Below are positions 1 through 64,000 of a DNA stretch of 64,000 nucleotides, one piece after another. The translations under genes and the position numbers were made by a program. The notes under the pieces are model-generated. The model did no database searches. It was not told the DNA's origin and saw only the letters and a program-made list of their open reading frames with translations. Source of the stretch: Flavobacteriales bacterium (GTDB taxonomy: Bacteria; Bacteroidota; Bacteroidia; CAIKAF01); the NCBI GenBank assembly GCA_025055635.1, contig JANWWQ010000003.1:1-64000 (forward strand). Direction: 5' to 3'. How positions within the stretch are numbered: position 1 is the stretch's first letter; every line of letters starts with the position of its first letter.

Positions 1-3000
1 CCAATAGTTGTTTTTCCGGAGATTTATTCCAGGATTACTACACCGTGAGTGAACGCTTTGTCCACGAGCCCTTCAAAGGTGCAGTGGCCTTTGTGGCCTC
101 CAGCACGGCTAACCTGACAGCTTGGATCGGGCAATATGGCTATGAATTTTATAAAAATATCTGCTGGCGGCGGTACCTAAAGCCTTTAGGGACGGCCGTT
201 TCGTATGCCAGTCAGGTACTTTACGACCAGTCGCCCAATCCTTATGGGCGCGCCCTTGCGCTGGAAATGGCGCTGCACGGCGATCCAGCCCTCACCACGT
301 ATGGCTTACCAAAGCCCGATCTGGTCATCACGCCCCCTCAAATTAAAACCCTCCCCTCAGTAGTGACTACCGACCAGGACAGCTTTCTGGTTCAGGTGGC
401 CGTGTTCAATGCCGGCCAAGCCATGACCGACAGCTTAGACGTGGAAGTACGCCGGAAGTATGCAAAGCCCGGTAAGCCCGAAGATATCGTGTACAAACGC
501 ATCAAACCGGTCCACTTCTCCGACACCTTCTATGTGAAGCTCCCCACAGACCCCATCTACGGCCCGGGCATGAATGTGATTACCGCAGTGGCCGATCCTG
601 CTGATATGGTGGATGAGATGGCCAATACTAACAATAGCGCCACCATTCAGGTATTTATCGGCACTTCCGACATCTTTCCGGTTTATCCGGCCAAGTTTGC
701 CGTAATCCCTCATAATACCTCATGGTTAAAAGCCTCTACAGGGGATCCTTTTGCGCCGCCCCGCAAGTACAAATTCCAGATTGACACCACCGACCTTTTT
801 AATTCTCCCCTCCTTCGTGACACCGTTATCCTGCAGTCGGGGGGCGTGGTGAAATGGAAACCACCCTTCCTTTTCACTGACAGCACCGTGTATTTCTGGA
901 GAGTAGGGGTGGATTCGGCCGGCACCGGCGTCTTCTACAAATGGAAAGAATCATCCTTTGAATACATTCAGGATAAGTACGGCTGGGGTCAATCTCACTT
1001 CTTCCAGTTCAAGGAGGATGATTATCTCTACATAGTCTATAACAGGCCTTTCCGAAGATTTGATTTTTCACCCAATCTGAAGCAGTTGAAAGTGGTGACC
1101 ATCGGCCACCCCACAAGCCTGGCAGCCCTTAACTACTGCAAGTACGACCTGGATGGCGTGTTGCAGGAATACGGCACCGGCTGCGGATTTGTGCCACTGC
1201 TGGCGGTGGCGGTGATTGATCCTACCACGCTGGAGCCCTGGGGATCCCGCTGCAACGGGCAGAACCCCAACCACAACTTTGGTAACGAAAACGACAACTG
1301 TGCCTGTCGCAATCGCGTGGAAAAACTTTTCTACTTCCGGCCTGATGTGACGCCTTCGCGTGAAGCCCTTAAAGACATGCTCAACAACAGTATCCCCACG
1401 GGCCATTACGTACTGGTGTTCACCCTGAATTCCACCACTTTTCAGTATTTCAGTGGAGCGCAGTTGCAGGCTTTTCTGAATCTGGGAGCCGATACCATCG
1501 CATACTTGGCTTCCAACAGTCTGGATGTGCCCTACATCTTTTTCGCCCGGAAAGGCTATCCCGCTACGGCCCAGGAAGTGGTGGGGTCCACCTCCACCGA
1601 CATGATCACCTTAACAACGGTGCTACAAAACGAGTGGAAATTCGGACGCATTTTCTCCACCATTATTGGACCTGCCACAGCCTGGAAATCGTTTCATTGG
1701 CGTACTCGCAGCCAGGAGCAACCCACGCAAGACAGTATTAGCGTTACCGTTTCTGGAATAACCGGAGCTGGAAACCAGACGCCCCTGCTCGTGATCACCA
1801 ACCCCACCCAATTGGACATTCCTGATCTCCACAACTATGCCGATGCCAGCCAATATCCCTACCTAAAACTGAGCTTTTTCACCCGCGACGACAGCCTCTA
1901 CACTCCTTCCCAGTTGCAAAGCTGGCGGGTGCTGTTTGATGGCGTCCCCGAGTGTGCCCTCAACCCTTCTTTGGGTTATTATTTCTATGATGACACTTTA
2001 GCGCAGGGCCATACCCTCCGCATTGCAGTGCCAGTGGAGAACATCGGCGATTATCCTATGGATAGTTTGGCGATGAAATATTTTGTGGTGGACCAAGGCA
2101 ACGTCTCCCACAACTATTACAAAGTGCTGTCGCCGCTGCCTGTCGGGGCTGTGGTGACGGATACCTTTTCCGTGAGCAACATGGCCTACCCAAATTTGAA
2201 CGTGCTCTGGATAGAAGCTAATCCCTACGACCACCCGCGCCGCCAACATGAACTTTTTCACTTCAACAACATCGCCAGTCGCACTTTCTATACCCAGCAG
2301 GATAAAATTAACCCCCTGCTGGACGTCACCTTTGACGGCGTGCGGATTATGAATGGGGATATCGTGTCCGCCAAGCCTGAAATCGTTATACGACTCAAGG
2401 ACGAAAACAAGCTATTACTGCTTAATGATACAAGCCTCTTTGAGATTTTCCTGAAACGTCCCAACGACAGTGCACCTAAAAAACTCAGCTTCACGAATCC
2501 TGAGATTACATTTTTCCCGGCTACCGGTCCCAAGAATGAAGCCCGCGTGGAATATCGTCCGGATTTTACTGACCAAGATGGTCTTTATCGGCTCAGTGTG
2601 CGGGCCCGAGATGCAAGCCAAAATGCCAGCGGCCTGGGCAACGGTGACTACGATTACAATATTGACTTCCGTATCATCAATCGCTCCACCATCACCGAAG
2701 TGCTCAACTATCCAAATCCCTTCTCCACCAGCACACGATTTGTATTTACGCTCACAGGCCATCGCATACCCACGTTTATGAAAATTCAGATTTTGACTAC
2801 CGATGGCCGTATTGTGCGCGAAATATTCCAGGACGAGCTGGGGCCCATTCGCATAGGTCGGAATATCACAGAATTTGCGTGGGATGGTACGGATCAGTAC
2901 GGGGATCGCCTGGCATCTGGCGTTTACCTCTACCGAGTGATTACCGAGATGGACGGAGAAGACATTGAAAAAGCCCCTACAGCTGCCGATCGCTTTTTCC

Positions 3001-3035
3001 ATAAAGGGTGGGGCAAAATGTATTTGATGCGTTAA
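1..3035 (+). CDS. C25 (gingipain-type) peptidase with T9SS sorting domain, 5'-truncated
   Basis: The open frame runs from the window edge (first full codon at base 3) to TAA at 3033-3035, so the N-terminus is missing. The first residues seen are NSCFSGD, which match the catalytic-cysteine box of C25 peptidases (Cys codon 9-11). The rest of the C25 fold follows (about bases 45-300). Next come a CARDB-like adhesion domain beginning PDLVITPP (from about 327) and a long region of beta-sandwich character. The C-terminal 90 residues resemble a type A T9SS sorting domain: a YPNPF motif, then a FAWDG..YGDRLASGVYLYR core. The protein should cross the outer membrane through the T9SS. The GTG at base 45 is not the real start, because the catalytic box lies upstream of it. 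The size and the CARDB region suggest a PorU2-type or surface protease rather than the PorU sortase, which is encoded separately at 12876. Confidence 0.8.
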   Translation, partial: NSCFSGDLFQDYYTVSERFVHEPFKGAVAFVASSTANLTAWIGQYGYEFYKNICWRRYLKPLGTAVSYASQVLYDQSPNPYGRALALEMALHGDPALTTYGLPKPDLVITPPQIKTLPSVVTTDQDSFLVQVAVFNAGQAMTDSLDVEVRRKYAKPGKPEDIVYKRIKPVHFSDTFYVKLPTDPIYGPGMNVITAVADPADMVDEMANTNNSATIQVFIGTSDIFPVYPAKFAVIPHNTSWLKASTGDPFAPPRKYKFQIDTTDLFNSPLLRDTVILQSGGVVKWKPPFLFTDSTVYFWRVGVDSAGTGVFYKWKESSFEYIQDKYGWGQSHFFQFKEDDYLYIVYNRPFRRFDFSPNLKQLKVVTIGHPTSLAALNYCKYDLDGVLQEYGTGCGFVPLLAVAVIDPTTLEPWGSRCNGQNPNHNFGNENDNCACRNRVEKLFYFRPDVTPSREALKDMLNNSIPTGHYVLVFTLNSTTFQYFSGAQLQAFLNLGADTIAYLASNSLDVPYIFFARKGYPATAQEVVGSTSTDMITLTTVLQNEWKFGRIFSTIIGPATAWKSFHWRTRSQEQPTQDSISVTVSGITGAGNQTPLLVITNPTQLDIPDLHNYADASQYPYLKLSFFTRDDSLYTPSQLQSWRVLFDGVPECALNPSLGYYFYDDTLAQGHTLRIAVPVENIGDYPMDSLAMKYFVVDQGNVSHNYYKVLSPLPVGAVVTDTFSVSNMAYPNLNVLWIEANPYDHPRRQHELFHFNNIASRTFYTQQDKINPLLDVTFDGVRIMNGDIVSAKPEIVIRLKDENKLLLLNDTSLFEIFLKRPNDSAPKKLSFTNPEITFFPATGPKNEARVEYRPDFTDQDGLYRLSVRARDASQNASGLGNGDYDYNIDFRIINRSTITEVLNYPNPFSTSTRFVFTLTGHRIPTFMKIQILTTDGRIVREIFQDELGPIRIGRNITEFAWDGTDQYGDRLASGVYLYRVITEMDGEDIEKAPTAADRFFHKGWGKMYLMR

Positions 3036-3499
3036 ATGCTGTTGGTTTCGGTTTATTAACTAAAAAACCTAAGAACTAAATTGAACAGCGTAATCTTAAT
3101 AAAGTTAATATAAAAAGAAAAAATAATTATCCTTCCTTTTTGGTAAATCTAATTAAAACTTAGACATTAAAAAACTTCACTAACAGCTATTAGCGTACTT
3201 CAGAATTTTAAAATAAAATTTCAGTTATTAAATCCTGTTCTTATTGGATTCTTAAAGAAAAACAATTTACTATTTGAAGCTTCCATTAATTTTCATTAAA
3301 ACTAAATTTCATTCCTTAATCGATAAAATACAAGGATTCTTAAAAAACTAAAAAAATTCTATGGCGCGAGGGCAAAGCTAATGAAGAATTGATGTGAATT
3401 TATAATAGGATATTGCTTTAAAGAAAATTATGCAGTTCCTTCAGAAAATTAAATTTGAAAAAAGATCTGATTTCATACATTTGTTCCCCAACTGAAGCC
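3036..3499. other. AT-rich intergenic region
   Basis: A strongly AT-rich gap between the C25 peptidase and lemA. I see no tRNA, convincing hairpin terminator, exact TAnnTTTG box or plausible gene. A TTG-initiated extension of the LemA frame begins at 3455, but the ATG at 3500 is preferred because it places the hydrophobic signal at the N-terminus. Confidence 0.6.
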
Positions 3500-4087
3500 A
3501 TGAATACCCGTAAAACACTTTTTATTGCGCTCGGCGTGCTATTATTAATAGTAGGCATGCTGGGATGTAGTTACAATAACATGGTGAATCGGGAAGAAAA
3601 GGTAGAAAGCGCTTGGGCTCAGGTAGAAACACAATACCAACGCCGTGCTGATCTCATTCCAAATCTGGTAAATACTGTTAAGGGAGCCGCTGATTTTGAG
3701 CAAGAAACACTTACCCGAGTGGTGGAAGCAAGGGCTGCTGCCACCTCTATAAAACTTAATGCAGATGACCTCACCCCTGAAAATTTACGCCGCTTTCAGG
3801 AAGCACAGGACCAACTTTCTGGGGCCTTGAGTCGCCTGCTGGTCATCGTGGAACGCTATCCGGATATTAAGGCTAATCAGAATTTCCGCGATCTTCAGGT
3901 CCAACTGGAGGGTACAGAAAACCGTATCGCCACGGCTCGTAAGGATTTTAATGATGCTGTGATGGCCTACAATGCCTTCATCCGCCGCTTTCCTAACAAC
4001 TTGATTGCCGGCCTTTTTGGATTTGAAAAGCGCGGATATTTTGAGGCTTCCGAAGGAGCCGAGCGAGTCCCAGAGGTGAAATTTTAA
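3500..4087 (+). CDS. lemA: LemA family protein
   Basis: A 195-residue protein. Residues 7-22 are a hydrophobic segment ending LGC (Cys23), which serves either as a membrane anchor or as a lipobox. The conserved LemA block follows: EKVESAWAQVETQYQRR, then DLIPNLVNTVKG, then a long helical region with VVEARAAAT. It ends with NNLIAGLFGF, which is typical of the family. LemA proteins are envelope-anchored four-helix bundles of unknown biochemical function. In many Bacteroidota they sit next to TPM-domain proteins, but here no TPM gene follows. The YhhQ-type transporter frame begins 5 bases downstream, so the two are probably co-transcribed. The ATG at 3500 is preferred over the upstream TTG at 3455 because the extra 15 residues would displace the signal. 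Confidence 0.9.
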   Translation: MNTRKTLFIALGVLLLIVGMLGCSYNNMVNREEKVESAWAQVETQYQRRADLIPNLVNTVKGAADFEQETLTRVVEARAAATSIKLNADDLTPENLRRFQEAQDQLSGALSRLLVIVERYPDIKANQNFRDLQVQLEGTENRIATARKDFNDAVMAYNAFIRRFPNNLIAGLFGFEKRGYFEASEGAERVPEVKF

Positions 4088-4092
4088 TCGGC

Positions 4093-4803
4093 TTGACGCA
4101 GAGCCAGCCTTCCCCTGCTCCAGCTCCAGCTCCACGCAGCCCCGAAACGGAATTTATGTATCTGCTTCTGGCCGCGCTCTTCATTTCCGCCCTCATCACC
4201 TGCAACCTCATTGCCAATAAGTTTGTGTCCGTAGATCTGGGTTTTCGAAAATTTGTTATTTCAGCTGGAGTTTTACCCTATCCAGTCACCTTCCTTATTA
4301 CTGATATTCTCTCTGAATTTTATGGAAGAAACAAAACCCACCGCGTGGTTTTGGCGGGTTTTGCGGCATCGCTATTCACGTTGGTGATTATTTCCTTGGG
4401 CCGCTACTATCACGCTATCCCCGAAAGCCGCGTCAGTGACAGCCTGTATGCGACGATGTTCAATAACTCGGCCCGCCTCATTTTTGCCAGCATGCTGGCC
4501 TATCTAATAGCTCAGTACGTGGATGTTGTGCTGTACCACTTCTGGAAACGCCTCACTGGTGGGCGTATGCTTTGGCTGCGCAACAACGGCAGCACTATAT
4601 TCTCCCAGTTGGTGGATACCGTATTAGTGGTGGGAGTGATCTTTGCGGGGGAAATACCTTTTGGCACAATGCTGGATTACATGGCTGATGGTTGGATGTT
4701 CAAAGCGCTCGTAGCCCTGGCGGATACGCCCATCCTATACGTCGTGGTATTTTTTGTGCGGCGTCGGCACGGATTAGCTCCTGGCCAGGAATTTGAGGAA
4801 TAA
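4093..4803 (+). CDS. yhhQ: YhhQ-type queuosine precursor transporter (VUT/DUF165 family)
   Basis: A 236-residue membrane protein with about six transmembrane segments. Family hallmarks are LITCNLIANKFV near the N-terminus, PVTFLITDILSEFYGRN, and a late RNNGSTIFSQLVDT block. YhhQ proteins import queuosine precursors (preQ0/preQ1) for tRNA modification in E. coli. The function here is inferred from family membership, and no queuosine biosynthesis gene is in the window. The start is uncertain. TTG at 4093 lies 5 bases after the lemA stop and adds a Pro/Ala-rich leader, while ATG at 4156 would begin just before the first membrane segment. dsbD follows after 17 bases on the same strand. Confidence 0.85.
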   Translation: MTQSQPSPAPAPAPRSPETEFMYLLLAALFISALITCNLIANKFVSVDLGFRKFVISAGVLPYPVTFLITDILSEFYGRNKTHRVVLAGFAASLFTLVIISLGRYYHAIPESRVSDSLYATMFNNSARLIFASMLAYLIAQYVDVVLYHFWKRLTGGRMLWLRNNGSTIFSQLVDTVLVVGVIFAGEIPFGTMLDYMADGWMFKALVALADTPILYVVVFFVRRRHGLAPGQEFEE

Positions 4804-4820
4804 CCCTAATTGTTCCGCCT

Positions 4821-6884
4821 ATGCGCAAAATTGTTTTACTAGAACCCTTGATGAAATTCCTATGTTTTGCGACCGGTTTAATCTCAGGCCCTACGTTAGG
4901 TCTGCTGGCTCAAATGGAACGCCCAACTCACTGGACGGGTAGTCTTCATCGCAAAGACAGCACAAAAGCCGTTGTACGTCTTAAGGCCACCATTGATGCC
5001 GGCTGGCACCTTTATGCAATGAATGCCGATGAGGTGTTCTTACCTCTGCAGTTTAAATTCCCAAAAAGTCCCTTCTATAAAAAAGTTGGAAAAGCTAGAC
5101 AGCCAAAGCCCCATCATGAAGAATATGACGACATTATGCAGGGCGTAGCCCGGTGGTTTGAAAAGGAAGCCATATTTGAACAGGACCTTGAGCTGCTTAC
5201 CCAAGACGATTTTGAGTTAAAGGTTACAGTGGAAGGACAGGCCTGTACGGACTTAGGCAAATGCGTACAGGTGGAAGAAGAAATCATCATTCCAGTGAAA
5301 GGCACCACGGGCCGGAAAGCCCTTTTTAAGCCGGATTCCCTGCCACACGATAGTGTCCAGACCGCTTTACCAGCTGCTACTCTTGCTCCGAAGAAAACTT
5401 TACTTGACGATTCTAGCGAAGTGCCCATGCCAGAGCCTCTTAGTGACGGTGTAATTAAAAAGCTGGATGATGCATGCGGTTCTAGTTCAGTTGCCAATGC
5501 TGACCGCAGTTTTTGGGGCATCTTTCTGGCGGGTTTTCTGGGAGGATTCCTGGCGCTGCTTACCCCTTGCGTGTTTCCTATGATACCCTTAACGGTGAGC
5601 TTCTTCACCAAGCAGAGCCACGATCGCTCTAAAGGCCTCCGCAATGCTATTCTATATGCTTTGTCTATCCTTCTCATATACACGGGGTTAGGCTTCATCA
5701 TCACGCGGCTCTTCGGGGCTGAAGCCCTCAATCAAATGGCCAGTTCGGCCTTTTTCAATTTATTGTTCTTTGTGGTGTTCGTCATTTTTGCCATTTCTTT
5801 CTTCGGGGCTTTTGAGATTACTATTCCCAGCGGCTTCGTTAGCCGGGTAGACAAAGCATCCACGCGGGGCGGACTTTTGGGTATTTTTTTTATGGCCTTC
5901 ACGCTGTCGCTGGTGTCGTTTTCGTGTACGGGGCCCATCATTGGCACCCTGCTTGTAGAGGCCGCACAGCATGGAAGCACCCAGGGCCCTTTGCTTGGCA
6001 TGTTTGGTTTTTCGCTGGCTCTTGCGCTCCCCTTTGCCGTGTTTGCGGCCTTCCCCGGATGGCTGCAGAGCCTCCCGCGTTCCGGCGCTTGGCTTAATAC
6101 CGTTAAGGTGACTTTAGGCTTTCTGGAGTTGGCCCTCGCCATGAAATTCATTTCCAATGTGGATCTGGCCTACCATTGGGGTATCATCCGGCGCGAGGTG
6201 TTCATTGCCCTGTGGATTGCCATTTTTGGACTCATGGGGATCTATCTGCTAGGTGGCTTGCGCTTCAAAGGTGATAGCGGGGAGCCGCTCTCCATTCCTC
6301 GCCTCTTGTTGGGTACCCTCACGCTCAGCTTTGTCATTTATCTGGTGCCGGGGCTTTGGGGGGCTCCTCTTCGTCTAATTTCTGGTTTTCCTCCACCCGA
6401 TTTTTACGCTGAGTGGAAAAGCGAGGACAACACACAGTGTCCCCTTAACCTGGATTGTGAACACGATTACACAAAAGCTATGCTGCGTGCGCGGCGACTT
6501 CAAAAACCCGTTATGTTGGATTTTACCGGTTGGAACTGTGTGAACTGCCGAAAAATGGAAGAAAATGTTTGGCCTGAAAAAGAAGTGATTTCTCTCCTTC
6601 GCAACGAGTACATTTTGGCTTCCCTGTATTGTGACGATAAGGCTCCCTTACCTCCCGCCCAACAATATCGCTCTGCCTTGACAGGAAAGCGCATCACCAC
6701 GGTGGGGGGACGCTGGAGTGACTTCCAACAACAGTATTTCAAGGCCAACTCTCAGCCACTTTACGTACTCATTTCTCCAGAGGGACGTTTGTTGGCAGCT
6801 CCCCGAGGATACACGCCCTCCCCGCGGGAATATGCTGCTTTTCTTCGGGAGGGCTTGTGCCGTTTTCGCCAGCTAAAAGAATAA
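4821..6884 (+). CDS. dsbD: DsbD-family thiol:disulfide interchange protein
   Basis: A 687-residue protein with the full DsbD plan. There is an N-terminal signal, with a second possible ATG at 4851. A periplasmic domain carries GWHLYAM and the Cys pair C142/C148. A hydrophobic core of about eight membrane segments carries the two redox cysteines C250 (LTPCVFPMIP) and C369 (SFSCTGPIIG). The C-terminal thioredoxin domain carries WNCVNCRK (C573/C576). DsbD passes electrons from cytoplasmic thioredoxin to periplasmic partners in disulfide isomerisation or cytochrome c maturation. All six expected cysteines are present, so the protein looks functional. It follows yhhQ by 17 bases and probably shares its transcript. 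The next feature downstream is tRNA-Arg. Confidence 0.93.
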   Translation: MRKIVLLEPLMKFLCFATGLISGPTLGLLAQMERPTHWTGSLHRKDSTKAVVRLKATIDAGWHLYAMNADEVFLPLQFKFPKSPFYKKVGKARQPKPHHEEYDDIMQGVARWFEKEAIFEQDLELLTQDDFELKVTVEGQACTDLGKCVQVEEEIIIPVKGTTGRKALFKPDSLPHDSVQTALPAATLAPKKTLLDDSSEVPMPEPLSDGVIKKLDDACGSSSVANADRSFWGIFLAGFLGGFLALLTPCVFPMIPLTVSFFTKQSHDRSKGLRNAILYALSILLIYTGLGFIITRLFGAEALNQMASSAFFNLLFFVVFVIFAISFFGAFEITIPSGFVSRVDKASTRGGLLGIFFMAFTLSLVSFSCTGPIIGTLLVEAAQHGSTQGPLLGMFGFSLALALPFAVFAAFPGWLQSLPRSGAWLNTVKVTLGFLELALAMKFISNVDLAYHWGIIRREVFIALWIAIFGLMGIYLLGGLRFKGDSGEPLSIPRLLLGTLTLSFVIYLVPGLWGAPLRLISGFPPPDFYAEWKSEDNTQCPLNLDCEHDYTKAMLRARRLQKPVMLDFTGWNCVNCRKMEENVWPEKEVISLLRNEYILASLYCDDKAPLPPAQQYRSALTGKRITTVGGRWSDFQQQYFKANSQPLYVLISPEGRLLAAPRGYTPSPREYAAFLREGLCRFRQLKE

Positions 6885-6983
6885 AAAGTATCCCTTAGAC
6901 TTTTTGGGGCCTGTCCCTGCAAGCTGGGGGCAAGTGGGCTGCCCTCTTCATACTCCTTGAAGCCCTCTTTCACTCAATTTCCT

Positions 6984-6991
6984 TAACTTTG
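6984..6991 (+). promoter_or_regulatory. Bacteroidota -7 box before tRNA-Arg
   Basis: TAACTTTG matches the TAnnTTTG consensus of the Bacteroidota housekeeping sigma factor. It ends 8 bases before the mature 5' end of tRNA-Arg, a spacing that suits transcription starting at or just before the tRNA. A good -33 TTG at standard spacing is not obvious. Confidence 0.6.
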
Positions 6992-6998
6992 CACTGCT

Positions 6999-7072
6999 GC
7001 ATCCGTAGTTCAACTGGATAGAACGTCGGATTCCGGTTCCGCAGGTTGGGGGTTCGAGTCCCTCCGGATGCA
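6999..7072 (+). tRNA. tRNA-Arg (anticodon CCG)
   Basis: The 74-base sequence folds into a standard cloverleaf. The 7-bp acceptor stem pairs GCATCCG with CGGATGC, and the discriminator is A. The D arm is GTTC/GAAC. The anticodon loop is TTCCGGT, giving anticodon CCG, which reads CGG. The T arm has GGGGG, TTCGAGT and CCCTC. The 3' CCA is not encoded. The tRNA lies 6 bases from the 3' end of the convergent glycosyltransferase gene. Confidence 0.95.
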
Positions 7073-7078
7073 CACCCG

Positions 7079-8287
7079 TCATCCCTCCCCCAAAAGCCGA
7101 TAAATGGCCTCATAACGCTCCACCCCTTCTTCTAAATCAAAAAATTTTTTTGCCGCTTTCAGAGCATTGTTTCGGTACGTCTCATAATCCTGCTGCCACC
7201 TATCTATGGCTGCTTCATAATCATCCACAGAAAAGCCTTTCACCAGTATGCCACAGTTGGCCTGCGTCACGATGGCGTCTACATCCCCCACACCCGAGTT
7301 GGTGATTACCGGTAATCCAGCAGCCAGCATTTCCCCCATTTTTACAGGAGAAGAAGCCAATTTGGAATAGGTAGGCCTCACAAAAAATAATCCTGCGTTG
7401 GCAGCTTTCAAAAGGCTGGGCATCTGGGACCTCTCTGCGGCCACCACTCTGATGCATTCAGGTTCCAGGCCAGCCATTTGCGCCGCCTGCCAGACCACAT
7501 CATGTTCTCCTCGGTTCACTATTAAGAATGTAGAGTCTGGATTTCGTCGTCTATACACGGCGAAAAAATCCATCATCTCCCTCGGCATATACCAGGTACT
7601 CAGAGAACCCACGTAAATTAAAACAGACGATGAGTCCGGAATGCGAAGTATTTGTCGCGCCATTCGTCCCTCCTCCTCGGAACACTTGGAGAAAAATGCC
7701 ACATCAGCAGCGCAGGGTATCACTGAGATTTTATCTTTCGGCAACCCGAATTTTTTCTGTATTTCCAACGCTCCGGCATGCGTGAGACTTACCACGTGTG
7801 CTGCATTACCCAACCACACCCTTTCTTGCCACTTGAAAAATTTGTACACCATGTCATACACAGGGTGATTTGGAGGCCACAAGCCGCTTTCCCGTCTTTC
7901 GTCGGCATAAAAACCCCGCATATCGAACAGGAATTGAGCCTTTCGCCTTAGATGGTAGCCCGCAATGGCAGTGATATAACTGCGGCAGTGCACGATCTGA
8001 GGCTTCAGCTTTGGCCAAAGACGCCGGCACCAATACTCTAGCAGGACAATATCCCACACCGTAGACAACACCGGAGGCTTTTTGTGGTATGGCAAAGGCG
8101 TCCAGCCTAAGCCTGCTGAAGATAATTCTGAACGTAGGGAAGCTAATTTTTCTTCAGAACGAATTTTCTCAAAAGATACAATGTGAATAGTGTGGCTGCG
8201 CGCTAATCTTGTCAGATAAGGTAATATCTGGCTCTGGCCCAATGGGTCGGTGAGGCCGTCGTAGGTGAGGTAAAGCACACGGACCAT
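7079..8287 (-). CDS. GT4-type glycosyltransferase
   Basis: A 402-residue protein of the GT-B fold. It begins VRVLYLTYDGLTDPLGQSQ, typical of glycosyltransferases with an N-terminal GT4-like domain. The C-terminal Rossmann domain has SVLIYVGSLSTWY and then a KMGEMLAAGLPVITNSGVGD nucleotide-sugar-binding block. The family transfers a sugar from an activated donor to a lipid-linked or saccharide acceptor at the inner membrane. Donor and acceptor cannot be read from sequence. The start is ATG at 8287, with a TTG one codon upstream. The gene is monocistronic, and its 3' end nearly abuts tRNA-Arg in the opposite orientation. About 220 AT-rich bases separate it from the next leftward gene. Confidence 0.85.
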   Translation of the reverse strand: MVRVLYLTYDGLTDPLGQSQILPYLTRLARSHTIHIVSFEKIRSEEKLASLRSELSSAGLGWTPLPYHKKPPVLSTVWDIVLLEYWCRRLWPKLKPQIVHCRSYITAIAGYHLRRKAQFLFDMRGFYADERRESGLWPPNHPVYDMVYKFFKWQERVWLGNAAHVVSLTHAGALEIQKKFGLPKDKISVIPCAADVAFFSKCSEEEGRMARQILRIPDSSSVLIYVGSLSTWYMPREMMDFFAVYRRRNPDSTFLIVNRGEHDVVWQAAQMAGLEPECIRVVAAERSQMPSLLKAANAGLFFVRPTYSKLASSPVKMGEMLAAGLPVITNSGVGDVDAIVTQANCGILVKGFSVDDYEAAIDRWQQDYETYRNNALKAAKKFFDLEEGVERYEAIYRLLGEG

Positions 8288-8507
8288 CAAGGAAAAGTAG
8301 TTCAGGAGATTTAATTTATTTCAATACTTAAAATGCCCATTAAGATGTAATGATTTTTGTGGCTTTTTCTTTTGATAAAATACACCTACAACAAAAAACT
8401 CAATAAATCATATAAATAAAAATGCGAAATAGAACCTCCTCAGAGAAAGATAAAATAATTCGCTTTACCAAAAATCTACCTAAAAATAAAATTTCATAAA
8501 AGTTATG

Positions 8508-9740
8508 TTATGCTTCATTTGCTAATATGGCTTTATGATGAATAATCAAAAATGTTAAGACAGAATAGAATATTAAATAATAACCAAAACTATAACATAT
8601 GGGGGGCAATGTCCAAACATGTGACAGTAAAATGATAGAAAAAATGGTGACGCACATCAAGCGAATGCTTTCTGAGGAATAGGCTTGATGCTTGCCGTCC
8701 CACCAAAAGCCCATGGATAAAATATGCCATAAGAGAAAGATTAGAAGGGCACTCCAGAAGGATACAGGAGTTTTTGAGGCTATGGCAAGGAGAAAAAGAG
8801 CCTGACCCAAAAAATGACCAAATTGCCAGAAGAAAAACATTTTCTCGGTCAGATTAAGTGTAGGGTCTTTTTTTATAGATATTTTTGATGGCTCACGAAT
8901 TTTAAAACTAAAATCGCTAAATTTTGCGGGAGACATCCATAATGTCATTATTTTACTTTTCCAGTTATTCTCAGAAGTCATGAAATGCAAGATCTCGCCA
9001 AAGTGGTGGATGTTTGCGTAAAGGGGATTCCATGATCGTAAGGGATGTGTAATACCATATTCAGGGGTTTCTTCTTCGGCCTGAAAAGTGCCAAAGAGAC
9101 GATCCCAAATAATCAGAACACCTCCGTGGTTTTTGTCCAAGTACTTGGGCTGTCGTCCGTGGTGAACCCTATGATGGGAAGGAGTATTAAAGATAAATTC
9201 TACCCATGCAGGAAGCTTTTTTATATATGAAGTATGAATCCAGTATTGATAAAGGATGTCCAAAGCAGAAACCACAATTAGCATTTGGGTACTAAAGCCT
9301 AAAATTGCCAGAGGTATAAACAGAAACCAGGTGGTGAGCACCTGGAACCATGGCTGACGCAAAGCCACAGTGAGGTTAAAGGCCTCCGAACTATGATGGG
9401 GTACATGGCCGGCCCACATGAAATTGACTTCGTGCCCTAGCCGGTGAGCCCAATAATAAATGAAGTCAAATAATATAAAAAATACCATAGCTGTCCAGAA
9501 ATTATCTGGGATACTAAAAAGAGAAAACCGACGGGATACCAAGTCGTAAACTCCGATCATGGCGGTTTTGATAACTAGGCTAAGCAATACTTCACCAATT
9601 CCGATGTACAAGTTTGAGAGAGTATCTCTCAGACTTTTATAATATCGCCAGCCGTTGCGGGAATCCGCCAACAACTCCAGGCCCAGGAGAACCCCAAAGT
9701 AGGGGAGAGCCCATAAAACTATGGAGGCGCTTTCCAGCAT
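8508..9740 (-). CDS. Sterol desaturase / fatty acid hydroxylase family membrane protein
   Basis: A 410-residue polytopic membrane protein. It contains the histidine clusters of the non-haem di-iron fatty acid hydroxylase superfamily: HRLGH (HxxxH), HVPHH (HxxHH) and HHRVHHG (HxxHH). These ligands bind two irons in enzymes that hydroxylate or desaturate lipids using O2. The extended C-terminal half with additional membrane segments resembles alkylglycerol-monooxygenase-like bacterial proteins, although the substrate is unknown. ATG at 9740 is chosen over TTG at 9746. The upstream gldJ-like gene is separated from it by a terminator at 9761-9786, so this gene is probably transcribed independently. 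Confidence 0.85.
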   Translation of the reverse strand: MLESASIVLWALPYFGVLLGLELLADSRNGWRYYKSLRDTLSNLYIGIGEVLLSLVIKTAMIGVYDLVSRRFSLFSIPDNFWTAMVFFILFDFIYYWAHRLGHEVNFMWAGHVPHHSSEAFNLTVALRQPWFQVLTTWFLFIPLAILGFSTQMLIVVSALDILYQYWIHTSYIKKLPAWVEFIFNTPSHHRVHHGRQPKYLDKNHGGVLIIWDRLFGTFQAEEETPEYGITHPLRSWNPLYANIHHFGEILHFMTSENNWKSKIMTLWMSPAKFSDFSFKIREPSKISIKKDPTLNLTEKMFFFWQFGHFLGQALFLLAIASKTPVSFWSALLIFLLWHILSMGFWWDGKHQAYSSESIRLMCVTIFSIILLSHVWTLPPICYSFGYYLIFYSVLTFLIIHHKAILANEA

Positions 9741-9760
9741 TTTCAAAGTCTAAATTAATA

Positions 9761-9786
9761 AAAAAAACCCCTCAGAAAAAGAGGGG
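9761..9786 (-). terminator. Rho-independent terminator after gldJ
   Basis: Read on the minus strand, a 6-bp stem CCCCTC/GAGGGG with a 7-base loop is followed immediately by seven Ts. It sits 28 bases past the stop codon of the leftward gldJ-like gene. This is a textbook intrinsic terminator, and it separates gldJ from the hydroxylase gene. Confidence 0.8.
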
Positions 9787-9814
9787 CAACAGTTTTAATT
9801 CCTAAATTATGCCT

Positions 9815-11404
9815 TTATTTACTCAGGAGCTTTTTACCTTTTACCATTTTTTTGGGACTTACGTCTTTAATGTTTTTCTTCCTGATTTTACCCTTGCCAA
9901 GCCCCACTGGACTGCCCACGCGGTCCATGGCACAGCGAAAACCTATCCAATCCGTGGAGGCCCTTTCGTCCAACCAACGGCGCGTGCCTGCCACCATCCA
10001 GTAAGCAGGATCTTTCCACGACCCGCCTTTTACCACTTTGGCCTTATCGTCAATGAGCCGGTAAACTGTCCACTGCCCATCATCAAACTGTTGGTACATT
10101 AGCTTGTCCTTCTTGGAAGGATCCGCATACTCTTCATCATCATAGTACAAAGAGGAGGTGTAGTCTCCATCAAGGTAATCACGGTAATCGGCCTTTTTAT
10201 AATTTCTCCGTTCTAAATTTTCTTCTTCCGTAACTTCCACATAACGAATTCTCCCTAAAGAATCCTTTTCCTCCACGTTCCCATCTGCATCTAAAAGCTT
10301 TTTCTTGAAAATATTACCTCGGAAGGGATTGTAATCATCCATATCCATAAGGGAGAGGGGGCGATAAGTATCCATCACCCATTCTGCTACATTACCAGCC
10401 ATGTTGTAGAGGCCGTAATCGTTTGGCCAATATTTATAAACAGGCACAGTGATAAAACCCGCATCGTTAAGGCGTCCGGCAGATCCCATATAGTCGCCGC
10501 GTCCCCGACGGAAGTTGGCTAAAAAGTCACCCTTGAAGGCGTCGTTGGGATTACGGGCAATATGACCTGTCCATGGATACATTTTACGGTCCTTAATAAT
10601 CTCACGATCAGTTTCGGGATCTGTATTTCCGATAAGGGCCAAGGCTGCATATTCCCACTCAGCTTCGGTCGGAAGTCGGTAACGGGGCAAAAGAATCCCA
10701 TCTTCCATGCGGACGTTGCGTACGCCTTGGCCGTTGGGATTCAGGTCCACGAGTCCGCCCTGACGGGTGGTAAGGCCCTGATACTGATAATGCAAGTATG
10801 CCTCTGTGTTGAAATTGTCTTCGGCTTTTTGATTGGGGTTGGTTTTGAGAATGTTTTCTCGGATGAGGATGATTTCGTTTACCCGATCCGTGCGCCAGGT
10901 GCAATAGTCATTACATTGTATCCAGCTGACGCCCACCACAGGATATTCGTTGTAGGCAGGATGACGGAGATACCACTCCACATAGGGTTCGTTGTAACCC
11001 AGCTTTGATCGCCAAACCAGGGTATCTGGCAAAGCTTTCCGATATACTTCAGGATAATCCTCTTTCCAGACCCGATAAATCCAATATAAGTATTCTCTGT
11101 AATCCAGGTTTGTAATTTCAGTCTCATCCATGTAGAAAGAATGCACTGATACCCGACGTGGCATATTGTTCCAATCGTACATCACATCTTGTTCGGTGCG
11201 GCCCATTACGAAAGTGCCCCCTTCGATGAGAATCAGTCCAGGCCCAGTTTCTTGCTCGGTGTAGGGCACCTTTTCAAATCCACCATTTCGGCGATCGTTA
11301 TAGGCCCAACCGGTGGTGGCTGAGACTTCTTGCTTGCAGGAACTAAGTGCACCTGCGAGGGATAAGACACTCACCACAGACACAGCGAAATTTCTCAGAG
11401 TCAT
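9815..11404 (-). CDS. gldJ: GldJ-like gliding/T9SS lipoprotein (formylglycine-generating-enzyme fold)
   Basis: A 529-residue protein. The N-terminal signal ends in a lipobox (ALSSC, Cys about 23), followed by TTGWAYNDRRNGGF, which resembles the start of GldJ. The rest is a SUMF1/FGE-type domain. It begins GPGLILIEGGTFVMG, continues with YRLPTEAEWEYAA and NMAGNVAEWV, and ends KVVKGGSWKDP and IGFRCAMD. A long acidic insertion lies between the AEWV and KGGSW blocks, as in GldJ rather than classical FGE. GldJ is an outer-membrane-associated lipoprotein that stabilises GldK and is needed for T9SS secretion and gliding in Flavobacterium. GldK is the main alternative assignment. The ATG start is clear. 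The gene lies 79 bases downstream of the porP-like gene on the same strand and is followed by a strong terminator. Confidence 0.82.
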   Translation of the reverse strand: MTLRNFAVSVVSVLSLAGALSSCKQEVSATTGWAYNDRRNGGFEKVPYTEQETGPGLILIEGGTFVMGRTEQDVMYDWNNMPRRVSVHSFYMDETEITNLDYREYLYWIYRVWKEDYPEVYRKALPDTLVWRSKLGYNEPYVEWYLRHPAYNEYPVVGVSWIQCNDYCTWRTDRVNEIILIRENILKTNPNQKAEDNFNTEAYLHYQYQGLTTRQGGLVDLNPNGQGVRNVRMEDGILLPRYRLPTEAEWEYAALALIGNTDPETDREIIKDRKMYPWTGHIARNPNDAFKGDFLANFRRGRGDYMGSAGRLNDAGFITVPVYKYWPNDYGLYNMAGNVAEWVMDTYRPLSLMDMDDYNPFRGNIFKKKLLDADGNVEEKDSLGRIRYVEVTEEENLERRNYKKADYRDYLDGDYTSSLYYDDEEYADPSKKDKLMYQQFDDGQWTVYRLIDDKAKVVKGGSWKDPAYWMVAGTRRWLDERASTDWIGFRCAMDRVGSPVGLGKGKIRKKNIKDVSPKKMVKGKKLLSK

Positions 11405-11483
11405 ATTCTTGATTTTCTTTAATTAATTTATTTGATTTTGATAACGATAATTTTTTCAAAATGTTATAAGGGTTTTGGTGATT

Positions 11484-12458
11484 TCAAAATGAGGGACACC
11501 GAACGGTGCGAAATCTGCGGATGGGGGGACGACAGGGTATGATAAAACCCATAGAGACTTCATGAGCTCCTCCCGTCCTATTAGTAAGTCGGGAAATGGT
11601 AAAATCATAGCTGTAACCTACCTTGAAATTATTCTTTTGAATGCCAGCAAGCATTATAAAAGAATCCAGATTGCGGTACCATAAGCCACCTACGAAGACG
11701 CCCTTCGTGGCATAGAAACCTACGTTCAACTGACGAAAGTTTTGTTGCATCTGAAACAGAATATTGGGCGAAATGGAGGCCGGCGATACATACTTGCTCC
11801 TCTGGTTAAGCTGAAAAACAGCACCGGCATGGACGGTAATTTTCATTGGTAACCGGCTGACGCCCAGAAAGCCTTCGTTGGGTTGGGTGACATGGCTTAC
11901 AGCAACCCCCCCATAAAATTTATCAGAATAAATTATGGTGCCGGCGTTCACGTCAAAGAAACGGGTCACTTCCAAAGGACGTTGCTCCTGGGTATTATAA
12001 ATAAAACCGTAGCGGGCATCAATCTGGTCGCCGAAGGTGAGCTTGCTCCAGTCAATGTTACGTTGGCCGTAAGAACCTTGTAGACCAAAACGCATGGAAA
12101 GCTTGCGGTTGATGTTGAGCAAGTAGGAATACATAGCACCCACGTAAGTGGTCCGAAGTGTATTGTTGGCCGACATGTCTACATAGGCATTTATGCCAAT
12201 GCCACCCTGAATGGCATCTATATGCTGGTCATAAGAGGCACTATAGGTAACGAAATTCCCTGAAATGGCCGGCCACTGGTTGCGGTAATTAAGACTGAAA
12301 CGTGCACAACGGGCTGAACCTGCAAAAGCCGGATTAAGGTACAGGTGATTGGCATAAAATTGGGAGAACTGAGGATCCTGAGCACCGACATCTTCCAGTG
12401 AGAATGAAAGAGCAACGAAGGCGGCCATCAGAATCCTGGTAATCCGGTAGAGGGGCAT
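11484..12458 (-). CDS. PorP/SprF family T9SS outer membrane protein
   Basis: A 324-residue protein. The signal peptide is followed by the family signature QDPQFSQFYANHLYLNPAFAG and then NYRNQWP. Alternating hydrophobic strands typical of an outer-membrane beta-barrel come next. PorP/SprF proteins work in the T9SS, either with PorE at the envelope or in secretion and attachment of specific partners such as SprB. They are usually present in many copies per genome, so this copy may not be the core PorP. ATG at 12458 is chosen over TTG at 12500 because it gives a normal signal peptide. A TACTTTTG box lies upstream at 12526-12533. gldJ follows 79 bases downstream. Confidence 0.88.
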   Translation of the reverse strand: MPLYRITRILMAAFVALSFSLEDVGAQDPQFSQFYANHLYLNPAFAGSARCARFSLNYRNQWPAISGNFVTYSASYDQHIDAIQGGIGINAYVDMSANNTLRTTYVGAMYSYLLNINRKLSMRFGLQGSYGQRNIDWSKLTFGDQIDARYGFIYNTQEQRPLEVTRFFDVNAGTIIYSDKFYGGVAVSHVTQPNEGFLGVSRLPMKITVHAGAVFQLNQRSKYVSPASISPNILFQMQQNFRQLNVGFYATKGVFVGGLWYRNLDSFIMLAGIQKNNFKVGYSYDFTISRLTNRTGGAHEVSMGFIIPCRPPIRRFRTVRCPSF

Positions 12459-12525
12459 GAACAGAGTAAAGTTAGGTAAATAACGAAATTTATGTATCAA
12501 AAGTTACACAATTCTTTTTCACCTC

Positions 12526-12533
12526 CAAAAGTA
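12526..12533 (-). promoter_or_regulatory. Bacteroidota -7 box for porP-like gene
   Basis: On the minus strand the bases read TACTTTTG, an exact TAnnTTTG match, 67 bases before the ATG at 12458. No clear -33 element lies at the standard spacing. Confidence 0.5.
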
Positions 12534-12830
12534 CAAATTTTTCCAAAAATTTTCGGTGCAAAAATTCTTGGAAATAACCTAAAAGTGGCTGATAGGCTAT
12601 TTGCACGATGCAAATATATTAGAAACACTTTCCCTATTGATGCCCTTAATGGGCTTTGAGGTCAGTTAAAACAGGTTTAAGGAGACTACAGTAAACTGTG
12701 GAAGGCCTTGACCGGCAAGAAATTATGGGAGTCGGAGTAATCGGTGGTTATGCTTTAATTTTTATTTTTAAAAAGCGTAAAGGTCTCTTGACCAAAATAT
12801 TTCAAAAGTCGATCTTAAAAAAGTACTAAA

Positions 12831-12838
12831 TACCTTTG
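12831..12838 (+). promoter_or_regulatory. Bacteroidota -7 box for porU
   Basis: TACCTTTG matches TAnnTTTG and lies 37 bases before the TTG start of porU, leaving a leader of roughly 30 bases. The -33 element is not clear. Confidence 0.55.
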
Positions 12839-12875
12839 TTGAGCGTTAATCTCTTTCTCAAATCGGCCTGCTCAT

Positions 12876-15800
12876 TTGAAAAAGAATATCCATCGTTTCA
12901 CAAAGCCTGCTATCTTAATCGCCCTGACCCTTAATGTGGTTCTTGGAGACGGGCCTTTTTTGCTACGTGCTCAGGATTTTTACAATTATAAATCCACTTC
13001 TCTTCTGGCTACGGGACTGTGGTATAAGCTGGGTGTGATCGATGATGGAGTATATGTAGTGAAAGGTCAGGATTTGGTTCAGTGGGGCGTTCCGGCGCTT
13101 GGAAAGCCTTTAGCATCTTTCCGTCTGTTTGGTCATGGAGGTCTGATGCTTTTTGAAAGATCCGATTCCACCCCGGTGGACGATGTCCAGGAGGTGCCCC
13201 TATGGGTGGTGGATGTCAACGGAAATGGACTCATGGACGCTGAGGACGGGCTTTTCTTCTTTGGGAAGGGGCCCTTAGACTGGAGGTATGACAACAGCTG
13301 TCTGCGCTACTCCCACCAAACTCATCTCTACAGCGACACAGCCTATTACTTTTTAAATTTCGGAGAACCTGTTGAGGGACTGCGCCTGAGCATGGCTGAG
13401 GAGGCCCTTGGTTCTCCTGATACGGTGGTAGCAGCGCGGGAACATTTGGTGTTGATCGAAAAAGATTCGGTGAACCTGATTCGTTCCGGGCGGCAATGGT
13501 TCTGGCGGCGGTTTGACGTGCTGAGCCAGCACCAGTTTACCTTGAACATCCCCCACCTGACGGGCAAGCCCCTGTCTGTGAGGAGTGCTGTGGCCGAGCG
13601 TTGCCTTACTTCTCCTGGTCAGATGGTCTTGCGAGTCAATGGCGTACAGGTGTTGCAGCATACTCCTCCCCTGGTGTCAGACCATTACGAGGCGCCCCTT
13701 GCATCCTGGGAAGCCCGGTGTGGAACGGCTAGTCTTGCTTCCGAACAGATTGTTCTGCAAATGGTGAAGGTGGACAACACTTGCGAGACGGCCTGGCTGG
13801 ATTTCATTGAACTTAAGGTAGAACGCTATAATGTTAAAGAGGAGGGCTCGCAGCTATTTCTGATGCATAGCGAAACGGTGGGGAAAAATAGAGTGGATTA
13901 TCAGCTCAACGGAGCGCTAAGCGGGGTGAAAGTGTGGGAAGTAACCCAACCCTCCCGTCCCGTCGAGTGGCCGCTTAATGGCAGTGTGGTTAGAACATTT
14001 GGGGGGCAGGTGCCCCGCCGCTTTGTGGCATTTAAACCGGAAGAGGCCTTACGCCCCCATTTTTTTGGCCGAATAGAAAATCAGAATTTGCATGCACTGC
14101 CTTCCCCGGATCTTATCATCATATCGCCGCCTGATTTTCAGGAAGAGGCAAAGAGACTGGCTGATTTTCGCCAAGCGCACGATGGGTTGGAAGCCATCGT
14201 TGTAACCCCGCAGCAGATTTATAACGAATTTTCCCATGGCCAGCAGGATATTACGGCTATCCGCAACTTTTTGCAGATGTTTTACTTACGGGGCTTGCAG
14301 GGTCAGAAAATGCCTCGCTATGTTTTGCTTTTCGGCGACGCCAGTTATGACTATAAAACCCACCTGAACCGTACCTACCGCATGGAAGGCTCAAAAATGG
14401 TCAACATTAACACCAACTTCGTACCCACTTACCAAAGCACCAATTCCCTTTCGCGCAATGGATTGAGCTTCGGCAGCGACGAGTTTTATGCCTTTTTGAG
14501 ACCAGGTACCGGCCTCCATGAAACCATGGTGTACGGTCCAGCGCAACAGGATATAGCTATCGGAAGACTCACGGTAAGGAATCGCGAAGAGGCTGCCAAG
14601 GTGGTTGATAAGCTAATCCGTTATTCCTCTTCGCCGGCTTGCCTGAAGCCCTGGCGCAACGAGGTGCTTTTTGTAGCGGATGATATGGACGAGCCATGGG
14701 AAAACATCTTCGTGTACACCTCAGAGGACATGAGTGGCATACTGAAAAACGAATTCCCCGTATGGAACCGGGCTAAAATTTATCTGGATGCTTATAGGCA
14801 AGTCATCTCCTCCGGCCAGCGATACCCAGATGCCCAAAGAGAACTGGATCTGCGCATGAAGTTAGGGACTTTATTCATTTCTTACGTGGGCCATGGCGGA
14901 GAGACCGGCTGGGCTAGCGAACGTCTTCTGGGCATGGCTCAGATTGATGCCTTAACCAATGCCCATGCTTTGCCATTATACTACACAGCCACTTGTACTT
15001 TCACACGATTTGACGACCCTCATTTGCGCTCTGGCGGAGAACGGTTAATTGAAATGGATCAGGGAGGGGCCATCGGGCTCATATCCACGACACGTTCCAC
15101 CACGGTCATTGGTAGTTTTAATAAAAACATCATTCGAAACATGATGTCCTACACATCCCAGACTGATATGCCTCGACTTGGCGACATTCTGCGCAAAAGC
15201 AAAAATCAGTATGGCGGCACATATCCCCTGATGCTGCTATTTGGCGATCCCTCGCAGCGCTTGGCTTATCCGGAGCACGTGGTGAGAGCTACCAACATCA
15301 CAGTGGATGGCCAAGAAACCGACACTATGAAGGCCACCTCGCTCGTTACCGTGAAAGGGGTAATAGAAAACCGTGACGGACAGTTGCTTTCTGATTTCAA
15401 CGGACGTATTTATTTCACACAGTTTGACAAGCCGGGGCAAACTACTACGCTGCAGAATGATCCTCAGGCCCAGAAAATTCCTTTTGAGGTGGAAAGGAAC
15501 ATTGTATTCCGCGGGCAGGGATTGGTCCAGAATGGGCATTGGTCGGTGACGTTTAAGGTTCCAATTGATATCCAATACACAGTGGGCAAGGCCAAGATGA
15601 GTTTATATGCCGAAAACGGCTTTACGGATGCCCACGGATATCAGGAATTTTACATTGGCGGTTCAGCGGGCAACTGCCCTAATCAGCAAGGGCCCGAAGT
15701 GCAGTTATTTCTAAACGACAGTCTGTATCAGGAAGGTGATGTGGCAGGCACCAACCTGGCAGTGTACGTGAGGCTTAGCGATTCAGACGGTATCAACACC

Positions 15801-16337
15801 ACCGGTGCAGGTATTGGACACGATCTGATGGCTGTATTGGAAGGTCCAGAGAATAAAACCTACATTCTAAATGAATTTTTCAACTATTTCCCCGGCAGCT
15901 ATACGGATGGGGAAGCCCGGCTACCTCTGGGACCCCTGCCTGATGGTACTTACACTCTGCGTGTGGTGGCCTGGGACAATTGTAACAACCCTGGCGATGC
16001 TTGGCTTGCTTTTAGGCTGGATAATAGCCGGCTCATCCTGAACAACCTGACGGCATTTCCCAACCCCGCTTCTGACCAGGTGACCATCAGTTTCAGCCAC
16101 AATCTTGCAGGTCACACTCTGGAAGCCGAACTCCGGGTGTTTGACTTACAAGGCCGCCTGGTTTACCAGCATCGCCAGCCAATCCTCAACAGCGGTTACC
16201 GTAGCCTGGATATCCGCTGGGATTGTACCGCGCAGGGAGGTTATAAGTTGGCGCCTGGTGTATATCCATATTCTGTCACCTTGCGCGACGAGCAGGGCCG
16301 TACGGCCCGTGCTGGATCTAAGCTGGTGATTTTTTAG
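12876..16337 (+). CDS. porU: T9SS sortase PorU (C25 peptidase)
   Basis: An 1153-residue protein with an N-terminal signal. A long N-terminal region precedes a C25 peptidase domain. The likely catalytic histidine is H673 in SYVGHGGETGWA, and the cysteine is C707 in TATCTFTRFDDP. After the peptidase domain come an Ig-like region and a C-terminal sorting-like domain (FPNPASDQV, FDLQGRLV, APGVYPYSV). PorU is the outer-membrane sortase that cleaves the sorting domain of T9SS cargo and links the cargo to lipopolysaccharide. porV, whose product anchors PorU, follows immediately, which strongly supports the assignment. The start is TTG at 12876: it gives KKN plus a hydrophobic signal, and no in-frame ATG lies nearby. 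Confidence 0.93.
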   Translation: MKKNIHRFTKPAILIALTLNVVLGDGPFLLRAQDFYNYKSTSLLATGLWYKLGVIDDGVYVVKGQDLVQWGVPALGKPLASFRLFGHGGLMLFERSDSTPVDDVQEVPLWVVDVNGNGLMDAEDGLFFFGKGPLDWRYDNSCLRYSHQTHLYSDTAYYFLNFGEPVEGLRLSMAEEALGSPDTVVAAREHLVLIEKDSVNLIRSGRQWFWRRFDVLSQHQFTLNIPHLTGKPLSVRSAVAERCLTSPGQMVLRVNGVQVLQHTPPLVSDHYEAPLASWEARCGTASLASEQIVLQMVKVDNTCETAWLDFIELKVERYNVKEEGSQLFLMHSETVGKNRVDYQLNGALSGVKVWEVTQPSRPVEWPLNGSVVRTFGGQVPRRFVAFKPEEALRPHFFGRIENQNLHALPSPDLIIISPPDFQEEAKRLADFRQAHDGLEAIVVTPQQIYNEFSHGQQDITAIRNFLQMFYLRGLQGQKMPRYVLLFGDASYDYKTHLNRTYRMEGSKMVNINTNFVPTYQSTNSLSRNGLSFGSDEFYAFLRPGTGLHETMVYGPAQQDIAIGRLTVRNREEAAKVVDKLIRYSSSPACLKPWRNEVLFVADDMDEPWENIFVYTSEDMSGILKNEFPVWNRAKIYLDAYRQVISSGQRYPDAQRELDLRMKLGTLFISYVGHGGETGWASERLLGMAQIDALTNAHALPLYYTATCTFTRFDDPHLRSGGERLIEMDQGGAIGLISTTRSTTVIGSFNKNIIRNMMSYTSQTDMPRLGDILRKSKNQYGGTYPLMLLFGDPSQRLAYPEHVVRATNITVDGQETDTMKATSLVTVKGVIENRDGQLLSDFNGRIYFTQFDKPGQTTTLQNDPQAQKIPFEVERNIVFRGQGLVQNGHWSVTFKVPIDIQYTVGKAKMSLYAENGFTDAHGYQEFYIGGSAGNCPNQQGPEVQLFLNDSLYQEGDVAGTNLAVYVRLSDSDGINTTGAGIGHDLMAVLEGPENKTYILNEFFNYFPGSYTDGEARLPLGPLPDGTYTLRVVAWDNCNNPGDAWLAFRLDNSRLILNNLTAFPNPASDQVTISFSHNLAGHTLEAELRVFDLQGRLVYQHRQPILNSGYRSLDIRWDCTAQGGYKLAPGVYPYSVTLRDEQGRTARAGSKLVIF

Positions 16338-16384
16338 ACTCCGACTCACACAATAAATTTTGAAGGCAATAGTTAAATTAAGAC

Positions 16385-16392
16385 TACTTTTG
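16385..16392 (+). promoter_or_regulatory. Bacteroidota promoter for porV
   Basis: TACTTTTG matches the -7 TAnnTTTG box. A TTTTG at 16358-16362 lies 22 bases upstream and could be the -33 element. The box is 17 bases before the porV ATG, so porV can probably be transcribed independently of porU. Confidence 0.6.
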
Positions 16393-16408
16393 CACACCGT
16401 ACTATTCC

Positions 16409-17692
16409 ATGCTTAAAAAAGTTTCTTTATCAGCACTTCTGATTCCTTTATCTTCTCTTTTAATACACGCTCAATATCAATCCCGTCAGGAATACCTGGA
16501 GGCTTATAGGAATGGTAAAACCATCAATGCCATCACAACGGCAGTTCCTTTTTTGATAGTAGCTCCTGACGCCCGAGCAGGTGGCATGGGGGATTGCGGA
16601 GTATCTACAGAAGCCGATGCCAATTCCATGCACTGGAATTTAGCCAAGGCGCCTTTCGCTCAAAGGCGTACCTCCATCTCTCTTACCTATTCGCCCTGGC
16701 TGCGGAACCTTGTACCCGACATCAATATGGCTTATCTGGCCTTTTACCAGAAACTGGGAAAGAATGACCGCGCCGCCCTTCTGGGTTCTTTGCGTTACTT
16801 TAATTTAGGAAACATTCAGTTTTTTGACATTTTTGGCACCCCCATCGGTAACTATACACCCAATGAATTTGCCATAGATGCCGGGTATTCCATGAAGCTA
16901 ATTGACAACCTGAGTATGGGTGTGGCTTTCAGGTTTATTTATTCCAACTTAACGCTCGGCATCCCTGTGGCCGGTGCTGCCACCTTCCCCGGAAAAGCCG
17001 GTGCAGGAGATATAGGTCTCTATTACCAGAACGAAAACTGGTCAATCGCAAAGCGGCCTATCATCTTCAGATTTGGAACAGCTTTCACCAATTTAGGTTC
17101 TAAAATCAGGTATTCGCAGGGCTCCCGCGCTGATTTTATCCCCATGAATTTTCGCCTGGGCACATCCCTGCAAATGAAACTGGATGATTTTAATTCTTTG
17201 TTATGGGCAGTGGAAGCCAACAAGTTGCTAGTGCCCACTCCGGCCGTTTACCTGACTGACTCCGCCGGTGGCGGACCCGTCATTAATCCAGACGGCTCAA
17301 AAGTGATTATAGCCGGTCGGGATCCTAACCGAGGTGTTTTGGATGGCATCTTCACTTCTTTTTTTGACGCCCCCGGGGGCCTACGCGAAGAACTCCATGA
17401 AGTGATGCTTTCCACAGGTCTTGAATATTGGTATAGTGATATATTTTCAGCCCGTCTAGGCTATTTCAACGAAGCCAAACAAAAAGGCAACCGCCGATTC
17501 GTGACGTTGGGCTTCGGAGTCCGCTACAGCGCCTTTGGTTTGGATGTTTCCTATTTAGTGCCCATTGTGCAAAGGCATCCGCTGGAAAGCACATTGCGTT
17601 TTTCTCTTCTTTTCACCTTTGACAGTTTGAATCCTAAAACCGAAAAAACGAAATCCAATCCCTTGCCAGGCCGAAGAAAGAAAAATGAGTAA
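16409..17692 (+). CDS. porV: T9SS outer membrane protein PorV
   Basis: A 427-residue protein. The signal peptide (MLKKVSLSALLIPLSSLL) is followed by the PorV hallmark PFLIVAPDARAGGMGDCGVS and then SMHWNLAKAPF. The remainder has the alternating pattern of a FadL-like outer-membrane beta-barrel. PorV shuttles T9SS cargo from the SprA translocon to the PorU attachment complex. It lies 71 bases after porU on the same strand, the usual porU-porV order in Bacteroidota. The C-terminal tail is Lys/Arg-rich (GRRKKNE). ATG at 16409 is the natural start. Confidence 0.95.
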   Translation: MLKKVSLSALLIPLSSLLIHAQYQSRQEYLEAYRNGKTINAITTAVPFLIVAPDARAGGMGDCGVSTEADANSMHWNLAKAPFAQRRTSISLTYSPWLRNLVPDINMAYLAFYQKLGKNDRAALLGSLRYFNLGNIQFFDIFGTPIGNYTPNEFAIDAGYSMKLIDNLSMGVAFRFIYSNLTLGIPVAGAATFPGKAGAGDIGLYYQNENWSIAKRPIIFRFGTAFTNLGSKIRYSQGSRADFIPMNFRLGTSLQMKLDDFNSLLWAVEANKLLVPTPAVYLTDSAGGGPVINPDGSKVIIAGRDPNRGVLDGIFTSFFDAPGGLREELHEVMLSTGLEYWYSDIFSARLGYFNEAKQKGNRRFVTLGFGVRYSAFGLDVSYLVPIVQRHPLESTLRFSLLFTFDSLNPKTEKTKSNPLPGRRKKNE

Positions 17693-18373
17693 GCATTCTT
17701 AGGAAATATTAAATTTCTAGGGGTCTTGTCAGGGATTGGGAATTATTGAGGGACCTTCCTCTTCCATTTATTTTCATACACGATCCTTAGCAAGTCTTAA
17801 AATGGCCCCATTTAGTTTTTGAAATTTTTTTCGGATTCGAATCAATTAATAAGTTTTACCATAACTAACAACGGACATATTTTATAAACATTAACAAAGT
17901 CCTTGGTTTAAAAATTTTTGCCCCTATTCCTACCATTGTTATAAACCGCTAGACCTCAAAAATTCGAAGATCTTCGTTTTTTTGTTCCTGATAGAAGCCA
18001 ACAAAACGTTGTTATGAAAAGATTTAAAAAAATATTTGAATCGTTTCATCAACTAGTAAAAAGTAAAAAAAGAAAAGCTTTCAATTAATAAATCTTTAGC
18101 TCGTGCGGAAGGGGCTATCGTTCCTTGACCCTATTACTGATAACCGGCATAGGAAAACCCTAGTATTCCTAGGCAAATGGTAATCCAGCAAGTGGTTCCA
18201 AGAGAAAATATAGAATCGCAGGTTATTGGCTGGTAAAAACGCTGTATTGATACCAATTGGGAAAAAAACATTTTTTAATTGGACGTGCTTGGCTACAAAA
18301 CAAATCCCATATCCTAACTGATCCAATCTCCCCCTAAAATTTGCTAACTTTGTTCTAACTGAAATTGCTGGTC
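17693..18373. other. Long AT-rich intergenic region
   Basis: About 680 bases between porV and the hydroxylase gene. A perfect palindrome CGAAGATCTTCG at 17965-17976 is followed by seven Ts. It could be a weak terminator for porV, but it lies 270 bases downstream of the stop. A 24-codon Lys-rich frame at 18014-18088 is not convincing. The promoter box at 18345-18352 serves the next gene. Nothing else is recognisable. Confidence 0.5.
18345..18352 (+). promoter_or_regulatory. Bacteroidota -7 box for the aromatic hydroxylase operon
   Basis: TAACTTTG matches TAnnTTTG, 21 bases before the ATG at 18374. This implies a leader of about 15 bases and argues against the upstream TTG at 18365 as the start. 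Confidence 0.6.
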
Positions 18374-20143
18374 ATGAGTCATCTCACAGGAGCTTCTTCA
18401 GAAAAACTAGATTATTCCAGCCCGGTATTAGAATCGCTGCCTCCTCATCTGAAAGCCTTCATGGTGCCGCAGCACTATGAAAACTACACCGCCACTGATC
18501 ATGCTGTGTGGCGTTTTGTGATGCGCCGTAATGTGGATTACCTAAAAACCGTGGCCCATAAATCTTACCTAGAGGGGCTGGAAAAAACGGGCATCACCCT
18601 AGATAAAATACCCTCCGTGAAGGAGATGAACGATATTCTGGGCCGCATCGGTTGGGCTGCCTGTACCGTGGACGGATTCATTCACCCCCAGGCCTTCATG
18701 GAATTCCAGGCTTATAAGGTGCTCGTGATAGCTGCCGATATTCGTCAGATTGAACATATACAGTACACCCCTGCTCCTGACATTATCCATGAAGCGGCGG
18801 GCCATGCGCCTATCATTGCCGATCCAGATTATGCCGAATACCTTCGTTATTTTGGGGAGATTGGATGCCGGGCCTTCAGCTCGCGCCGCGACTTTGAGCT
18901 ATTTGAGGCCATCCGGCACCTCTCTATTATAAAGGAAGATCCTTATACCCCTGAAGATGAAATTCGAGAAGGGGAAAGACGTATAGCGGAAATTGCAGCC
19001 GACATGGGGCCTCCATCAGAAATGGCTTTGATACGCCGCCTACACTGGTGGACTGTAGAGTATGGCCTGATTGGACCCATGGAGGCTCCCAAAATTTATG
19101 GCGCCGGACTGCTCTCTTCCATCGGGGAAAGCATGTGGTGTATGAGGCCAGAGGTCAAAAAAATTCCCTACACGTTAGAGGCCATGTACACCGATTTCGA
19201 TATCACCAGACCTCAGCCCCAGTTGTTTGTGACACCTGATTTTGACCATCTCAAGGATGTACTGAATCAGTTTGCCGATACTATGGCCCTGAGGAAGGGA
19301 GGTGTTTATGGCTTGCAGAAGGCCCTGGAATCCGGATATACCTGCACTGTGGTGCTTAGCAGTGGCATTCAGATCAGTGGAACGCTTACAGAGTATCGGC
19401 AGGATCCCTGGGGGCGACCTTCCTATGTACGATTCACGGGACCCGCTTCTCTGGCTTACAACAACCGGCAAATTCCTGGTCATGGAGCCGATTACCATAA
19501 GGAAGGTTTCAGCACCATTGTGGGTAAACTACGAGGTGTAGAGGCTCGACTGGAATACTGGGGTCCAGAAGAGCTGGCCAGTCAAGGTTTTGTAGAGGGT
19601 CAGCGCGTGCATTGCATCTTTGAATCTGGTATTGAGCTGGAAGGTCGTTATGAAGGCCTACTGCGTGGGGAAAATGGTAAAAATCTCTTGTTTCGATTTG
19701 AAGACTGTACTGTCCGCCACGGTGAGGCAATTCTATTTCGTCCGGAGTGGGGCACCTTTGACATGGCCGTAGGGCATGGTGTGGTGTCTGTGTATTCGGG
19801 CGTAGCGGATCCATGGGCCTTTCCTTTGAAGTTTGAGCCGCCGCGCGAGAAAACCCACAAAATCCAGTACGATGCACAGATGCGGCGCCTGCACGATCTT
19901 TATGCACAGGTGCGCCACATCCGTCTCACGGGAGAAAATTTTGACCAATTGCCTCACATTTTGAAGCAGATTCCCGAAGTGAACCTTCATACTTGGTTGC
20001 TGGTCGTGGAAGCTTTAGAACTCATGGAAGGCAAACCTCACTTGCAGGGCGAGGTAGAGCGATGGCGTCGGCTTCTTCAAGAAGCTGCCGAGCGTTATCC
20101 ATCCTTGGCTGAACTGTTGCAGTTTCAAGGTCAGCCGGCCTGA
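18374..20143 (+). CDS. Aromatic amino acid (phenylalanine-4-type) hydroxylase, long form
   Basis: A 589-residue protein. Its N-terminal half is a pterin-dependent aromatic amino acid hydroxylase. The iron ligands are H139 and H144 in PDIIHEAAGHAP and, by alignment with the family, E229 in WWTVEYGLIG. About 45 extra residues lie between the second His and the Glu (85 residues here against about 40 in the mammalian enzymes). Some 300 residues follow the catalytic domain; I recognise no fold there, although two similar segments (SGYTCTVVLSSGIQISGTL and GQRVHCIFESGIELEGRYEG) look like a repeated small beta unit. The family uses O2, Fe(II) and tetrahydropterin to hydroxylate Phe, Tyr or Trp. The most likely reaction is Phe to Tyr. 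The stop codon overlaps the start of the SDR gene (ATGA). Confidence 0.88.
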   Translation: MSHLTGASSEKLDYSSPVLESLPPHLKAFMVPQHYENYTATDHAVWRFVMRRNVDYLKTVAHKSYLEGLEKTGITLDKIPSVKEMNDILGRIGWAACTVDGFIHPQAFMEFQAYKVLVIAADIRQIEHIQYTPAPDIIHEAAGHAPIIADPDYAEYLRYFGEIGCRAFSSRRDFELFEAIRHLSIIKEDPYTPEDEIREGERRIAEIAADMGPPSEMALIRRLHWWTVEYGLIGPMEAPKIYGAGLLSSIGESMWCMRPEVKKIPYTLEAMYTDFDITRPQPQLFVTPDFDHLKDVLNQFADTMALRKGGVYGLQKALESGYTCTVVLSSGIQISGTLTEYRQDPWGRPSYVRFTGPASLAYNNRQIPGHGADYHKEGFSTIVGKLRGVEARLEYWGPEELASQGFVEGQRVHCIFESGIELEGRYEGLLRGENGKNLLFRFEDCTVRHGEAILFRPEWGTFDMAVGHGVVSVYSGVADPWAFPLKFEPPREKTHKIQYDAQMRRLHDLYAQVRHIRLTGENFDQLPHILKQIPEVNLHTWLLVVEALELMEGKPHLQGEVERWRRLLQEAAERYPSLAELLQFQGQPA

Positions 20144-20862
20144 TGGCTGCCTCCTTTCGGTGGGTGATCACCGGTGCCGGCGGAGGGCTCGGTCAGGCCC
20201 TTGTCCGGGAAGCGCTGGCCTCGCCGGGTACCACATTTGTAGCAGCGCTCTCCAGTAGCCTGGATAATTCCTCTGCCTCCCTACAATTTTCCTCTGAGGC
20301 ATTGCAGAGTGGTCGCTTGCAGATGTACCGATGCAATTATCTGGAGCCAGACCTTACTATCCAGGACAACCTTGTAAACCTACTTCGAGGCTCAACCCCA
20401 GTGTTTCTCATTCACAATGCGGGAATGCTCATCACTCATCCGAAGGGCAGTTGGGATGAGTCTGCAGCCCGCCAAATGTGGGAAGTGAATTTCTGGGGTC
20501 CCCTGCGGCTAACATATGCCTTGCTTCCTGCTTTGCCTTCTGGCAGCCATATAGTAAATATTGGTTCGATGGGTGGTTTTCAAGGCAGTGTCAAGTTTCC
20601 TGGCCTGGCTTTGTATTCTGCTTCCAAAGCTGCTCTGGCGTGCTGGACTGAATGCATGGCTACCGAACTGCAGCCCCGGGGCATTCGGGTTAATTGCCTG
20701 GCGTTAGGAAGTGTGGATACACCGATGCTTCGTAAGGCTTTCCCAGGTTACCAGAGTCCCGTGAGTCCCGCCGCCATGGCTCAATTCATAATACAATTTG
20801 CCATTCAAGGCGCAGCTTTATTTAATGGAAAAGTGATCCCAGTGGCCGTGACAACTCCGTAA
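20143..20862 (+). CDS. Short-chain dehydrogenase/reductase (SDR)
   Basis: A 239-residue classical SDR. The nucleotide-binding motif is TGAGGGLG near the N-terminus, followed by HNAG. The catalytic Ser lies in IGSMGG and the YSASK motif supplies Tyr and Lys. The later RVNCLALGSVDTPM segment is also typical. SDRs are NAD(P)-dependent oxidoreductases. The ATG overlaps the hydroxylase stop by one base, so translation is coupled. From this context, a role in forming or regenerating the pterin cofactor (sepiapterin-reductase or dihydropteridine-reductase type) is a reasonable inference, but sequence alone does not show it. Confidence 0.85.
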   Translation: MAASFRWVITGAGGGLGQALVREALASPGTTFVAALSSSLDNSSASLQFSSEALQSGRLQMYRCNYLEPDLTIQDNLVNLLRGSTPVFLIHNAGMLITHPKGSWDESAARQMWEVNFWGPLRLTYALLPALPSGSHIVNIGSMGGFQGSVKFPGLALYSASKAALACWTECMATELQPRGIRVNCLALGSVDTPMLRKAFPGYQSPVSPAAMAQFIIQFAIQGAALFNGKVIPVAVTTP

Positions 20863-21201
20863 AATATAATTAACTTGTTTAATTAGTATTTTGATTGGTT
20901 AAATGTTTTTGATATTCAGTCTAATTATATTAAAGTTAGTCAATTTCCAAAATTTTTGAACCAGCTTTTAAACGAAAGATTAAATTAAAATTTTTCATAT
21001 TTAAAGCTGCTACATTTTGGTAAAGCGAATAATAAGATTTCGGTTTTTTACTTTTCGGCCTATTACCAGATCACAACTTTTACAATACCTTGTAGGTAAT
21101 CATATCAAACAGGTAAATATAAATATTGGATTAGAAACTTAATCTTAAGATAAATGAATTTCTGAGGGATAAAAACCTTTCTGTTCTATAGGACACTATT
21201 G
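20863..21201. other. AT-rich convergent intergenic region
   Basis: A 339-base spacer between the 3' ends of the SDR and purine nucleoside phosphorylase genes. An AT-only inverted repeat (TAATTAA/TTAATTA) just after the SDR stop is too weak to call a terminator. No gene or RNA is seen. Confidence 0.5.
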
Positions 21202-22050
21202 CTAAAAAATTTCGTGAAGAAGTCGCTTGTATAGCCTTGCAATAAGTTTCGCTTTTTTACTGCTTTCCTTCAGTACATCGTCATGAGACACCTGTACCGT
21301 ACGTCCCTCTACACCAAGGTCAGTTATGACACAAAGGCAAGAGACCTCTAGATTAAGATATCGGGCCATGATCACTTCCGGTACTGTGCTCATACCCACT
21401 GCATCGGCTCCTATAATACGAAGAAAGCGGTACTCGGCAGGGGTTTCAAATGATGGGCCATGAACTCCCACATACACTCCTCTGTGCAGCGGCAAATTCT
21501 CTTCTTTGGCAATACGTATGAGTTTTTTTATTAGACTTTTACTGAAGGCCTCCGTCATATCAGGGAAGCGGGGACCCAGACTATCGTCGTTGGGGCCACG
21601 CAATGGGGAATCCCCCATCAAATTGATTTGATCTTCCACCAGCATAATATCCCCAATCTCAAAGGAGGGATTGAGGCCGCCGGAGGCGTTGGTAAGCAAC
21701 AGGTAGCGCACCCCACAGAGGTAAGCCAGAAGCACAGGGGCTGTAACCTGTTGCATGGTAAGGCCTTCGTAGTAGTGGAAGCGACCTTCAAATAAAAGGC
21801 CCGACTTGTTAGCATCCTTAATTAATGAAAGTTGACCACGGTGACCTTTCACTCCTGTGGTTGGAAATCCCGGAATGTCCGCATAAGGTATCTTTTGAAT
21901 GATTTCAAATTCAGAAGCAGCATCGGCCAAGCCGGATCCTAATATAATGGCGAAAGTAAATTTTTCTTCAGTCGTTTTTAGGAGTTGTTCCGAGAAGGGT
22001 TTTAAGGCCTGTACTAGAGCTGATAAATTCAAAAAACCTGTGTCTTTCAT
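21202..22050 (-). CDS. punA: Purine-nucleoside phosphorylase (trimeric class)
   Basis: A 282-residue protein of the trimeric PNP/MTAP family. It carries AIILGSGLADAA at the phosphate site, then HRGQL and LLFEGRFHYYEG. LLTNASGGLNPSF, GPSFETPAEYR and GADAVGMSTVPEV make up the purine and ribose sites. It cleaves purine (deoxy)nucleosides with phosphate to the base and (deoxy)ribose-1-phosphate in cytoplasmic salvage. Length and motifs are complete. The ATG at 22050 lies 83 bases inside the 3' end of lpxK, an unusually long overlap. No alternative ATG lies between there and the GSGL motif. Confidence 0.95.
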   Translation of the reverse strand: MKDTGFLNLSALVQALKPFSEQLLKTTEEKFTFAIILGSGLADAASEFEIIQKIPYADIPGFPTTGVKGHRGQLSLIKDANKSGLLFEGRFHYYEGLTMQQVTAPVLLAYLCGVRYLLLTNASGGLNPSFEIGDIMLVEDQINLMGDSPLRGPNDDSLGPRFPDMTEAFSKSLIKKLIRIAKEENLPLHRGVYVGVHGPSFETPAEYRFLRIIGADAVGMSTVPEVIMARYLNLEVSCLCVITDLGVEGRTVQVSHDDVLKESSKKAKLIARLYKRLLHEIF

Positions 22051-23074
22051 TTTTATCTTTAAAAATAAATGAGGAACGGGCTATGAACAGGGGCCTTCTG
22101 CCCAGAAGGACTGGAAATTCAGATAATTCTTCCAGTCGAACAAGGTCTTTTTCAGTGGTCACAAGGATTTTGTTTTCAATGGAAAGTAGATCAAATTCCG
22201 TAAGTATTTCACGAACATCCGTTTCTGAATACCAATGGTGGTCGGCAAATATACGTTTGCCTATAACTGTTCCAAAATTCTTCAGATCATTAAGAAAATG
22301 TTCAGGATATCCAATGCCGCAGAATACATAAAATTTTCTATACGGGATTTCCTTGTGAAACACGCTGTCAGAATATTTAAAAAAGCCTTCAATGCATACA
22401 TTACCTTTAAAAATTGGTTTTTCGGGGAATTCGCGGAACAGCTTTTCCGTGTATCGTCCGGTCATTTCCTTGGTTACTATTAGGGCATGGGCTCTCTGAA
22501 GGCTTTTTAAGGGTTCCCTTAGGCGTCCGGCGGGCAGAAGCAGCCGGGGTGGTTCCAAATCGCGTTCAGCCAAAAGAACGATGTTAAGGATGGGCTTTAC
22601 ACGGCGATGCTGGAAAGCATCATCCATGATACTCAGAAAAGGCCGTTCTAAAGTAGCCTTTGCTTTTTCAAGAGCTTTGGCACGTTGAGCTGATACCAGA
22701 ACAAGTAATCCAGGAACCCGCCTGGATACCATCAAAGGTTCATCACCGGAGATTCTGGCTGTGGTTGTAGGGTCAACCCGACGTAGGCCACGGGATTGGC
22801 GGCCATAACCCCTTGAAATATAAACCACAGGTATGCCTCTATCTAGGAAAAACTTGGCTAACATCATGCAAAAGGGGGTTTTGCCGGTGCCTCCCGTAGT
22901 GATATTGCCTACAGAAATTACTGGATAAAGGGGTTCGTATATCTTTAACAAACCTGCATCAAAAAACTTATTCCTCGTCCATACTACTATGCCGTATAGA
23001 AGGGAAATAGGCCCAAGAACAAGCCCTGCAAGGTATTTTATCTTCAAGAAGTTAATGGGCAGTTTCAAAAACAA
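21968..23074 (-). CDS. lpxK: Tetraacyldisaccharide 4'-kinase
   Basis: A 368-residue protein with the LpxK P-loop, GNITTGGTGKTP (residues 56-67), preceded by a hydrophobic N-terminal segment that anchors it to the inner membrane. SRGYGR, DDAFQHR and LLPAGRLREP are further family blocks, and a GIGYPEHF segment lies in the second half. LpxK phosphorylates the 4' position of the lipid A disaccharide. The start is TTG at 23074, since the next ATG lies beyond the P-loop. About 14 residues at the C-terminus lie past the region that looks conserved, and these create the overlap with punA. The lpxK-punA order is common in Bacteroidota. Confidence 0.93.
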   Translation of the reverse strand: MFLKLPINFLKIKYLAGLVLGPISLLYGIVVWTRNKFFDAGLLKIYEPLYPVISVGNITTGGTGKTPFCMMLAKFFLDRGIPVVYISRGYGRQSRGLRRVDPTTTARISGDEPLMVSRRVPGLLVLVSAQRAKALEKAKATLERPFLSIMDDAFQHRRVKPILNIVLLAERDLEPPRLLLPAGRLREPLKSLQRAHALIVTKEMTGRYTEKLFREFPEKPIFKGNVCIEGFFKYSDSVFHKEIPYRKFYVFCGIGYPEHFLNDLKNFGTVIGKRIFADHHWYSETDVREILTEFDLLSIENKILVTTEKDLVRLEELSEFPVLLGRRPLFIARSSFIFKDKNERHRFFEFISSSTGLKTLLGTTPKND

Positions 23075-23237
23075 TTAAATGCTTAAATATTGAATCTCTA
23101 ATATTGAATTTTTGAATTTTTTGGAGAAGTTCTGAAATAATTTTATCATTTTTATCTTAGGAAACCTTAATTTAATGCTTCTACTGATTTTTTAAAAGAT
23201 TCTTATCGCGTTCTAAGTATGGCAGATTTTAAATTTT

Positions 23238-24110
23238 TCATACTGTATCCATAAAGTTTTTTTCCACACGGTTGAATATAATTAAACCAATTAGCAATTG
23301 AAAAATTGTAAAAATAAAACTATATAGAATACTATTCCAGGAGTGGCTGCCTACACCAAGTAAGGCATACCTGAACGATTCAACTAATGGACTTATTGGA
23401 TTTATCTCAATAAAACTTTTGTACATTTCCGGAATAGCTGAGATAGGGTAAATAACCGGAGTGGCGTACATAAGAAGTGTGACTCCGAAGCCGATAAAGA
23501 ATGTCAAATCCCGGTATTTGGTGGTGAGAGATGTGATGATTAGCCCAGCTCCTGCAGCTAGGGCACCCATGATCAGCAGAAGGAAAGGTAACCAAAGGAG
23601 ATTTAGTGTAATGGAGGGTTTGAAATCGCCCCTTAACGAATAAAAAATATATAAAACCAGAAATGCCAGCATTTGCATGGAGAATTTGAAGAGGTTGCTT
23701 AATACAGCTGCAATGGGCACTGTGAGACGGGGAAAGTACACTTTTCCAAACAGATTGACATTGGCCACAAAAGTGGTGGAACAAGCCTGGAATGAGCCCT
23801 GGAAAAAGTTCCAGATGCTTATACCGGCCATGTAAAAGAGGGGAGCCGGAATGCCCTCAGTGCTGATGCCAGCGATGCGGTTGAAAACCAACGTGAACAT
23901 GAATACCGTGAACAAAGGGGCCAAAAACAACCATAAAGGTCCCAGAATGGTCTGCTTATATACCGATACGATGTCGCGGCGAATGAAAAGGCTAATCAGA
24001 AATCTGTAACGCCACAATTCATGCAACCTCAAATCCCACCAGGGCCTACGTGGTGAAATTACTTCCGTCCACTCCTGCGAAGTGCGTTGAGAGGAGATGG
24101 GGCGGCTCAC
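23238..24110 (-). CDS. ABC-2 type polysaccharide export permease
   Basis: A 290-residue membrane protein with about six transmembrane segments. The N-terminal cytoplasmic part contains RRDIVSVYKQTILGPLWLF, which is characteristic of Wzm/TagG/KpsM-type permeases. The central NLFGKVYFPRLTVP and the later MYATPVIYPIS blocks also fit. Such permeases export lipid-linked polysaccharide with a Wzt/TagH-type ATPase. No ATPase gene is adjacent or elsewhere in the window. The start appears to be GTG at 24110. A TAnnTTTG-like box at 24115-24122 sits too close to that start for a normal leader, so the start or the box may be misassigned. Confidence 0.9.
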   Translation of the reverse strand: MSRPISSQRTSQEWTEVISPRRPWWDLRLHELWRYRFLISLFIRRDIVSVYKQTILGPLWLFLAPLFTVFMFTLVFNRIAGISTEGIPAPLFYMAGISIWNFFQGSFQACSTTFVANVNLFGKVYFPRLTVPIAAVLSNLFKFSMQMLAFLVLYIFYSLRGDFKPSITLNLLWLPFLLLIMGALAAGAGLIITSLTTKYRDLTFFIGFGVTLLMYATPVIYPISAIPEMYKSFIEINPISPLVESFRYALLGVGSHSWNSILYSFIFTIFQLLIGLIIFNRVEKNFMDTV

Positions 24111-24208
24111 GGCGCAAAAATATACTTCAGTTTTTGGGGCTCAGAGGAGCTTATCATTGCCAATTATTATTTTTGAAGGCAGTGAGAGCCCCAAAGCTTT
24201 TTTATATT

Positions 24209-27200
24209 TTGAAGATATCAGGGAGTTTGTTATTTACTTTTTGTTTACCCCTGCGGCATCTTTTGAGCCAGATACCTTCTTTGATACATCCGGAACACAC
24301 CCTCTGTGCAAGTCCCACCGGAATGGTATTTTCCTGGGACAATTATCCAGGTGCTTTAAGCTATGAACTTCAAATAGCCACGCAGCCTGATTTCATCGGG
24401 GCCACCACATTTACAACGAACAATTCGTTCTATACTCCCAATCTTTCCTCAGGTCAGGTCTATTATTGGAGAGTACGGGCCATCACTTCGGGCGGGCCCA
24501 CACCATGGAGTTTCCCGCGAACTTTCTATGCCTATACCCCGAACTCCTTCCCCGGATGTCTCTTTTGGGGTTCCGCTCAGGACCTAAATCTGCCCAACAA
24601 TACAGGGGTGGCTACCTGGCCCACCTTGTCGGGTTCAGGCTATGATTTGTTTCAGAACGTTCCGGCCAATCGGCCTGTTTACCTGGCCCAAGGCGGCTTT
24701 CGCAACTGGCCTAGGATTTTTTTCCCAGGTAATCAGGAGTATTTCACTTCCAATATTACTCCAGCACAAATAGAGAACAGCGACCCCCTTTTCATTTTCC
24801 AATTTGGAAAATGTTATAATCAAAGTCTGGGCTTTCTGTATTATTTAGGAAATGCCTCAGCCCTTCCCCCCGCTTACACTTGTCGGTGTGCCGTCACCGA
24901 ACAAAATGACGGCCGTTACAGAGCGCTGGCCTATGATGGTGCCCAGAGTGCTTTCACCTACGACTTTTATACGACAAATTCCCAATATGCTCTCATAACG
25001 GTGGCTGATGTACCGAGCACTTCTCCAGGAGGTCCTGCCAAAATATTCAAAAATGGCCATCTTCAGAACTCTTCCCTCTCTGTGCCCGTACCGGTTCACC
25101 CCACAGCCACTTTCCGACTGGGGGCTGATCAGAATGGAAACTTAACGGGACATTTTGAAGTTCAAGAATTTATTTTATTTAATGAGGCCCTTAGTGATAC
25201 TCAGAGGAAAATTGTAGAAAAATTTATTTTGGACAAATATGCTCCGCCTGTGAATTTAGGTCCAGATGTGGTGGCAAACGGTATTTGTGCCAATGTAACT
25301 CTTCAAGCAGGGGATTTTTATTCTAGCTACCTCTGGAACACAGGCGACACCACACCCTCCATTGTAGCCACCAATTTAGGAACGTACTGGGTGCAGGTGG
25401 TGGACCCCTTTGGAAGGGTAAGTGCCGATACCATCCGCGTATTGCCTCCTTTCAATTTTCAGCAGTTAAGTGACGGGCATCTGTGTAGCGGTAGTGCTAT
25501 AGTGTGGGATCCAAATGTACCCCCTGGTTACAATCTGCTCTGGTCTAACGGTTCTACGGGCAATACCCTTACCATTACCCAGCCGGGTAGTTACTATTTG
25601 ACCGTAACAGATGCTTTCAATTGCTCCTTCACTTCTGATACCGTCACTCTGGTTCTGGATTCATTTCCTGATGCAGATCTGGGCGCTTCTTCTCAAACTT
25701 TGTGTGCTGGCAATTTTCTGGCATTCAATATGCCAGCCGGTCAGGGTGCCCAGTTTCTGTGGAGTGATGGGTCTAGCGATACGCTTTTGGTTGTCAACAC
25801 ATCCGGTTTATATTGGGCCATTGCCACTAATCAAAACGGTTGCGTGGCCTCTGACACTGTGCAGGTGACAGTGGCGGGTGTGGCTCCGCTGGTGGATTTT
25901 GCCACCAGCACTCGGTGTGCGGGCGATACCATACAGTTCTCTGCCATCGTGGACCAGCCTGTGAGCAATTACCAGTGGCAGTTTGGTGGGGGAGTAACAG
26001 CCTCCGGTTCTCAGGCCATCCATCTTTTTCCAACTCCCGGCCCCAAATGGGTAACACTGAAAGTGCTGGGGCAGAGCGGATGCTTGGGACAAAAGACCAA
26101 AGTACTTAACATCTTAGCGCAACCCACCCCAGCATTTAATTATTCCACTGATCCCTGCATTTTTGATACCACCTTCTTTTTTGACCAAAGTTCCATGCCG
26201 GGAGGAAATGTGGTACAATGGGAATGGCACTTCGGCGATCCCTCGTCCGGAGCTCAAAACCATTCCAATGACCAAAATCCTTTCCACATATTCACCTCTG
26301 CCGGAATTTACCAGGTTACACTGAGGGCTTTCAACGATTCACTTTGCAGCAAGACCATCACTGTTCCGGTGTTTGTTCTGCCTGCCGCCATTCCAGAATT
26401 CATCTATGATCGTACCTGCATTGGAGAGCCTGTTCAATTTACATCTCAGGTGACTCTGCCCCCCGGGGTTGCCCTTCTTGGCTATCAGTGGAACCTAGGC
26501 AATGGTAATACATCCGCTTTACCCCATCCCCAGCAGGTTTATCCAGCGGGCACATACACCGTGAGCCTGAGGGTAAACAGCATTACTCAAAATAAAGTGT
26601 GTAAGGCTTTTCGCGTTAAAACTCTGGAAATCAATAAGGACGTATTGCCAGGATTCGCTTTACCCGACAGTGTGTGTGTGGGAGTTTCCTTAACTCTCAG
26701 TGATACAGGCAGTGTGATCAACGACGGAGTGGGCTGGCGTTTATGGCGCATAAGCGATATAGGACAGATAACAGGACAAAATGTGAGCTATGCATTTCCA
26801 GAGGGTGCTACCGGCTGGCGTACCATACGGCTGGTTGTGCAATCCGCCGGTGGATGTCGGGACTCCGTGCAACATACTGTCTTCGTGAAAGATGCACCCC
26901 ACACTTCGTTTACCGCGATACCTCCGGGGGGACCTGTGCCTCTACAGGTAGATTTTATCAACCAGTCCTCAGGGGCGCACCAATACTTATGGTTTTTGAA
27001 TGGTGTCCTTTTCCATCAGGGTGATCAACCTTCCCAGCTCACAATTCAGGATGGAGGTAATTACATTGTGTCGCTCGTGGGCCAGAGTCCAAACGGCTGT
27101 ACAGATACAGCCAGGGTTCTCTTGATTGCAGATCCTCCGGGCATCGGCCTAGTTTTATCTAATGTGGATTGCCAGCTTAACGGAGATTTCCTTCAATTCC

Positions 27201-27718
27201 AGGCTACTTTGCTCAACGGAGGCTCCACAGAAGTTACAAGTGTTGAGCTTCTTCTGACAGCCGGTCACCAGGCCGTTGCCACTTATCTATGGACTGGCAG
27301 CCTCCAGTCGGGGAGTCAGGTAAATATTCCCTTGCCCCTCACCCTGCATCAGCCTGGGGAAGCCCCATACTGTTGCGTAAAGGTGATTCAATACAACGGC
27401 AGCATAATTCCCGCTGAAGATGCTGACGAACACTGTAAACCCCTTGAGAATAACTTTTGGGTGGGCCAGGTATTTCCCAATCCTTCTGGAGAGGAAGCCA
27501 CAGGGCTGTATGTGCACATTCCTGCAGAGGAGTCCCTATACATGAACGTTCAGGATCTTGGCGGAAAAATTCTTTGGTCCGAAGTTTTTGAAAACCTATC
27601 TAGTGGTTTACATTTTCTTTATTTACCAGAAATCAGTTTGAACTCTGGGGTGTATTTAGTGACTCTTCGCTATAGAGATAAAAAAGAATGTCGGCGATGG
27701 ATTGTGTGGGAGAGGTAA
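24209..27718 (+). CDS. Large PKD-domain surface protein with T9SS sorting domain
   Basis: A protein of about 1169 residues if translated from TTG at 24209, which gives a signal-like N-terminus (KISGSLLFTF). The open frame extends upstream to 24050. Order of parts: an FN3-like domain (YELQIATQPDF, YYWRVRAITSGG); a LamG/concanavalin-like module (about 24550-25240); repeated Ig-like units with SDTV endings and LWSNGSTGN or LWSDGSSDT cores; PKD domains (YQWQFGGG, WEWHFGDPSSG, YQWNLGNGNT); and a C-terminal sorting-type domain (FPNPSGEE to SGVYLVTLRYR). It is probably a secreted adhesin or binding protein on the cell surface. No catalytic motif is seen. It is transcribed divergently from the ABC permease and converges on a glycosyltransferase. 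Confidence 0.82.
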   Translation: MKISGSLLFTFCLPLRHLLSQIPSLIHPEHTLCASPTGMVFSWDNYPGALSYELQIATQPDFIGATTFTTNNSFYTPNLSSGQVYYWRVRAITSGGPTPWSFPRTFYAYTPNSFPGCLFWGSAQDLNLPNNTGVATWPTLSGSGYDLFQNVPANRPVYLAQGGFRNWPRIFFPGNQEYFTSNITPAQIENSDPLFIFQFGKCYNQSLGFLYYLGNASALPPAYTCRCAVTEQNDGRYRALAYDGAQSAFTYDFYTTNSQYALITVADVPSTSPGGPAKIFKNGHLQNSSLSVPVPVHPTATFRLGADQNGNLTGHFEVQEFILFNEALSDTQRKIVEKFILDKYAPPVNLGPDVVANGICANVTLQAGDFYSSYLWNTGDTTPSIVATNLGTYWVQVVDPFGRVSADTIRVLPPFNFQQLSDGHLCSGSAIVWDPNVPPGYNLLWSNGSTGNTLTITQPGSYYLTVTDAFNCSFTSDTVTLVLDSFPDADLGASSQTLCAGNFLAFNMPAGQGAQFLWSDGSSDTLLVVNTSGLYWAIATNQNGCVASDTVQVTVAGVAPLVDFATSTRCAGDTIQFSAIVDQPVSNYQWQFGGGVTASGSQAIHLFPTPGPKWVTLKVLGQSGCLGQKTKVLNILAQPTPAFNYSTDPCIFDTTFFFDQSSMPGGNVVQWEWHFGDPSSGAQNHSNDQNPFHIFTSAGIYQVTLRAFNDSLCSKTITVPVFVLPAAIPEFIYDRTCIGEPVQFTSQVTLPPGVALLGYQWNLGNGNTSALPHPQQVYPAGTYTVSLRVNSITQNKVCKAFRVKTLEINKDVLPGFALPDSVCVGVSLTLSDTGSVINDGVGWRLWRISDIGQITGQNVSYAFPEGATGWRTIRLVVQSAGGCRDSVQHTVFVKDAPHTSFTAIPPGGPVPLQVDFINQSSGAHQYLWFLNGVLFHQGDQPSQLTIQDGGNYIVSLVGQSPNGCTDTARVLLIADPPGIGLVLSNVDCQLNGDFLQFQATLLNGGSTEVTSVELLLTAGHQAVATYLWTGSLQSGSQVNIPLPLTLHQPGEAPYCCVKVIQYNGSIIPAEDADEHCKPLENNFWVGQVFPNPSGEEATGLYVHIPAEESLYMNVQDLGGKILWSEVFENLSSGLHFLYLPEISLNSGVYLVTLRYRDKKECRRWIVWER

Positions 27719-27730
27719 GGATTAGCAAAC

Positions 27731-29032
27731 TTATATGTAAGAAGCAGCTAGCGTGAGCATTTTATTAGTTAGGTTTTTTCGCGAATAACTCTGAATATTT
27801 ATTGGGTTGGTACGGAATGCCTCATAGTTTTTTAGTATCCAGTTTTGATAGTAATAATGCAATTGCTCATAAGCGTTTTGATCTTTCTCAATTAATAATC
27901 CGCACTGGTTTTCTCGTATCAGTTTTTCAATAGTGCCGTAGTCGTTTCTAAACACTATCACCGGTCTTTGCACTGCCATGTAATCATATATTTTAACTGC
28001 GGATCCATCCACAGAATCAGAGGCTAGGAATAACAATAAATGGGCTTTTTGAATAAGACGAACGGATTGATGTCTGGGAAGTCTGGGAGTTATCCGAAGT
28101 TCGCAATTCAATGAATAAAATGCCCTGTTAATTCGATTCTTTTGATGCAGGCTACCCACAAATACAAAGCGTATATCTTTTTCTTTTATGGAATATTTTT
28201 TAGTAAATTGAATAAAAAATGAAACAAATTCTTCCAGGGGTTGAAAGGGATAAAGGGTACCTGAATACATTATGGTAAATTTATCCTTAAAAGGCAGAGC
28301 TCTCGGAGAGAGTTTTTCTATATCTTCAGGTTCATAACCATTTGGGATGACATGAACGGGTCGGTTGAGAAGTTCACCCAGTTGATATGATAATTTTTCC
28401 GTGACCGTCGTGACAGCTGCGGAGGTTTTTACGAGCCGGATCTCAAGAGGCCTGAGAAGGTATTTTAAGATAATTTTTTGAAGAAAAGGCATGTACTTAA
28501 AACCATAGTTTAGGCTCCAGCCATCGCGATAATCTGCAATCCAGGGAATATTAAATTCTTTGCTTAATTTATAGGCGTACAAAAAAGAAATAAATGGCTC
28601 GCCGGTAGCAATTATTAGGGAATATGATCCTAGATTTTTTTTTAAAAATTCTTTGGCTTTTAAGTAAATAGTTCGGGTGCTATCGGTACAAGAAAAGAAG
28701 AAAGGAGCCCAGTAGTAAAAGCTTGTAAGGAATTTTTGCAGGTATACCCAGAAGCTTTTATTGGTTCTTTTCAATATAAGCTTATCTCTTAAGTTGGGCT
28801 TGAAGTCGCAATAGAAAACTTTGGCGGTTCCGTAATGGGAAAATTCCGGAGCGTCGGGAGGATTTTCATAATAATCGGCAAGACACCGGACCTGGGCTTT
28901 CCATTTCCTCGTAAAAACGATTATTTCAAACTGATCTGGATCGGCGTGGCGGCACCAGGATGCAGGTCTTTCGGCTCCTACAGAGTTGTAGGGAGGAAAA
29001 TCGTTGCAAATGATTAGTATTCTTTTTTTCAC
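27731..29032 (-). CDS. GT4-type glycosyltransferase
   Basis: A 433-residue GT-B glycosyltransferase. The N-terminus RILIICNDFPPYNSVGAERP is typical of family 4 enzymes. The mid part has IADYRDGW and the second domain has FTIMYSGTLYPFQP. A weak acceptor/donor block GSAVKIYDYMAVQRPVIVF includes the usual E/K-type position. Substrate cannot be deduced. The GTG start overlaps the stop of the upstream fusion gene by 4 bases (GTGA), so it is the last gene of a three-gene polysaccharide operon. Base composition is noticeably AT-rich. It converges on the PKD protein gene with 12 bases between stops. Confidence 0.87.
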   Translation of the reverse strand: MKKRILIICNDFPPYNSVGAERPASWCRHADPDQFEIIVFTRKWKAQVRCLADYYENPPDAPEFSHYGTAKVFYCDFKPNLRDKLILKRTNKSFWVYLQKFLTSFYYWAPFFFSCTDSTRTIYLKAKEFLKKNLGSYSLIIATGEPFISFLYAYKLSKEFNIPWIADYRDGWSLNYGFKYMPFLQKIILKYLLRPLEIRLVKTSAAVTTVTEKLSYQLGELLNRPVHVIPNGYEPEDIEKLSPRALPFKDKFTIMYSGTLYPFQPLEEFVSFFIQFTKKYSIKEKDIRFVFVGSLHQKNRINRAFYSLNCELRITPRLPRHQSVRLIQKAHLLLFLASDSVDGSAVKIYDYMAVQRPVIVFRNDYGTIEKLIRENQCGLLIEKDQNAYEQLHYYYQNWILKNYEAFRTNPINIQSYSRKNLTNKMLTLAASYI

Positions 29033-31470
29033 AACAATTTATCAACTGCTTCGCGAAATCTGGCTAAAAACTTGGTATGGGAAGGATAATATGTATGCGG
29101 TACTGGGGGGGATTGCATGATTTGATACCATTCGGTTTCGCTAAGGTTAAATTTCTGGCGAAGGAATTTCAACAAATTTTCCTTTTCTTCTTCACTGATC
29201 GCAGGTTTTTTCAATTCTTTTAGGGCTTCCTCGCGGTCCATCTGGCCTGCGCATATAAGGGTTGAAAAGTGGGAAATTCTTTTATCAATTCCGAATTTGT
29301 CCGGAAGTATACATGTTTGAAATATTTTTGTAAAAGTACTTTCGTGGTGTTTACCTCCATAGTCCCGCCATCCACATTCTTTTTTCAGTAATTCTTTTGC
29401 AGCCTTTTTATCGTAATGAACATATTCTAGCAAGGGAATGTACCGTATACCCCAAATTTTTTCGTAGGCCAATTTTTTTAGAATTCCAAGAGTAGGAAAA
29501 GTTTTAATTTTTCTTTTACCGAATCTTTTGTGGATAGCTTTGAGGTTCACCAAATCGATTTTAGAAAATACCCATTCGGGAGGCAATACGCCTTCTGTAG
29601 TAAAATTTTCTCCGGATAGAATGTATTTGATTCCAAATTTCTTCGCGGCCCGGTATAGAGTAGCAATGATAGCATGGTCAGTGAGAACTTCGATGTCCAC
29701 AACGGATGCTTTCAGGTATGCCATTTGCAAATCCTTAAACTCGTCCCATTCTATTACGTGTGTGTATAAATCCACATTTAAATGTTCAAGTACATTTCTT
29801 ATATTTTGAACGGCAATTTCGCTGTTCCATCCATTATCTAGGTGTACCGCCAATGGATTTAATCCTAAAATCTTTTTAGCATAATAAACCGTGTAACTAC
29901 TGTCAATGCCTCCGCTGACGCCCACGATACAATTATATTTACCTTTGTGTTTTTTGATTTTTTGAATTATTTCTTCTAATTCCCCTGAACCTATCTTACT
30001 TTTTATTTGATTTATCCGCAGGTCGTATGTCCGGCAAAATTGACAAAGACCGTCAAGTCCCAAATCTAATCTCGGATAATTGCGCGTGTTGAATACACAT
30101 CTTGCACACTCCTTATAGCTATTCTCATTTTTTATTTCAGTTTTTGTTTTCAATAGTTTAAGTAAATCATGGGCAAAAATTTCATAGTTTTTCTCTGCAG
30201 AGAACTTATCTTTCCAGGTAGAGTAAGCGTTTTGTCGCATTTTTTTCTTGTCTTCGGATGGCCACAAATGATAGGCTTTTAAAGCTTTTGCAATGTCTTC
30301 CGGTGTGCTTTTGGATGGACACAGAAAGCCATTCACATTATTTTGGATAATTTCTCTAATTCCTCCCACATCTCTCCCTACACAGGGAATTCCAGCTGAC
30401 ATAGCTTCCATCATGGACACGGGGAGCCCCTCATAATCGCTAGTATTGAGTAAAAGGTCAAAGTATTCATTTGTTAAGATTTCCTTGACTTGATGTTTGT
30501 TTTTTAATCCTCTGTAATCATAAGAAAACCAGGAATACTTTTTTCTAAGATTTTCCAGGGAAGCCAGAAAATCTTGTTCATACTTTGGATTGCCGCTGCC
30601 AATATGTGTCCATGTGATGGCTATATTTTCCTTAAGCAAAATTTCCACGGACTTTGCAGCCAGATCTAAACGTTTTACTGGAGAAATAAAAGCCAGGGTG
30701 AGTATCAGTAATGGTTGATTATCTGGTGCTTCAGGCGGTTCATAATGGTCGCAAATTTCCGGGGTGCCCAGGGGACGACAATACACATTTATGGGTAATG
30801 CAGTGCTGTACTTCTGTTGAATATAATTTTTGCCATGTTCAGAAATGGTAAAAAAGGCATCCACTTTTTTTAGTATGAGGGTTCTGAAAGGCAGATACGA
30901 GTAAGGATTCCGCTCGCAATACACATCCCAGCCATGGGCTCTAGTCGTTACGGCAGAGTTTTTGAAATAGGTGCTTAGCAGTATGTTGCCTAACGTAAAT
31001 TCAGTGGTCCAATATGAATAAAATAAAAATTTATCGTTGTCTGTTTTTATCCTTTGGATGTAATTTTTGAGGGTTTCAAAGTATTTGTGAGCTTTCTTAA
31101 CCCAAGCTAAGACTACCTTTATTTTATAAAAATTAGGTAAAGACCTGTTCCTGATAAAAATCTGGTAAAACTCATAAAAAATCCACCATTTGTAACGGAC
31201 AACCGAACTGAGTGCAATTTTTTCGCTTCTGGTCAAATTAAAATTAAAATTTTGTAAAATACAGTTTTCAGGAAATTGAAAGATAATATCATTATGATTA
31301 GGATAATTTTTCTCAGAGTATTGTGTGATAATGATATGGACCTGGTCGAAATGTTTGCAAAGAAAGGGCAGCTCACTTTCCAGAAAGGGCTCTCCGAAAC
31401 CATATGGAAAGTCTGATACGGTAAGGAACAAAATTTTTCTTTCCGTTTCGTGTTGATTTTCAGGGGGCAT
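29029..31470 (-). CDS. Fusion: glycosyltransferase + WbpG-type N-acetyl sugar amidotransferase
   Basis: An 813-residue protein with two enzymes in one frame. Residues about 11-440 form a GT-B glycosyltransferase (LILTLAFISPVKRLDLA, then SDYEGLPVSMMEAMSAG). Residues about 452-813 form an N-acetyl sugar amidotransferase of the WbpG/PseA/LegX group. That part has two CxxC pairs (C455/C458, C476/C479), a PP-loop SGGIDSS (519-525), and the family C-terminal part with GGKHHESTFTKIFQ. WbpG-type enzymes convert an N-acetyl sugar acid or sugar to an amidine/amide, with ammonia from HisH/HisF-like partners, which are not in the window. The junction has no ATG, although an in-frame TTG at 30151-30153 could start a separate amidotransferase. 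It overlaps the PaaK-like gene by 11 bases. Confidence 0.85.
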   Translation of the reverse strand: MPPENQHETERKILFLTVSDFPYGFGEPFLESELPFLCKHFDQVHIIITQYSEKNYPNHNDIIFQFPENCILQNFNFNLTRSEKIALSSVVRYKWWIFYEFYQIFIRNRSLPNFYKIKVVLAWVKKAHKYFETLKNYIQRIKTDNDKFLFYSYWTTEFTLGNILLSTYFKNSAVTTRAHGWDVYCERNPYSYLPFRTLILKKVDAFFTISEHGKNYIQQKYSTALPINVYCRPLGTPEICDHYEPPEAPDNQPLLILTLAFISPVKRLDLAAKSVEILLKENIAITWTHIGSGNPKYEQDFLASLENLRKKYSWFSYDYRGLKNKHQVKEILTNEYFDLLLNTSDYEGLPVSMMEAMSAGIPCVGRDVGGIREIIQNNVNGFLCPSKSTPEDIAKALKAYHLWPSEDKKKMRQNAYSTWKDKFSAEKNYEIFAHDLLKLLKTKTEIKNENSYKECARCVFNTRNYPRLDLGLDGLCQFCRTYDLRINQIKSKIGSGELEEIIQKIKKHKGKYNCIVGVSGGIDSSYTVYYAKKILGLNPLAVHLDNGWNSEIAVQNIRNVLEHLNVDLYTHVIEWDEFKDLQMAYLKASVVDIEVLTDHAIIATLYRAAKKFGIKYILSGENFTTEGVLPPEWVFSKIDLVNLKAIHKRFGKRKIKTFPTLGILKKLAYEKIWGIRYIPLLEYVHYDKKAAKELLKKECGWRDYGGKHHESTFTKIFQTCILPDKFGIDKRISHFSTLICAGQMDREEALKELKKPAISEEEKENLLKFLRQKFNLSETEWYQIMQSPPVPHTYYPSHTKFLARFREAVDKLL

Positions 31471-32773
31471 TTTGCATGGAATTTCTTAAATCTAAAATTA
31501 CTTGAGGTTTTCTTTTTGACTCGGGAAATAGTTTTTTGACTAGTAAATCATCTGGAATCCAATGGATTTCTGGAACAGGCAAATTGTGATCTCTGAATGT
31601 GCGGAGGAAAAAGTCATATGTCACACGCATTTGAGCTTTTTCAGAGATGAAAAGCATTAGTTTATCGTGCTGTTCCTTTTCATGAGCTATGGTCAGTTGA
31701 AATTGCTGACTGAGGCCACAGTCATTCAAAAGCCGAACATATTGTTCCGGGTAGATAGTAGTGCCATTGACTTTTAGCCGTAATTCCCGGCGTCCAACGA
31801 CGGGACCGATGCGCAGGGATGTGAGGCCACAGGGACAAGGGGAGCGCCACACGCGCACTATATCACCTGTGGCATACCGCAGCATTGGCATTGCCTCCAC
31901 CCCAAAATGTGTAAAAACTAATTGTCCCGCTTGGCCTTCCTCAACAGGGCGTCCTTCGTCATCAAGGATTTCCGTGTACACCAGGTCGTCCTGAGCATGC
32001 AGACCGGTGTGCTGGGGGCATTCTGTGTAGGCTGTTTGGAGTTCGGTGGAAGCATAAGTGGACACGATGTTAAGCGGCCATTGCTGAGTGATAGATTGAC
32101 AAAGCGCATTGGGCCTGCAGTTCTCATCGATAGTGGGTTCACCTACTGCTATGAGGGTGCGTACGGATAAGCTCTGTGGATCAATGCCCTGAGATTGGGC
32201 ATATTCCAGCAAACGGGGGATAAAGGAAGGCACGGCCAGGAGGGCTGTGACCTGACGTTGATGCATAGTTTGCCATTGCAGGGGTAGCACGCCGGGACCC
32301 ATTCGTATCACGGATATGCCCGCTTTTCTGGCTCCTAACCAATAAGCCAGGCCCGCCATAAATCGTTTGTCCAAGGTGATGCAAATTTGCAGGACGTCGC
32401 CCCGGCGCAGGCCCGCCATGCGGAATGTCCATGCTTCATTTCGGGCTAATCGGCGTAAATCCCCTTCGCTGAGCGGAACATAAAGAGGCTCACCTGTGGT
32501 TCCTGAAGTGCTGGACCACTCCTTAATGCGGTGTGAAGAAATACAAAAAAAATCTTCTGGATGCCGGATAAGATGACTTTTGGTGGTTAAAGGAAGCGCC
32601 CGGAATATTTCCCACGTCCATTTCTCAAGGGGTTTACGGGAATGCCTGGCAAGTAACTTTTTATAGTAAGGAGAATATTTTGAAAGGTAGGATAATGTAT
32701 TTAATAGCTTAGGTGGTAGGTTAAAGTTATCTTGAGGTTTGGAGTTTGGAGATGGCCTAGCCTTTTTGGGCAT
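31460..32773 (-). CDS. PaaK/CapK-like phenylacetate-CoA ligase family protein
   Basis: A 437-residue adenylate-forming enzyme. The phosphate-binding loop is SSTSGTTGEPLYVP. Later motifs include YASTELQTAY, LVFTHFG and LRYATGDIVRV, plus GRRELRLKVNG near the hinge. Members found in capsule and O-antigen clusters (CapK type) may activate or transfer acyl groups to sugars, but their reaction is poorly defined. A Cys-rich stretch (SPCPCGL) before the hinge resembles the same region in PaaK-like proteins. ATG at 32773 is the first gene of the leftward operon, 16 bases past a TAAATTTG promoter box. Its end overlaps the fusion gene by 11 bases. Confidence 0.87.
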   Translation of the reverse strand: MPKKARPSPNSKPQDNFNLPPKLLNTLSYLSKYSPYYKKLLARHSRKPLEKWTWEIFRALPLTTKSHLIRHPEDFFCISSHRIKEWSSTSGTTGEPLYVPLSEGDLRRLARNEAWTFRMAGLRRGDVLQICITLDKRFMAGLAYWLGARKAGISVIRMGPGVLPLQWQTMHQRQVTALLAVPSFIPRLLEYAQSQGIDPQSLSVRTLIAVGEPTIDENCRPNALCQSITQQWPLNIVSTYASTELQTAYTECPQHTGLHAQDDLVYTEILDDEGRPVEEGQAGQLVFTHFGVEAMPMLRYATGDIVRVWRSPCPCGLTSLRIGPVVGRRELRLKVNGTTIYPEQYVRLLNDCGLSQQFQLTIAHEKEQHDKLMLFISEKAQMRVTYDFFLRTFRDHNLPVPEIHWIPDDLLVKKLFPESKRKPQVILDLRNSMQNAP

Positions 32774-32789
32774 CTGGTTATTGAAGAAA

Positions 32790-32797
32790 CAAATTTA
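32790..32797 (-). promoter_or_regulatory. Bacteroidota -7 box for the polysaccharide operon
   Basis: On the minus strand the bases read TAAATTTG, matching TAnnTTTG, 16 bases before the ATG of the PaaK-like gene. This gives a very short leader. Confidence 0.55.
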
Positions 32798-32896
32798 TCT
32801 GCGTTTTTTCATTTAGAGTTGACTTGAGGAGTGTTCATTATAGCAAGATTTCAGAAAATTATACATAATATAACGGTAAGTATTCAAATCTCCACC

Positions 32897-35800
32897 TTAT
32901 GGGGTGAGGGTAAAGCGCAAGCTGAGGCCTGAATTGGTGTTGACAGTACGAAACTGGTTGGCCACAAAGGGATTATTCTGAATGCGGTCAAAGTAAAAAC
33001 GAATGCTGAAGTTCTTTGTGAGAGCATATTCAGCGAAGAATTTAATAGTGATGTTTTGTTGGCCCGCTGTGGCGGTTTGCTGTGCATCTTCCGGTTTGTC
33101 TGCCACTTTACGCACGGTAGTTTTGTTATTGCGCACTCCTAAATCCAAGCGTAGTGTCACGTCGCTTTCTGGCTGTTTACCAGCAATAAAAAAGGGCAGC
33201 TTTACCTTAGGTACCTTATAACCAGCGCCCAAGAGATATTCCTCAGAGGCCACTTCCGTAACCTGGCCATTCTGAAAGTTGAGCGTCAGGTTTCTGGATT
33301 TTTTTATCTCAAACTTGGAGGTGATGCTGTTAAACCAGGTCATATCAAAACTCAGGAGAGGCGAAAAGGCTTCTGTAATAGATACTGCCTGGATAATATA
33401 TTGAGGTTGGAAATTTTGGTTGGTATCCAGCACATCGGTGAATCCTGGGGTGAGAGGATTTTCTTGGAAGGCCTGGTTGGTAAGGAAATTATTGATGTTG
33501 TAAGTGCTCCGGTAACCGTGAGAGATGGAGAAGTTTTTAAGTAGTTTCTTGAGAATTCCAATGTTTTTAAGTCCGTCATAAGTGGCAGTCCAATTGATTC
33601 CAGGAATAGCAGGGAATAGGGTGAGAGCTATGTGTTCTGGAGAAGTGCCAGTGTAGGCGGAAAGGAAGGAGTAGAGCAATACATCCTGCTGGGTAGGGTT
33701 ATAGCCTTTTGAAAAGTTGGGATAAAGCGCAGAGGGGGAACCCGAATGGGGATTTTGCTGTCCCAGACGACGGGATATAGCCTCCCGGTTGCGGAGCATG
33801 TTCAGGAACACTTCTGAGGAATTGTTTTTCTCGCGGATGAAGGCGGTGGGCAGGGTCATAAAGGTGGTGGTAAAATTGCCTGTCTGAATGGCATTTAGTT
33901 CTCTGTAATCATTCACGTCAGGGTCAAAACGGTAGAGTGACTGGCGGGCTGTAGTAAACTGGCGGTTGGCACTGAGCTGGATGCGGAGGTTTTTAATGGG
34001 TTCCACGGTAGCCGAACCGTTGAGCGTGTGGCTCAGACTGCGCTGGAAGAAAGTGTTCAGCGAGGAATCTCGTGTGAGCCATCCCTGTGTGCCGGCTCTT
34101 CGGGCAAACTCATTACCCGGAAGCTGTTCCCCGAAGACAAATCCTAATCCCGGGGTACGCGCTTTTATATCTTGCCCTAAAATATTAGAGTTGCCCATGT
34201 AACCTGGCAGAGCGGTACCCTCAGAGCGGGTGTAGGTGAGATTCACGTTTTTGACAGCCGTGACCAGTCCGGCAAAAAACTTGAGAATTTCTTTGGGGTC
34301 AAAGCTCTTTCTTTCAATTTTTCCGGTCACTTCCACGCGGGCCTTTTTCACATCACGCGTGGCAGTAAACCGCACGCGGTTCTTGTCCCACACTTCGGTT
34401 TTTCCTTTTACTTCTTGGCCATTTTCGTCTGTGACTTTCAGCTTCACGTTTTCGGTTTTCAGATTGTGCTTAATGAATTTCGGCCGATCTTTTTTAAGAA
34501 TTACTCGTTCGATGACAGTAGAAACTTCTTTGGGTTTTCGGTTTTGGGCTTGTTCATCGTCTGGGGGCCCAGGCTTTTTATCTTTCTGCTCCTGTTTCCT
34601 ATCGGGGGGGCGTTGCGGCTGAGTTTTAGAGTTCAGGCTTTTTAAGAAAGGAACTTTATTGTAGAGAGTGGTCAGGTTCAGTTGGCCATTGAGATTAATG
34701 TTGCGCGAATTAGAGATGGTATTTCCCCAGGGCTTGTAGAAGCGGTTTGGGTTTTGGGGGTCACGCAAGAGCTGACCCGTGGCCCAGGTGAAAGAACCTC
34801 CATAAGTTGCTGTGGCCGTAATCCAATCCAGATAAGGCAGTTTGTTCACCGGTACGTTCCAGGTAACTGAATAATTGTGGGTGTAGTTGGTAGTGCGCCC
34901 AAAGCGCCGAATGTTATTTCGCAGGGAATCCCGCTTGGCGGGGGTATCAATCTTGCCATCAGGTTCATCAATTCGGCTTTGGTTAACAGCATTGAAGGTA
35001 ACCGTGAGAGATTTGAAGATACTCCAGGCAAAGTCGTATGTCCGGTTCCAGAGAAAGTTCTTTTTGTAGCTGGGAAAAATAAGTAAGTCGTAATCCGTGT
35101 TGTTGCGGAACTTTAATTCAGTAAAATCCCTTTGAATGTCGTTCCGGAAAGCGACCGTCTTGGGCAGGTAGCCGAAGTTTATTTCTTTGATCCATTTCAC
35201 CCAGGGGGACTTAAGGCCTTTGGCTTTTTTAAACGGTTCAAAGAATTTTTGAGGAGGGCTATAGTTGTAACCCAATATACCGCGGTGGGAATAGAGGTTG
35301 TTGTATTCCACAAAAAAGTCGCGCTGGCGGGTAGTAGAATAGCTGTAGGAGAAATCAAAATTGGAAATATCCAATGGGGTGTGCAGCTTAGCGTTAGGAG
35401 AGCGGTTTTTCTTTACATTGGTGAAATTGAGGGCCAGGCGCTCAGTGAGGGCCTTCACGCGTTGGCGCAGGGCTTCGCGGGAGGCCTCATCGGGCATGTC
35501 GCGCAGCGCATCACGCAGGCGTACATCCGGATCTAAAGGATTAAATTGCGGGTCGGCATTGACGACGCCGTAGTTAAAGAATACCGGAATGGTAAGGTTC
35601 CATTTTTGGGGTGTGAATTTGGCTAGTTCCAAGTTGGTGGAGAAATCAAAGGAAGTGGTGTTGTTCCGGGCTCGTTCCAAAGGTCTTTTGTCAATAGCCC
35701 CAAAACCGAAGCGTTCAGTGGCCACAGCCAGGTTTACGGTACCGAGGTCGGCCAAGTTGGCCTGAACGCGGGCATTGGCTGCCCAGCCCCCCTTTTCAAA

Positions 35801-38800
35801 GTAATCGCTCACACGCAATTCATTCACCCATATTTGGGCGCATTTTAAGTCACCATCGTCATTAGGGTTAAAAGGATTGAGCTTTTTGTGGGGATTGCGC
35901 ACACCGATCACCAGCATTTTGATATCTCTGAGATTGGGATTACCTTTTACGCTCATTCGCCGGCCCTTTTCATCCAGTTCGCTGTAGAGTTGGGTGAGGG
36001 GAATCTGCTGCCGGTTGCGGTTGCGTTTTAATTCAGGGAATTTCTGCAGGTCCACTGTCATTTTATTGTCTGGGGGCCAAATGTTGTCCACGTCCTGGTT
36101 GCCCAACACCGAAGGTATGGTGCCCACTTCGTATTCGTAATAGTTTTCTGTGGCATCGGCCCCGAATCGGATGAACACGCTCAGGTCGCCGTTCTGGAGG
36201 GTACCGGGCATATTTTCGTCATGTTCCACATGGATGAACATTTCCAGGTTCCGATAGGCGCGCAGGTCCAAATTGACATTTTTATAGGCAGCCATAGCCT
36301 GGCCGTCGGCAAGGCGGCACACGTTGAGCACGAGCGATTGTTCATTGAGTTGCTGAAGGGCTGGATTTGAAGGGTCAATTTCCCGGGTGATTCCCTGAGG
36401 CAGTTTGTAATTAAAAGGCTTTTTTCGGTTGTTTTCTTCAATATTTACGGTGGTAAGAAAGAAATCTGGGTCGCTGCTCTGAGTGGAGAATACCGTGGGG
36501 TCGTAGATTGGTTCAGGGAAAGGTCGCCAGTCAGCTCGGACAATTTCCAGGCGTCCCATGCGCAGGTAGATATCGTCAGGGAATCCTGTGAGAACGAAGC
36601 GCAGAAAGCGAATGCTACGCCAGTCGCTGATGTCGCCATACACTTCACGTTCTGGGGAGCGGATGGGTATGCGAAACTGATACCATGCTACCTTCTTGCT
36701 TTTTCCATTGGGCATGGTGAGCGTGATCTCGGCCTTATCAGTGATAAAGTTCTTACCCACTACCAGGTCCTCGGGCCTAATACTTACCCGGTATTGGAAG
36801 TAGTTCTCACTTTGGTTGAGGGTGTTGTCGCCGTTTACGTCCTCTGTGTTGGGATTTTGCGTTTGGGCCTCATTGATATTTCCGGCCGGAGAGTTGTTTT
36901 CGGGGAGTTGATAATACCAGTAGCGTTGATGGATATAATTGCCGGGTTCCAGCACAGCATTGTTATAGGCTGAGCCGTTGTAATGTTTATAGTTATCAGC
37001 GGATGGATCGGCTTCTATGGCAGCAATAGCTTCTGGGGTGAGTCCTTGAGCAGCAAGCTTGTCTAAAAAACTGCTTTTAAAAAAGATTCTTTCTTCGGAA
37101 TCAGGTAATCCATCATAGCCCACATCCTGGTAAACACGCTCGTTGGGGTCGTTGCTGAAGTATTGGTTGATGAGCTGTTGGGCCGGCACCTTGCCCAGTT
37201 TAGTAGTGCTGGTCGTGAGGTTGTTGGTAGGGGTAGGCAGACCGTTTTCAAAAAACATTTTTCCGTCGGGCAAGATGTCTTCGCTCATATTGCCGATTTG
37301 GATGAGCAGGTCGCCACCTGCACCAGGCAGGGTGTTGAGGTTTATAGCATTAGGGTCACCTGTTTCCCATCTGCGCAGCTGATTGAGGTCTTCGGCCACG
37401 AAGGGATCCATCATCCAGAATTCAATGTAGGCCACATTGCTGCCATCCCAATCGGTATTCTCCACCCGACGCATCATACTGCCAAAACTTTTCCGGGGTT
37501 CAGCGATGCGGCCGTCAGGGGCCAGAGATTTGTAGTCAAAGTTGTAGGGGCCCCGAATGGCTGGTTGGAAAGCGATATCCAGGATCAACAGGTTGGGCTG
37601 AGTACCTGGGGGGACATTGAGGTTTGGGAATAAGGCCTGCTGGGGCACTTCGCACACATAAAGATTGGAGCGCGAATCCGGATTGTTGTAAATGGCTTCG
37701 GGCGTGAGTTGGTTTTGGCGGAAAAAAATGGGATCCATGTTGTACCAGGTCAAGCGGGCCCTGTTGTAATTAGCTTCTAGCGAGTTTAGTTTGGCCGCGT
37801 GGGGAAAGCGGTCGGGTTGGCGTTGCGGTACGGTGCCCAGCCGCCAAAAGGAGAAGTTGCGGATATCGTTGTTGGTCTCGGCTCCTTCAAAATCATCAAT
37901 TTGGGAAATACCTGGCTTGGAAATGACCTTGTTGTAGCCGGGGATAAGTTGGGCAAATTCACCTGTCACCGAGATTTTAGAAGGAGCTTTGGTGCTAATT
38001 AGAGGCAGCTTATCTACAAGGCGTGTGAGCCATGGCGCATCGCGGGTGAAGGAGCCATTGAAGCCAATCATGGTGTTTGAAATAGGTTCATCACCGATAT
38101 TGATTTTCTGGGTGAGAGGCCGTTCTGTGAGATTAACGAGCGTGGCCCCTAGTACAAAGTCTTTGTTTACTTTATAACTGGCGTGCACCCCTGCCATGCG
38201 TTTAGAAATTTGGTTGAAGGCCTGATTGCTCTCCAACGACACTTTGATGGGAGTATTAGAGGCTAGGATAGCCTGGTTTAGGATGCGGATGCGGCCTAGG
38301 TTGTAGTCTACCGTGTAATCTACTCCTTCAGTGAGCACTTTGCCGCCGGCTGTTACCGTCACGGACCCTTTAGCGATATTGAAGGCGTTGAGACTTATTT
38401 CGTTGGAGACACTACTCTTGTATTGACCAGCGAGATAAAACCGGTTACGCTCCGTGTTAAGCTTGGCTAGGGGCTGAATGGTGGTGTAAAGGGAATCAAA
38501 AGCATAGCGGTTCCCCAAGACCGTGTTCCCCAGTTTCTGCCGCAAATATTGTCCGAAAGGTTCGCGCACGGGGAAAATAATCCGTCCCCCTTGGGATTGT
38601 ACGGTAAGGTTCTCAATATAGTCAAAAAAGCCATCAGGCTGCTGGTCATTATTGGGATTAAGCCTATCCAGATTAAATACAGTGAGGAGCGGGGTTTCTT
38701 TGACTCCGGGTGGCGCAGCAGGGTCTGGAATATAGTTGATCATGACACCGCGCTCCACATCCCGGTACAAGATATTGAGCACGAAATCGTTGTTGGAAAT

Positions 38801-40282
38801 CTGATACCCCCCCACTGCATAAATATTTTTCATCATCCAGTCCCAGTTAGGTTGTTTTACATTGAGCACCGTACTTTTCAGAAGCTTAACCATCAGCGTG
38901 TTGGGGATAGGCAGATCGGTGGAAAATTCGCCCACCTGGTACATTTTACCATCGGCCCCGATGAATTGGTAAGCCACGCCCAGCACTTCATCGGCATTGA
39001 GAGGTTGGTTTAGGGAGATGTATCCAAGCAGGTCGTTCACCTTGTACTCGGTAGGGTTCAGTAGGCGGGCGTTATTTACAAATTCAATTTCCTGACCGTT
39101 AATGAGTTGCTGGAAAAGAGGGCTATTTACGCTGGTACGATCCTGTTGATTCCACGCCGCGGGATTAAATTGATTATTCTTGTTGTCTGGGAAATCCATG
39201 GGGCCCAGAGTTCCGGCGATGGGCCAGGTTTTCTCGCCTAATCCCAGCACGGCTGTAATATTTCGAACATTTTCTACCACGTTCTGCCTGTTGGTCACCC
39301 ACACCTCCACCCGTGTAATGCGGACGTTACTATTGATGAGAGGCAGATTGGCTAAGGCTTCGTCATAGCGTTGTTTGAAGTATTCCCCCAGGAAATAATG
39401 TCGGTTGGCCTCGTAGTCGGCGGCTGAGACTTCAAATTTTTGAACCTGAGCTCCGCCGGCTACGTTAATTTCCTGGCGTTGACCCTGTTGCTGCGTGACC
39501 ACACCCGTCACCGTGAGTTTTCCGAATTGGAGTCCAGTTTTCAAACCAAAGAGGGTGCTCATCCCCGTGATGAGGGTGCCTGAGAGTGGCAAGGTGACGT
39601 TACCCAATTCTATCACTTTAAGAATGTCATCTTCCTGACCTTCATATTTGAGGTTAGCCCGGTTGTTTTGACCAAACATTTCCTGGGTATTGAAGTTGGT
39701 ATTGAGTTTGATTTTTTCTCCGATAGAGCCGGTGACGTTGAGCTGGATGTTTTGTCTGAAATCAAAGTTTCCTACACTCCGCTGACGTTCAGGAAGATTG
39801 GGATTATCGTTGCGGTTGTGCACCCAGCCCAGCATGAGTTCCACATTGCCCTGGGGCCGTATGTCTACTTTGTTGCTACCAAAAATGCCGGCAAAGGTCT
39901 CATTACCCAGGTTGATTTTGGGAATTAATGAGTTGGTTTCTTTGCCGCTTCGACGGGCGGCCTCCTTTTCTCGCCAGTATTTTTCTCTCTCTTTGCGTTC
40001 CAGGTACTCTTGATATTCCTCAAAAGTGAGAACTTCCCGCCCTATTTCCACATCGCCGGCTTTGTAAATAAGGATGTATTGGTTATGCGCCTCATCGTAC
40101 ACTACCTCTTCAGTGATATTGTCAGGTTTTGTCAGATAAATGTTGGCTTGATTCTGGTTTTCCTCAGTGATGGGGTAAGGAAGTTGCAATGAATCCGTTT
40201 GGGCTTTTAGAAACCCAGAGGCGACCACCCAGGCCAGGCCTGTCAGAAGCTGGGTGAGATGCTTCTTTTTTGGGGCTCTCAC
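32897..40282 (-). CDS. sprA: T9SS translocon protein SprA (Sov)
   Basis: A 2461-residue protein, the size expected for SprA. The N-terminal signal (LLTGLAWVVASGFLKAQ) is followed by conserved SprA blocks: LTFEEYQEYLERKERE, then PKINLGNETFAGIFGSNKVD and VELMLGW near the start. GVDYTVDYNLGRIRILN, SKISVTGEFAQLIPG and WVNELRVSDYFEKGGWA lie in the middle. The C-terminus ends as an outer-membrane barrel strand (GLSLRFTLTP). SprA forms the giant single-chain 36-strand barrel through which T9SS cargo crosses the outer membrane. The GTG start overlaps the ruvA stop by 4 bases. A Lys/Pro-rich stretch at about 34500-34620, with PPDRKQEQKDKKPGPPDDEQ, looks like a flexible insertion. Confidence 0.96.
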   Translation of the reverse strand: MRAPKKKHLTQLLTGLAWVVASGFLKAQTDSLQLPYPITEENQNQANIYLTKPDNITEEVVYDEAHNQYILIYKAGDVEIGREVLTFEEYQEYLERKEREKYWREKEAARRSGKETNSLIPKINLGNETFAGIFGSNKVDIRPQGNVELMLGWVHNRNDNPNLPERQRSVGNFDFRQNIQLNVTGSIGEKIKLNTNFNTQEMFGQNNRANLKYEGQEDDILKVIELGNVTLPLSGTLITGMSTLFGLKTGLQFGKLTVTGVVTQQQGQRQEINVAGGAQVQKFEVSAADYEANRHYFLGEYFKQRYDEALANLPLINSNVRITRVEVWVTNRQNVVENVRNITAVLGLGEKTWPIAGTLGPMDFPDNKNNQFNPAAWNQQDRTSVNSPLFQQLINGQEIEFVNNARLLNPTEYKVNDLLGYISLNQPLNADEVLGVAYQFIGADGKMYQVGEFSTDLPIPNTLMVKLLKSTVLNVKQPNWDWMMKNIYAVGGYQISNNDFVLNILYRDVERGVMINYIPDPAAPPGVKETPLLTVFNLDRLNPNNDQQPDGFFDYIENLTVQSQGGRIIFPVREPFGQYLRQKLGNTVLGNRYAFDSLYTTIQPLAKLNTERNRFYLAGQYKSSVSNEISLNAFNIAKGSVTVTAGGKVLTEGVDYTVDYNLGRIRILNQAILASNTPIKVSLESNQAFNQISKRMAGVHASYKVNKDFVLGATLVNLTERPLTQKINIGDEPISNTMIGFNGSFTRDAPWLTRLVDKLPLISTKAPSKISVTGEFAQLIPGYNKVISKPGISQIDDFEGAETNNDIRNFSFWRLGTVPQRQPDRFPHAAKLNSLEANYNRARLTWYNMDPIFFRQNQLTPEAIYNNPDSRSNLYVCEVPQQALFPNLNVPPGTQPNLLILDIAFQPAIRGPYNFDYKSLAPDGRIAEPRKSFGSMMRRVENTDWDGSNVAYIEFWMMDPFVAEDLNQLRRWETGDPNAINLNTLPGAGGDLLIQIGNMSEDILPDGKMFFENGLPTPTNNLTTSTTKLGKVPAQQLINQYFSNDPNERVYQDVGYDGLPDSEERIFFKSSFLDKLAAQGLTPEAIAAIEADPSADNYKHYNGSAYNNAVLEPGNYIHQRYWYYQLPENNSPAGNINEAQTQNPNTEDVNGDNTLNQSENYFQYRVSIRPEDLVVGKNFITDKAEITLTMPNGKSKKVAWYQFRIPIRSPEREVYGDISDWRSIRFLRFVLTGFPDDIYLRMGRLEIVRADWRPFPEPIYDPTVFSTQSSDPDFFLTTVNIEENNRKKPFNYKLPQGITREIDPSNPALQQLNEQSLVLNVCRLADGQAMAAYKNVNLDLRAYRNLEMFIHVEHDENMPGTLQNGDLSVFIRFGADATENYYEYEVGTIPSVLGNQDVDNIWPPDNKMTVDLQKFPELKRNRNRQQIPLTQLYSELDEKGRRMSVKGNPNLRDIKMLVIGVRNPHKKLNPFNPNDDGDLKCAQIWVNELRVSDYFEKGGWAANARVQANLADLGTVNLAVATERFGFGAIDKRPLERARNNTTSFDFSTNLELAKFTPQKWNLTIPVFFNYGVVNADPQFNPLDPDVRLRDALRDMPDEASREALRQRVKALTERLALNFTNVKKNRSPNAKLHTPLDISNFDFSYSYSTTRQRDFFVEYNNLYSHRGILGYNYSPPQKFFEPFKKAKGLKSPWVKWIKEINFGYLPKTVAFRNDIQRDFTELKFRNNTDYDLLIFPSYKKNFLWNRTYDFAWSIFKSLTVTFNAVNQSRIDEPDGKIDTPAKRDSLRNNIRRFGRTTNYTHNYSVTWNVPVNKLPYLDWITATATYGGSFTWATGQLLRDPQNPNRFYKPWGNTISNSRNINLNGQLNLTTLYNKVPFLKSLNSKTQPQRPPDRKQEQKDKKPGPPDDEQAQNRKPKEVSTVIERVILKKDRPKFIKHNLKTENVKLKVTDENGQEVKGKTEVWDKNRVRFTATRDVKKARVEVTGKIERKSFDPKEILKFFAGLVTAVKNVNLTYTRSEGTALPGYMGNSNILGQDIKARTPGLGFVFGEQLPGNEFARRAGTQGWLTRDSSLNTFFQRSLSHTLNGSATVEPIKNLRIQLSANRQFTTARQSLYRFDPDVNDYRELNAIQTGNFTTTFMTLPTAFIREKNNSSEVFLNMLRNREAISRRLGQQNPHSGSPSALYPNFSKGYNPTQQDVLLYSFLSAYTGTSPEHIALTLFPAIPGINWTATYDGLKNIGILKKLLKNFSISHGYRSTYNINNFLTNQAFQENPLTPGFTDVLDTNQNFQPQYIIQAVSITEAFSPLLSFDMTWFNSITSKFEIKKSRNLTLNFQNGQVTEVASEEYLLGAGYKVPKVKLPFFIAGKQPESDVTLRLDLGVRNNKTTVRKVADKPEDAQQTATAGQQNITIKFFAEYALTKNFSIRFYFDRIQNNPFVANQFRTVNTNSGLSLRFTLTP

Positions 40283-40854
40283 AGGTTTTTTAGGGTTTCT
40301 TTAATAAGCATTTCCAAAGACAACTTAGAGGCATCCGGTACGCGGGCCATAGCTTTCTCGGCTGCGGACCTGGAAAAGCCTAGTGTAGCCAAGGCGGCCA
40401 GCGCCTCTTCCTGAAGTCCTCTGTCAGCTGGAACTCCTAGTTCAGGAAGGCTGAGGGATGAGACCTTATCCTTTAAATCAACGATGATACGCTGAGCTGA
40501 TTTTTCACCAACACCTTTTACACTTTTGAGCTTCCTGACATCACCGGAGGCTATGGCTTGCGTGAGCTCCCGATGGCTCATGGCCGAGAGAATCATGCGC
40601 GCTGTAGCGGCCCCAATACCAGCCACGGTTAACAAGAGACGGAACATGTCGCGCTCTTCCCGTGTGAAAAAACCGAACAGCGATTCATTGTCTTCCCGAA
40701 CCAGGTGTTCTGTGTATAGTAGAACTTCTTTCAGGCCTTTAATGGCTTCGTAAGTGGTGAGTGTTATGGATACGTAATAACCTACTCCCCCGCAATCAAC
40801 CACCACGTATGCAGGGTTACATTCAGAAAGTGTTCCCCGCAAATGGGTTATCAT
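40279..40854 (-). CDS. ruvA: Holliday junction branch migration protein RuvA
   Basis: A 191-residue protein. ATG at 40854 gives MITHLRGTL, the usual RuvA opening, and is preferred over GTG at 40860. The OB-fold domain is followed by helix-hairpin-helix motifs (VAGIGAATARMIL and VKGVGEKSAQRIIVDLKDK). The C-terminal three-helix domain (EEALAALATLGFSRSAAEKA) contacts RuvB. RuvA tetramers bind four-way junctions and load the RuvB motor in recombinational repair. The next gene, sprA, starts inside the ruvA stop codon, an arrangement known in other Bacteroidota. Confidence 0.96.
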   Translation of the reverse strand: MITHLRGTLSECNPAYVVVDCGGVGYYVSITLTTYEAIKGLKEVLLYTEHLVREDNESLFGFFTREERDMFRLLLTVAGIGAATARMILSAMSHRELTQAIASGDVRKLKSVKGVGEKSAQRIIVDLKDKVSSLSLPELGVPADRGLQEEALAALATLGFSRSAAEKAMARVPDASKLSLEMLIKETLKNL

Positions 40855-40989
40855 AGGCACCTCTTATTAATTGTTAAATGGCGCAAAATTGCAAATTCAG
40901 GCTAATCTCAGCCTGCAAAAAACAAGGATTGCAAACGGATTAGACCTGAAATTATTATAGAGGTGCTTCTATATGGAGGCCCTATAGGG

Positions 40990-41919
40990 TTAGATGGGTG
41001 CACGAAAGTAACCAAATTTTTTCAAATAACGGTCCTGACTTCGCCACCCTTCAGCCACTTTTACTGTGAGGGAGAGAAATACCTGCGTTCCAACTAGAGC
41101 TTCTATCTCCTGACGAGCCTGAATCCCCAGTTTTTTTAGTGCTTGTCCCTGATGGCCAATCAGAATAGCTTTCTGGCTTTCACGTTCCACGTAAATAGTA
41201 GCAGAAATCCTGTGAATCTCGGGTTTCTCCTCGTAAGAATCCACTTCCACATGGCAAGCATATGGCACTTCGTCCATGTAGTTAAGAAAAATTTTCTCCC
41301 TAATAATCTCTGACACGAAAAAGCGCAGGGAGAGTGTGCTCAGGTCGCTGTCGGTATCATAATAGGGAGGATGCTCCGGCAGGTGTTGTATCATCCAACT
41401 TTTTACCTCCTCCAATCCCAGGCCTGTCAGGACAGATGTTTTTACTAAAGGCAACTTTTGCCAATAACTCACTATCTGTTGCTCCACTGCGGGTTTTGCA
41501 ATATCCCATTTATTGAGCACCACCAGGCTGTTATTCGGGGTGAAGTGAGAGCGAAATTGTTCCAAGGCTTTATGATGCTGAAGTGTCTGGGATGCGTCAT
41601 ACACAAGCAGAAATAAATCAGAATCTTCTAATGTTTCGTAGATGTAATTCATCAATCTTTCCTGTAGACGGTAAGCCACCCTGTCCAGGACACCTGGGGT
41701 ATCGCTAAGAATGATTTGGTAACCAGGTCCATGGATAAGCCCCGGGATACGATGGCGGGTGGTTTGGGGCTTGTTGGTTACGGCGGCTAGTTTTTCCCCT
41801 ATTAAAGCATTCCACAATGAAGATTTCCCGGCATTGGGGAGTCCTATTAAAGTTACATATCCGGCTTTAAAAGCTGAGGAGCTCACGGGAGTAAAGATAT
41901 ATAAGGCTTTACTTTGCAT
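40990..41919 (-). CDS. era: GTPase Era
   Basis: A 309-residue protein. The G1 box is IGLPNAGKSS. G2 lies in PQTTRHRI, G3 is DTPG and G4 is NKWD. The C-terminal KH domain carries the GHQG loop in AILIGHQGQALKKLG. Era binds the 3' end of 16S rRNA and assists assembly of the small ribosomal subunit. The start is uncertain. ATG at 41919 leaves only 3 bases to the divergent permease ATG, whereas GTG at 41886 would give SSSAFKAGYVTLIG, closer to the usual Era opening. A frame open further upstream to 41985 overlaps the divergent gene and is rejected. Confidence 0.95.
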   Translation of the reverse strand: MQSKALYIFTPVSSSAFKAGYVTLIGLPNAGKSSLWNALIGEKLAAVTNKPQTTRHRIPGLIHGPGYQIILSDTPGVLDRVAYRLQERLMNYIYETLEDSDLFLLVYDASQTLQHHKALEQFRSHFTPNNSLVVLNKWDIAKPAVEQQIVSYWQKLPLVKTSVLTGLGLEEVKSWMIQHLPEHPPYYDTDSDLSTLSLRFFVSEIIREKIFLNYMDEVPYACHVEVDSYEEKPEIHRISATIYVERESQKAILIGHQGQALKKLGIQARQEIEALVGTQVFLSLTVKVAEGWRSQDRYLKKFGYFRAPI

Positions 41920-41922
41920 ATC

Positions 41923-43134
41923 ATGCTGACCTTGTGGCTGGCTGGGCGCTTTTTTTTCCATCCCCGGCGCATGGAGACAGCCCATTGGATCGCCTTCGCT
42001 TCAGCCCTGGCTTATTTTACTGTGGCCCTGGCTATGGTTGTCACATTGTCAGGGTTCAATGGGTTGCGGGCCTTGGTGGTTCAGGGTTTTTACGGTACGG
42101 ATCCCGACCTGCGACTGCAGCTGCCATCTGAAGCTCTTTTTAGGCCGGACAGTGCCCTACTTCAGAGGTTGCTTACCCGACCTGAAGTAGCCGCGGTGCA
42201 TGCTGTTTTGGAAGGCCCTGCTATTGCTGTACATGGCAACGAATTTGCCGTGGTAAAATTGCGCGGCTTGGATCCAGCTTATTTTCATTCCGGAGTCCCC
42301 ATAACTCTGGCTTATGGTGCACTGCCCGGAGGGGATGAGGAGGTTGCACTGGGGGTACGCTTGGGGGAGCGGCTGGGATTGAGCCCCGATCAAACCAATC
42401 GTTTATCCTTGTACTATCCGGGGCGACTGGGCCGCACGGTTTTTGGCGGGGACGCCTTTGTGCAGCGAAGTGTGGCTGTCAGTGGGGCTTTCATCTTGCA
42501 TCAAGAAGCCAACCAGAATCTGGTGATGGGAACTCTGAACTTGGCCCGCGAACTTTTTCCTGAAAAGGCTAGCCAAATCTCCTACCTAGGGATTTATCTG
42601 AAGCGGGAAGTATCCCCTGCAGTGGCACGAAAAAAAATCATGGCTGATGTGGGAACCGATTTTGAGGTGCTACTTCGTGAAGAACAGCATAAGGATGTTT
42701 ATAAGGTGCTGCGTCTGGAAAAGTTAGCCGTTTTTGTAGTGTTGGGCTTTATCGCGGTGATCTCCTCTTTCATACTGTTTGGCGCCGGTTCTCTGTTGTT
42801 AATTGAGAAAGGACGTTCCCTGGCGGTATTGTCTGCGTTAGGGATGGCTCCGGTTCAGCTAAGAAGAATTTGTATAGTGTGGATGGGTTTAGTGGCCCTG
42901 GCTGGCGCCTTGCCGGGATTAGTAACGGGTGTGGTTTTGTGCCTGGCCCAGCAACGTTGGGCTTTCGTCAGTTTGAGTTCCTCTGACTCGGCTCCTCCGT
43001 TTCCGGTGGAAGTGCAGGTAAAAGACGTTGCCGTTGTGGCCTTGTTTTTGGTCGGCTGGGCCCTGGCGCTTTCATTTGTCCGCGTAGCGGGTTTAAAAGT
43101 CGGTTGGAAGCAGTATCAGACATTTAAGACTTGA
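41923..43134 (+). CDS. FtsX-like / LolCE-type ABC transporter permease
   Basis: A 403-residue membrane protein with the MacB/FtsX plan. One N-terminal transmembrane segment (TAHWIAFASALAYFTVALAM) precedes a large periplasmic domain. Three C-terminal segments follow, starting at VFVVLGFIAVISSFILFGAG and including the conserved EKGRSLAVLSALGM turn. LolC/LolE-type permeases release lipoproteins from the inner membrane with the LolD ATPase. No ATPase gene is adjacent. The start is ATG at 41923, with a TTG 9 bases upstream. The gene is divergent from era and convergent with the rhomboid-like gene, with 4 bases between their stops. Confidence 0.88.
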   Translation: MLTLWLAGRFFFHPRRMETAHWIAFASALAYFTVALAMVVTLSGFNGLRALVVQGFYGTDPDLRLQLPSEALFRPDSALLQRLLTRPEVAAVHAVLEGPAIAVHGNEFAVVKLRGLDPAYFHSGVPITLAYGALPGGDEEVALGVRLGERLGLSPDQTNRLSLYYPGRLGRTVFGGDAFVQRSVAVSGAFILHQEANQNLVMGTLNLARELFPEKASQISYLGIYLKREVSPAVARKKIMADVGTDFEVLLREEQHKDVYKVLRLEKLAVFVVLGFIAVISSFILFGAGSLLLIEKGRSLAVLSALGMAPVQLRRICIVWMGLVALAGALPGLVTGVVLCLAQQRWAFVSLSSSDSAPPFPVEVQVKDVAVVALFLVGWALALSFVRVAGLKVGWKQYQTFKT

Positions 43135-43138
43135 GGCG

Positions 43139-44032
43139 TTATTGGAGGGAGCGGGAATAGTCATCTAAGAATTTTTTTTCGGCGTTGGTGAGGCTGTGCA
43201 GACCTTCCCTGTTGATTTTGTCCAGAATGCGATCCAACTGTTCTTCTCTACTTATGCGTAGGGTGTTTTGTTCTTCGTCGTTCAATGGTCGCTTGCCTGC
43301 CATGATACGGTCAAAGTCTGTGACGCCGGAATGTTTCAAAAGATCACTGAGGGACATCAATCTGCGACGCTCGCGACGGGGAAAAGAGCGTATAAACAGC
43401 CATCCCACCGCAGCTCCCCCCAGGTGGGAGAGGTGGCCACCGGGGTTGTGGAGGAACAACAGGGAGATTAAATCCACGGCCACGAGTCCAAGGCCCAAAT
43501 ACTTCATCTTTACAGGAAATAATAAATAAAGGTGTATGATGTGATCGGGCATGAAAAGCACGGAAGCCAGGACGATGGCCATGACACAAGGAGTGGCCCC
43601 CAGGAGCATTTCGTGGCGAAACAGGGTTTCAGCTCCTGGAATGTGGGCCACAGTCAGCGTTAATACGGCGCCGCACAGCCCCCCCAGCAAATACAGAGGC
43701 ACCAATATGAGGCGCCCTGCTGTCTGAGAAAGCCAAAACCCGAAAATACCCAATCCAATAAGATTGAAAATTAGATGAAAAAAGTCTGAGTGTACAAACA
43801 TGTAGGTGAGCATCGTCCAGGGCTTTGTAAAAACCTGAAGGGGAGCTAAAGGAAGTCCTAAAAACTGAAGCCACTGGCTGCCAGTTAAGGGATGGAGGCG
43901 GTCCGCTACCTGGAGCAAAACAAAAATCGCTATGTTGACGATTGCCAAAAAAGCCACAGGCGAAACTTGCGCCGCGGGTTTTCGGGGCCTTAAAAGGGCT
44001 TTTCCGAGCGCACTACTTGGGGAACCTCTCAT
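43139..44032 (-). CDS. Rhomboid-family membrane protein lacking the catalytic serine
   Basis: A 297-residue protein with six or seven transmembrane segments and rhomboid landmarks. HSDFFHLIFN (H81, H86, N90) is the oxyanion region in TM2, and the TM6 histidine H203 sits in SHLGGAAVG. The active-site motif GxSx reads GATP (145-148), so Thr147 replaces the serine nucleophile and Pro follows. The nucleotides at about 43595 (ACT CCT on the minus strand) confirm this reading. Rhomboids cleave transmembrane substrates, and members without the serine act as pseudoproteases. Whether Thr can serve here is unknown. The soluble C-terminal 80 residues are charged. ATG at 44032 is chosen because the upstream TTG at 44053 lies inside the promoter box. 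Confidence 0.85.
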   Translation of the reverse strand: MRGSPSSALGKALLRPRKPAAQVSPVAFLAIVNIAIFVLLQVADRLHPLTGSQWLQFLGLPLAPLQVFTKPWTMLTYMFVHSDFFHLIFNLIGLGIFGFWLSQTAGRLILVPLYLLGGLCGAVLTLTVAHIPGAETLFRHEMLLGATPCVMAIVLASVLFMPDHIIHLYLLFPVKMKYLGLGLVAVDLISLLFLHNPGGHLSHLGGAAVGWLFIRSFPRRERRRLMSLSDLLKHSGVTDFDRIMAGKRPLNDEEQNTLRISREEQLDRILDKINREGLHSLTNAEKKFLDDYSRSLQ

Positions 44033-44050
44033 ATTCCTACGAACCTCCCA

Positions 44051-44058
44051 CAAATTTA
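44051..44058 (-). promoter_or_regulatory. Bacteroidota -7 box for the rhomboid-like gene
   Basis: On the minus strand the bases read TAAATTTG (TAnnTTTG), 18 bases before the ATG at 44032. Confidence 0.5.
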
Positions 44059-44434
44059 ACCTACTATGCTTGGTCTTTTAGCCACATAAATGAGATTTAA
44101 CATTAATTTTTTATAGATTTATTCAAAAAGGGCTCCACCATGTAGAAGTTAAAGAGAAGAGGGGGACAGCATTACACATGGTTCCTTGTAAACAAAACGA
44201 AAAAACATGAAGGAGCTCAATCTGGAAGCCGTTATTTCGGCCTGTAAGTAATTGTATTTTAAAACTGCTCCGTAATTAGAAATTTTTGTTCTAGTTGAGA
44301 TTTTACTGAATGGATTACAAATTAAATCAGTTGGTGAATGGCATATTTTGATGTTCCAGCCTAAACTCTAACTCTTAAATACTTAGAAAATGGAAGCAAT
44401 AATTTTTATTAAAATACTTAGTTTTGTTGACTTT
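44059..44434. other. AT-rich intergenic region
   Basis: About 375 bases downstream of the DppB-type permease and upstream of the rhomboid-like gene. The only ATG frame of note, at about 44208, has 14 codons. I see no terminator, RNA or repeat. Confidence 0.5.
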
Positions 44435-45529
44435 TTAAGAACGCCGTAATTCAGGATGGATAATTTTATAGAGCCTTTCAGTAATGTAATGAATGAAAAG
44501 TAAAGCCAAGGCCATGTAGATTAAAATTCCGCTAACCAGGGGAAAATCACGTGCTTCCAAGGCCTCTACCATGAGCTTGCCCACGCCGTTCCAACCAAAC
44601 ACATACTCCACGAAGATGGCTCCGCCTAGTAGGCCAGCCAACCAATTGCCACTCAGAGAAATAATTGGAAACAGGATATTTCTGAAGATGTGAATGTGGT
44701 AAATAACAATAGGGGGAAGGCCTTTGGCCTGAGCGGTGCGCACATAATCAGAAGACCGGGCTTCCAGGACGGTGGTACGAACCACTGAAAAAACGGAAGC
44801 CAGAGGACGCACACCTAGGACAAGCGCGGGCAGCAGCAGATTTTGGGGTGTCCACAGCCACCCCTTTCCCTCTGGATGTGGGGTGAAAAAGTTGCCCTGC
44901 ACCTGCAGTCCAGTCCAATCATGAAGCCAGTAACCAAATGTGTAGGCCGCAAGGAGAGCCATCACAAATGAGGGGGCCGACACTCCAAGTGTGGAGGCCG
45001 CTATCAGGAAATGATCAAGGGGTTTTCCCTGGCGCAAAGCTGCCCAGAAGCCTAATGGCAAGCCCAAGACCAGACCTATAAATAGCGCTGCCAGGGCAAG
45101 CAAAATTGTGTGGGGTATAGCCCTTTGAATTACACGGTGTACCGGTAGACCGTGGGGATAGGAAAAGCCGGCGTAAGGCCATTTAAGTGCTAAGCAGCCG
45201 TGTTGCCAGCAGAAGGTTAGCCCGGAGTATTGGGCTGCGTTGTAATAAAATGGGCTGCCGGGATTGGTAGTATGAATGCTAAGCGGGAAAAGGTCATTGA
45301 GGGAGCGAAAGAGTTGAAGATACCAAGGCAAATGGAGGCCTAATTCCTGGCGTACCTTTCGGAGTGTAAGTTCATCAGCCCTCTGGCCCAGCAGTTGGCG
45401 GGCCGGATCGGCGTTGCGGCTTAGCACCGTAAAGTTCAACGTGTGGGTGAGGAGTGCCACGCCCACCAGGATGACCAATGCCTGCCCTAAGCGGCCCAAC
45501 AATCCCTGGTATGGTTTTTCCCTACTCAT
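44435..45529 (-). CDS. DppB/OppB-type ABC transporter permease
   Basis: A 364-residue inner-membrane permease. An N-terminal segment (LGQALVILVGVALLTHTLN) is followed by a periplasmic region. The typical DppB core comes next: PHTILLALAALFIGLVLG and LGVSAPSFVMALL. The EAA loop motif lies in RTAQAKGLPPIVIYHIHIFRN, followed by GGAIFVEYVFGWNGVG. Such permeases import di- or oligopeptides or nickel as part of a five-component system. No DppC, ATPase or binding protein is in the window. ATG at 45529 overlaps the stop of the upstream BT_3928-type gene (ATGA), so the two are translationally coupled. Confidence 0.9.
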   Translation of the reverse strand: MSREKPYQGLLGRLGQALVILVGVALLTHTLNFTVLSRNADPARQLLGQRADELTLRKVRQELGLHLPWYLQLFRSLNDLFPLSIHTTNPGSPFYYNAAQYSGLTFCWQHGCLALKWPYAGFSYPHGLPVHRVIQRAIPHTILLALAALFIGLVLGLPLGFWAALRQGKPLDHFLIAASTLGVSAPSFVMALLAAYTFGYWLHDWTGLQVQGNFFTPHPEGKGWLWTPQNLLLPALVLGVRPLASVFSVVRTTVLEARSSDYVRTAQAKGLPPIVIYHIHIFRNILFPIISLSGNWLAGLLGGAIFVEYVFGWNGVGKLMVEALEARDFPLVSGILIYMALALLFIHYITERLYKIIHPELRRS

Positions 45530-47076
45530 CGGCAATGTTTCATAGCCTTTTCAAAGGTGGGGAAATCTCTGTAGTGCCACATTTTCACCACTACTGTGTC
45601 CTTTAGCATCACCAAGCCCGGATTAGAACGGATGATCGTTTTCAGGGCAGTGGCATCATTGTAATAATATCGAAAAGGATTTTGATGTTCATGGCGAAAG
45701 GCTTCGGCCTGGTCGCGCGAGGCGGTGGCTGCGATAAATTCCACATTCTGGCGGGCAGCTTTGGTAGCAAATGCGTTGATTTCCTTCATTTTTTCAGTGT
45801 TGGTTTTGGAAAGGTCATAGGCCACTAACAGGAAGCGGCAACCTTTTTTGTTGATAAATTCCTTGCCGTAGGGTTCGCCAGTTTCGGGATCTTCCAGATC
45901 AAAATCATGAATAGGAGCCTCTTTGAAAGGCTTGATGATTTTTTTGCGTTGGTCCACGAATTCATGGGTTTTTAGAAACTCTTCTGTCATCCATGAAAAA
46001 TCGTTGATTTTACGGCCGTCGGGTTCGTTTTTCACGGCGAGGAATTCTTTCACTTCTCCGGTTTCTTTGTTTTTGTAAATCATATAAATGTCGGCCACTT
46101 CGGGGGTTGGCACCAGCCGCGAGGGCAGGCCATTGCCGGGAGCCCAAGGTCTGTAATCCTTAACGGGTAAGTGGTTGTAGCAATACCATGTAAAAAATGA
46201 AACCAGCAAGAGGGAAAGGGTAGCGATGAAGCCTTTCACAACGGCATCTTCAAAAAATGCATAATGCACAGCCACACGCAAAGCAGCCATGCCTACCATG
46301 TAAAGCCCAGGCAGCCACCAATCAAATATTCGCACCGAAACAATCAGACCAATAAGGGGTCCCACTATAGCCACTATTTTTTCGGCTTTGTCCAGCGTGG
46401 AACCGTTGGCACTCCGAGGAAAAAGGGCCAGCGGAATAGCAAAAGCCAATAGCACTACATCCTTCCAGAAAGATTGCCAGGGAGTGAGTTTCAACGCATC
46501 ACCGAAGCAGCCGCAATCTGTTACTTTATTGTATCGGGCGGAATAATAGGTAAGAAAGGTAAAAAAGAGCATCATGATTAGGTTGAGCAGGGAAGTCACG
46601 GGCAAATAATAACCGAACAATATAAGAGTCCCCAAGAGGGTTTCGGTCACACTTATGACTGAAGCCAGTAATAGGGCTCTATCGTGAAGCTTGTCACAGA
46701 GCCGATTGAACCAGGTATCGGGGACGTGTGCTGTATAGGTGATGGTTCGTTCTTTTACCTGTACAAGGGTATCAGGGTGCACGGAAGCCAGAGAATCAGC
46801 CGGAACATCCAGACCGTTAGGGTAGACTATTGTGTATTTGCCCTCTAGGTCGGGCAGTTTGGTTTTTCGGCCTTCTTCTATGAGGGCCTGCACTTGTCCC
46901 AGCGATAGGCGACGAAGCGTGTAGGTGGTGTCTGGAATGCTGTCGGTGGTTTTGAATACAGTGAAATACTCCTCTAGTTTATAGGAGAAACCGAGGGGAT
47001 CGTTGGATTTGACTAGACCTGAGATAATCAGCAGGACCCCCAGTAGCAGGCGGCAAACCACTAAAAGAGAGCGCAT
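45526..47076 (-). CDS. BT_3928-family (DoxX/MauE-type) membrane protein
   Basis: A 516-residue protein. The N-terminal membrane domain starts LLVVCRLLLGVLLIISGLVK, continues SNDPLGFSYKLEEYF, and has several helices. It contains the pair in TDCGCFGDALKL found in MauE/DoxX-like redox membrane proteins. The C-terminal part (about residues 330-516) is soluble and has a thioredoxin-like pattern (GCRFLLVAYDLSKT, NVEFIAATAS) without a CxxC active site. The family is widespread in Bacteroidota and its function is unknown. A link to periplasmic thiol chemistry is suggested by the MauE-like domain only. ATG at 47076 begins at the first membrane helix. The longer frame to 47238 would overlap the DUF2892 gene and is rejected. 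Confidence 0.8.
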   Translation of the reverse strand: MRSLLVVCRLLLGVLLIISGLVKSNDPLGFSYKLEEYFTVFKTTDSIPDTTYTLRRLSLGQVQALIEEGRKTKLPDLEGKYTIVYPNGLDVPADSLASVHPDTLVQVKERTITYTAHVPDTWFNRLCDKLHDRALLLASVISVTETLLGTLILFGYYLPVTSLLNLIMMLFFTFLTYYSARYNKVTDCGCFGDALKLTPWQSFWKDVVLLAFAIPLALFPRSANGSTLDKAEKIVAIVGPLIGLIVSVRIFDWWLPGLYMVGMAALRVAVHYAFFEDAVVKGFIATLSLLLVSFFTWYCYNHLPVKDYRPWAPGNGLPSRLVPTPEVADIYMIYKNKETGEVKEFLAVKNEPDGRKINDFSWMTEEFLKTHEFVDQRKKIIKPFKEAPIHDFDLEDPETGEPYGKEFINKKGCRFLLVAYDLSKTNTEKMKEINAFATKAARQNVEFIAATASRDQAEAFRHEHQNPFRYYYNDATALKTIIRSNPGLVMLKDTVVVKMWHYRDFPTFEKAMKHCR

Positions 47077-47164
47077 ATTGAGTACCTCTTTGGTAACGGG
47101 CAAATTTAGGAACGCCCTAATCAATCGGATAGGGGCGTTCCAGAGTGCCTGCCGTGCTTGGTAG

Positions 47165-47368
47165 TCAGCTCTTTTTACGGGTGGAAAATCCCAACACCCT
47201 GTAAAGGGGACAGAAGCCCACGAAAGAAGTGAGGGCAAAAACTATGGCCACCACCAGCAGCACAATACCCAGGGTGCCCTTGATACGGTCAGTAAAATAG
47301 CCGAATGCCAGGCCGGCGGCCAGGATAATTCGCACGACCCTATCAGCCAAACCCATGTTAATGTTCAT
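47165..47368 (-). CDS. DUF2892 (YgaP-like) small membrane protein
   Basis: A 67-residue protein beginning MNINMGLADRVVRIILAAGL, characteristic of DUF2892. It has two hydrophobic segments and the late GFCPLYRVLGF motif with a single Cys. In some bacteria this domain is fused to rhodanese (YgaP), but here it stands alone. The function is unknown. It lies 88 bases upstream of the BT_3928-type gene on the same strand and may share its transcript. Confidence 0.85.
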   Translation of the reverse strand: MNINMGLADRVVRIILAAGLAFGYFTDRIKGTLGIVLLVVAIVFALTSFVGFCPLYRVLGFSTRKKS

Positions 47369-47696
47369 ATAATTCTGTGTTTTGGTGCATAAAATTAATA
47401 ATTTTTAATAGAACAAAATTTAAATTAAAGGCAGCGTAATGGTTTCAGGCACCATTGAATAGTGGCGCAGTAGCTTGATAATAAGGAGGGTGGCTAACGA
47501 CTAGAAATACTGGAAAAGTGGCTTTTGAAAATTTGTAAAAGGACTAACGGAGCATGCTAGAAGTTCAGAGCACCCCTATTCTTTAGTGTTGAGGAGATAA
47601 TATAATATATTAAGGCTGGCCCTCAGTGGGCTAAGCCTCCATTTCCTATTTAAAAGCTCACAATGGGGTGAACGAAAAAAATGTTATTCTGTGGTG
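47369..47696. other. Intergenic region with a possible terminator hairpin
   Basis: About 330 bases between the end of the response regulator gene and the DUF2892 gene. An imperfect hairpin at 47612-47637 (AGGCT/AGCCT outer and CCC/GGG inner pairs) lies 60 bases past the response-regulator stop, but it has no T-run. Nothing else is recognisable. Confidence 0.45.
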
Positions 47697-48881
47697 TTAT
47701 TCACCCGGTCGTGGTCGGGCAGGTTTGGCAAAGGTGCGCACGTCTTCAACCGTGATGGTTTTATCACAGAGGATAACGAGGCGTTCCACCGCATTGCGCA
47801 ATTCGCGCACGTTGCCATTCCAACGGATCTTTTTGAGTTCTTCCAGGGCTTCATCTGTAAATTTTTTGGGGGGCATGTGCTGTTCTTCCAAGATCTCCTG
47901 CAGGAAGTGGCGGGCCAGGAGGGGGATGTCCTCCGGGCGATCATTCAAATCAGGGACGTGAATGGGGATGACAGCCAATCGGTGAAGCAGGTCTTCTCGG
48001 AAGTTGTTTTTTCGGATTTCAGCTTCCAGGTCTTTATTAGTAGCGGCTATGACACGCACATCCACTTTGATTTCCTCGTCGCCACCGACTCGGGTGATTT
48101 TGTTTTCCTGAAGGGCCCTCAGCACTTTAGCTTGCGCGGCAGGGCTCATGTCGCCCACTTCGTCTAGGAACAGAGTGCCCCCGTGAGCCAGTTCAAACTT
48201 GCCTTTGCGGGTTTTGATGGCCGAGGTGAAAGAACCTTTTTCGTGGCCAAAAAGCTCGCTTTCAATCAGTTCAGAAGGAATTGCAGCACAATTCACTTCC
48301 ACAAAAGGTTTATCTGCTCTGCGACTAAGGGCATGGATGGCACGGGCCACCAATTCTTTGCCGGTGCCATTGCTGCCCGTGATTAGGACACGGGCATCGG
48401 TGGGAGCCACGCGGGCAATGAGTTCCTTGATTCTTTTGATGCTTTCTGATTCACCTATGATCTCCCGGTACTTGGATTTGGCTACTGTACGCTTGAGAAC
48501 TCTGGTTTCTTGTTCCAAATGTTTTTTTTCCAGGGCATTGCGCAAAGACACTAATAGACGGTTCAGATCCAAGGGCTTGGTGATAAAATCGTAGGCACCG
48601 GCCTTGATACATTCCACAGCGGTATCTATAGTCCCATGCCCAGTGAGCATCAATACGGGCACTTCCGGTTTTAATTTAACCATCTGGCGCAACACCTCCA
48701 TGCCATCCATCCCGGGCATCTTGATGTCACAGAACACAAGATCTACCGGCTGGTCAGAGAATATCTCTAGGGCTTTGGCGCCGTTTTCAGCCTGGAGGAC
48801 TTTTAGTCCTTCATTTTCCAGGATTTCGGTTAGGATGTTGCGAATACCTTTTTCGTCGTCCACTACTAGCACTGTATTCAT
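47697..48881 (-). CDS. Sigma-54-type AAA+ response regulator without HTH domain
   Basis: A 394-residue protein. It has a receiver domain (D8/D9, phospho-acceptor D52 in FCDIKMPGMDG, K102) followed by an NtrC-type AAA+ domain. The Walker A motif is GSNGTGKE (169-176). The sigma-54 contact loop reads GSFTSA (216-221) instead of GAFTGA, and Walker B is TLFLDE. The sequence stops after WNGNVRELRNAVERL plus about 25 residues, so the C-terminal Fis-type DNA-binding helix-turn-helix is absent. Related Bacteroidota proteins may share this form. It probably responds to a histidine kinase encoded elsewhere. ATG at 48881 overlaps the Ppx stop (ATGA). An N-terminal extension of the frame to 49082 lies inside ppx and is rejected. 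Confidence 0.88.
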   Translation of the reverse strand: MNTVLVVDDEKGIRNILTEILENEGLKVLQAENGAKALEIFSDQPVDLVFCDIKMPGMDGMEVLRQMVKLKPEVPVLMLTGHGTIDTAVECIKAGAYDFITKPLDLNRLLVSLRNALEKKHLEQETRVLKRTVAKSKYREIIGESESIKRIKELIARVAPTDARVLITGSNGTGKELVARAIHALSRRADKPFVEVNCAAIPSELIESELFGHEKGSFTSAIKTRKGKFELAHGGTLFLDEVGDMSPAAQAKVLRALQENKITRVGGDEEIKVDVRVIAATNKDLEAEIRKNNFREDLLHRLAVIPIHVPDLNDRPEDIPLLARHFLQEILEEQHMPPKKFTDEALEELKKIRWNGNVRELRNAVERLVILCDKTITVEDVRTFAKPARPRPGE

Positions 48882-49828
48882 GGCAATTGCTTGTTTTGGA
48901 AGAGAGAAAATAGTATACCTTCTTTCAGTGCGAAGGAGCAAGTTCGGACTGAGGTAATGGGGAATTTTTCCATCAAGAGGAGCACCAGTTGGGCGGCAGC
49001 CGGCAGCATTTCGGCGCGAAAGGCGGTGATGCCCGGCATGCGCAGCCTTTCCTCTAGGGTGGCGTCCAAAAGATCTTCGCAAAGTACCCTACAGGCATCC
49101 GCTGTGTAGGAAGTCCAGAATTTTTCGCGGCGAATTATCTGCCCTCTGGCACTCAGCATATCTTCAAATGTATCAAATGTGCCCGAAGAGCCTACCAGCG
49201 TGGTGACCGGATACGGACGGGCTAGATGAAAAAGGGGCAGCAAAATCTCTTCCAAATAAGCACGCATTTTAGAGAGTTGTTCGGGACGTGGCTGGTCATG
49301 GGTTCCGAAATCATCGGTGAGGCGGCTGACTCCCATTTCAAAGCTCTCCGAATAGACGGGAGCTTTGTGGTAATAGATTGCAAATTCGCAGCTTCCGCCA
49401 CCCACATCCACAATGAGAGCGTTGTCTAAATCGTGGAGGACCCCGCTCATAAGCACACCCCGAAAAATAAGTTCGGCCTCCCTTCGGCCGGAGAGAAGAT
49501 GAAGGGGATGGCCCAAAATGCGTTGACAGGCTTCCTGAACCAAGTGACCATTTCGGGCATTGCGCACGGCAGAAGTACCTGAAACAAATACCCTGCCAGG
49601 AGCAAATTCAGAGAGTTTTGCCGCGTACTCAGTAAAGGCCGCTTCGGCTCTCTGCAAGGCTTCGGGTAGCAGTTCACGCCCGCGCAGACCGCCCTTCCCT
49701 AATTTTACAGGAATTTTGCCCTGATAGAGCACTTTGAAGAAATGCCCTTCGGGCTCAGCAATGAGAAGATTAAAAGTATTGGTGCCACAATCCAGCACTG
49801 CCACTCGGGTATGAGACTGTGAACTCAT
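48878..49828 (-). CDS. Ppx/GppA-family phosphatase
   Basis: A 316-residue ASKHA-fold protein. It shows VAVLDCGTNTFNLLIAE (phosphate 1), GTSAVRNARN, IVDVGGGSCEF (phosphate 2), MGVSRLTDDFG and GSSGTFDTFEDM. Family members hydrolyse inorganic polyphosphate or pppGpp. The short length (about 310 residues, no C-terminal HD-like domain) is common in Bacteroidota and leaves the substrate open. The start ATG overlaps the O-antigen ligase stop, and the response regulator start overlaps its own stop, so all three are translated in a coupled chain. Confidence 0.92.
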   Translation of the reverse strand: MSSQSHTRVAVLDCGTNTFNLLIAEPEGHFFKVLYQGKIPVKLGKGGLRGRELLPEALQRAEAAFTEYAAKLSEFAPGRVFVSGTSAVRNARNGHLVQEACQRILGHPLHLLSGRREAELIFRGVLMSGVLHDLDNALIVDVGGGSCEFAIYYHKAPVYSESFEMGVSRLTDDFGTHDQPRPEQLSKMRAYLEEILLPLFHLARPYPVTTLVGSSGTFDTFEDMLSARGQIIRREKFWTSYTADACRVLCEDLLDATLEERLRMPGITAFRAEMLPAAAQLVLLLMEKFPITSVRTCSFALKEGILFSLFQNKQLP

Positions 49829-50943
49829 TTCTGACCCTCAAACTTAAAATAGGGAAGCCAAGCTGAAAAAAGACCTAGCATGATGGTCCCCCATTGACGT
49901 TCGGCCACATTTTCCGTGAGACAAAAAAGGAATAGAGCTAAGGCGTTGGCAGAGGCCAACCAGCTGCTTATAGAACGCAACATCCGGAGCACCGCTCCCC
50001 AAAAGCCTAGGAATAGAAGCAATCCAGTGAAGCCATGAGCTGCAGCAAGGTGGAGAAACTGATTATGGGTGTTCATGTTCTGCAGCCGAGGGTCTCGGCC
50101 TAAGTAGCAGGTGTTAAGATCCTCTTGCAACAAAGGTCCCACGCCGGTCCAAGGTTTGGACTGGAAAACCTGCCAACCGCATTGCCAGGATACTGCTCGT
50201 AAAGTGGCAGAGTTTTTTTGGTTTTGCACAATTTCCATAAATCTTGTGGAGGGCACTAGAACTATGTAAAGAGTTAAGATACTTAACAGCATCATACCTG
50301 CCCACCGGTATTTAGGCTGAAGTAGAAAAAAGGCAATTAATGCCATAAGGTGAATGCGGGTTTCCAGAAAAACCAGTGAAATCAACAAAAACGAAGCTAA
50401 ACCTGTCCACAAAGCCTTTACCCAGAAGGTCGCTTCAGTGTAGGCTCTATTTATAAAAAAGACGATGGAAGCCAGGGCAAACATCCCGAAGTATGGAGGA
50501 TGGATGCCCGTACGAATTGAAAATTCGTTTCTTAGTTTATAAGAGAGGGTGTGTGCCGCAAGATAACTATCCTGAAAGCCTGTGCTAAAAATAGCCACAG
50601 AAGCAAAAACAACGACAGCTGATGTTGAGAGGGCTAGTACCAGGTATTCACGCTCCACAAAGTTGGCCAGAAGAGGACGTTCATCAGGAGAGGAGAGAGA
50701 ATGTATAAGTGGTAATGTCAACCAGAAGAAGTAATGGTCAGGAAATGCGGCTTGATAAAAGCCATGTCTTAAGGAGGAAAGACAGCCCAGTATGCAGGTG
50801 GCGCCAATTATCCAAAATAGAAGAAGAGGCCTAAAGTAACACCGCCTTTGAAAAATCAATAAGAGGCAGCCTATGGCTGAGAGGACCAGAGCTGCGCTGT
50901 GCACAAAATACCAAGGCCAGGGGGCGGTGGCAGTCAGACACAT
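49825..50943 (-). CDS. O-antigen ligase / polymerase family membrane protein
   Basis: A 372-residue protein from ATG at 50943. TTG at 50967 is an equally possible start. It has about ten hydrophobic segments. The large periplasmic loop typical of the Wzy_C/O-antigen ligase domain contains GVGPLLQEDLNTCYL and THNQFLHLAAAHGFTGLLL. It probably polymerises or ligates lipid-linked glycans at the periplasmic face of the inner membrane. The upstream glycosyltransferase ends at 50987, close to this start, and the downstream Ppx start overlaps its stop. Confidence 0.87.
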   Translation of the reverse strand: MCLTATAPWPWYFVHSAALVLSAIGCLLLIFQRRCYFRPLLLFWIIGATCILGCLSSLRHGFYQAAFPDHYFFWLTLPLIHSLSSPDERPLLANFVEREYLVLALSTSAVVVFASVAIFSTGFQDSYLAAHTLSYKLRNEFSIRTGIHPPYFGMFALASIVFFINRAYTEATFWVKALWTGLASFLLISLVFLETRIHLMALIAFFLLQPKYRWAGMMLLSILTLYIVLVPSTRFMEIVQNQKNSATLRAVSWQCGWQVFQSKPWTGVGPLLQEDLNTCYLGRDPRLQNMNTHNQFLHLAAAHGFTGLLLFLGFWGAVLRMLRSISSWLASANALALFLFCLTENVAERQWGTIMLGLFSAWLPYFKFEGQK

Positions 50944-50986
50944 CAGGCCGGCTTTCGTCAGAAACAAACCGCCTGGGCCGCCATTC

Positions 50987-52123
50987 TCAGAGTGCCGCAG
51001 CCAGAGGCTCCGGAAAATGTTGGCAGAAAAAATTTCTGATTTCTTTTTCAAAGCGCTGGCGTGAAAATTTAAGAACCGAAGCCCGAATTTCTGAAGCATC
51101 CCAGGATGTGATACCTTCAAAGCGTTCCACTGCTTCCATAAGACTTTTTACCGTCTGGCGATGAAAGAAAATGCCATTTTTTCCTTCTTGGACAGTTTCT
51201 AGGGCTCCGCCGGCAGCCAGGGCAATCACTGGTACTCCGCATGCCATGGCTTCCACCGGGGCTATACCAAAATCGTCCAGAGCCGCAAACACATAGGCTT
51301 TGGCACCATGCAGCCATTGCCTGTATTCTTCCCTAGAGCCCATGGGCACCACTCTGATGTGAGGAGCTGCTTGCTTTTGGAGCTTTGGAATAGCCGCCGG
51401 TCGAGTGGCCATCACTAGGGGGCGAGAGGGCATTTGGTTGAATGTCCAAAGAATTAAGTCAAGTTTTTTATAGGGTACATCCCTGGATGAGGTGAAGTAA
51501 TAACCGTCCTGGTAATTTTTATTACTCGGTAGCTGGAAAAAATCCGTGTCTACAGGTGGATAAATCACGGTGGCTTCTTTTTTATAAAATTCTTTAATCC
51601 GTCCGGCCACATAGTGCGAGTTGGCAATAAAATAATCCACCGTGTGGCTGCCCTGCAGGTCCCATTTACGCAGACGAGTTAGAGTTCTTGAAATGACCTT
51701 GAGAAAAAGTGGACGGTACAAACCGTAGTCTTGTAAATATTCTTTTTCAAATGCCCATAGATAACGTGAAGGTGTATGACAATAACAAATATGTAAAGCA
51801 CCTTTCTTTTTTCTGATATTTTTTGCAGCAGCATGGCTACTGCTGACCACAACATCGTAACGATGGAGGGGAAGCTGAGCCATGGCTAAGGGAAAAACAG
51901 GAAGCCATATCTTGTAAAAGTGGGCTGCAAAAGGCAGGCGGGCCATCCAGGAAGTATGCAGTTGTGGACTGGGAGAATTCAGTACCTGGGCAGCCATGCT
52001 ACGGGATCCAAGCATGGCATAAATGTGTGGTTTCAAGGGTCGCAGCACCCTGTAAATTTCTCCGGCTACTTCCTCAGAACCTCCTTTCTGAAGATACCAA
52101 TCGTGGACGAAAGCAACCTTCAC
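50987..52123 (-). CDS. GT4-type glycosyltransferase
   Basis: A 378-residue GT-B enzyme. It opens KVAFVHDWYLQKGGSE, followed by VVVSSSHAAAKNIRKKKG and CYCHTPSRYLWAFE. These are typical of family 4 mannosyltransferase-like enzymes, although the sugar specificity is not proven. The nucleotide-sugar block is ALDDFGIAPVEAMACGVPVIA, with the EX7E-type glutamates. It starts at GTG (52123), 10 bases after the Rieske-like gene, and runs into the O-antigen ligase gene. Its product probably helps build the glycan that the ligase handles. Confidence 0.9.
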   Translation of the reverse strand: MKVAFVHDWYLQKGGSEEVAGEIYRVLRPLKPHIYAMLGSRSMAAQVLNSPSPQLHTSWMARLPFAAHFYKIWLPVFPLAMAQLPLHRYDVVVSSSHAAAKNIRKKKGALHICYCHTPSRYLWAFEKEYLQDYGLYRPLFLKVISRTLTRLRKWDLQGSHTVDYFIANSHYVAGRIKEFYKKEATVIYPPVDTDFFQLPSNKNYQDGYYFTSSRDVPYKKLDLILWTFNQMPSRPLVMATRPAAIPKLQKQAAPHIRVVPMGSREEYRQWLHGAKAYVFAALDDFGIAPVEAMACGVPVIALAAGGALETVQEGKNGIFFHRQTVKSLMEAVERFEGITSWDASEIRASVLKFSRQRFEKEIRNFFCQHFPEPLAAAL

Positions 52124-52133
52124 AGAGATGCCC

Positions 52134-52562
52134 TCAGTTGAAAACTCTAATAATCATTCCGTCAAAGGACGTTTTGTAGTTATGCAGAGGCCACAGCGAA
52201 GGACCTTTTAAAACCTGGCCATTCAGAACATTCCATTCTGAACCGCAGCAGGCACACACCAAGCGAAGTCCTGAAGACTCAGGCGCGGCCTTTCCACAGG
52301 GATTGTGGACATCGTGGGGACAATGCAGGTCAAAAGCAGCCACATCGTCAGTGGTGACGCGAACTACAATGATACCACGGGAACCCTCGTCAGGAAAAAG
52401 CATGTAGCCTCCGGGCACGTTTAGGGCAGAATACAAAGGGTTACCTAGATTTATAACCAGGTTTACAGGAACGGAAGGTATTATCGGCCGGGGATGGCTT
52501 TTACAACCCATTGCAACTCCGAGAAAAATGCCCGCCAACATGAATCCTGCGTAAGTTCTCAT
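52134..52562 (-). CDS. Rieske-like lipoprotein with a Cys in place of the second-box His
   Basis: A 142-residue protein. The N-terminal signal ends in a lipobox (GVAMGC, Cys20), so it is probably anchored in the envelope. A Rieske-type fold follows: box 1 has CPHD (C81, H83) and box 2 reads CACCGSEW (C103, C106), where canonical proteins have C-x-x-H. The codons (TGT GCC TGC TGC) are clear. The downstream NVLNGQVLKGPS and PLHNYK segments match the Rieske fold. Cluster binding by one His and three Cys, zinc binding, or no metal are all possible. ATG at 52562 is preferred over TTG at 52598 because it fits the lipoprotein signal. It is the first gene of a five-gene leftward operon. Confidence 0.8.
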   Translation of the reverse strand: MRTYAGFMLAGIFLGVAMGCKSHPRPIIPSVPVNLVINLGNPLYSALNVPGGYMLFPDEGSRGIIVVRVTTDDVAAFDLHCPHDVHNPCGKAAPESSGLRLVCACCGSEWNVLNGQVLKGPSLWPLHNYKTSFDGMIIRVFN

Positions 52563-52595
52563 CAGAAATTTGTTGCCTAGAATCGTATATTTTGG

Positions 52596-52603
52596 CAAAT
52601 TTA
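52596..52603 (-). promoter_or_regulatory. Bacteroidota -7 box for the Rieske-glycan-response regulator operon
   Basis: On the minus strand the bases read TAAATTTG (TAnnTTTG), 33 bases before the ATG at 52562. The TTG at 52598 lies inside this box and is therefore an unlikely start codon. Confidence 0.5.
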
Positions 52604-52658
52604 GTCTAGTAGGAAAAGCGGTGTAATTTTTGCGAAATTTTTTTAATTTAAAACTTCT

Positions 52659-52925
52659 ATGAAAAGATTGTTTTATGTAATAGTCGGTATTTTGCTTTTT
52701 TGGCCAATTAAAGCCCAGGTATCGAATTCTCTAGAGGGTAAAGGCGAAAAATCGCCGGCTCAAGTGAAAAAGGAAATTAAAAGAGTAAAAAAGGAACACG
52801 AAATGGCAGTCAAGCGGGCTGCTAAATATGGTCGTAAAAGGCACCTGGCCATTCAAGACCCCGCCGTTAGGAAAAGAATTAAGAGAAATTTGCGCCGGTC
52901 AAACCGGCAAATGCGCGCCAAATAG
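52659..52925 (+). CDS. Small, highly basic exported protein (unknown)
   Basis: An 88-residue protein. A clear signal peptide (MKRLFYVIVGILLFWPIKAQ) is followed by a mature part of about 68 residues with 24 Lys/Arg against 6 acidic residues. This part is probably helical, with a KKEIKRVKKEHEMAVKRA repeat-like stretch. No known domain is recognised. The strong positive charge suggests binding to an anionic partner such as LPS, nucleic acid or peptidoglycan, but this is inference only. It is followed on the same strand by the SPOR-domain gene, which has its own promoter box. Confidence 0.7.
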   Translation: MKRLFYVIVGILLFWPIKAQVSNSLEGKGEKSPAQVKKEIKRVKKEHEMAVKRAAKYGRKRHLAIQDPAVRKRIKRNLRRSNRQMRAK

Positions 52926-52928
52926 CAG

Positions 52929-52936
52929 TACTTTTG
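52929..52936 (+). promoter_or_regulatory. Bacteroidota -7 box for the SPOR gene
   Basis: TACTTTTG (TAnnTTTG) lies 28 bases before the ATG at 52965, directly after the stop of the basic small protein. Confidence 0.5.
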
Positions 52937-52964
52937 TTGCCCACCAAAAAATAGAAAAAGCCAC

Positions 52965-53393
52965 ATGAAAGCCCTCGGCTTCGGGGGATGGTTTCTTTTC
53001 GGTCTATTAATTGCAGTCCAGGCCCAGACGCCTTACCAGTCAGACGGGGCGGGCCGGGTGGTTTTCCTCGAAGACAGTGCCACCCTGAAGGCTGTAAAGA
53101 AAATTGAGAATGGAGAAATCAGCCAGAAAGGCTACCGGGTTCAGGTGTTTTCGGAATCGGGTTCGGGGTCCAAGAGCCGGGCGATGAAGGTGCGCGCCGA
53201 AGTGAGCGAAAAGTTTTCTGGATTGCCTGTTTATGTTACTTATGAAGCACCCAATTTTAAGGTACGGGTTGGTGATTTTCAAACGTTTTTGGAGGCAGCG
53301 GCCCTCTGCGAAAAGGCTCGTACTTTTTACCCTTCCTCCTACGTCGTGGAAGATAAAATTTGGGTGAAAGCTCCCCGCAGTCTTCGGGAATAA
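52965..53393 (+). CDS. SPOR domain protein
   Basis: A 142-residue exported protein. The signal peptide (about residues 1-20, ending VQAQ) is followed by a short linker and a SPOR-type domain of about 75 residues: GYRVQVFSESG, then PVYVTYEAPNFKVRVGDF and the closing SYVVEDKIW. SPOR domains bind peptidoglycan strands lacking stem peptides, often at septa. No enzymatic domain is attached. The aminotransferase gene starts 38 bases downstream. Confidence 0.88.
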   Translation: MKALGFGGWFLFGLLIAVQAQTPYQSDGAGRVVFLEDSATLKAVKKIENGEISQKGYRVQVFSESGSGSKSRAMKVRAEVSEKFSGLPVYVTYEAPNFKVRVGDFQTFLEAAALCEKARTFYPSSYVVEDKIWVKAPRSLRE

Positions 53394-53431
53394 ACCAAGC
53401 GAAAAGAAAGATTCATTTCCTATTATTAACC

Positions 53432-54622
53432 ATGCACCGATTGGAAAAACTATTTTTGGAGCATTTGGCCCCCACAAGTCCAGAGCCTTTAGGCCTTACT
53501 GTATCCAGAGCCAGAGGTGCCTACATTTTTGATTTAAAAAACAAAAGATACATTGACTTAATCGCCGGTATCTCGGTGGGTGTGGCAGGCCACAGCCATC
53601 CGCGAATCTTAAGGGCCTTGCGCAAACAAATGAAACGTCACTTGCATGTGATGGTGTATGGCGAATTTGTGCAAAGACCCCAAGTAAAACTGGCGGAACG
53701 GCTGCTGCGGTATACGGAGGCTCCTATAGATTGTGTATATTTTGTGAATTCAGGAGCAGAAGCCACTGAACTGGCCATGAAGTTGGCAAAGAAAGCTACT
53801 GGGCGACCCCATTTTGTGGCTTTCCGGGGTGGTTATCATGGCAGCACACAGGGAGCACTCTCCCTTATGGCTGAGGAAAAGTGGCGCTTTCCCTTTAGTC
53901 CCCTGTTACCGGGTATAGCTTACCTACCCTTCAATGAGATAGAAGCCCTTAAAACTATTGACCAAAGTACGGCTGCCGTATTTGTAGAGGTGATTCAGGC
54001 TGAGACAGGTGCATCGCCAGCCCGACCAGAATTCCTGAAAGCACTTCGGGACCGCTGCGATGCCACGGGTGCTTTGCTGGTGGTAGATGAGATTCAGACG
54101 GGCCTGGGGCGTACCGGCAAGTTCTGGAGCCACTCCTGGTATGGGCTACGTCCCGATATCATTCTTTCGGCTAAAGCCTTGGGTGGAGGCCTTCCCCTTG
54201 GAGCGGTGCTGGCTTCAAGACACTTATTCAAAATCTTGGCCAACCATCCCCCTTTGGGCCACATAACCACCTTTGGGGGAAATCCACTTAGTTGCGCAGC
54301 TGCTTTAGGAATGTTGGAAGTTTTGGAAAAAGAAAACCTTTGTGCTCAAGCCATAGAAAAAGAAAAAATAATACGCGAGACTTTAGTGCATCCTCAGGTT
54401 GCAGAAGTTCGGGGAAGAGGTTTGCTTCTGGCCCTCGTTTTGAGACAAAAAGGTGCCGCACCTCGCCTAGCCCGACAATGCCTAGAAGCTGGTGTTATGA
54501 CCGACTGGTTCCTGTTTAGTGAGGATGCTCTAAGAATTGCACCACCGCTTAATATTCCTGAAAAGGTGCTTCAAAAGGCACTTAACATTCTTTTAAAAGT
54601 TATTGAGAAAGAGGCTAAATGA
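53432..54622 (+). CDS. Class III (ornithine/acetylornithine-type) aminotransferase
   Basis: A 396-residue PLP enzyme of fold type I. It has YIDLIAGISVGVAGHSHP, then FVNSGAEATELAMKLA and GGYHGSTQGALSL. The aspartate that binds the PLP ring nitrogen is in VVDEIQTGLGRTG, and the PLP lysine is in SAKALGGGLPLGA. The FGGNPLSCAAAL motif closes the site. Members transfer the delta- or omega-amino group of ornithine, acetylornithine or related amines to 2-oxoglutarate. No arginine biosynthesis genes are nearby, so the substrate is open. ATG at 53432 is chosen because the frame upstream overlaps the SPOR gene. Confidence 0.88.
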   Translation: MHRLEKLFLEHLAPTSPEPLGLTVSRARGAYIFDLKNKRYIDLIAGISVGVAGHSHPRILRALRKQMKRHLHVMVYGEFVQRPQVKLAERLLRYTEAPIDCVYFVNSGAEATELAMKLAKKATGRPHFVAFRGGYHGSTQGALSLMAEEKWRFPFSPLLPGIAYLPFNEIEALKTIDQSTAAVFVEVIQAETGASPARPEFLKALRDRCDATGALLVVDEIQTGLGRTGKFWSHSWYGLRPDIILSAKALGGGLPLGAVLASRHLFKILANHPPLGHITTFGGNPLSCAAALGMLEVLEKENLCAQAIEKEKIIRETLVHPQVAEVRGRGLLLALVLRQKGAAPRLARQCLEAGVMTDWFLFSEDALRIAPPLNIPEKVLQKALNILLKVIEKEAK

Positions 54623-54939
54623 TAACATAGGGCCAATTATTCTTTTGGATGTAGTAAGTGAGATAATCTTGATTTAAAAAAGACGGTGCAAAGCTGCGAC
54701 TGGAATCCATAATGTTAAAAAAGGAGACATTTTTGTAAACGACTCTCGAAAAATCTAAAAAATCAGGTCAGCGGAGACGATGATCAAATTCCTCTCAGGT
54801 GTAATTAGCGATTACTGGGATAACCATAGTTTCCTGGTTCACCCCAAAAAAGTAAAAAGTTTGTAAAAACCTGTTAGTACACTTTGAGGAAAAAGACATT
54901 TTTTATTTATTTTGCCATATAAATCTGATTATAAAAGTT
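54623..54939. other. Intergenic region
   Basis: A 317-base AT-rich spacer before the PorE-like gene. A 28-codon ATG frame at about 54780 has no supporting feature. Near-consensus promoter-like bases (TTATTTTG) lie just before the ATG at 54940, but an exact TAnnTTTG is absent. Confidence 0.45.
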
Positions 54940-57537
54940 ATGATACGCCTTGTATGTCTTCCCTTCCTAATTGGAGTAGTGACGTGCAAAGTGTTACAGG
55001 GTCAAAACGTGGAGTTCAAAAAACAGAACTTTCCCAACGACCCTGAAGGGTTTCGTAAAGCCTATGAGGCCCTAACTAAAGGTGATCAAGAGCTTTCCCT
55101 GGGGCCCAGCGGATTTCAGAGGGCATTGAATTATTATCTGGAGGCGTATCGTTTCAATCCTAACAATGCCGACCTGAATTACAAGTTGGGAGTTATCTAC
55201 AATGCCATGGGATTTAAAGGGGAGGCCGCCGATTACTTTGACAGAGCAGGCCAGCTGGATAACAAGTATAAAAAAGAAGCCAGTAAGCTCACTGCAGAGC
55301 TGCTGCACCTGGACATGCAGTGGGACAGGGCCATCGCCGCCTATTCTGAATACATTTCTACACTGGAAGCTGAAAAAGCATCCACCAAGGACAAGGCCCG
55401 CATCAGGGAAATTGAACAAGAAATTTTTTCGCTACGTCACGCCATAAGGCAATGTCAGAACGGGATGGAAATCTGTAAGGACACTATTCCTGTGGCTATC
55501 ATGAATCTGGGGCGCAATGTGAATTCACGATACCCAGACTTTTCGGGGGTAATGGTGGGTAATTTTGATAAAATTTATTTCACCTCCCGTCGTCCCAATA
55601 CCACCGGCGGTGGCATTCCTCCGGGAGACGTCTATTACTTTGAGGATATTTATTATGTTTTTAAGGATTCTTCAGGAAATTATGTGTCAGCTAGGCAGGT
55701 GCCCGGAAAAATTAATACCCCTAACCATGATGCCACAGTAGCTATTACGCCCGATGAAAAAAAGATGATTATTGTAAGACCCAAAAGTGCCACTGACTCT
55801 GATTTGTTTGAAGCCACCTTTGACGGTAAAGAGTGGTCGGATGCCAGGCCGATGGAAGGAATTAACTCCAAATATAGAGAAACGCACGCCACTTATTTGC
55901 CTAATGGCAAACTGTTATTCGTGTCAAACGATCCTGAGAAAGGGGCTCGCGGGCTGGATATCTTCATTGCCGAATACGATAACGCACAAGGCAAATGGGT
56001 TAACCCCCGCTTGGTCAATGAACTTAATACAGAATTCAATGAAGATGGTGTGTTTATGGCACCAGATGGTGTCACCCTCTACTTTACCTCAGAAGGTCAT
56101 AATTCAATGGGTGGATACGATTTTTTCAAATCTACCCTTAACCCCGACGGTACCTTTTCAAAGCCTCAAAATTTAGGATACCCCATCAACTCTCCAGGAA
56201 ACGACGTATTTATTGTAGTTACTGCAGACGGAAAAAATGCTCTTTTTGATAGCAATAGAAAAGGAGGTTTTGGAGAAAAGGATTTGTATAGAATGACATT
56301 CCTTGAAAAACTAGACATGGTATTATTTGGGACGGTTTATGATACCAAAACAAAAAAAGTGATTCCAAATGCAGTTGTTAGAATTACCGACATGAGTGAT
56401 AATAGGCCTGTAACGTTGTCTCCAAAAGCTGAGCCTGGTAATTATTTTACCTCAGATGTGAAGGTATCAAAACTTTACAAGGCTTCCGTGACAGCAGCAG
56501 GATATCAATCTTATGAAGAAGTATTTAAGACCGTACTCACCAATTTAGATAGCCTTCAGATGAGAAAGGACTTTTATCTGGAAAAAGCTGTGGTACTAAC
56601 CCTGCGCGGAAGTGTTATAGATATAAATACAAAACAGAAAGTACCTGCTAAAGTAGAACTTGTGCGTACCAATGCAGACGAACGATTGACCCTAAATTCC
56701 GATGAGGTGAGAGGATACAGCACCAGTACAACCAATGGTGCTGCCTATAATGCTCGCGTAGTGGCAGAGGGTTATCAACCCGTATCAGAATCATTCATAG
56801 TGAATTTAAGCGGTGATCAAACTGTTTTTGAGAAAAATTTTTATGTATCAAAGCGTACCGAGGCTCGAAGCTTACGCGTTATTGGGCGTATTGTAGATTG
56901 TACTACTCGTGAAAAACTCAATGGTACAATACAAATTTTAGATGCTAAAGGGCAAGTACTTCAGTCACTGAAATCCACCGCTGCTGAGGGATTTGCTTCA
57001 AAGGAGTTGAAAACCAACACTCCTTATTTTGCTGTCGTAAAGGCCGATGGCTACAACGATAGAGAGGAGCGATTTGAAATAATAGCTGCTGAGGATCAGA
57101 CTGAGTATGAAAAAGAGTTTTGCCTTGAGAAGCCTTTTTCGCAGAAAAAACTTGCTATAAAAAATATCTATTTTGATTTTGATAAATATAATCTTCGCCC
57201 TGACGCCCTCAAAGAAATTCAAAATGTTTTGAGGATTTTACAAGAAGAACCCACTGCGAAAGTAGAAATCTTTGCCCACTGTGATATCATTGGTACTTAC
57301 GAATATAATGTTCAATTATCATTAAATCGGGCTCTCACCGTATACAACTGGTTGTACGAGCATGGCATATCCAAGGACAGAATGCGGTATAGCTACTACA
57401 GTTTCTCCAAGCCAGCAGCCCCAAATTTTACCCCCGAGGGAAAGGATAATCCGCAAGGAAGGGCCTTAAACCGGAGGGTGGAATTTCGGATCTATGATTT
57501 GTCAACGGGTCAGGAATTAGACACAAGAAAGAAATAA
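54940..57537 (+). CDS. PorE-like OmpA-family protein (TPR, beta-propeller, CRD repeats)
   Basis: An 865-residue exported protein with the domain order of the T9SS protein PorE. TPR-like helices (ALNYYLEAYRFNPNNADLNY) come first. A PD40/WD40-type beta-propeller follows (about 55520-56300; TYLPNGKLLFVSND, GVTLYFTSEGH). Three tandem carboxypeptidase-regulatory-like domains (LFGTVYDTKTKKVIPNA, LRGSVIDINTKQKVPAK, VIGRIVDCTTREKLNGT) come next. The C-terminal OmpA domain has IYFDFDKYNLRPDA and LSLNRALTVYNWL for peptidoglycan binding. PorE links outer-membrane PorP to the cell wall in Porphyromonas, where one regulatory-like domain is described. A general PorP/SprF partner role is the safer statement. 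Confidence 0.82.
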   Translation: MIRLVCLPFLIGVVTCKVLQGQNVEFKKQNFPNDPEGFRKAYEALTKGDQELSLGPSGFQRALNYYLEAYRFNPNNADLNYKLGVIYNAMGFKGEAADYFDRAGQLDNKYKKEASKLTAELLHLDMQWDRAIAAYSEYISTLEAEKASTKDKARIREIEQEIFSLRHAIRQCQNGMEICKDTIPVAIMNLGRNVNSRYPDFSGVMVGNFDKIYFTSRRPNTTGGGIPPGDVYYFEDIYYVFKDSSGNYVSARQVPGKINTPNHDATVAITPDEKKMIIVRPKSATDSDLFEATFDGKEWSDARPMEGINSKYRETHATYLPNGKLLFVSNDPEKGARGLDIFIAEYDNAQGKWVNPRLVNELNTEFNEDGVFMAPDGVTLYFTSEGHNSMGGYDFFKSTLNPDGTFSKPQNLGYPINSPGNDVFIVVTADGKNALFDSNRKGGFGEKDLYRMTFLEKLDMVLFGTVYDTKTKKVIPNAVVRITDMSDNRPVTLSPKAEPGNYFTSDVKVSKLYKASVTAAGYQSYEEVFKTVLTNLDSLQMRKDFYLEKAVVLTLRGSVIDINTKQKVPAKVELVRTNADERLTLNSDEVRGYSTSTTNGAAYNARVVAEGYQPVSESFIVNLSGDQTVFEKNFYVSKRTEARSLRVIGRIVDCTTREKLNGTIQILDAKGQVLQSLKSTAAEGFASKELKTNTPYFAVVKADGYNDREERFEIIAAEDQTEYEKEFCLEKPFSQKKLAIKNIYFDFDKYNLRPDALKEIQNVLRILQEEPTAKVEIFAHCDIIGTYEYNVQLSLNRALTVYNWLYEHGISKDRMRYSYYSFSKPAAPNFTPEGKDNPQGRALNRRVEFRIYDLSTGQELDTRKK

Positions 57538-57580
57538 CTTAACGATTGTTGTCTTTTAGAAATTAATCTGGAAAATAAAA

Positions 57581-59683
57581 TTAAGCAATTTGACGCCAGA
57601 AGCTTTCTGACTTTTTAAGAGAGTTTAAGGTACTTTTGATAGGTTCATGCAAGGGACTTACCAGAAAAGGATCACCCTCCAAGACCTGACGGGCTGCCCT
57701 GTCTGCTTGCTGAAGGACGTGCACATCTTTGCTTAGGTCTGCTAAACGAAAGCGCATATTTCCACTCTGGCGGGTACCTTCTAAATCTCCAGCCCCTCGC
57801 AGACGAAGGTCTTCTTCTGCGATGCGGAAACCATCTTGGGTGGACACCATTACTTGTAAGCGGGCCCGACCCTCTGCACTAATATTGGGGCTTGCCAAAA
57901 GAATGCAGTATGATTGTTCAGCTCCTCTGCCCACGCGGCCCCTTAGCTGGTGAAGCTGCGCCAGCCCGAAACGCTCCGCATGCTCAATGACCATCACGGA
58001 GGCGTTGGGAACATTGACACCCACTTCAATGACTGTGGTGGCGACTAGAATTTGGGCTTCACCTCTAGCAAAGCGTTGCATGGCTTGTTCTTTTTCAGCC
58101 TGATTCATGCGCCCATGCAACATCTCCACTGACCATTGCGGGAAGCTTTTCTTCACCTGTTCATAGCCCTTTAATAGAGGGGTATAATCCAGCTTTTCAG
58201 ACTCTTCAATCAACGGAAATACCCAATAGACCTGACGGCCTTTAGCCAATTCTCCTTGTACAAGGTGAAGGAGCTGGGAATGTTGTGAAGGCAACAACAA
58301 ACGGGTGATGACTGGTTTCCGACCGGGCGGTAATTCGTCCAGAACGCTCACATCCAGGTCGCCATAGATAGTAAGGGCCAGCGTACGGGGAATGGGTGTG
58401 GCCGTCATGATCAGTACATGGGGTGGTACAACATTTTTCTGCCACATCTTGCCCCTTTGTGCCACTCCAAATCGGTGCTGCTCATCAATCACGGCGAGAG
58501 CGAGGTTGCGGAATTTTACGTCTTCTTCTAGAAGGGCGTGGGTGCCTACCACTATAGGCAGTCGACCATCCCTCAAAGAGGTAAGGATGTCCTGGCGCTG
58601 ATTCCGGGGGGTGGAACCCGTCAACAATGCCACCGGGACCCGCAAAGGTTTCAGATAGTCGCTAATGGCGTAGTAATGCTGTTGGGCAAGTATTTCGGTT
58701 GGTGCCATCATAGCAGCTTGGAAGCCTGCGTCCACCACACTGAGCATGCTCAGGAGGGCCACAATAGTCTTTCCGCTTCCTACATCTCCTTGCAACAGGC
58801 GACTCATCTGACGGCCGCTGGCCATGTCCTCGCGAATCTCGCGCAGGACACGAATTTGAGCCCCGGTAAGAGGAAAAGGTAAATGGTGTTGGTAAAATTC
58901 CTTCACCAGGCGGTTAGTCCGGGGCACTTCCAGGCCCGGATTTTCTCGTTTTCGCCCCAGGTTGAGTTGCAACAACTGAAGCCTGAGGAAAAATAGCTCT
59001 TCAAATTTGAGGCGGAAGAGCGCCTTTTTCAATTCAGCCTCCGAGGATGGAAAATGTATCTGACAAAGTGCATGATGCCGGCTGCACAGTTTGTATTCGG
59101 ACAATATATCCTCACTAAGAGTTTCACTAAATGTAAAGGGGATATTCTCCATTAATTGCCGCATTATGTCTTCAATTGCCCGACTGTCCAGCCCTGCCTT
59201 TTTCATCTTTTCAGTTGTGGTGTAAAGGGGAACAAGTCCCACACGCCGGCTTTCGGTACCCCCTGAAATGCGTTCCATTTCTGGATGGGCAATACTGAAA
59301 TGGCGGCCCAACTTCATCAAACGACCAAATACCAAATATTCGGCGCCGGCAATTAAACTTTTTCTAATGTACCTAATTCCCTGGAACCAGGTGAGTTCCA
59401 CTGAACCAGTGTGATCTGTGAGAGTGGCTGAGAGCCGGCGGTGAGGTCCCCTTTCTACTAGACGGATGTCAGAAATGCGGCCCCGCAGTTGGGCAAAAGG
59501 CTGACCTTCCTGCAGAGTGGCGGCCAGGTCAATACGGGTCCGGTCAAGGTGCCTGTAAGGGAAATACATCAAAAGGTCGCCGGCTGTGAACACGGAAACT
59601 TCCTCTCGCAATAGCTGGGCGCGGCGCGGCCCCACCCCTTTCACATACTCTACCGGCATTAGCCACCAACGTCGCTCATCCAT
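57581..59683 (-). CDS. recG: ATP-dependent DNA helicase RecG
   Basis: A 700-residue protein. The N-terminal wedge/OB domain begins PVEYVKGVGPRRAQLL and contains YFPYRHLDRT. Helicase motifs follow: GDVGSGKTIVALL (motif I), DEQHRFGVAQRG (II), MTATPIPRTLAL (III), and LVATTVIEVGVNVPNA with LHQLRGRVGRG (V and VI). The C-terminal TRIP region includes GAGDLEGTRQSG. RecG remodels stalled forks and branched DNA. ATG at 59683 is chosen over TTG at 59695. It is followed by the convergent PorE-like gene. About 100 bases separate it from the MazG-like gene on the same strand. Confidence 0.96.
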   Translation of the reverse strand: MDERRWWLMPVEYVKGVGPRRAQLLREEVSVFTAGDLLMYFPYRHLDRTRIDLAATLQEGQPFAQLRGRISDIRLVERGPHRRLSATLTDHTGSVELTWFQGIRYIRKSLIAGAEYLVFGRLMKLGRHFSIAHPEMERISGGTESRRVGLVPLYTTTEKMKKAGLDSRAIEDIMRQLMENIPFTFSETLSEDILSEYKLCSRHHALCQIHFPSSEAELKKALFRLKFEELFFLRLQLLQLNLGRKRENPGLEVPRTNRLVKEFYQHHLPFPLTGAQIRVLREIREDMASGRQMSRLLQGDVGSGKTIVALLSMLSVVDAGFQAAMMAPTEILAQQHYYAISDYLKPLRVPVALLTGSTPRNQRQDILTSLRDGRLPIVVGTHALLEEDVKFRNLALAVIDEQHRFGVAQRGKMWQKNVVPPHVLIMTATPIPRTLALTIYGDLDVSVLDELPPGRKPVITRLLLPSQHSQLLHLVQGELAKGRQVYWVFPLIEESEKLDYTPLLKGYEQVKKSFPQWSVEMLHGRMNQAEKEQAMQRFARGEAQILVATTVIEVGVNVPNASVMVIEHAERFGLAQLHQLRGRVGRGAEQSYCILLASPNISAEGRARLQVMVSTQDGFRIAEEDLRLRGAGDLEGTRQSGNMRFRLADLSKDVHVLQQADRAARQVLEGDPFLVSPLHEPIKSTLNSLKKSESFWRQIA

Positions 59684-59790
59684 CTTGCCGCTCAAAATTA
59701 CCTGAACCTCAGCCTTTCAGGGATTTTGAAGGATCCGAGCGTAAGGGGTTTCTCTTACATAGAAAAGGACGCTAAAAGGTGTGAAATTCC

Positions 59791-60153
59791 TTACTGCGGC
59801 TTCAGTTTTTCGTTGACCAGATGGCGGAGACGATCGCGGGTGGTTTTTTTCTGTATGTTTTCCAAGAAGGCCTTTTCCATATCCACGCCCATTTGATTAG
59901 CCAGGCATAGGAGCACCCAGAGGATATCAGCCAGTTCATCAGATAGAGAAACGTGGCCTTCGCCTGGTTTAGTTGACTGTTCACCGAATCTACGGGCCAT
60001 GAGGCGGGCCAATTCCCCAACCTCCTCCATTAGAAGAGCTAAGTTGGTCAATTCACTGAAGTATCGTACGCCGTATGTTCGGATCCAGTGATCTACCTGT
60101 TGCTGAGCTTCACGCAACGAAAGGACATGATCTGAATGAGAAGGAGCCTCCAC
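59791..60153 (-). CDS. MazG-like nucleotide pyrophosphohydrolase
   Basis: A 120-residue protein with the all-alpha NTP pyrophosphohydrolase signature: LMEEVGELARLMARR (EExxE) and SLSDELADILWVL (ExxD, metal-binding). One short MazG-like domain is present. Such enzymes hydrolyse (d)NTPs to monophosphate and diphosphate. The start is GTG at 60153, immediately next to the stop codon of the bacilliredoxin gene, so translation is probably coupled. A full-length MazG gene begins separately at the right edge. Confidence 0.88.
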   Translation of the reverse strand: MEAPSHSDHVLSLREAQQQVDHWIRTYGVRYFSELTNLALLMEEVGELARLMARRFGEQSTKPGEGHVSLSDELADILWVLLCLANQMGVDMEKAFLENIQKKTTRDRLRHLVNEKLKPQ

Positions 60154-60567
60154 TTAACAATACTGGTCGTACAGGGCCTTTAAATGTTGGGCAATCATCT
60201 CTGGGGAACGCCCCTCAATCATATGGCGTTCAATCATGTGCAGCAACTCACCGTCTTTCAGGAGGGCAATACTGGGTGATGACGGTGGATAAGGCAATAG
60301 GTAACGACGTGCTGCCGCGGTGGCCTCTTTATCTACACCCGCAAATACGGTGATGAGATGATCAGGCCTCTTAGGGTGGTTGAGGGACATAATAACACCT
60401 GGCCGAGCAGAGCCTGCCGCACATCCACAAACACTGTTTATAACCAAAAGTACCGTCCCTCGCTGTGTTCGAAAAAATTCGTCTACTTCTTCGGCTGTTT
60501 CCAGTGAAATAAATTGATGATCAGTAAGCTGGTTCTTAAAAGGTATTACAAGTTCGGGCGGATACAT
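60154..60567 (-). CDS. BrxA/BrxB-type bacilliredoxin
   Basis: A 137-residue protein of the YphP/YqiW family. The redox motif CGCAAGSARPG carries the CxC pair. The family blocks YPPSSPSIALLKDGELLHMI and ERHMIEGRSPEMIAQHL are present. Bacilliredoxins reduce bacillithiolated proteins in Bacillus. Whether this organism makes bacillithiol cannot be seen here. ATG at 60567 has a TAATTTTG box upstream (60613-60620). The MazG-like gene abuts its 3' end. Confidence 0.9.
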   Translation of the reverse strand: MYPPELVIPFKNQLTDHQFISLETAEEVDEFFRTQRGTVLLVINSVCGCAAGSARPGVIMSLNHPKRPDHLITVFAGVDKEATAAARRYLLPYPPSSPSIALLKDGELLHMIERHMIEGRSPEMIAQHLKALYDQYC

Positions 60568-60592
60568 TTTATTTTAATGATTTTTAAAAAGT

Positions 60593-60600
60593 TAATTTTG
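60593..60600 (+). promoter_or_regulatory. Bacteroidota -7 box for the M16 peptidase gene
   Basis: TAATTTTG (TAnnTTTG) lies 33 bases before the ATG at 60634. It faces the opposite-strand box at 60613-60620. Confidence 0.5.
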
Positions 60601-60612
60601 CCAATTTTCTTG

Positions 60613-60620
60613 CAAAATTA
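60613..60620 (-). promoter_or_regulatory. Bacteroidota -7 box for the bacilliredoxin-MazG-like operon
   Basis: On the minus strand the bases read TAATTTTG (TAnnTTTG), 45 bases before the ATG at 60567. The two divergent boxes overlap in their expected -7 to -33 windows, so the promoters may compete. Confidence 0.45.
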
Positions 60621-60633
60621 ATAAGGGGTAACT

Positions 60634-63600
60634 ATGAAAATGCTTACACAAAATTTTTGTTTTACCCTGGGGATGAGTTTTCTGCTTTTCCTTTGGCCTG
60701 CCTATACAAGGAGTCAGAAAGGTGATCGTTATGCGCTTGTGGAAACGGTGGGGCCCGCCCCAGGCACCATAAATATCCCTTATAAAAAATACAAATTTTC
60801 CAATGGACTTACCTTATTGGTCCATGAAGACCACAGTGACCCTGTTGTGTACGTAGATGTCACGTACCATGTGGGCTCAGGGCGTGAGATTTATGGGCGA
60901 AGTGGCTTTGCCCATTTTTTTGAGCACATGATGTTTCAAGGCTCCGAACATGTGGGCGATGAGGAACATTTCAGAATTATTACGGAGGCCGGAGGCACTC
61001 TGAACGGCACAACCAACACTGACCGTACCAACTACTTCGAGACAATACCTTCCAACCAGTTGGAAGTGGCCTTATGGCTGGAAAGCGACCGAATGGGATG
61101 GTTCCTGGATGCTGTGACGCCCGAAAAGTTTGAAGTGCAAAGGGCCACGGTGAAAAATGAGCGCGGCCAGAATTATGACAATGCCCCGTATGGCCTGGTG
61201 GGCGAAAAGCTGCGCGAAGGATTGTATCCGTTCAATCATCCTTATTCCTGGAGCACCATTGGGTATATTGAGGACTTGAATGCTGCCACACTGGATGATT
61301 TGAAGCGATTCTTTCTGCGCTGGTATGGACCCAACAACGCCATCCTGACCGTGGCCGGTGACGTCCAGGCCGATCAGGTAGCAGCCCTCGTGGATAAATA
61401 CTTTAGCGACATCCCCTCTGGTCCGCTGGTTTCAGCCCCTGCTCCTCAACCTGTGAGGTTGGAAAAAGATAGATTCATTTCTTATGAGGACAATGTCAAG
61501 ATGCCTCTCATCAAACTGGTGTGGCCCACCGTAGACCAGACCCATCCCGATGCTCTGGCACTAGATGCCGTAGCTTTTGCTCTTGGTCATGGAAAAAGTT
61601 CACCCCTGTATCAAAAACTGGTGAAGACCCAGATGGCTCAATCAGTATTAGCCAACCACCCCACTTTTGAATTGACGGGCCATCTGGAGGCTACGGTGTA
61701 TGCTCTGCCCGGACAAAGCTTGGAGAAAATCAGAAATACCGTCCTGGAATGTCTGAAAGAATTAGCTGCAAAAGGAATTTCAGAAGAGGTACTCAAAAGA
61801 TTTAAAAGCATCACTGAAGCCCAGGTACTTAATAGTTTGCGAACCGTTCAGGGAAAGGGCAGCAGGTTGGCCTACTATGCCACATTCTTTCCCACACCGG
61901 ATTATCTGCCTCGGTACCTGAAAGCTTTACAGGAACTCACCGTACTCCAGGTCAATGGAGCGATGAAAAAATATATTTTAGATAAGCCTTGTCTTACGGT
62001 AAGCTGCGTGCCCAAAGGACAAAGCGCTCAATTGCCTGCCCCTGACAATGTGAGCCGGCCAACGCCTCCGCCGGACTTCAAGCCTGATTTAAAAGAGTAT
62101 AACAATCTCACCTATAGCAAACCAAAATCTTCGATTGACAGAAGTAGAAAACCCACGCCGGGACCTTCTCCCGTCGTTAATAGTCCTGATTTCACCGTTA
62201 AAACTTCTCCTAAAGAAGTCTCCTTTGTGGTAACTCCCTACAATGAATTACCAGTTACAGACATTCTGGTCAGTATTTTGGGAGGGTATGCTAAGGACAT
62301 AGCTTCCAAAGCCGGAGTTACTGCTTTGATGGCTTCCCTTATGCGCGAATCCACCCAAAATTTTACGGCCGAGGCTTTATCCGATCGGTTGGAGTTATTG
62401 GGCTGTTCTTTGGAAGTGTCCGGAGAAAGAGATGAGGTAAACGTAGCCCTTTCCTGTCCAAACCGCAATCTGGACAAAGGAATAAACCTTTTAAAAGAGG
62501 TGCTTTTTTATCCCCAATTTAAGGAAGACGAATTCAAGCGAGCCCGCGACAGACAACTACAAAGCCTGCGCAACCAGAGCGTCAATGCCCGTAGCATAGC
62601 CCATTATGTAATGTGCAAAAAAAGCTATGTGCCCACTTTGGCTGCCTCTCTGCCGGACTTGGGCACCGAAGAAACTCTCTCCAGCCTCACTGTGGAAGAT
62701 ATAAAGGCGCGCCATAGAATGCTGCTCATGCAACCCGATTTGGTAACTGTGGCTGTAGTAGGCGCTATCAATGCTGAAGAGGTGCCTGAAAAACTAGGTT
62801 TTTTGTGGAACTGGGAATCCCCTTACCCCCTTCTGGAAAAGCCCAAAATTCCGGAGCCCGATTTTGATGCCTTTCCTTCAGGAAAGGCCCCCCCTCCTGG
62901 AAGCGAACAAACTAAAGAAGAACTTCCTCCAGACATAAAAGAAAAAATTGTTCAAATAAGAAGGTTATTCGCCCCTCCAAAGTCTCCTCCAATTTTATTC
63001 AATCCCCAAGAAAAAACTACCATCTTTTTTGCCCATAAGGAAAATGCCCCTCAGTCGCATATTCTGGTGGCAATGAAAGGTGTCATGTACCATCCGCTGG
63101 CTGAAAGCTTTTTGTGCAGAATCATCAATTTTCCGCTGGGAGGCGGATTCAATAGCCGACTCAATCAAAATTTACGGGAAAAAAGAGGCTATACGTATGG
63201 AATCAGATCTTCTTTTTCTACAACCCGCTATAATGATGTATGGACCTGTGCGGCAGCTGTTAAAAAAGAGGCTACCGACACAGCGCTGTTGGAAATATTG
63301 AGGGAAATCAAAGAATACGCCGAAAAAGGTATGACTCCTGAAGAACATGAATTCACCAAGAAAGCGCTTCTTCTCAGTGACGCTCTTAAATATGAATCTC
63401 CAGCCCAGAAGGCTTCTTACCTAAAAATGATCTCTGAATTTGGATTTGTAAAAGATATCCCTCAAAGGCAAAAAGAACTTTTAGAACGGGTGACTTTGCT
63501 GCAACTGAATGAAAAAGCCCGCATGCATTTTGCAGATAAACCTTTTACCATCGTGGTTGTAGGCGATGGTCCCACCGTACTGCCTAAACTCCAGAAACTA

Positions 63601-63663
63601 GGGTATCCCGTGGTGGAGGTGGATGCTTTTGGAAATGATCTTCGGGCCAAATCTAAAAATTAA
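60634..63663 (+). CDS. M16-family (pitrilysin/insulinase-type) metallopeptidase, two-domain
   Basis: A 1009-residue exported protein. After the signal peptide the N-terminal M16 domain holds the inverted zinc motif HFFEH (H94, E97, H98) and a downstream TVKNERGQNYDN that supplies the third ligand. The inactive partner domain follows. A second M16-like half begins at about residue 520 (ELPVTDILVSILGG) and ends with GGGFNSRLNQNLREKRGYTYG, the family R/Y motif. It has no HxxEH. A Pro-rich spacer lies near residues 745-790. The enzyme probably degrades peptides in the periplasm. It is monocistronic, with tRNA-Leu downstream. Confidence 0.92.
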   Translation: MKMLTQNFCFTLGMSFLLFLWPAYTRSQKGDRYALVETVGPAPGTINIPYKKYKFSNGLTLLVHEDHSDPVVYVDVTYHVGSGREIYGRSGFAHFFEHMMFQGSEHVGDEEHFRIITEAGGTLNGTTNTDRTNYFETIPSNQLEVALWLESDRMGWFLDAVTPEKFEVQRATVKNERGQNYDNAPYGLVGEKLREGLYPFNHPYSWSTIGYIEDLNAATLDDLKRFFLRWYGPNNAILTVAGDVQADQVAALVDKYFSDIPSGPLVSAPAPQPVRLEKDRFISYEDNVKMPLIKLVWPTVDQTHPDALALDAVAFALGHGKSSPLYQKLVKTQMAQSVLANHPTFELTGHLEATVYALPGQSLEKIRNTVLECLKELAAKGISEEVLKRFKSITEAQVLNSLRTVQGKGSRLAYYATFFPTPDYLPRYLKALQELTVLQVNGAMKKYILDKPCLTVSCVPKGQSAQLPAPDNVSRPTPPPDFKPDLKEYNNLTYSKPKSSIDRSRKPTPGPSPVVNSPDFTVKTSPKEVSFVVTPYNELPVTDILVSILGGYAKDIASKAGVTALMASLMRESTQNFTAEALSDRLELLGCSLEVSGERDEVNVALSCPNRNLDKGINLLKEVLFYPQFKEDEFKRARDRQLQSLRNQSVNARSIAHYVMCKKSYVPTLAASLPDLGTEETLSSLTVEDIKARHRMLLMQPDLVTVAVVGAINAEEVPEKLGFLWNWESPYPLLEKPKIPEPDFDAFPSGKAPPPGSEQTKEELPPDIKEKIVQIRRLFAPPKSPPILFNPQEKTTIFFAHKENAPQSHILVAMKGVMYHPLAESFLCRIINFPLGGGFNSRLNQNLREKRGYTYGIRSSFSTTRYNDVWTCAAAVKKEATDTALLEILREIKEYAEKGMTPEEHEFTKKALLLSDALKYESPAQKASYLKMISEFGFVKDIPQRQKELLERVTLLQLNEKARMHFADKPFTIVVVGDGPTVLPKLQKLGYPVVEVDAFGNDLRAKSKN

Positions 63664-63675
63664 AAAGGTACCCAT

Positions 63676-63683
63676 TACTTTTG
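63676..63683 (+). promoter_or_regulatory. Bacteroidota -7 box before tRNA-Leu
   Basis: TACTTTTG (TAnnTTTG) ends 7 bases before the mature 5' end of tRNA-Leu, the same geometry as at tRNA-Arg. Confidence 0.6.
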
Positions 63684-63690
63684 CGATGAG

Positions 63691-63774
63691 GCCCGGGTGG
63701 CGGAACTGGTAGACGCGACGGACTCAAAATCCGTTGGTGGCAACACCGTGGGGGTTCGATTCCCTTCCCGGGCA
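63691..63774 (+). tRNA. tRNA-Leu (anticodon CAA)
   Basis: An 84-base tRNA. The acceptor stem pairs GCCCGGG with CCCGGGC, and the discriminator is A. The anticodon stem ACGGA/TCCGT encloses the loop CTCAAAA, giving anticodon CAA, which reads TTG. A long class II variable arm (GGTGGCAACACC) and the T arm (GGGGG, TTCGATT, CCCTT) follow. The 3' CCA is not encoded. Confidence 0.95.
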
Positions 63775-63785
63775 CTGCTTAGGAT

Positions 63786-64000
63786 TTGTCTTTATTGAAA
63801 TTCCAGCAAATTCCAGACAGCGACTACCCGGAGGCGGGAAGGGCCTTTTGTCGCCTCTTACGAGTTATGGATACCCTACGTGCCCAATGTCCCTGGGATC
63901 GTCAGCAAACCTTTGAAAGTCTGCGCCACCTCACTATAGAAGAGGTGTATGAATTAGGCGACGCTATTCTTCGTCAAGATGATAGCGACCTGCGCAAAGA
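63786..64000 (+). CDS. mazG: Nucleoside triphosphate pyrophosphohydrolase MazG, 3'-truncated
   Basis: The frame runs off the right edge after 71 codons. RLLRVMDTLRAQCPWDRQQT followed by ESLRHLTIEEVYELGDAI is the diagnostic N-terminal part of full-length MazG. The start is probably TTG at 63786 or TTG at 63795; the first ATG lies inside the conserved block. MazG hydrolyses NTPs, including damaged or signalling nucleotides. It follows tRNA-Leu by about 11 bases. Confidence 0.85.
   Translation, partial: MSLLKFQQIPDSDYPEAGRAFCRLLRVMDTLRAQCPWDRQQTFESLRHLTIEEVYELGDAILRQDDSDLRK

Follow-up and report, generated by a model that had tools for sequence, protein, structure and literature searches.

A glycosyltransferase and an N-acetyl sugar amidotransferase in one reading frame of a Flavobacteriales bacterium: architecture, relatives and a possible part in glycan amidination

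The fused gene and its neighbours

The window analysed here, a stretch of 64,000 nucleotides from a Flavobacteriales bacterium, carries three overlapping genes, the central one of which joins two enzyme families in a single frame (Table 1). Its N-terminal half belongs to the GT4 glycosyltransferases (GT), which have the GT-B fold, and its C-terminal half to the N-acetyl sugar amidotransferases (NASAT) of the WbuX/WbpG type. The original prediction of such a one-frame arrangement has been borne out, since both domains score above their cut-offs and their order is kept in relatives. A Pfam search of the fusion protein placed Glycos_transf_1 at residues 247-417 above the gathering score, and an NCBIfam search placed TIGR03573 (WbuX) at residues 453-786 with 277 bits against a curated cut-off of 203.2.

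Table 1. Features of the fusion gene and of the genes that overlap it
Feature	Position	Strand	Remarks
Second GT4-type glycosyltransferase gene	27731..29032	(-)	Start overlaps the stop of the fusion; Pfam PF00534, 41 bits
Fusion gene, 813 aa	29029..31470	(-)	ORF with ATG start and no internal stop
NASAT half (WbuX/WbpG type), residues 453-786	29113..30114	(-)
PP-loop SGGIDS (ATP pyrophosphatase signature), residues 519-524	29899..29916	(-)
Tetracysteine (zinc-site) motif of the NASAT half, residues 455-479	30034..30108	(-)
Short linker joining the halves, residues 441-452	30115..30150	(-)	Nearby start codons not conserved
GT4 (GT-B) glycosyltransferase half, residues about 11-440	30151..31440	(-)
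E-x7-E motif of the GT half, E347...E355	30406..30432	(-)	Motif scan and alignment
Acyl-CoA-ligase-like gene	31460..32773	(-)	Just upstream, overlaps the start of the fusion; FlxY/PaaK-like

The signature motifs of both families are retained. The cysteines of the NASAT half (C455-x2-C458...G474-x-C476-x2-C479) fit the pattern CxxC-Xn-[GN]xCxxC, which, when the two pairs are allowed to stand 10-45 residues apart, is present in 67 of the 94 NASAT ORFs scanned; SGGxDS is present in all 94. All four cysteines are invariant in the 11 aligned fusions, as are both E347 and E355 of the GT half. The E-x7-E motif formed by these glutamates has a catalytic role in GT4 glycosyltransferases and was found in every one of the 19 fused genome loci. 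In the predicted structure of the fusion protein (pLDDT 84, pTM 0.79) the modelled halves match solved GT4 and NASAT structures, the NASAT fold being that of LpNASAT (PDB 8wex) and the GT half adopting the GT-B fold. Judged by sequence, both halves are members of known families with intact signature motifs, and it is their joint architecture that is new; no description of a GT::NASAT fusion was found in the open-access literature.

Comparison with known systems bears on both halves. The protein shares with the WbuX/WbpG-type NASATs (TIGR03573; LpNASAT) the PP-loop, the tetracysteine motif, the fold and the presence of HisH and HisF2-like genes in the genome; however, WbpG-type proteins are reported in the available text of PMC13329287 at 300-400 amino acids, whereas here the family forms the C-terminal half of a far longer polypeptide, behind a GT4 domain. 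The GT-B fold and the E-x7-E motif are likewise shared with GT4 glycosyltransferases (BshA, PglA, WaaG and others), which differ from the window's protein in that the latter has an added C-terminal amidotransferase. The same available text describes large multi-domain proteins of QueC cluster 5, subcluster 1 (900-2603 amino acids, mostly from Flavobacteria, in one cluster with WbpG; PMC13329287); the SGGxDS signature is common to these and to the present protein, but the 813 residues of the latter fall outside their size range.

The two flanking genes recur beside the fusion elsewhere. BLAST relatives of the second GT4-type gene adjoin the fusion or sit within 2.4 kb of it in G001, G064 and G018. 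The acyl-CoA-ligase-like gene, which at 434 bits stays under the 520-bit FlxY cut-off, also has a relative upstream of the fusion in locus L066, from the same genus.

Distribution and history of the fusion

The database search of the 813-residue protein that the original prediction had called for returned 10 proteins with the same GT and NASAT order, and the fusion is present in 19 of the 80 genome loci fetched, with L081 truncated where its contig ends; relatives thus do not always encode two separate proteins. The fusion of a second genome from the same genus (G001, L066) is 54-55% identical, and identity goes down to 34% in other assemblies. The full fusion occurs in four genomes out of one set of 100, the source genome being counted, and in a phylum-wide search at E 1e-60 it was recovered from 1 of 395 genomes, namely the source genome, a number that may omit some fusions, as scoring was limited to the top two candidates of each genome. 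P0002 and P0006, the two fused proteins to which a source has given a name, are labelled only as amidotransferase, so that the fusion architecture is hidden in annotation.

Unfused arrangements are common. Stand-alone NASAT ORFs account for 61 of the 92 in the 80 fetched loci; in the source genome the single NASAT match is the fusion gene itself. The GT clade is present in genomes that give no match to NASAT at E 1e-20 (G024, G060 and G083 among them) and is therefore not specific for amidinated sugars. In L030 and L126 the GT and the NASAT are separate ORFs that overlap, in L077 a gap of 6 bases divides them, and in L032 GT, HisH, HisF2 and NASAT are four consecutive genes. In G039, G061 and G099 the match spans the junction but is interrupted by one in-frame stop.

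AU tests rejected the grouping of the fused proteins in one clade: for the GT tree p is 0.001 with the full set of 20 fused rows set against 16, and 3e-32 for the 17 fused rows that are left without L082-L084; for the NASAT tree it is 4e-74, with 20 rows set against 70. Rows for the trees were picked by similarity to the window's protein, and the NASAT tree is a quick tree from which the long rows L106_1298, L139_2532 and L120_9239 were dropped. Since the trees reject one fused clade, joining or splitting of GT and NASAT has happened more than once, the AU tests making no distinction between gain of the fusion and its later splitting.

Ammonia partners and other glycosyltransferase fusions

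The absence of HisH/HisF partners noted in the original prediction holds for the window, and a genome-wide search found no HisH or HisF-type gene on its contig (C70); it does not hold for the genome, as the same search for hisH/hisF paralogues located one HisH gene and one HisF2-like gene side by side on contig C62, away from the fusion. The HisH protein scores 215.9 bits against the TIGR01855 cut-off of 105.4 and, aligned to 4gud, keeps the Cys and His-x-Glu regions (lCLGMQ and fHPErs), which we take to hold the catalytic residues. Its neighbour is named HisF2-like only, because at 274 bits it stays under the 310-bit cut-off of the AglZ/HisF2 family NF038364; it is also under the WbuZ cut-off. 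A G011 gene adjoining NASAT likewise scores 274 bits on NF038364. The HisF2-like protein is nonetheless nearer to HisF2 than to the histidine-pathway HisF, for which TIGR00735 gives 138 bits. At the position of Asp11, which is catalytic in HisF, it has Leu, and the aligned chain 1gpw, presumably an Asp11 mutant of HisF, has Asn.

This setting resembles the ammonia supply of acetamidino modification by HisH/HisF2 (AglZ, WbuZ) in the adjacency of the two genes, in the loss of the Asp11 position and in that no histidinol dehydrogenase was found in the source genome; it differs in that the amidotransferase is encoded on a different contig from the pair and that the HisF2-like protein is below the two family cut-offs. 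All 13 fusion-bearing genomes searched (4 of 4 and 9 of 9) possess a HisF2-like gene, which exceeds the family cut-off in 10 of them, and HisF2 lies within the fetched flanks of only 7 of the 19 fused loci. As to earlier accounts, in their available text the paper on the solved NASAT calls the structure and function of NASAT little known (PMC10607449), an asparagine-synthetase-like protein is proposed for the Tannerella acetamidino group (PMC6120980), and a table of insertions lists WbuX, HisF2 and HisH as separate genes (PMC11340318).

Glycosyltransferases are joined to other amidination subunits as well. Related genomes also encode GT::HisH, GT::HisH::GT, HisF2::GT and NASAT::GT::GT proteins; HisF2 is joined to GT4 in L133, two GT4 domains stand behind NASAT in L087, and a different GT4 stands in front of it in L090, L094, L104 and L107. 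Eight other extended NASAT proteins were scanned, six of them joined to GT4, one to a methyltransferase and one (L132) to a part without Pfam match, and none to a nucleotide-sugar synthesis enzyme. In the source genome PF01041 matches nine places, of which four are strong; PseC-like and LegC-like aminotransferases that miss their own cut-offs are among the matches, and a single NeuB-like protein falls below the NeuB and PseI cut-offs; no link of the PF01041 or NeuB-like genes to the fusion was found in this genome.

Amidination and transfer by one polypeptide

We see an even chance that the protein is a bifunctional enzyme, amidinating an N-acetyl sugar first and passing the product on to a growing surface glycan afterwards. 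Ammonia freed from glutamine by HisH would reach the NASAT half through a HisF2-like barrel, and the acetamido oxygen would be activated with ATP by the PP-loop half; the N-acetyl group of the sugar would become an acetamidine, and the GT half would take the amidinated nucleotide sugar as donor, amidination thus preceding transfer. A coupling of amidation and transfer is plausible: repeated joining or splitting of GT and NASAT in relatives suggests that both steps are likely performed together, and the bifunctional reading accords with unfused GT and NASAT genes that stay adjacent and with GT4 domains fused to HisH and HisF2. Acetamidino-pseudaminic acid reportedly exists as a CMP form in Campylobacter, which favours amidination before transfer. 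Counting against the bifunctional reading are the unfused state of the majority of NASATs, the small share of genomes with the full fusion, the GT clade in genomes without a NASAT match, the HisF2-like score under the NF038364 cut-off and the separation of the HisH/HisF2-like pair from the fusion.

This CMP-linked sugar stands against the reverse order, in which an N-acetyl sugar would first be attached to a lipid-linked glycan by the GT half and would then be amidinated in place by the NASAT half. What speaks for that order is the company kept by the eight other extended NASATs, among whose partners glycosyltransferases prevail and enzymes of nucleotide-sugar synthesis are missing, and we regard it as unlikely but worth keeping in mind. 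In the available text of PMC6120980, PMC11340318, PMC3958885, PMC13329287, PMC7371886, PMC8319346 and PMC12419801 the order of amidination and transfer is not settled.

Domain fusions in polysaccharide clusters may also reflect nothing more than co-expression. The two halves would then serve the same glycan pathway, with the GT acting on another sugar and no coupling between them, a reading to which we give a similarly small share of belief. It accords with the occurrence of the GT clade in genomes that lack NASAT, with the varied GT types found in front of or behind NASAT and with the unfused state of the majority of NASATs; against it, neither tree unites the fused proteins in one clade, which means that joining (or splitting) recurred, and GTs are fused to HisH and HisF2 too, neither of which would be expected to act on a sugar itself.

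The in-frame TTG that the original prediction pointed out does exist (positions 30151-30153, codon 440), but its use to make the NASAT half separately, giving two normal proteins, is very improbable, because start codons at the junction are not conserved. Over the 30 codons that precede the first NASAT Cys, six of the 19 fused loci (L066 of the same genus, L072, L073, L076, L079 and L095) lack ATG, GTG and TTG alike, although L067, L069 and L071 have an ATG 4 codons before that Cys, perhaps the relic of a stand-alone start. An assembly or sequencing artefact that joined two genes can practically be dismissed, for while the adjacent or overlapping ORFs of L030 and L126 and the one-stop junctions of G039, G061 and G099 imply that a small error could do so, independent assemblies, from the second genome of the genus to the most distant relatives, contain the same fusion.

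Extending the bifunctional reading beyond this one protein, we tentatively suggest that sugar acetamidines of Bacteroidota could be made in a GT-tethered complex at glycan assembly, with GT4 fused separately to NASAT, HisH and HisF2 and with the NASAT fusion gained or broken several times. If this is true, the amidine would be added at the site of sugar transfer and not in a free nucleotide-sugar pathway, ammonia being delivered to the glycosyltransferase. The natural GT::NASAT protein, together with related operons that have HisH or HisF2 as the fused partner, offers a single construct in which the order and the coupling of the two steps can be tested.

The fused protein and its distribution

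The joining of a GT4 glycosyltransferase (GT) half and an N-acetyl sugar amidotransferase (NASAT) half in one 813-residue protein is a rare but real architecture. The one-frame fusion of the original prediction is borne out by a protein search that returned 18 proteins: the protein itself, ten others with the whole architecture in the same two-domain order (P0002–P0011; 34–54% identity in the alignment), five partial GT matches and two GT–GT tandems. The tandems (P0012 and P0013, 823 aa) belong to the same GT clade and lack a NASAT part. An assembly artefact is ruled out as the source of the fusion by the same architecture in other proteins and genomes.

Among 100 compared genomes, a full-length stop-free match is present in four: the organism's own, a same-genus genome (55% identity) and two genomes from another family (43%). 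In G039, G061 and G099 a single in-frame stop interrupts a match that spans the junction; in G050 one match in a long frame runs off the contig end. A scan over 84,980 species, one genome each, yielded 558 relatives, nearly all labelled as Bacteroidota groups, which suggests the lineage of the window. Relatives do not always encode two separate proteins, since 19 of the best 80 of these 558 loci hold the fused protein, which in L081 is cut by the contig end. The same-genus locus L066, labelled Flavobacteriales, is identical to P0002; P0011 and L078 share 67% identity, and L069 and L071 are probably the same places as G064 and G018. A survey of 395 genomes of the phylum, with two candidates scored per genome, found the fusion in the own genome only.

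In G001 and G064, BLAST relatives of the second GT4-type gene (Table) are direct neighbours of the fusion; in G018 the relative lies about 2.4 kb away and has no Pfam match at E 1e-5. A relative of the FlxY/PaaK-like ligase gene is also found upstream of the fusion in L066.

Table. Neighbouring genes in the window, and other fusions of the amidine machinery in compared loci
Feature	Location	Strand	Remark
Second GT4-type gene	window 27731–29032		start overlapped by the fusion's stop
FlxY/PaaK-like ligase gene	window 31460–32773	-	overlaps the fusion's start
O-antigen ligase/polymerase-like gene and another GT4	window 49825–52123		
GT::HisH, 658 aa	L035:10628–12604	-	
GT::HisH, 658 aa	L037:8279–10255	+	
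GT::HisH::GT, ~1070 aa	L036:11686–14895	-	
GT::HisH::GT, ~1070 aa	L141:6033–9245	+	
HisF2-type barrel::GT4, 645 aa	L133:9752–11689	+	one locus only
NASAT then two GT4 domains, 1182 aa	L087:1518–5066	+	
NASAT::methyltransferase	L097:13862–15802	+	

Candidate ammonia partners

The statement in the original prediction that no HisH/HisF-like partners lie in the window holds; in the genome, HisH and HisF-like genes overlapping by one base lie on another contig (C62). The second-best matches to the HisH and HisF-type models are weak, at 22.6 bits (C95) and 26.7 bits (C61). By model score the HisF-like protein is nearest to HisF2 and falls under all three cut-offs (AglZ/HisF2 274 bits against 310; WbuZ 216 against 299.7; HisF 138 against 294.55). 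It carries leucine at the position of Asp11 of HisF and keeps an aspartate on the strand that holds Asp130, two positions with functional roles in HisF. The only NASAT match in the genome is the fusion gene, and the fusion is most likely the client of this pair.

In all of the first four fusion genomes compared, the best HisF2-type hit and the fusion sit on separate contigs, contigs being pieces whose real spacing may differ. A HisF2-like gene is present in nine of nine further fusion genomes; eight of these genes exceed the cut-off and the ninth scores 298 bits. Within the fetched stretches HisF2 occurs within 8 kb in 7 of 19 fused loci versus 52 of 75 other NASAT ORFs, a comparison with unequal flank lengths and with other kinds of fusion counted among the 75.

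Histidinol dehydrogenase, the sole histidine-pathway enzyme sought, was not found in the own genome and was detected in 13 of 14 control genomes; its absence is not proof because the assembly is 94% complete and one enzyme was sought. The organism is perhaps a histidine auxotroph despite its HisH/HisF-like pair.

Origin of the fusion and related fusions

Among unfused relatives GT and NASAT often lie side by side as separate ORFs, with a shared stretch of 8 bases in L030 and of 11 in L126, or a gap of 6 (L077), 21 (L085) or 45 bases (L086), all counted from the first possible start codon, so that true spacing may differ. L032 holds four separate genes in the order GT, HisH, HisF2, NASAT. For three fused branches of the GT tree the closest row is an unfused GT that is followed by a NASAT ORF (L083/L084 with L126, L082 with L077, L078 with L031). 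A single clade of all fused proteins is rejected on the GT and NASAT trees alike; the fused state requires seven changes on the GT tree, at least four of them forced by well-supported branches. Repeated fusion and an old fusion followed by repeated splitting both fit. On the NASAT tree the window's NASAT and that of L066 cluster with seven stand-alone NASATs (SH-aLRT 90, below the starred level), four of which (L096, L101, L108 and L141) sit in GT::HisH operons.

Two observations concern other gene orders. In G061 (L029:4749–7759, plus strand) an asparagine-synthetase-like gene (611 aa) directly precedes genes for a GT4 and a NASAT. HisH–HisF2–NASAT operons with NASATs 49–52% identical to the window's occur in L099, L102 and L120, on contigs with archaeal labels (Thorarchaeota for two), which may reflect transfer or misbinning.

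Other parts of the amidine machinery are also fused (Table). In the window's family, G011 and G013 encode a 658-aa GT::HisH protein next to HisF2 and NASAT genes, and G005 a GT::HisH::GT protein of 1069 aa, a layout shared by L141; L096, L101 and L108 are repeats of these three places. HisF2 and NASAT genes adjoin the fused gene in L035, L037, L036 and L141, the first three from the window's family. The proteins of L089, L091, L098 and L103 (~1180 aa, NASAT first) resemble that of L087 by the length of the C-terminal extension only. GT::NASAT is followed by 216 further residues in L092, a different GT4 is N-terminal to NASAT in L090, L094, L104 and L107, and in L132 NASAT is preceded by a part without a Pfam match. 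The NASAT::methyltransferase of L097 might be related to N-methylated acetamidine sugars. Overall the 80 loci contain 92 NASAT ORFs (61 stand-alone, 24 with an N-terminal extension, 6 with a C-terminal one and 1 with both), counts that are not population frequencies, the loci having been picked by similarity to the fusion. A 2026 article describes multi-domain proteins of 900–2603 aa that share a cluster with WbpG in Flavobacteria (PMC13329287).

Proposed amidination and transfer

As in the family generally, where HisH and HisF2 deliver ammonia for acetamidine formation by NASAT, the pair would supply ammonia to the NASAT half, which would use ATP to convert the N-acetyl group to an acetamidine. 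The scheme also draws on PMC10607449, in which the ATP step is considered likely, and not shown. Transfer of the amidinated product would then fall to the GT half. Such a bifunctional enzyme, amidinating before it transfers, is the reading we favour at roughly even odds; the order is preferred because a CMP-linked acetamidino sugar occurs in Campylobacter. The reverse order, in which transfer comes first and the transferred sugar is amidinated afterwards, runs against that precedent and seems unlikely; the GT fusions are silent on the order of steps. What they do argue, as NASAT, HisH and HisF2 have each been joined to a GT, is that the amidine complex sits at a glycosyltransferase.
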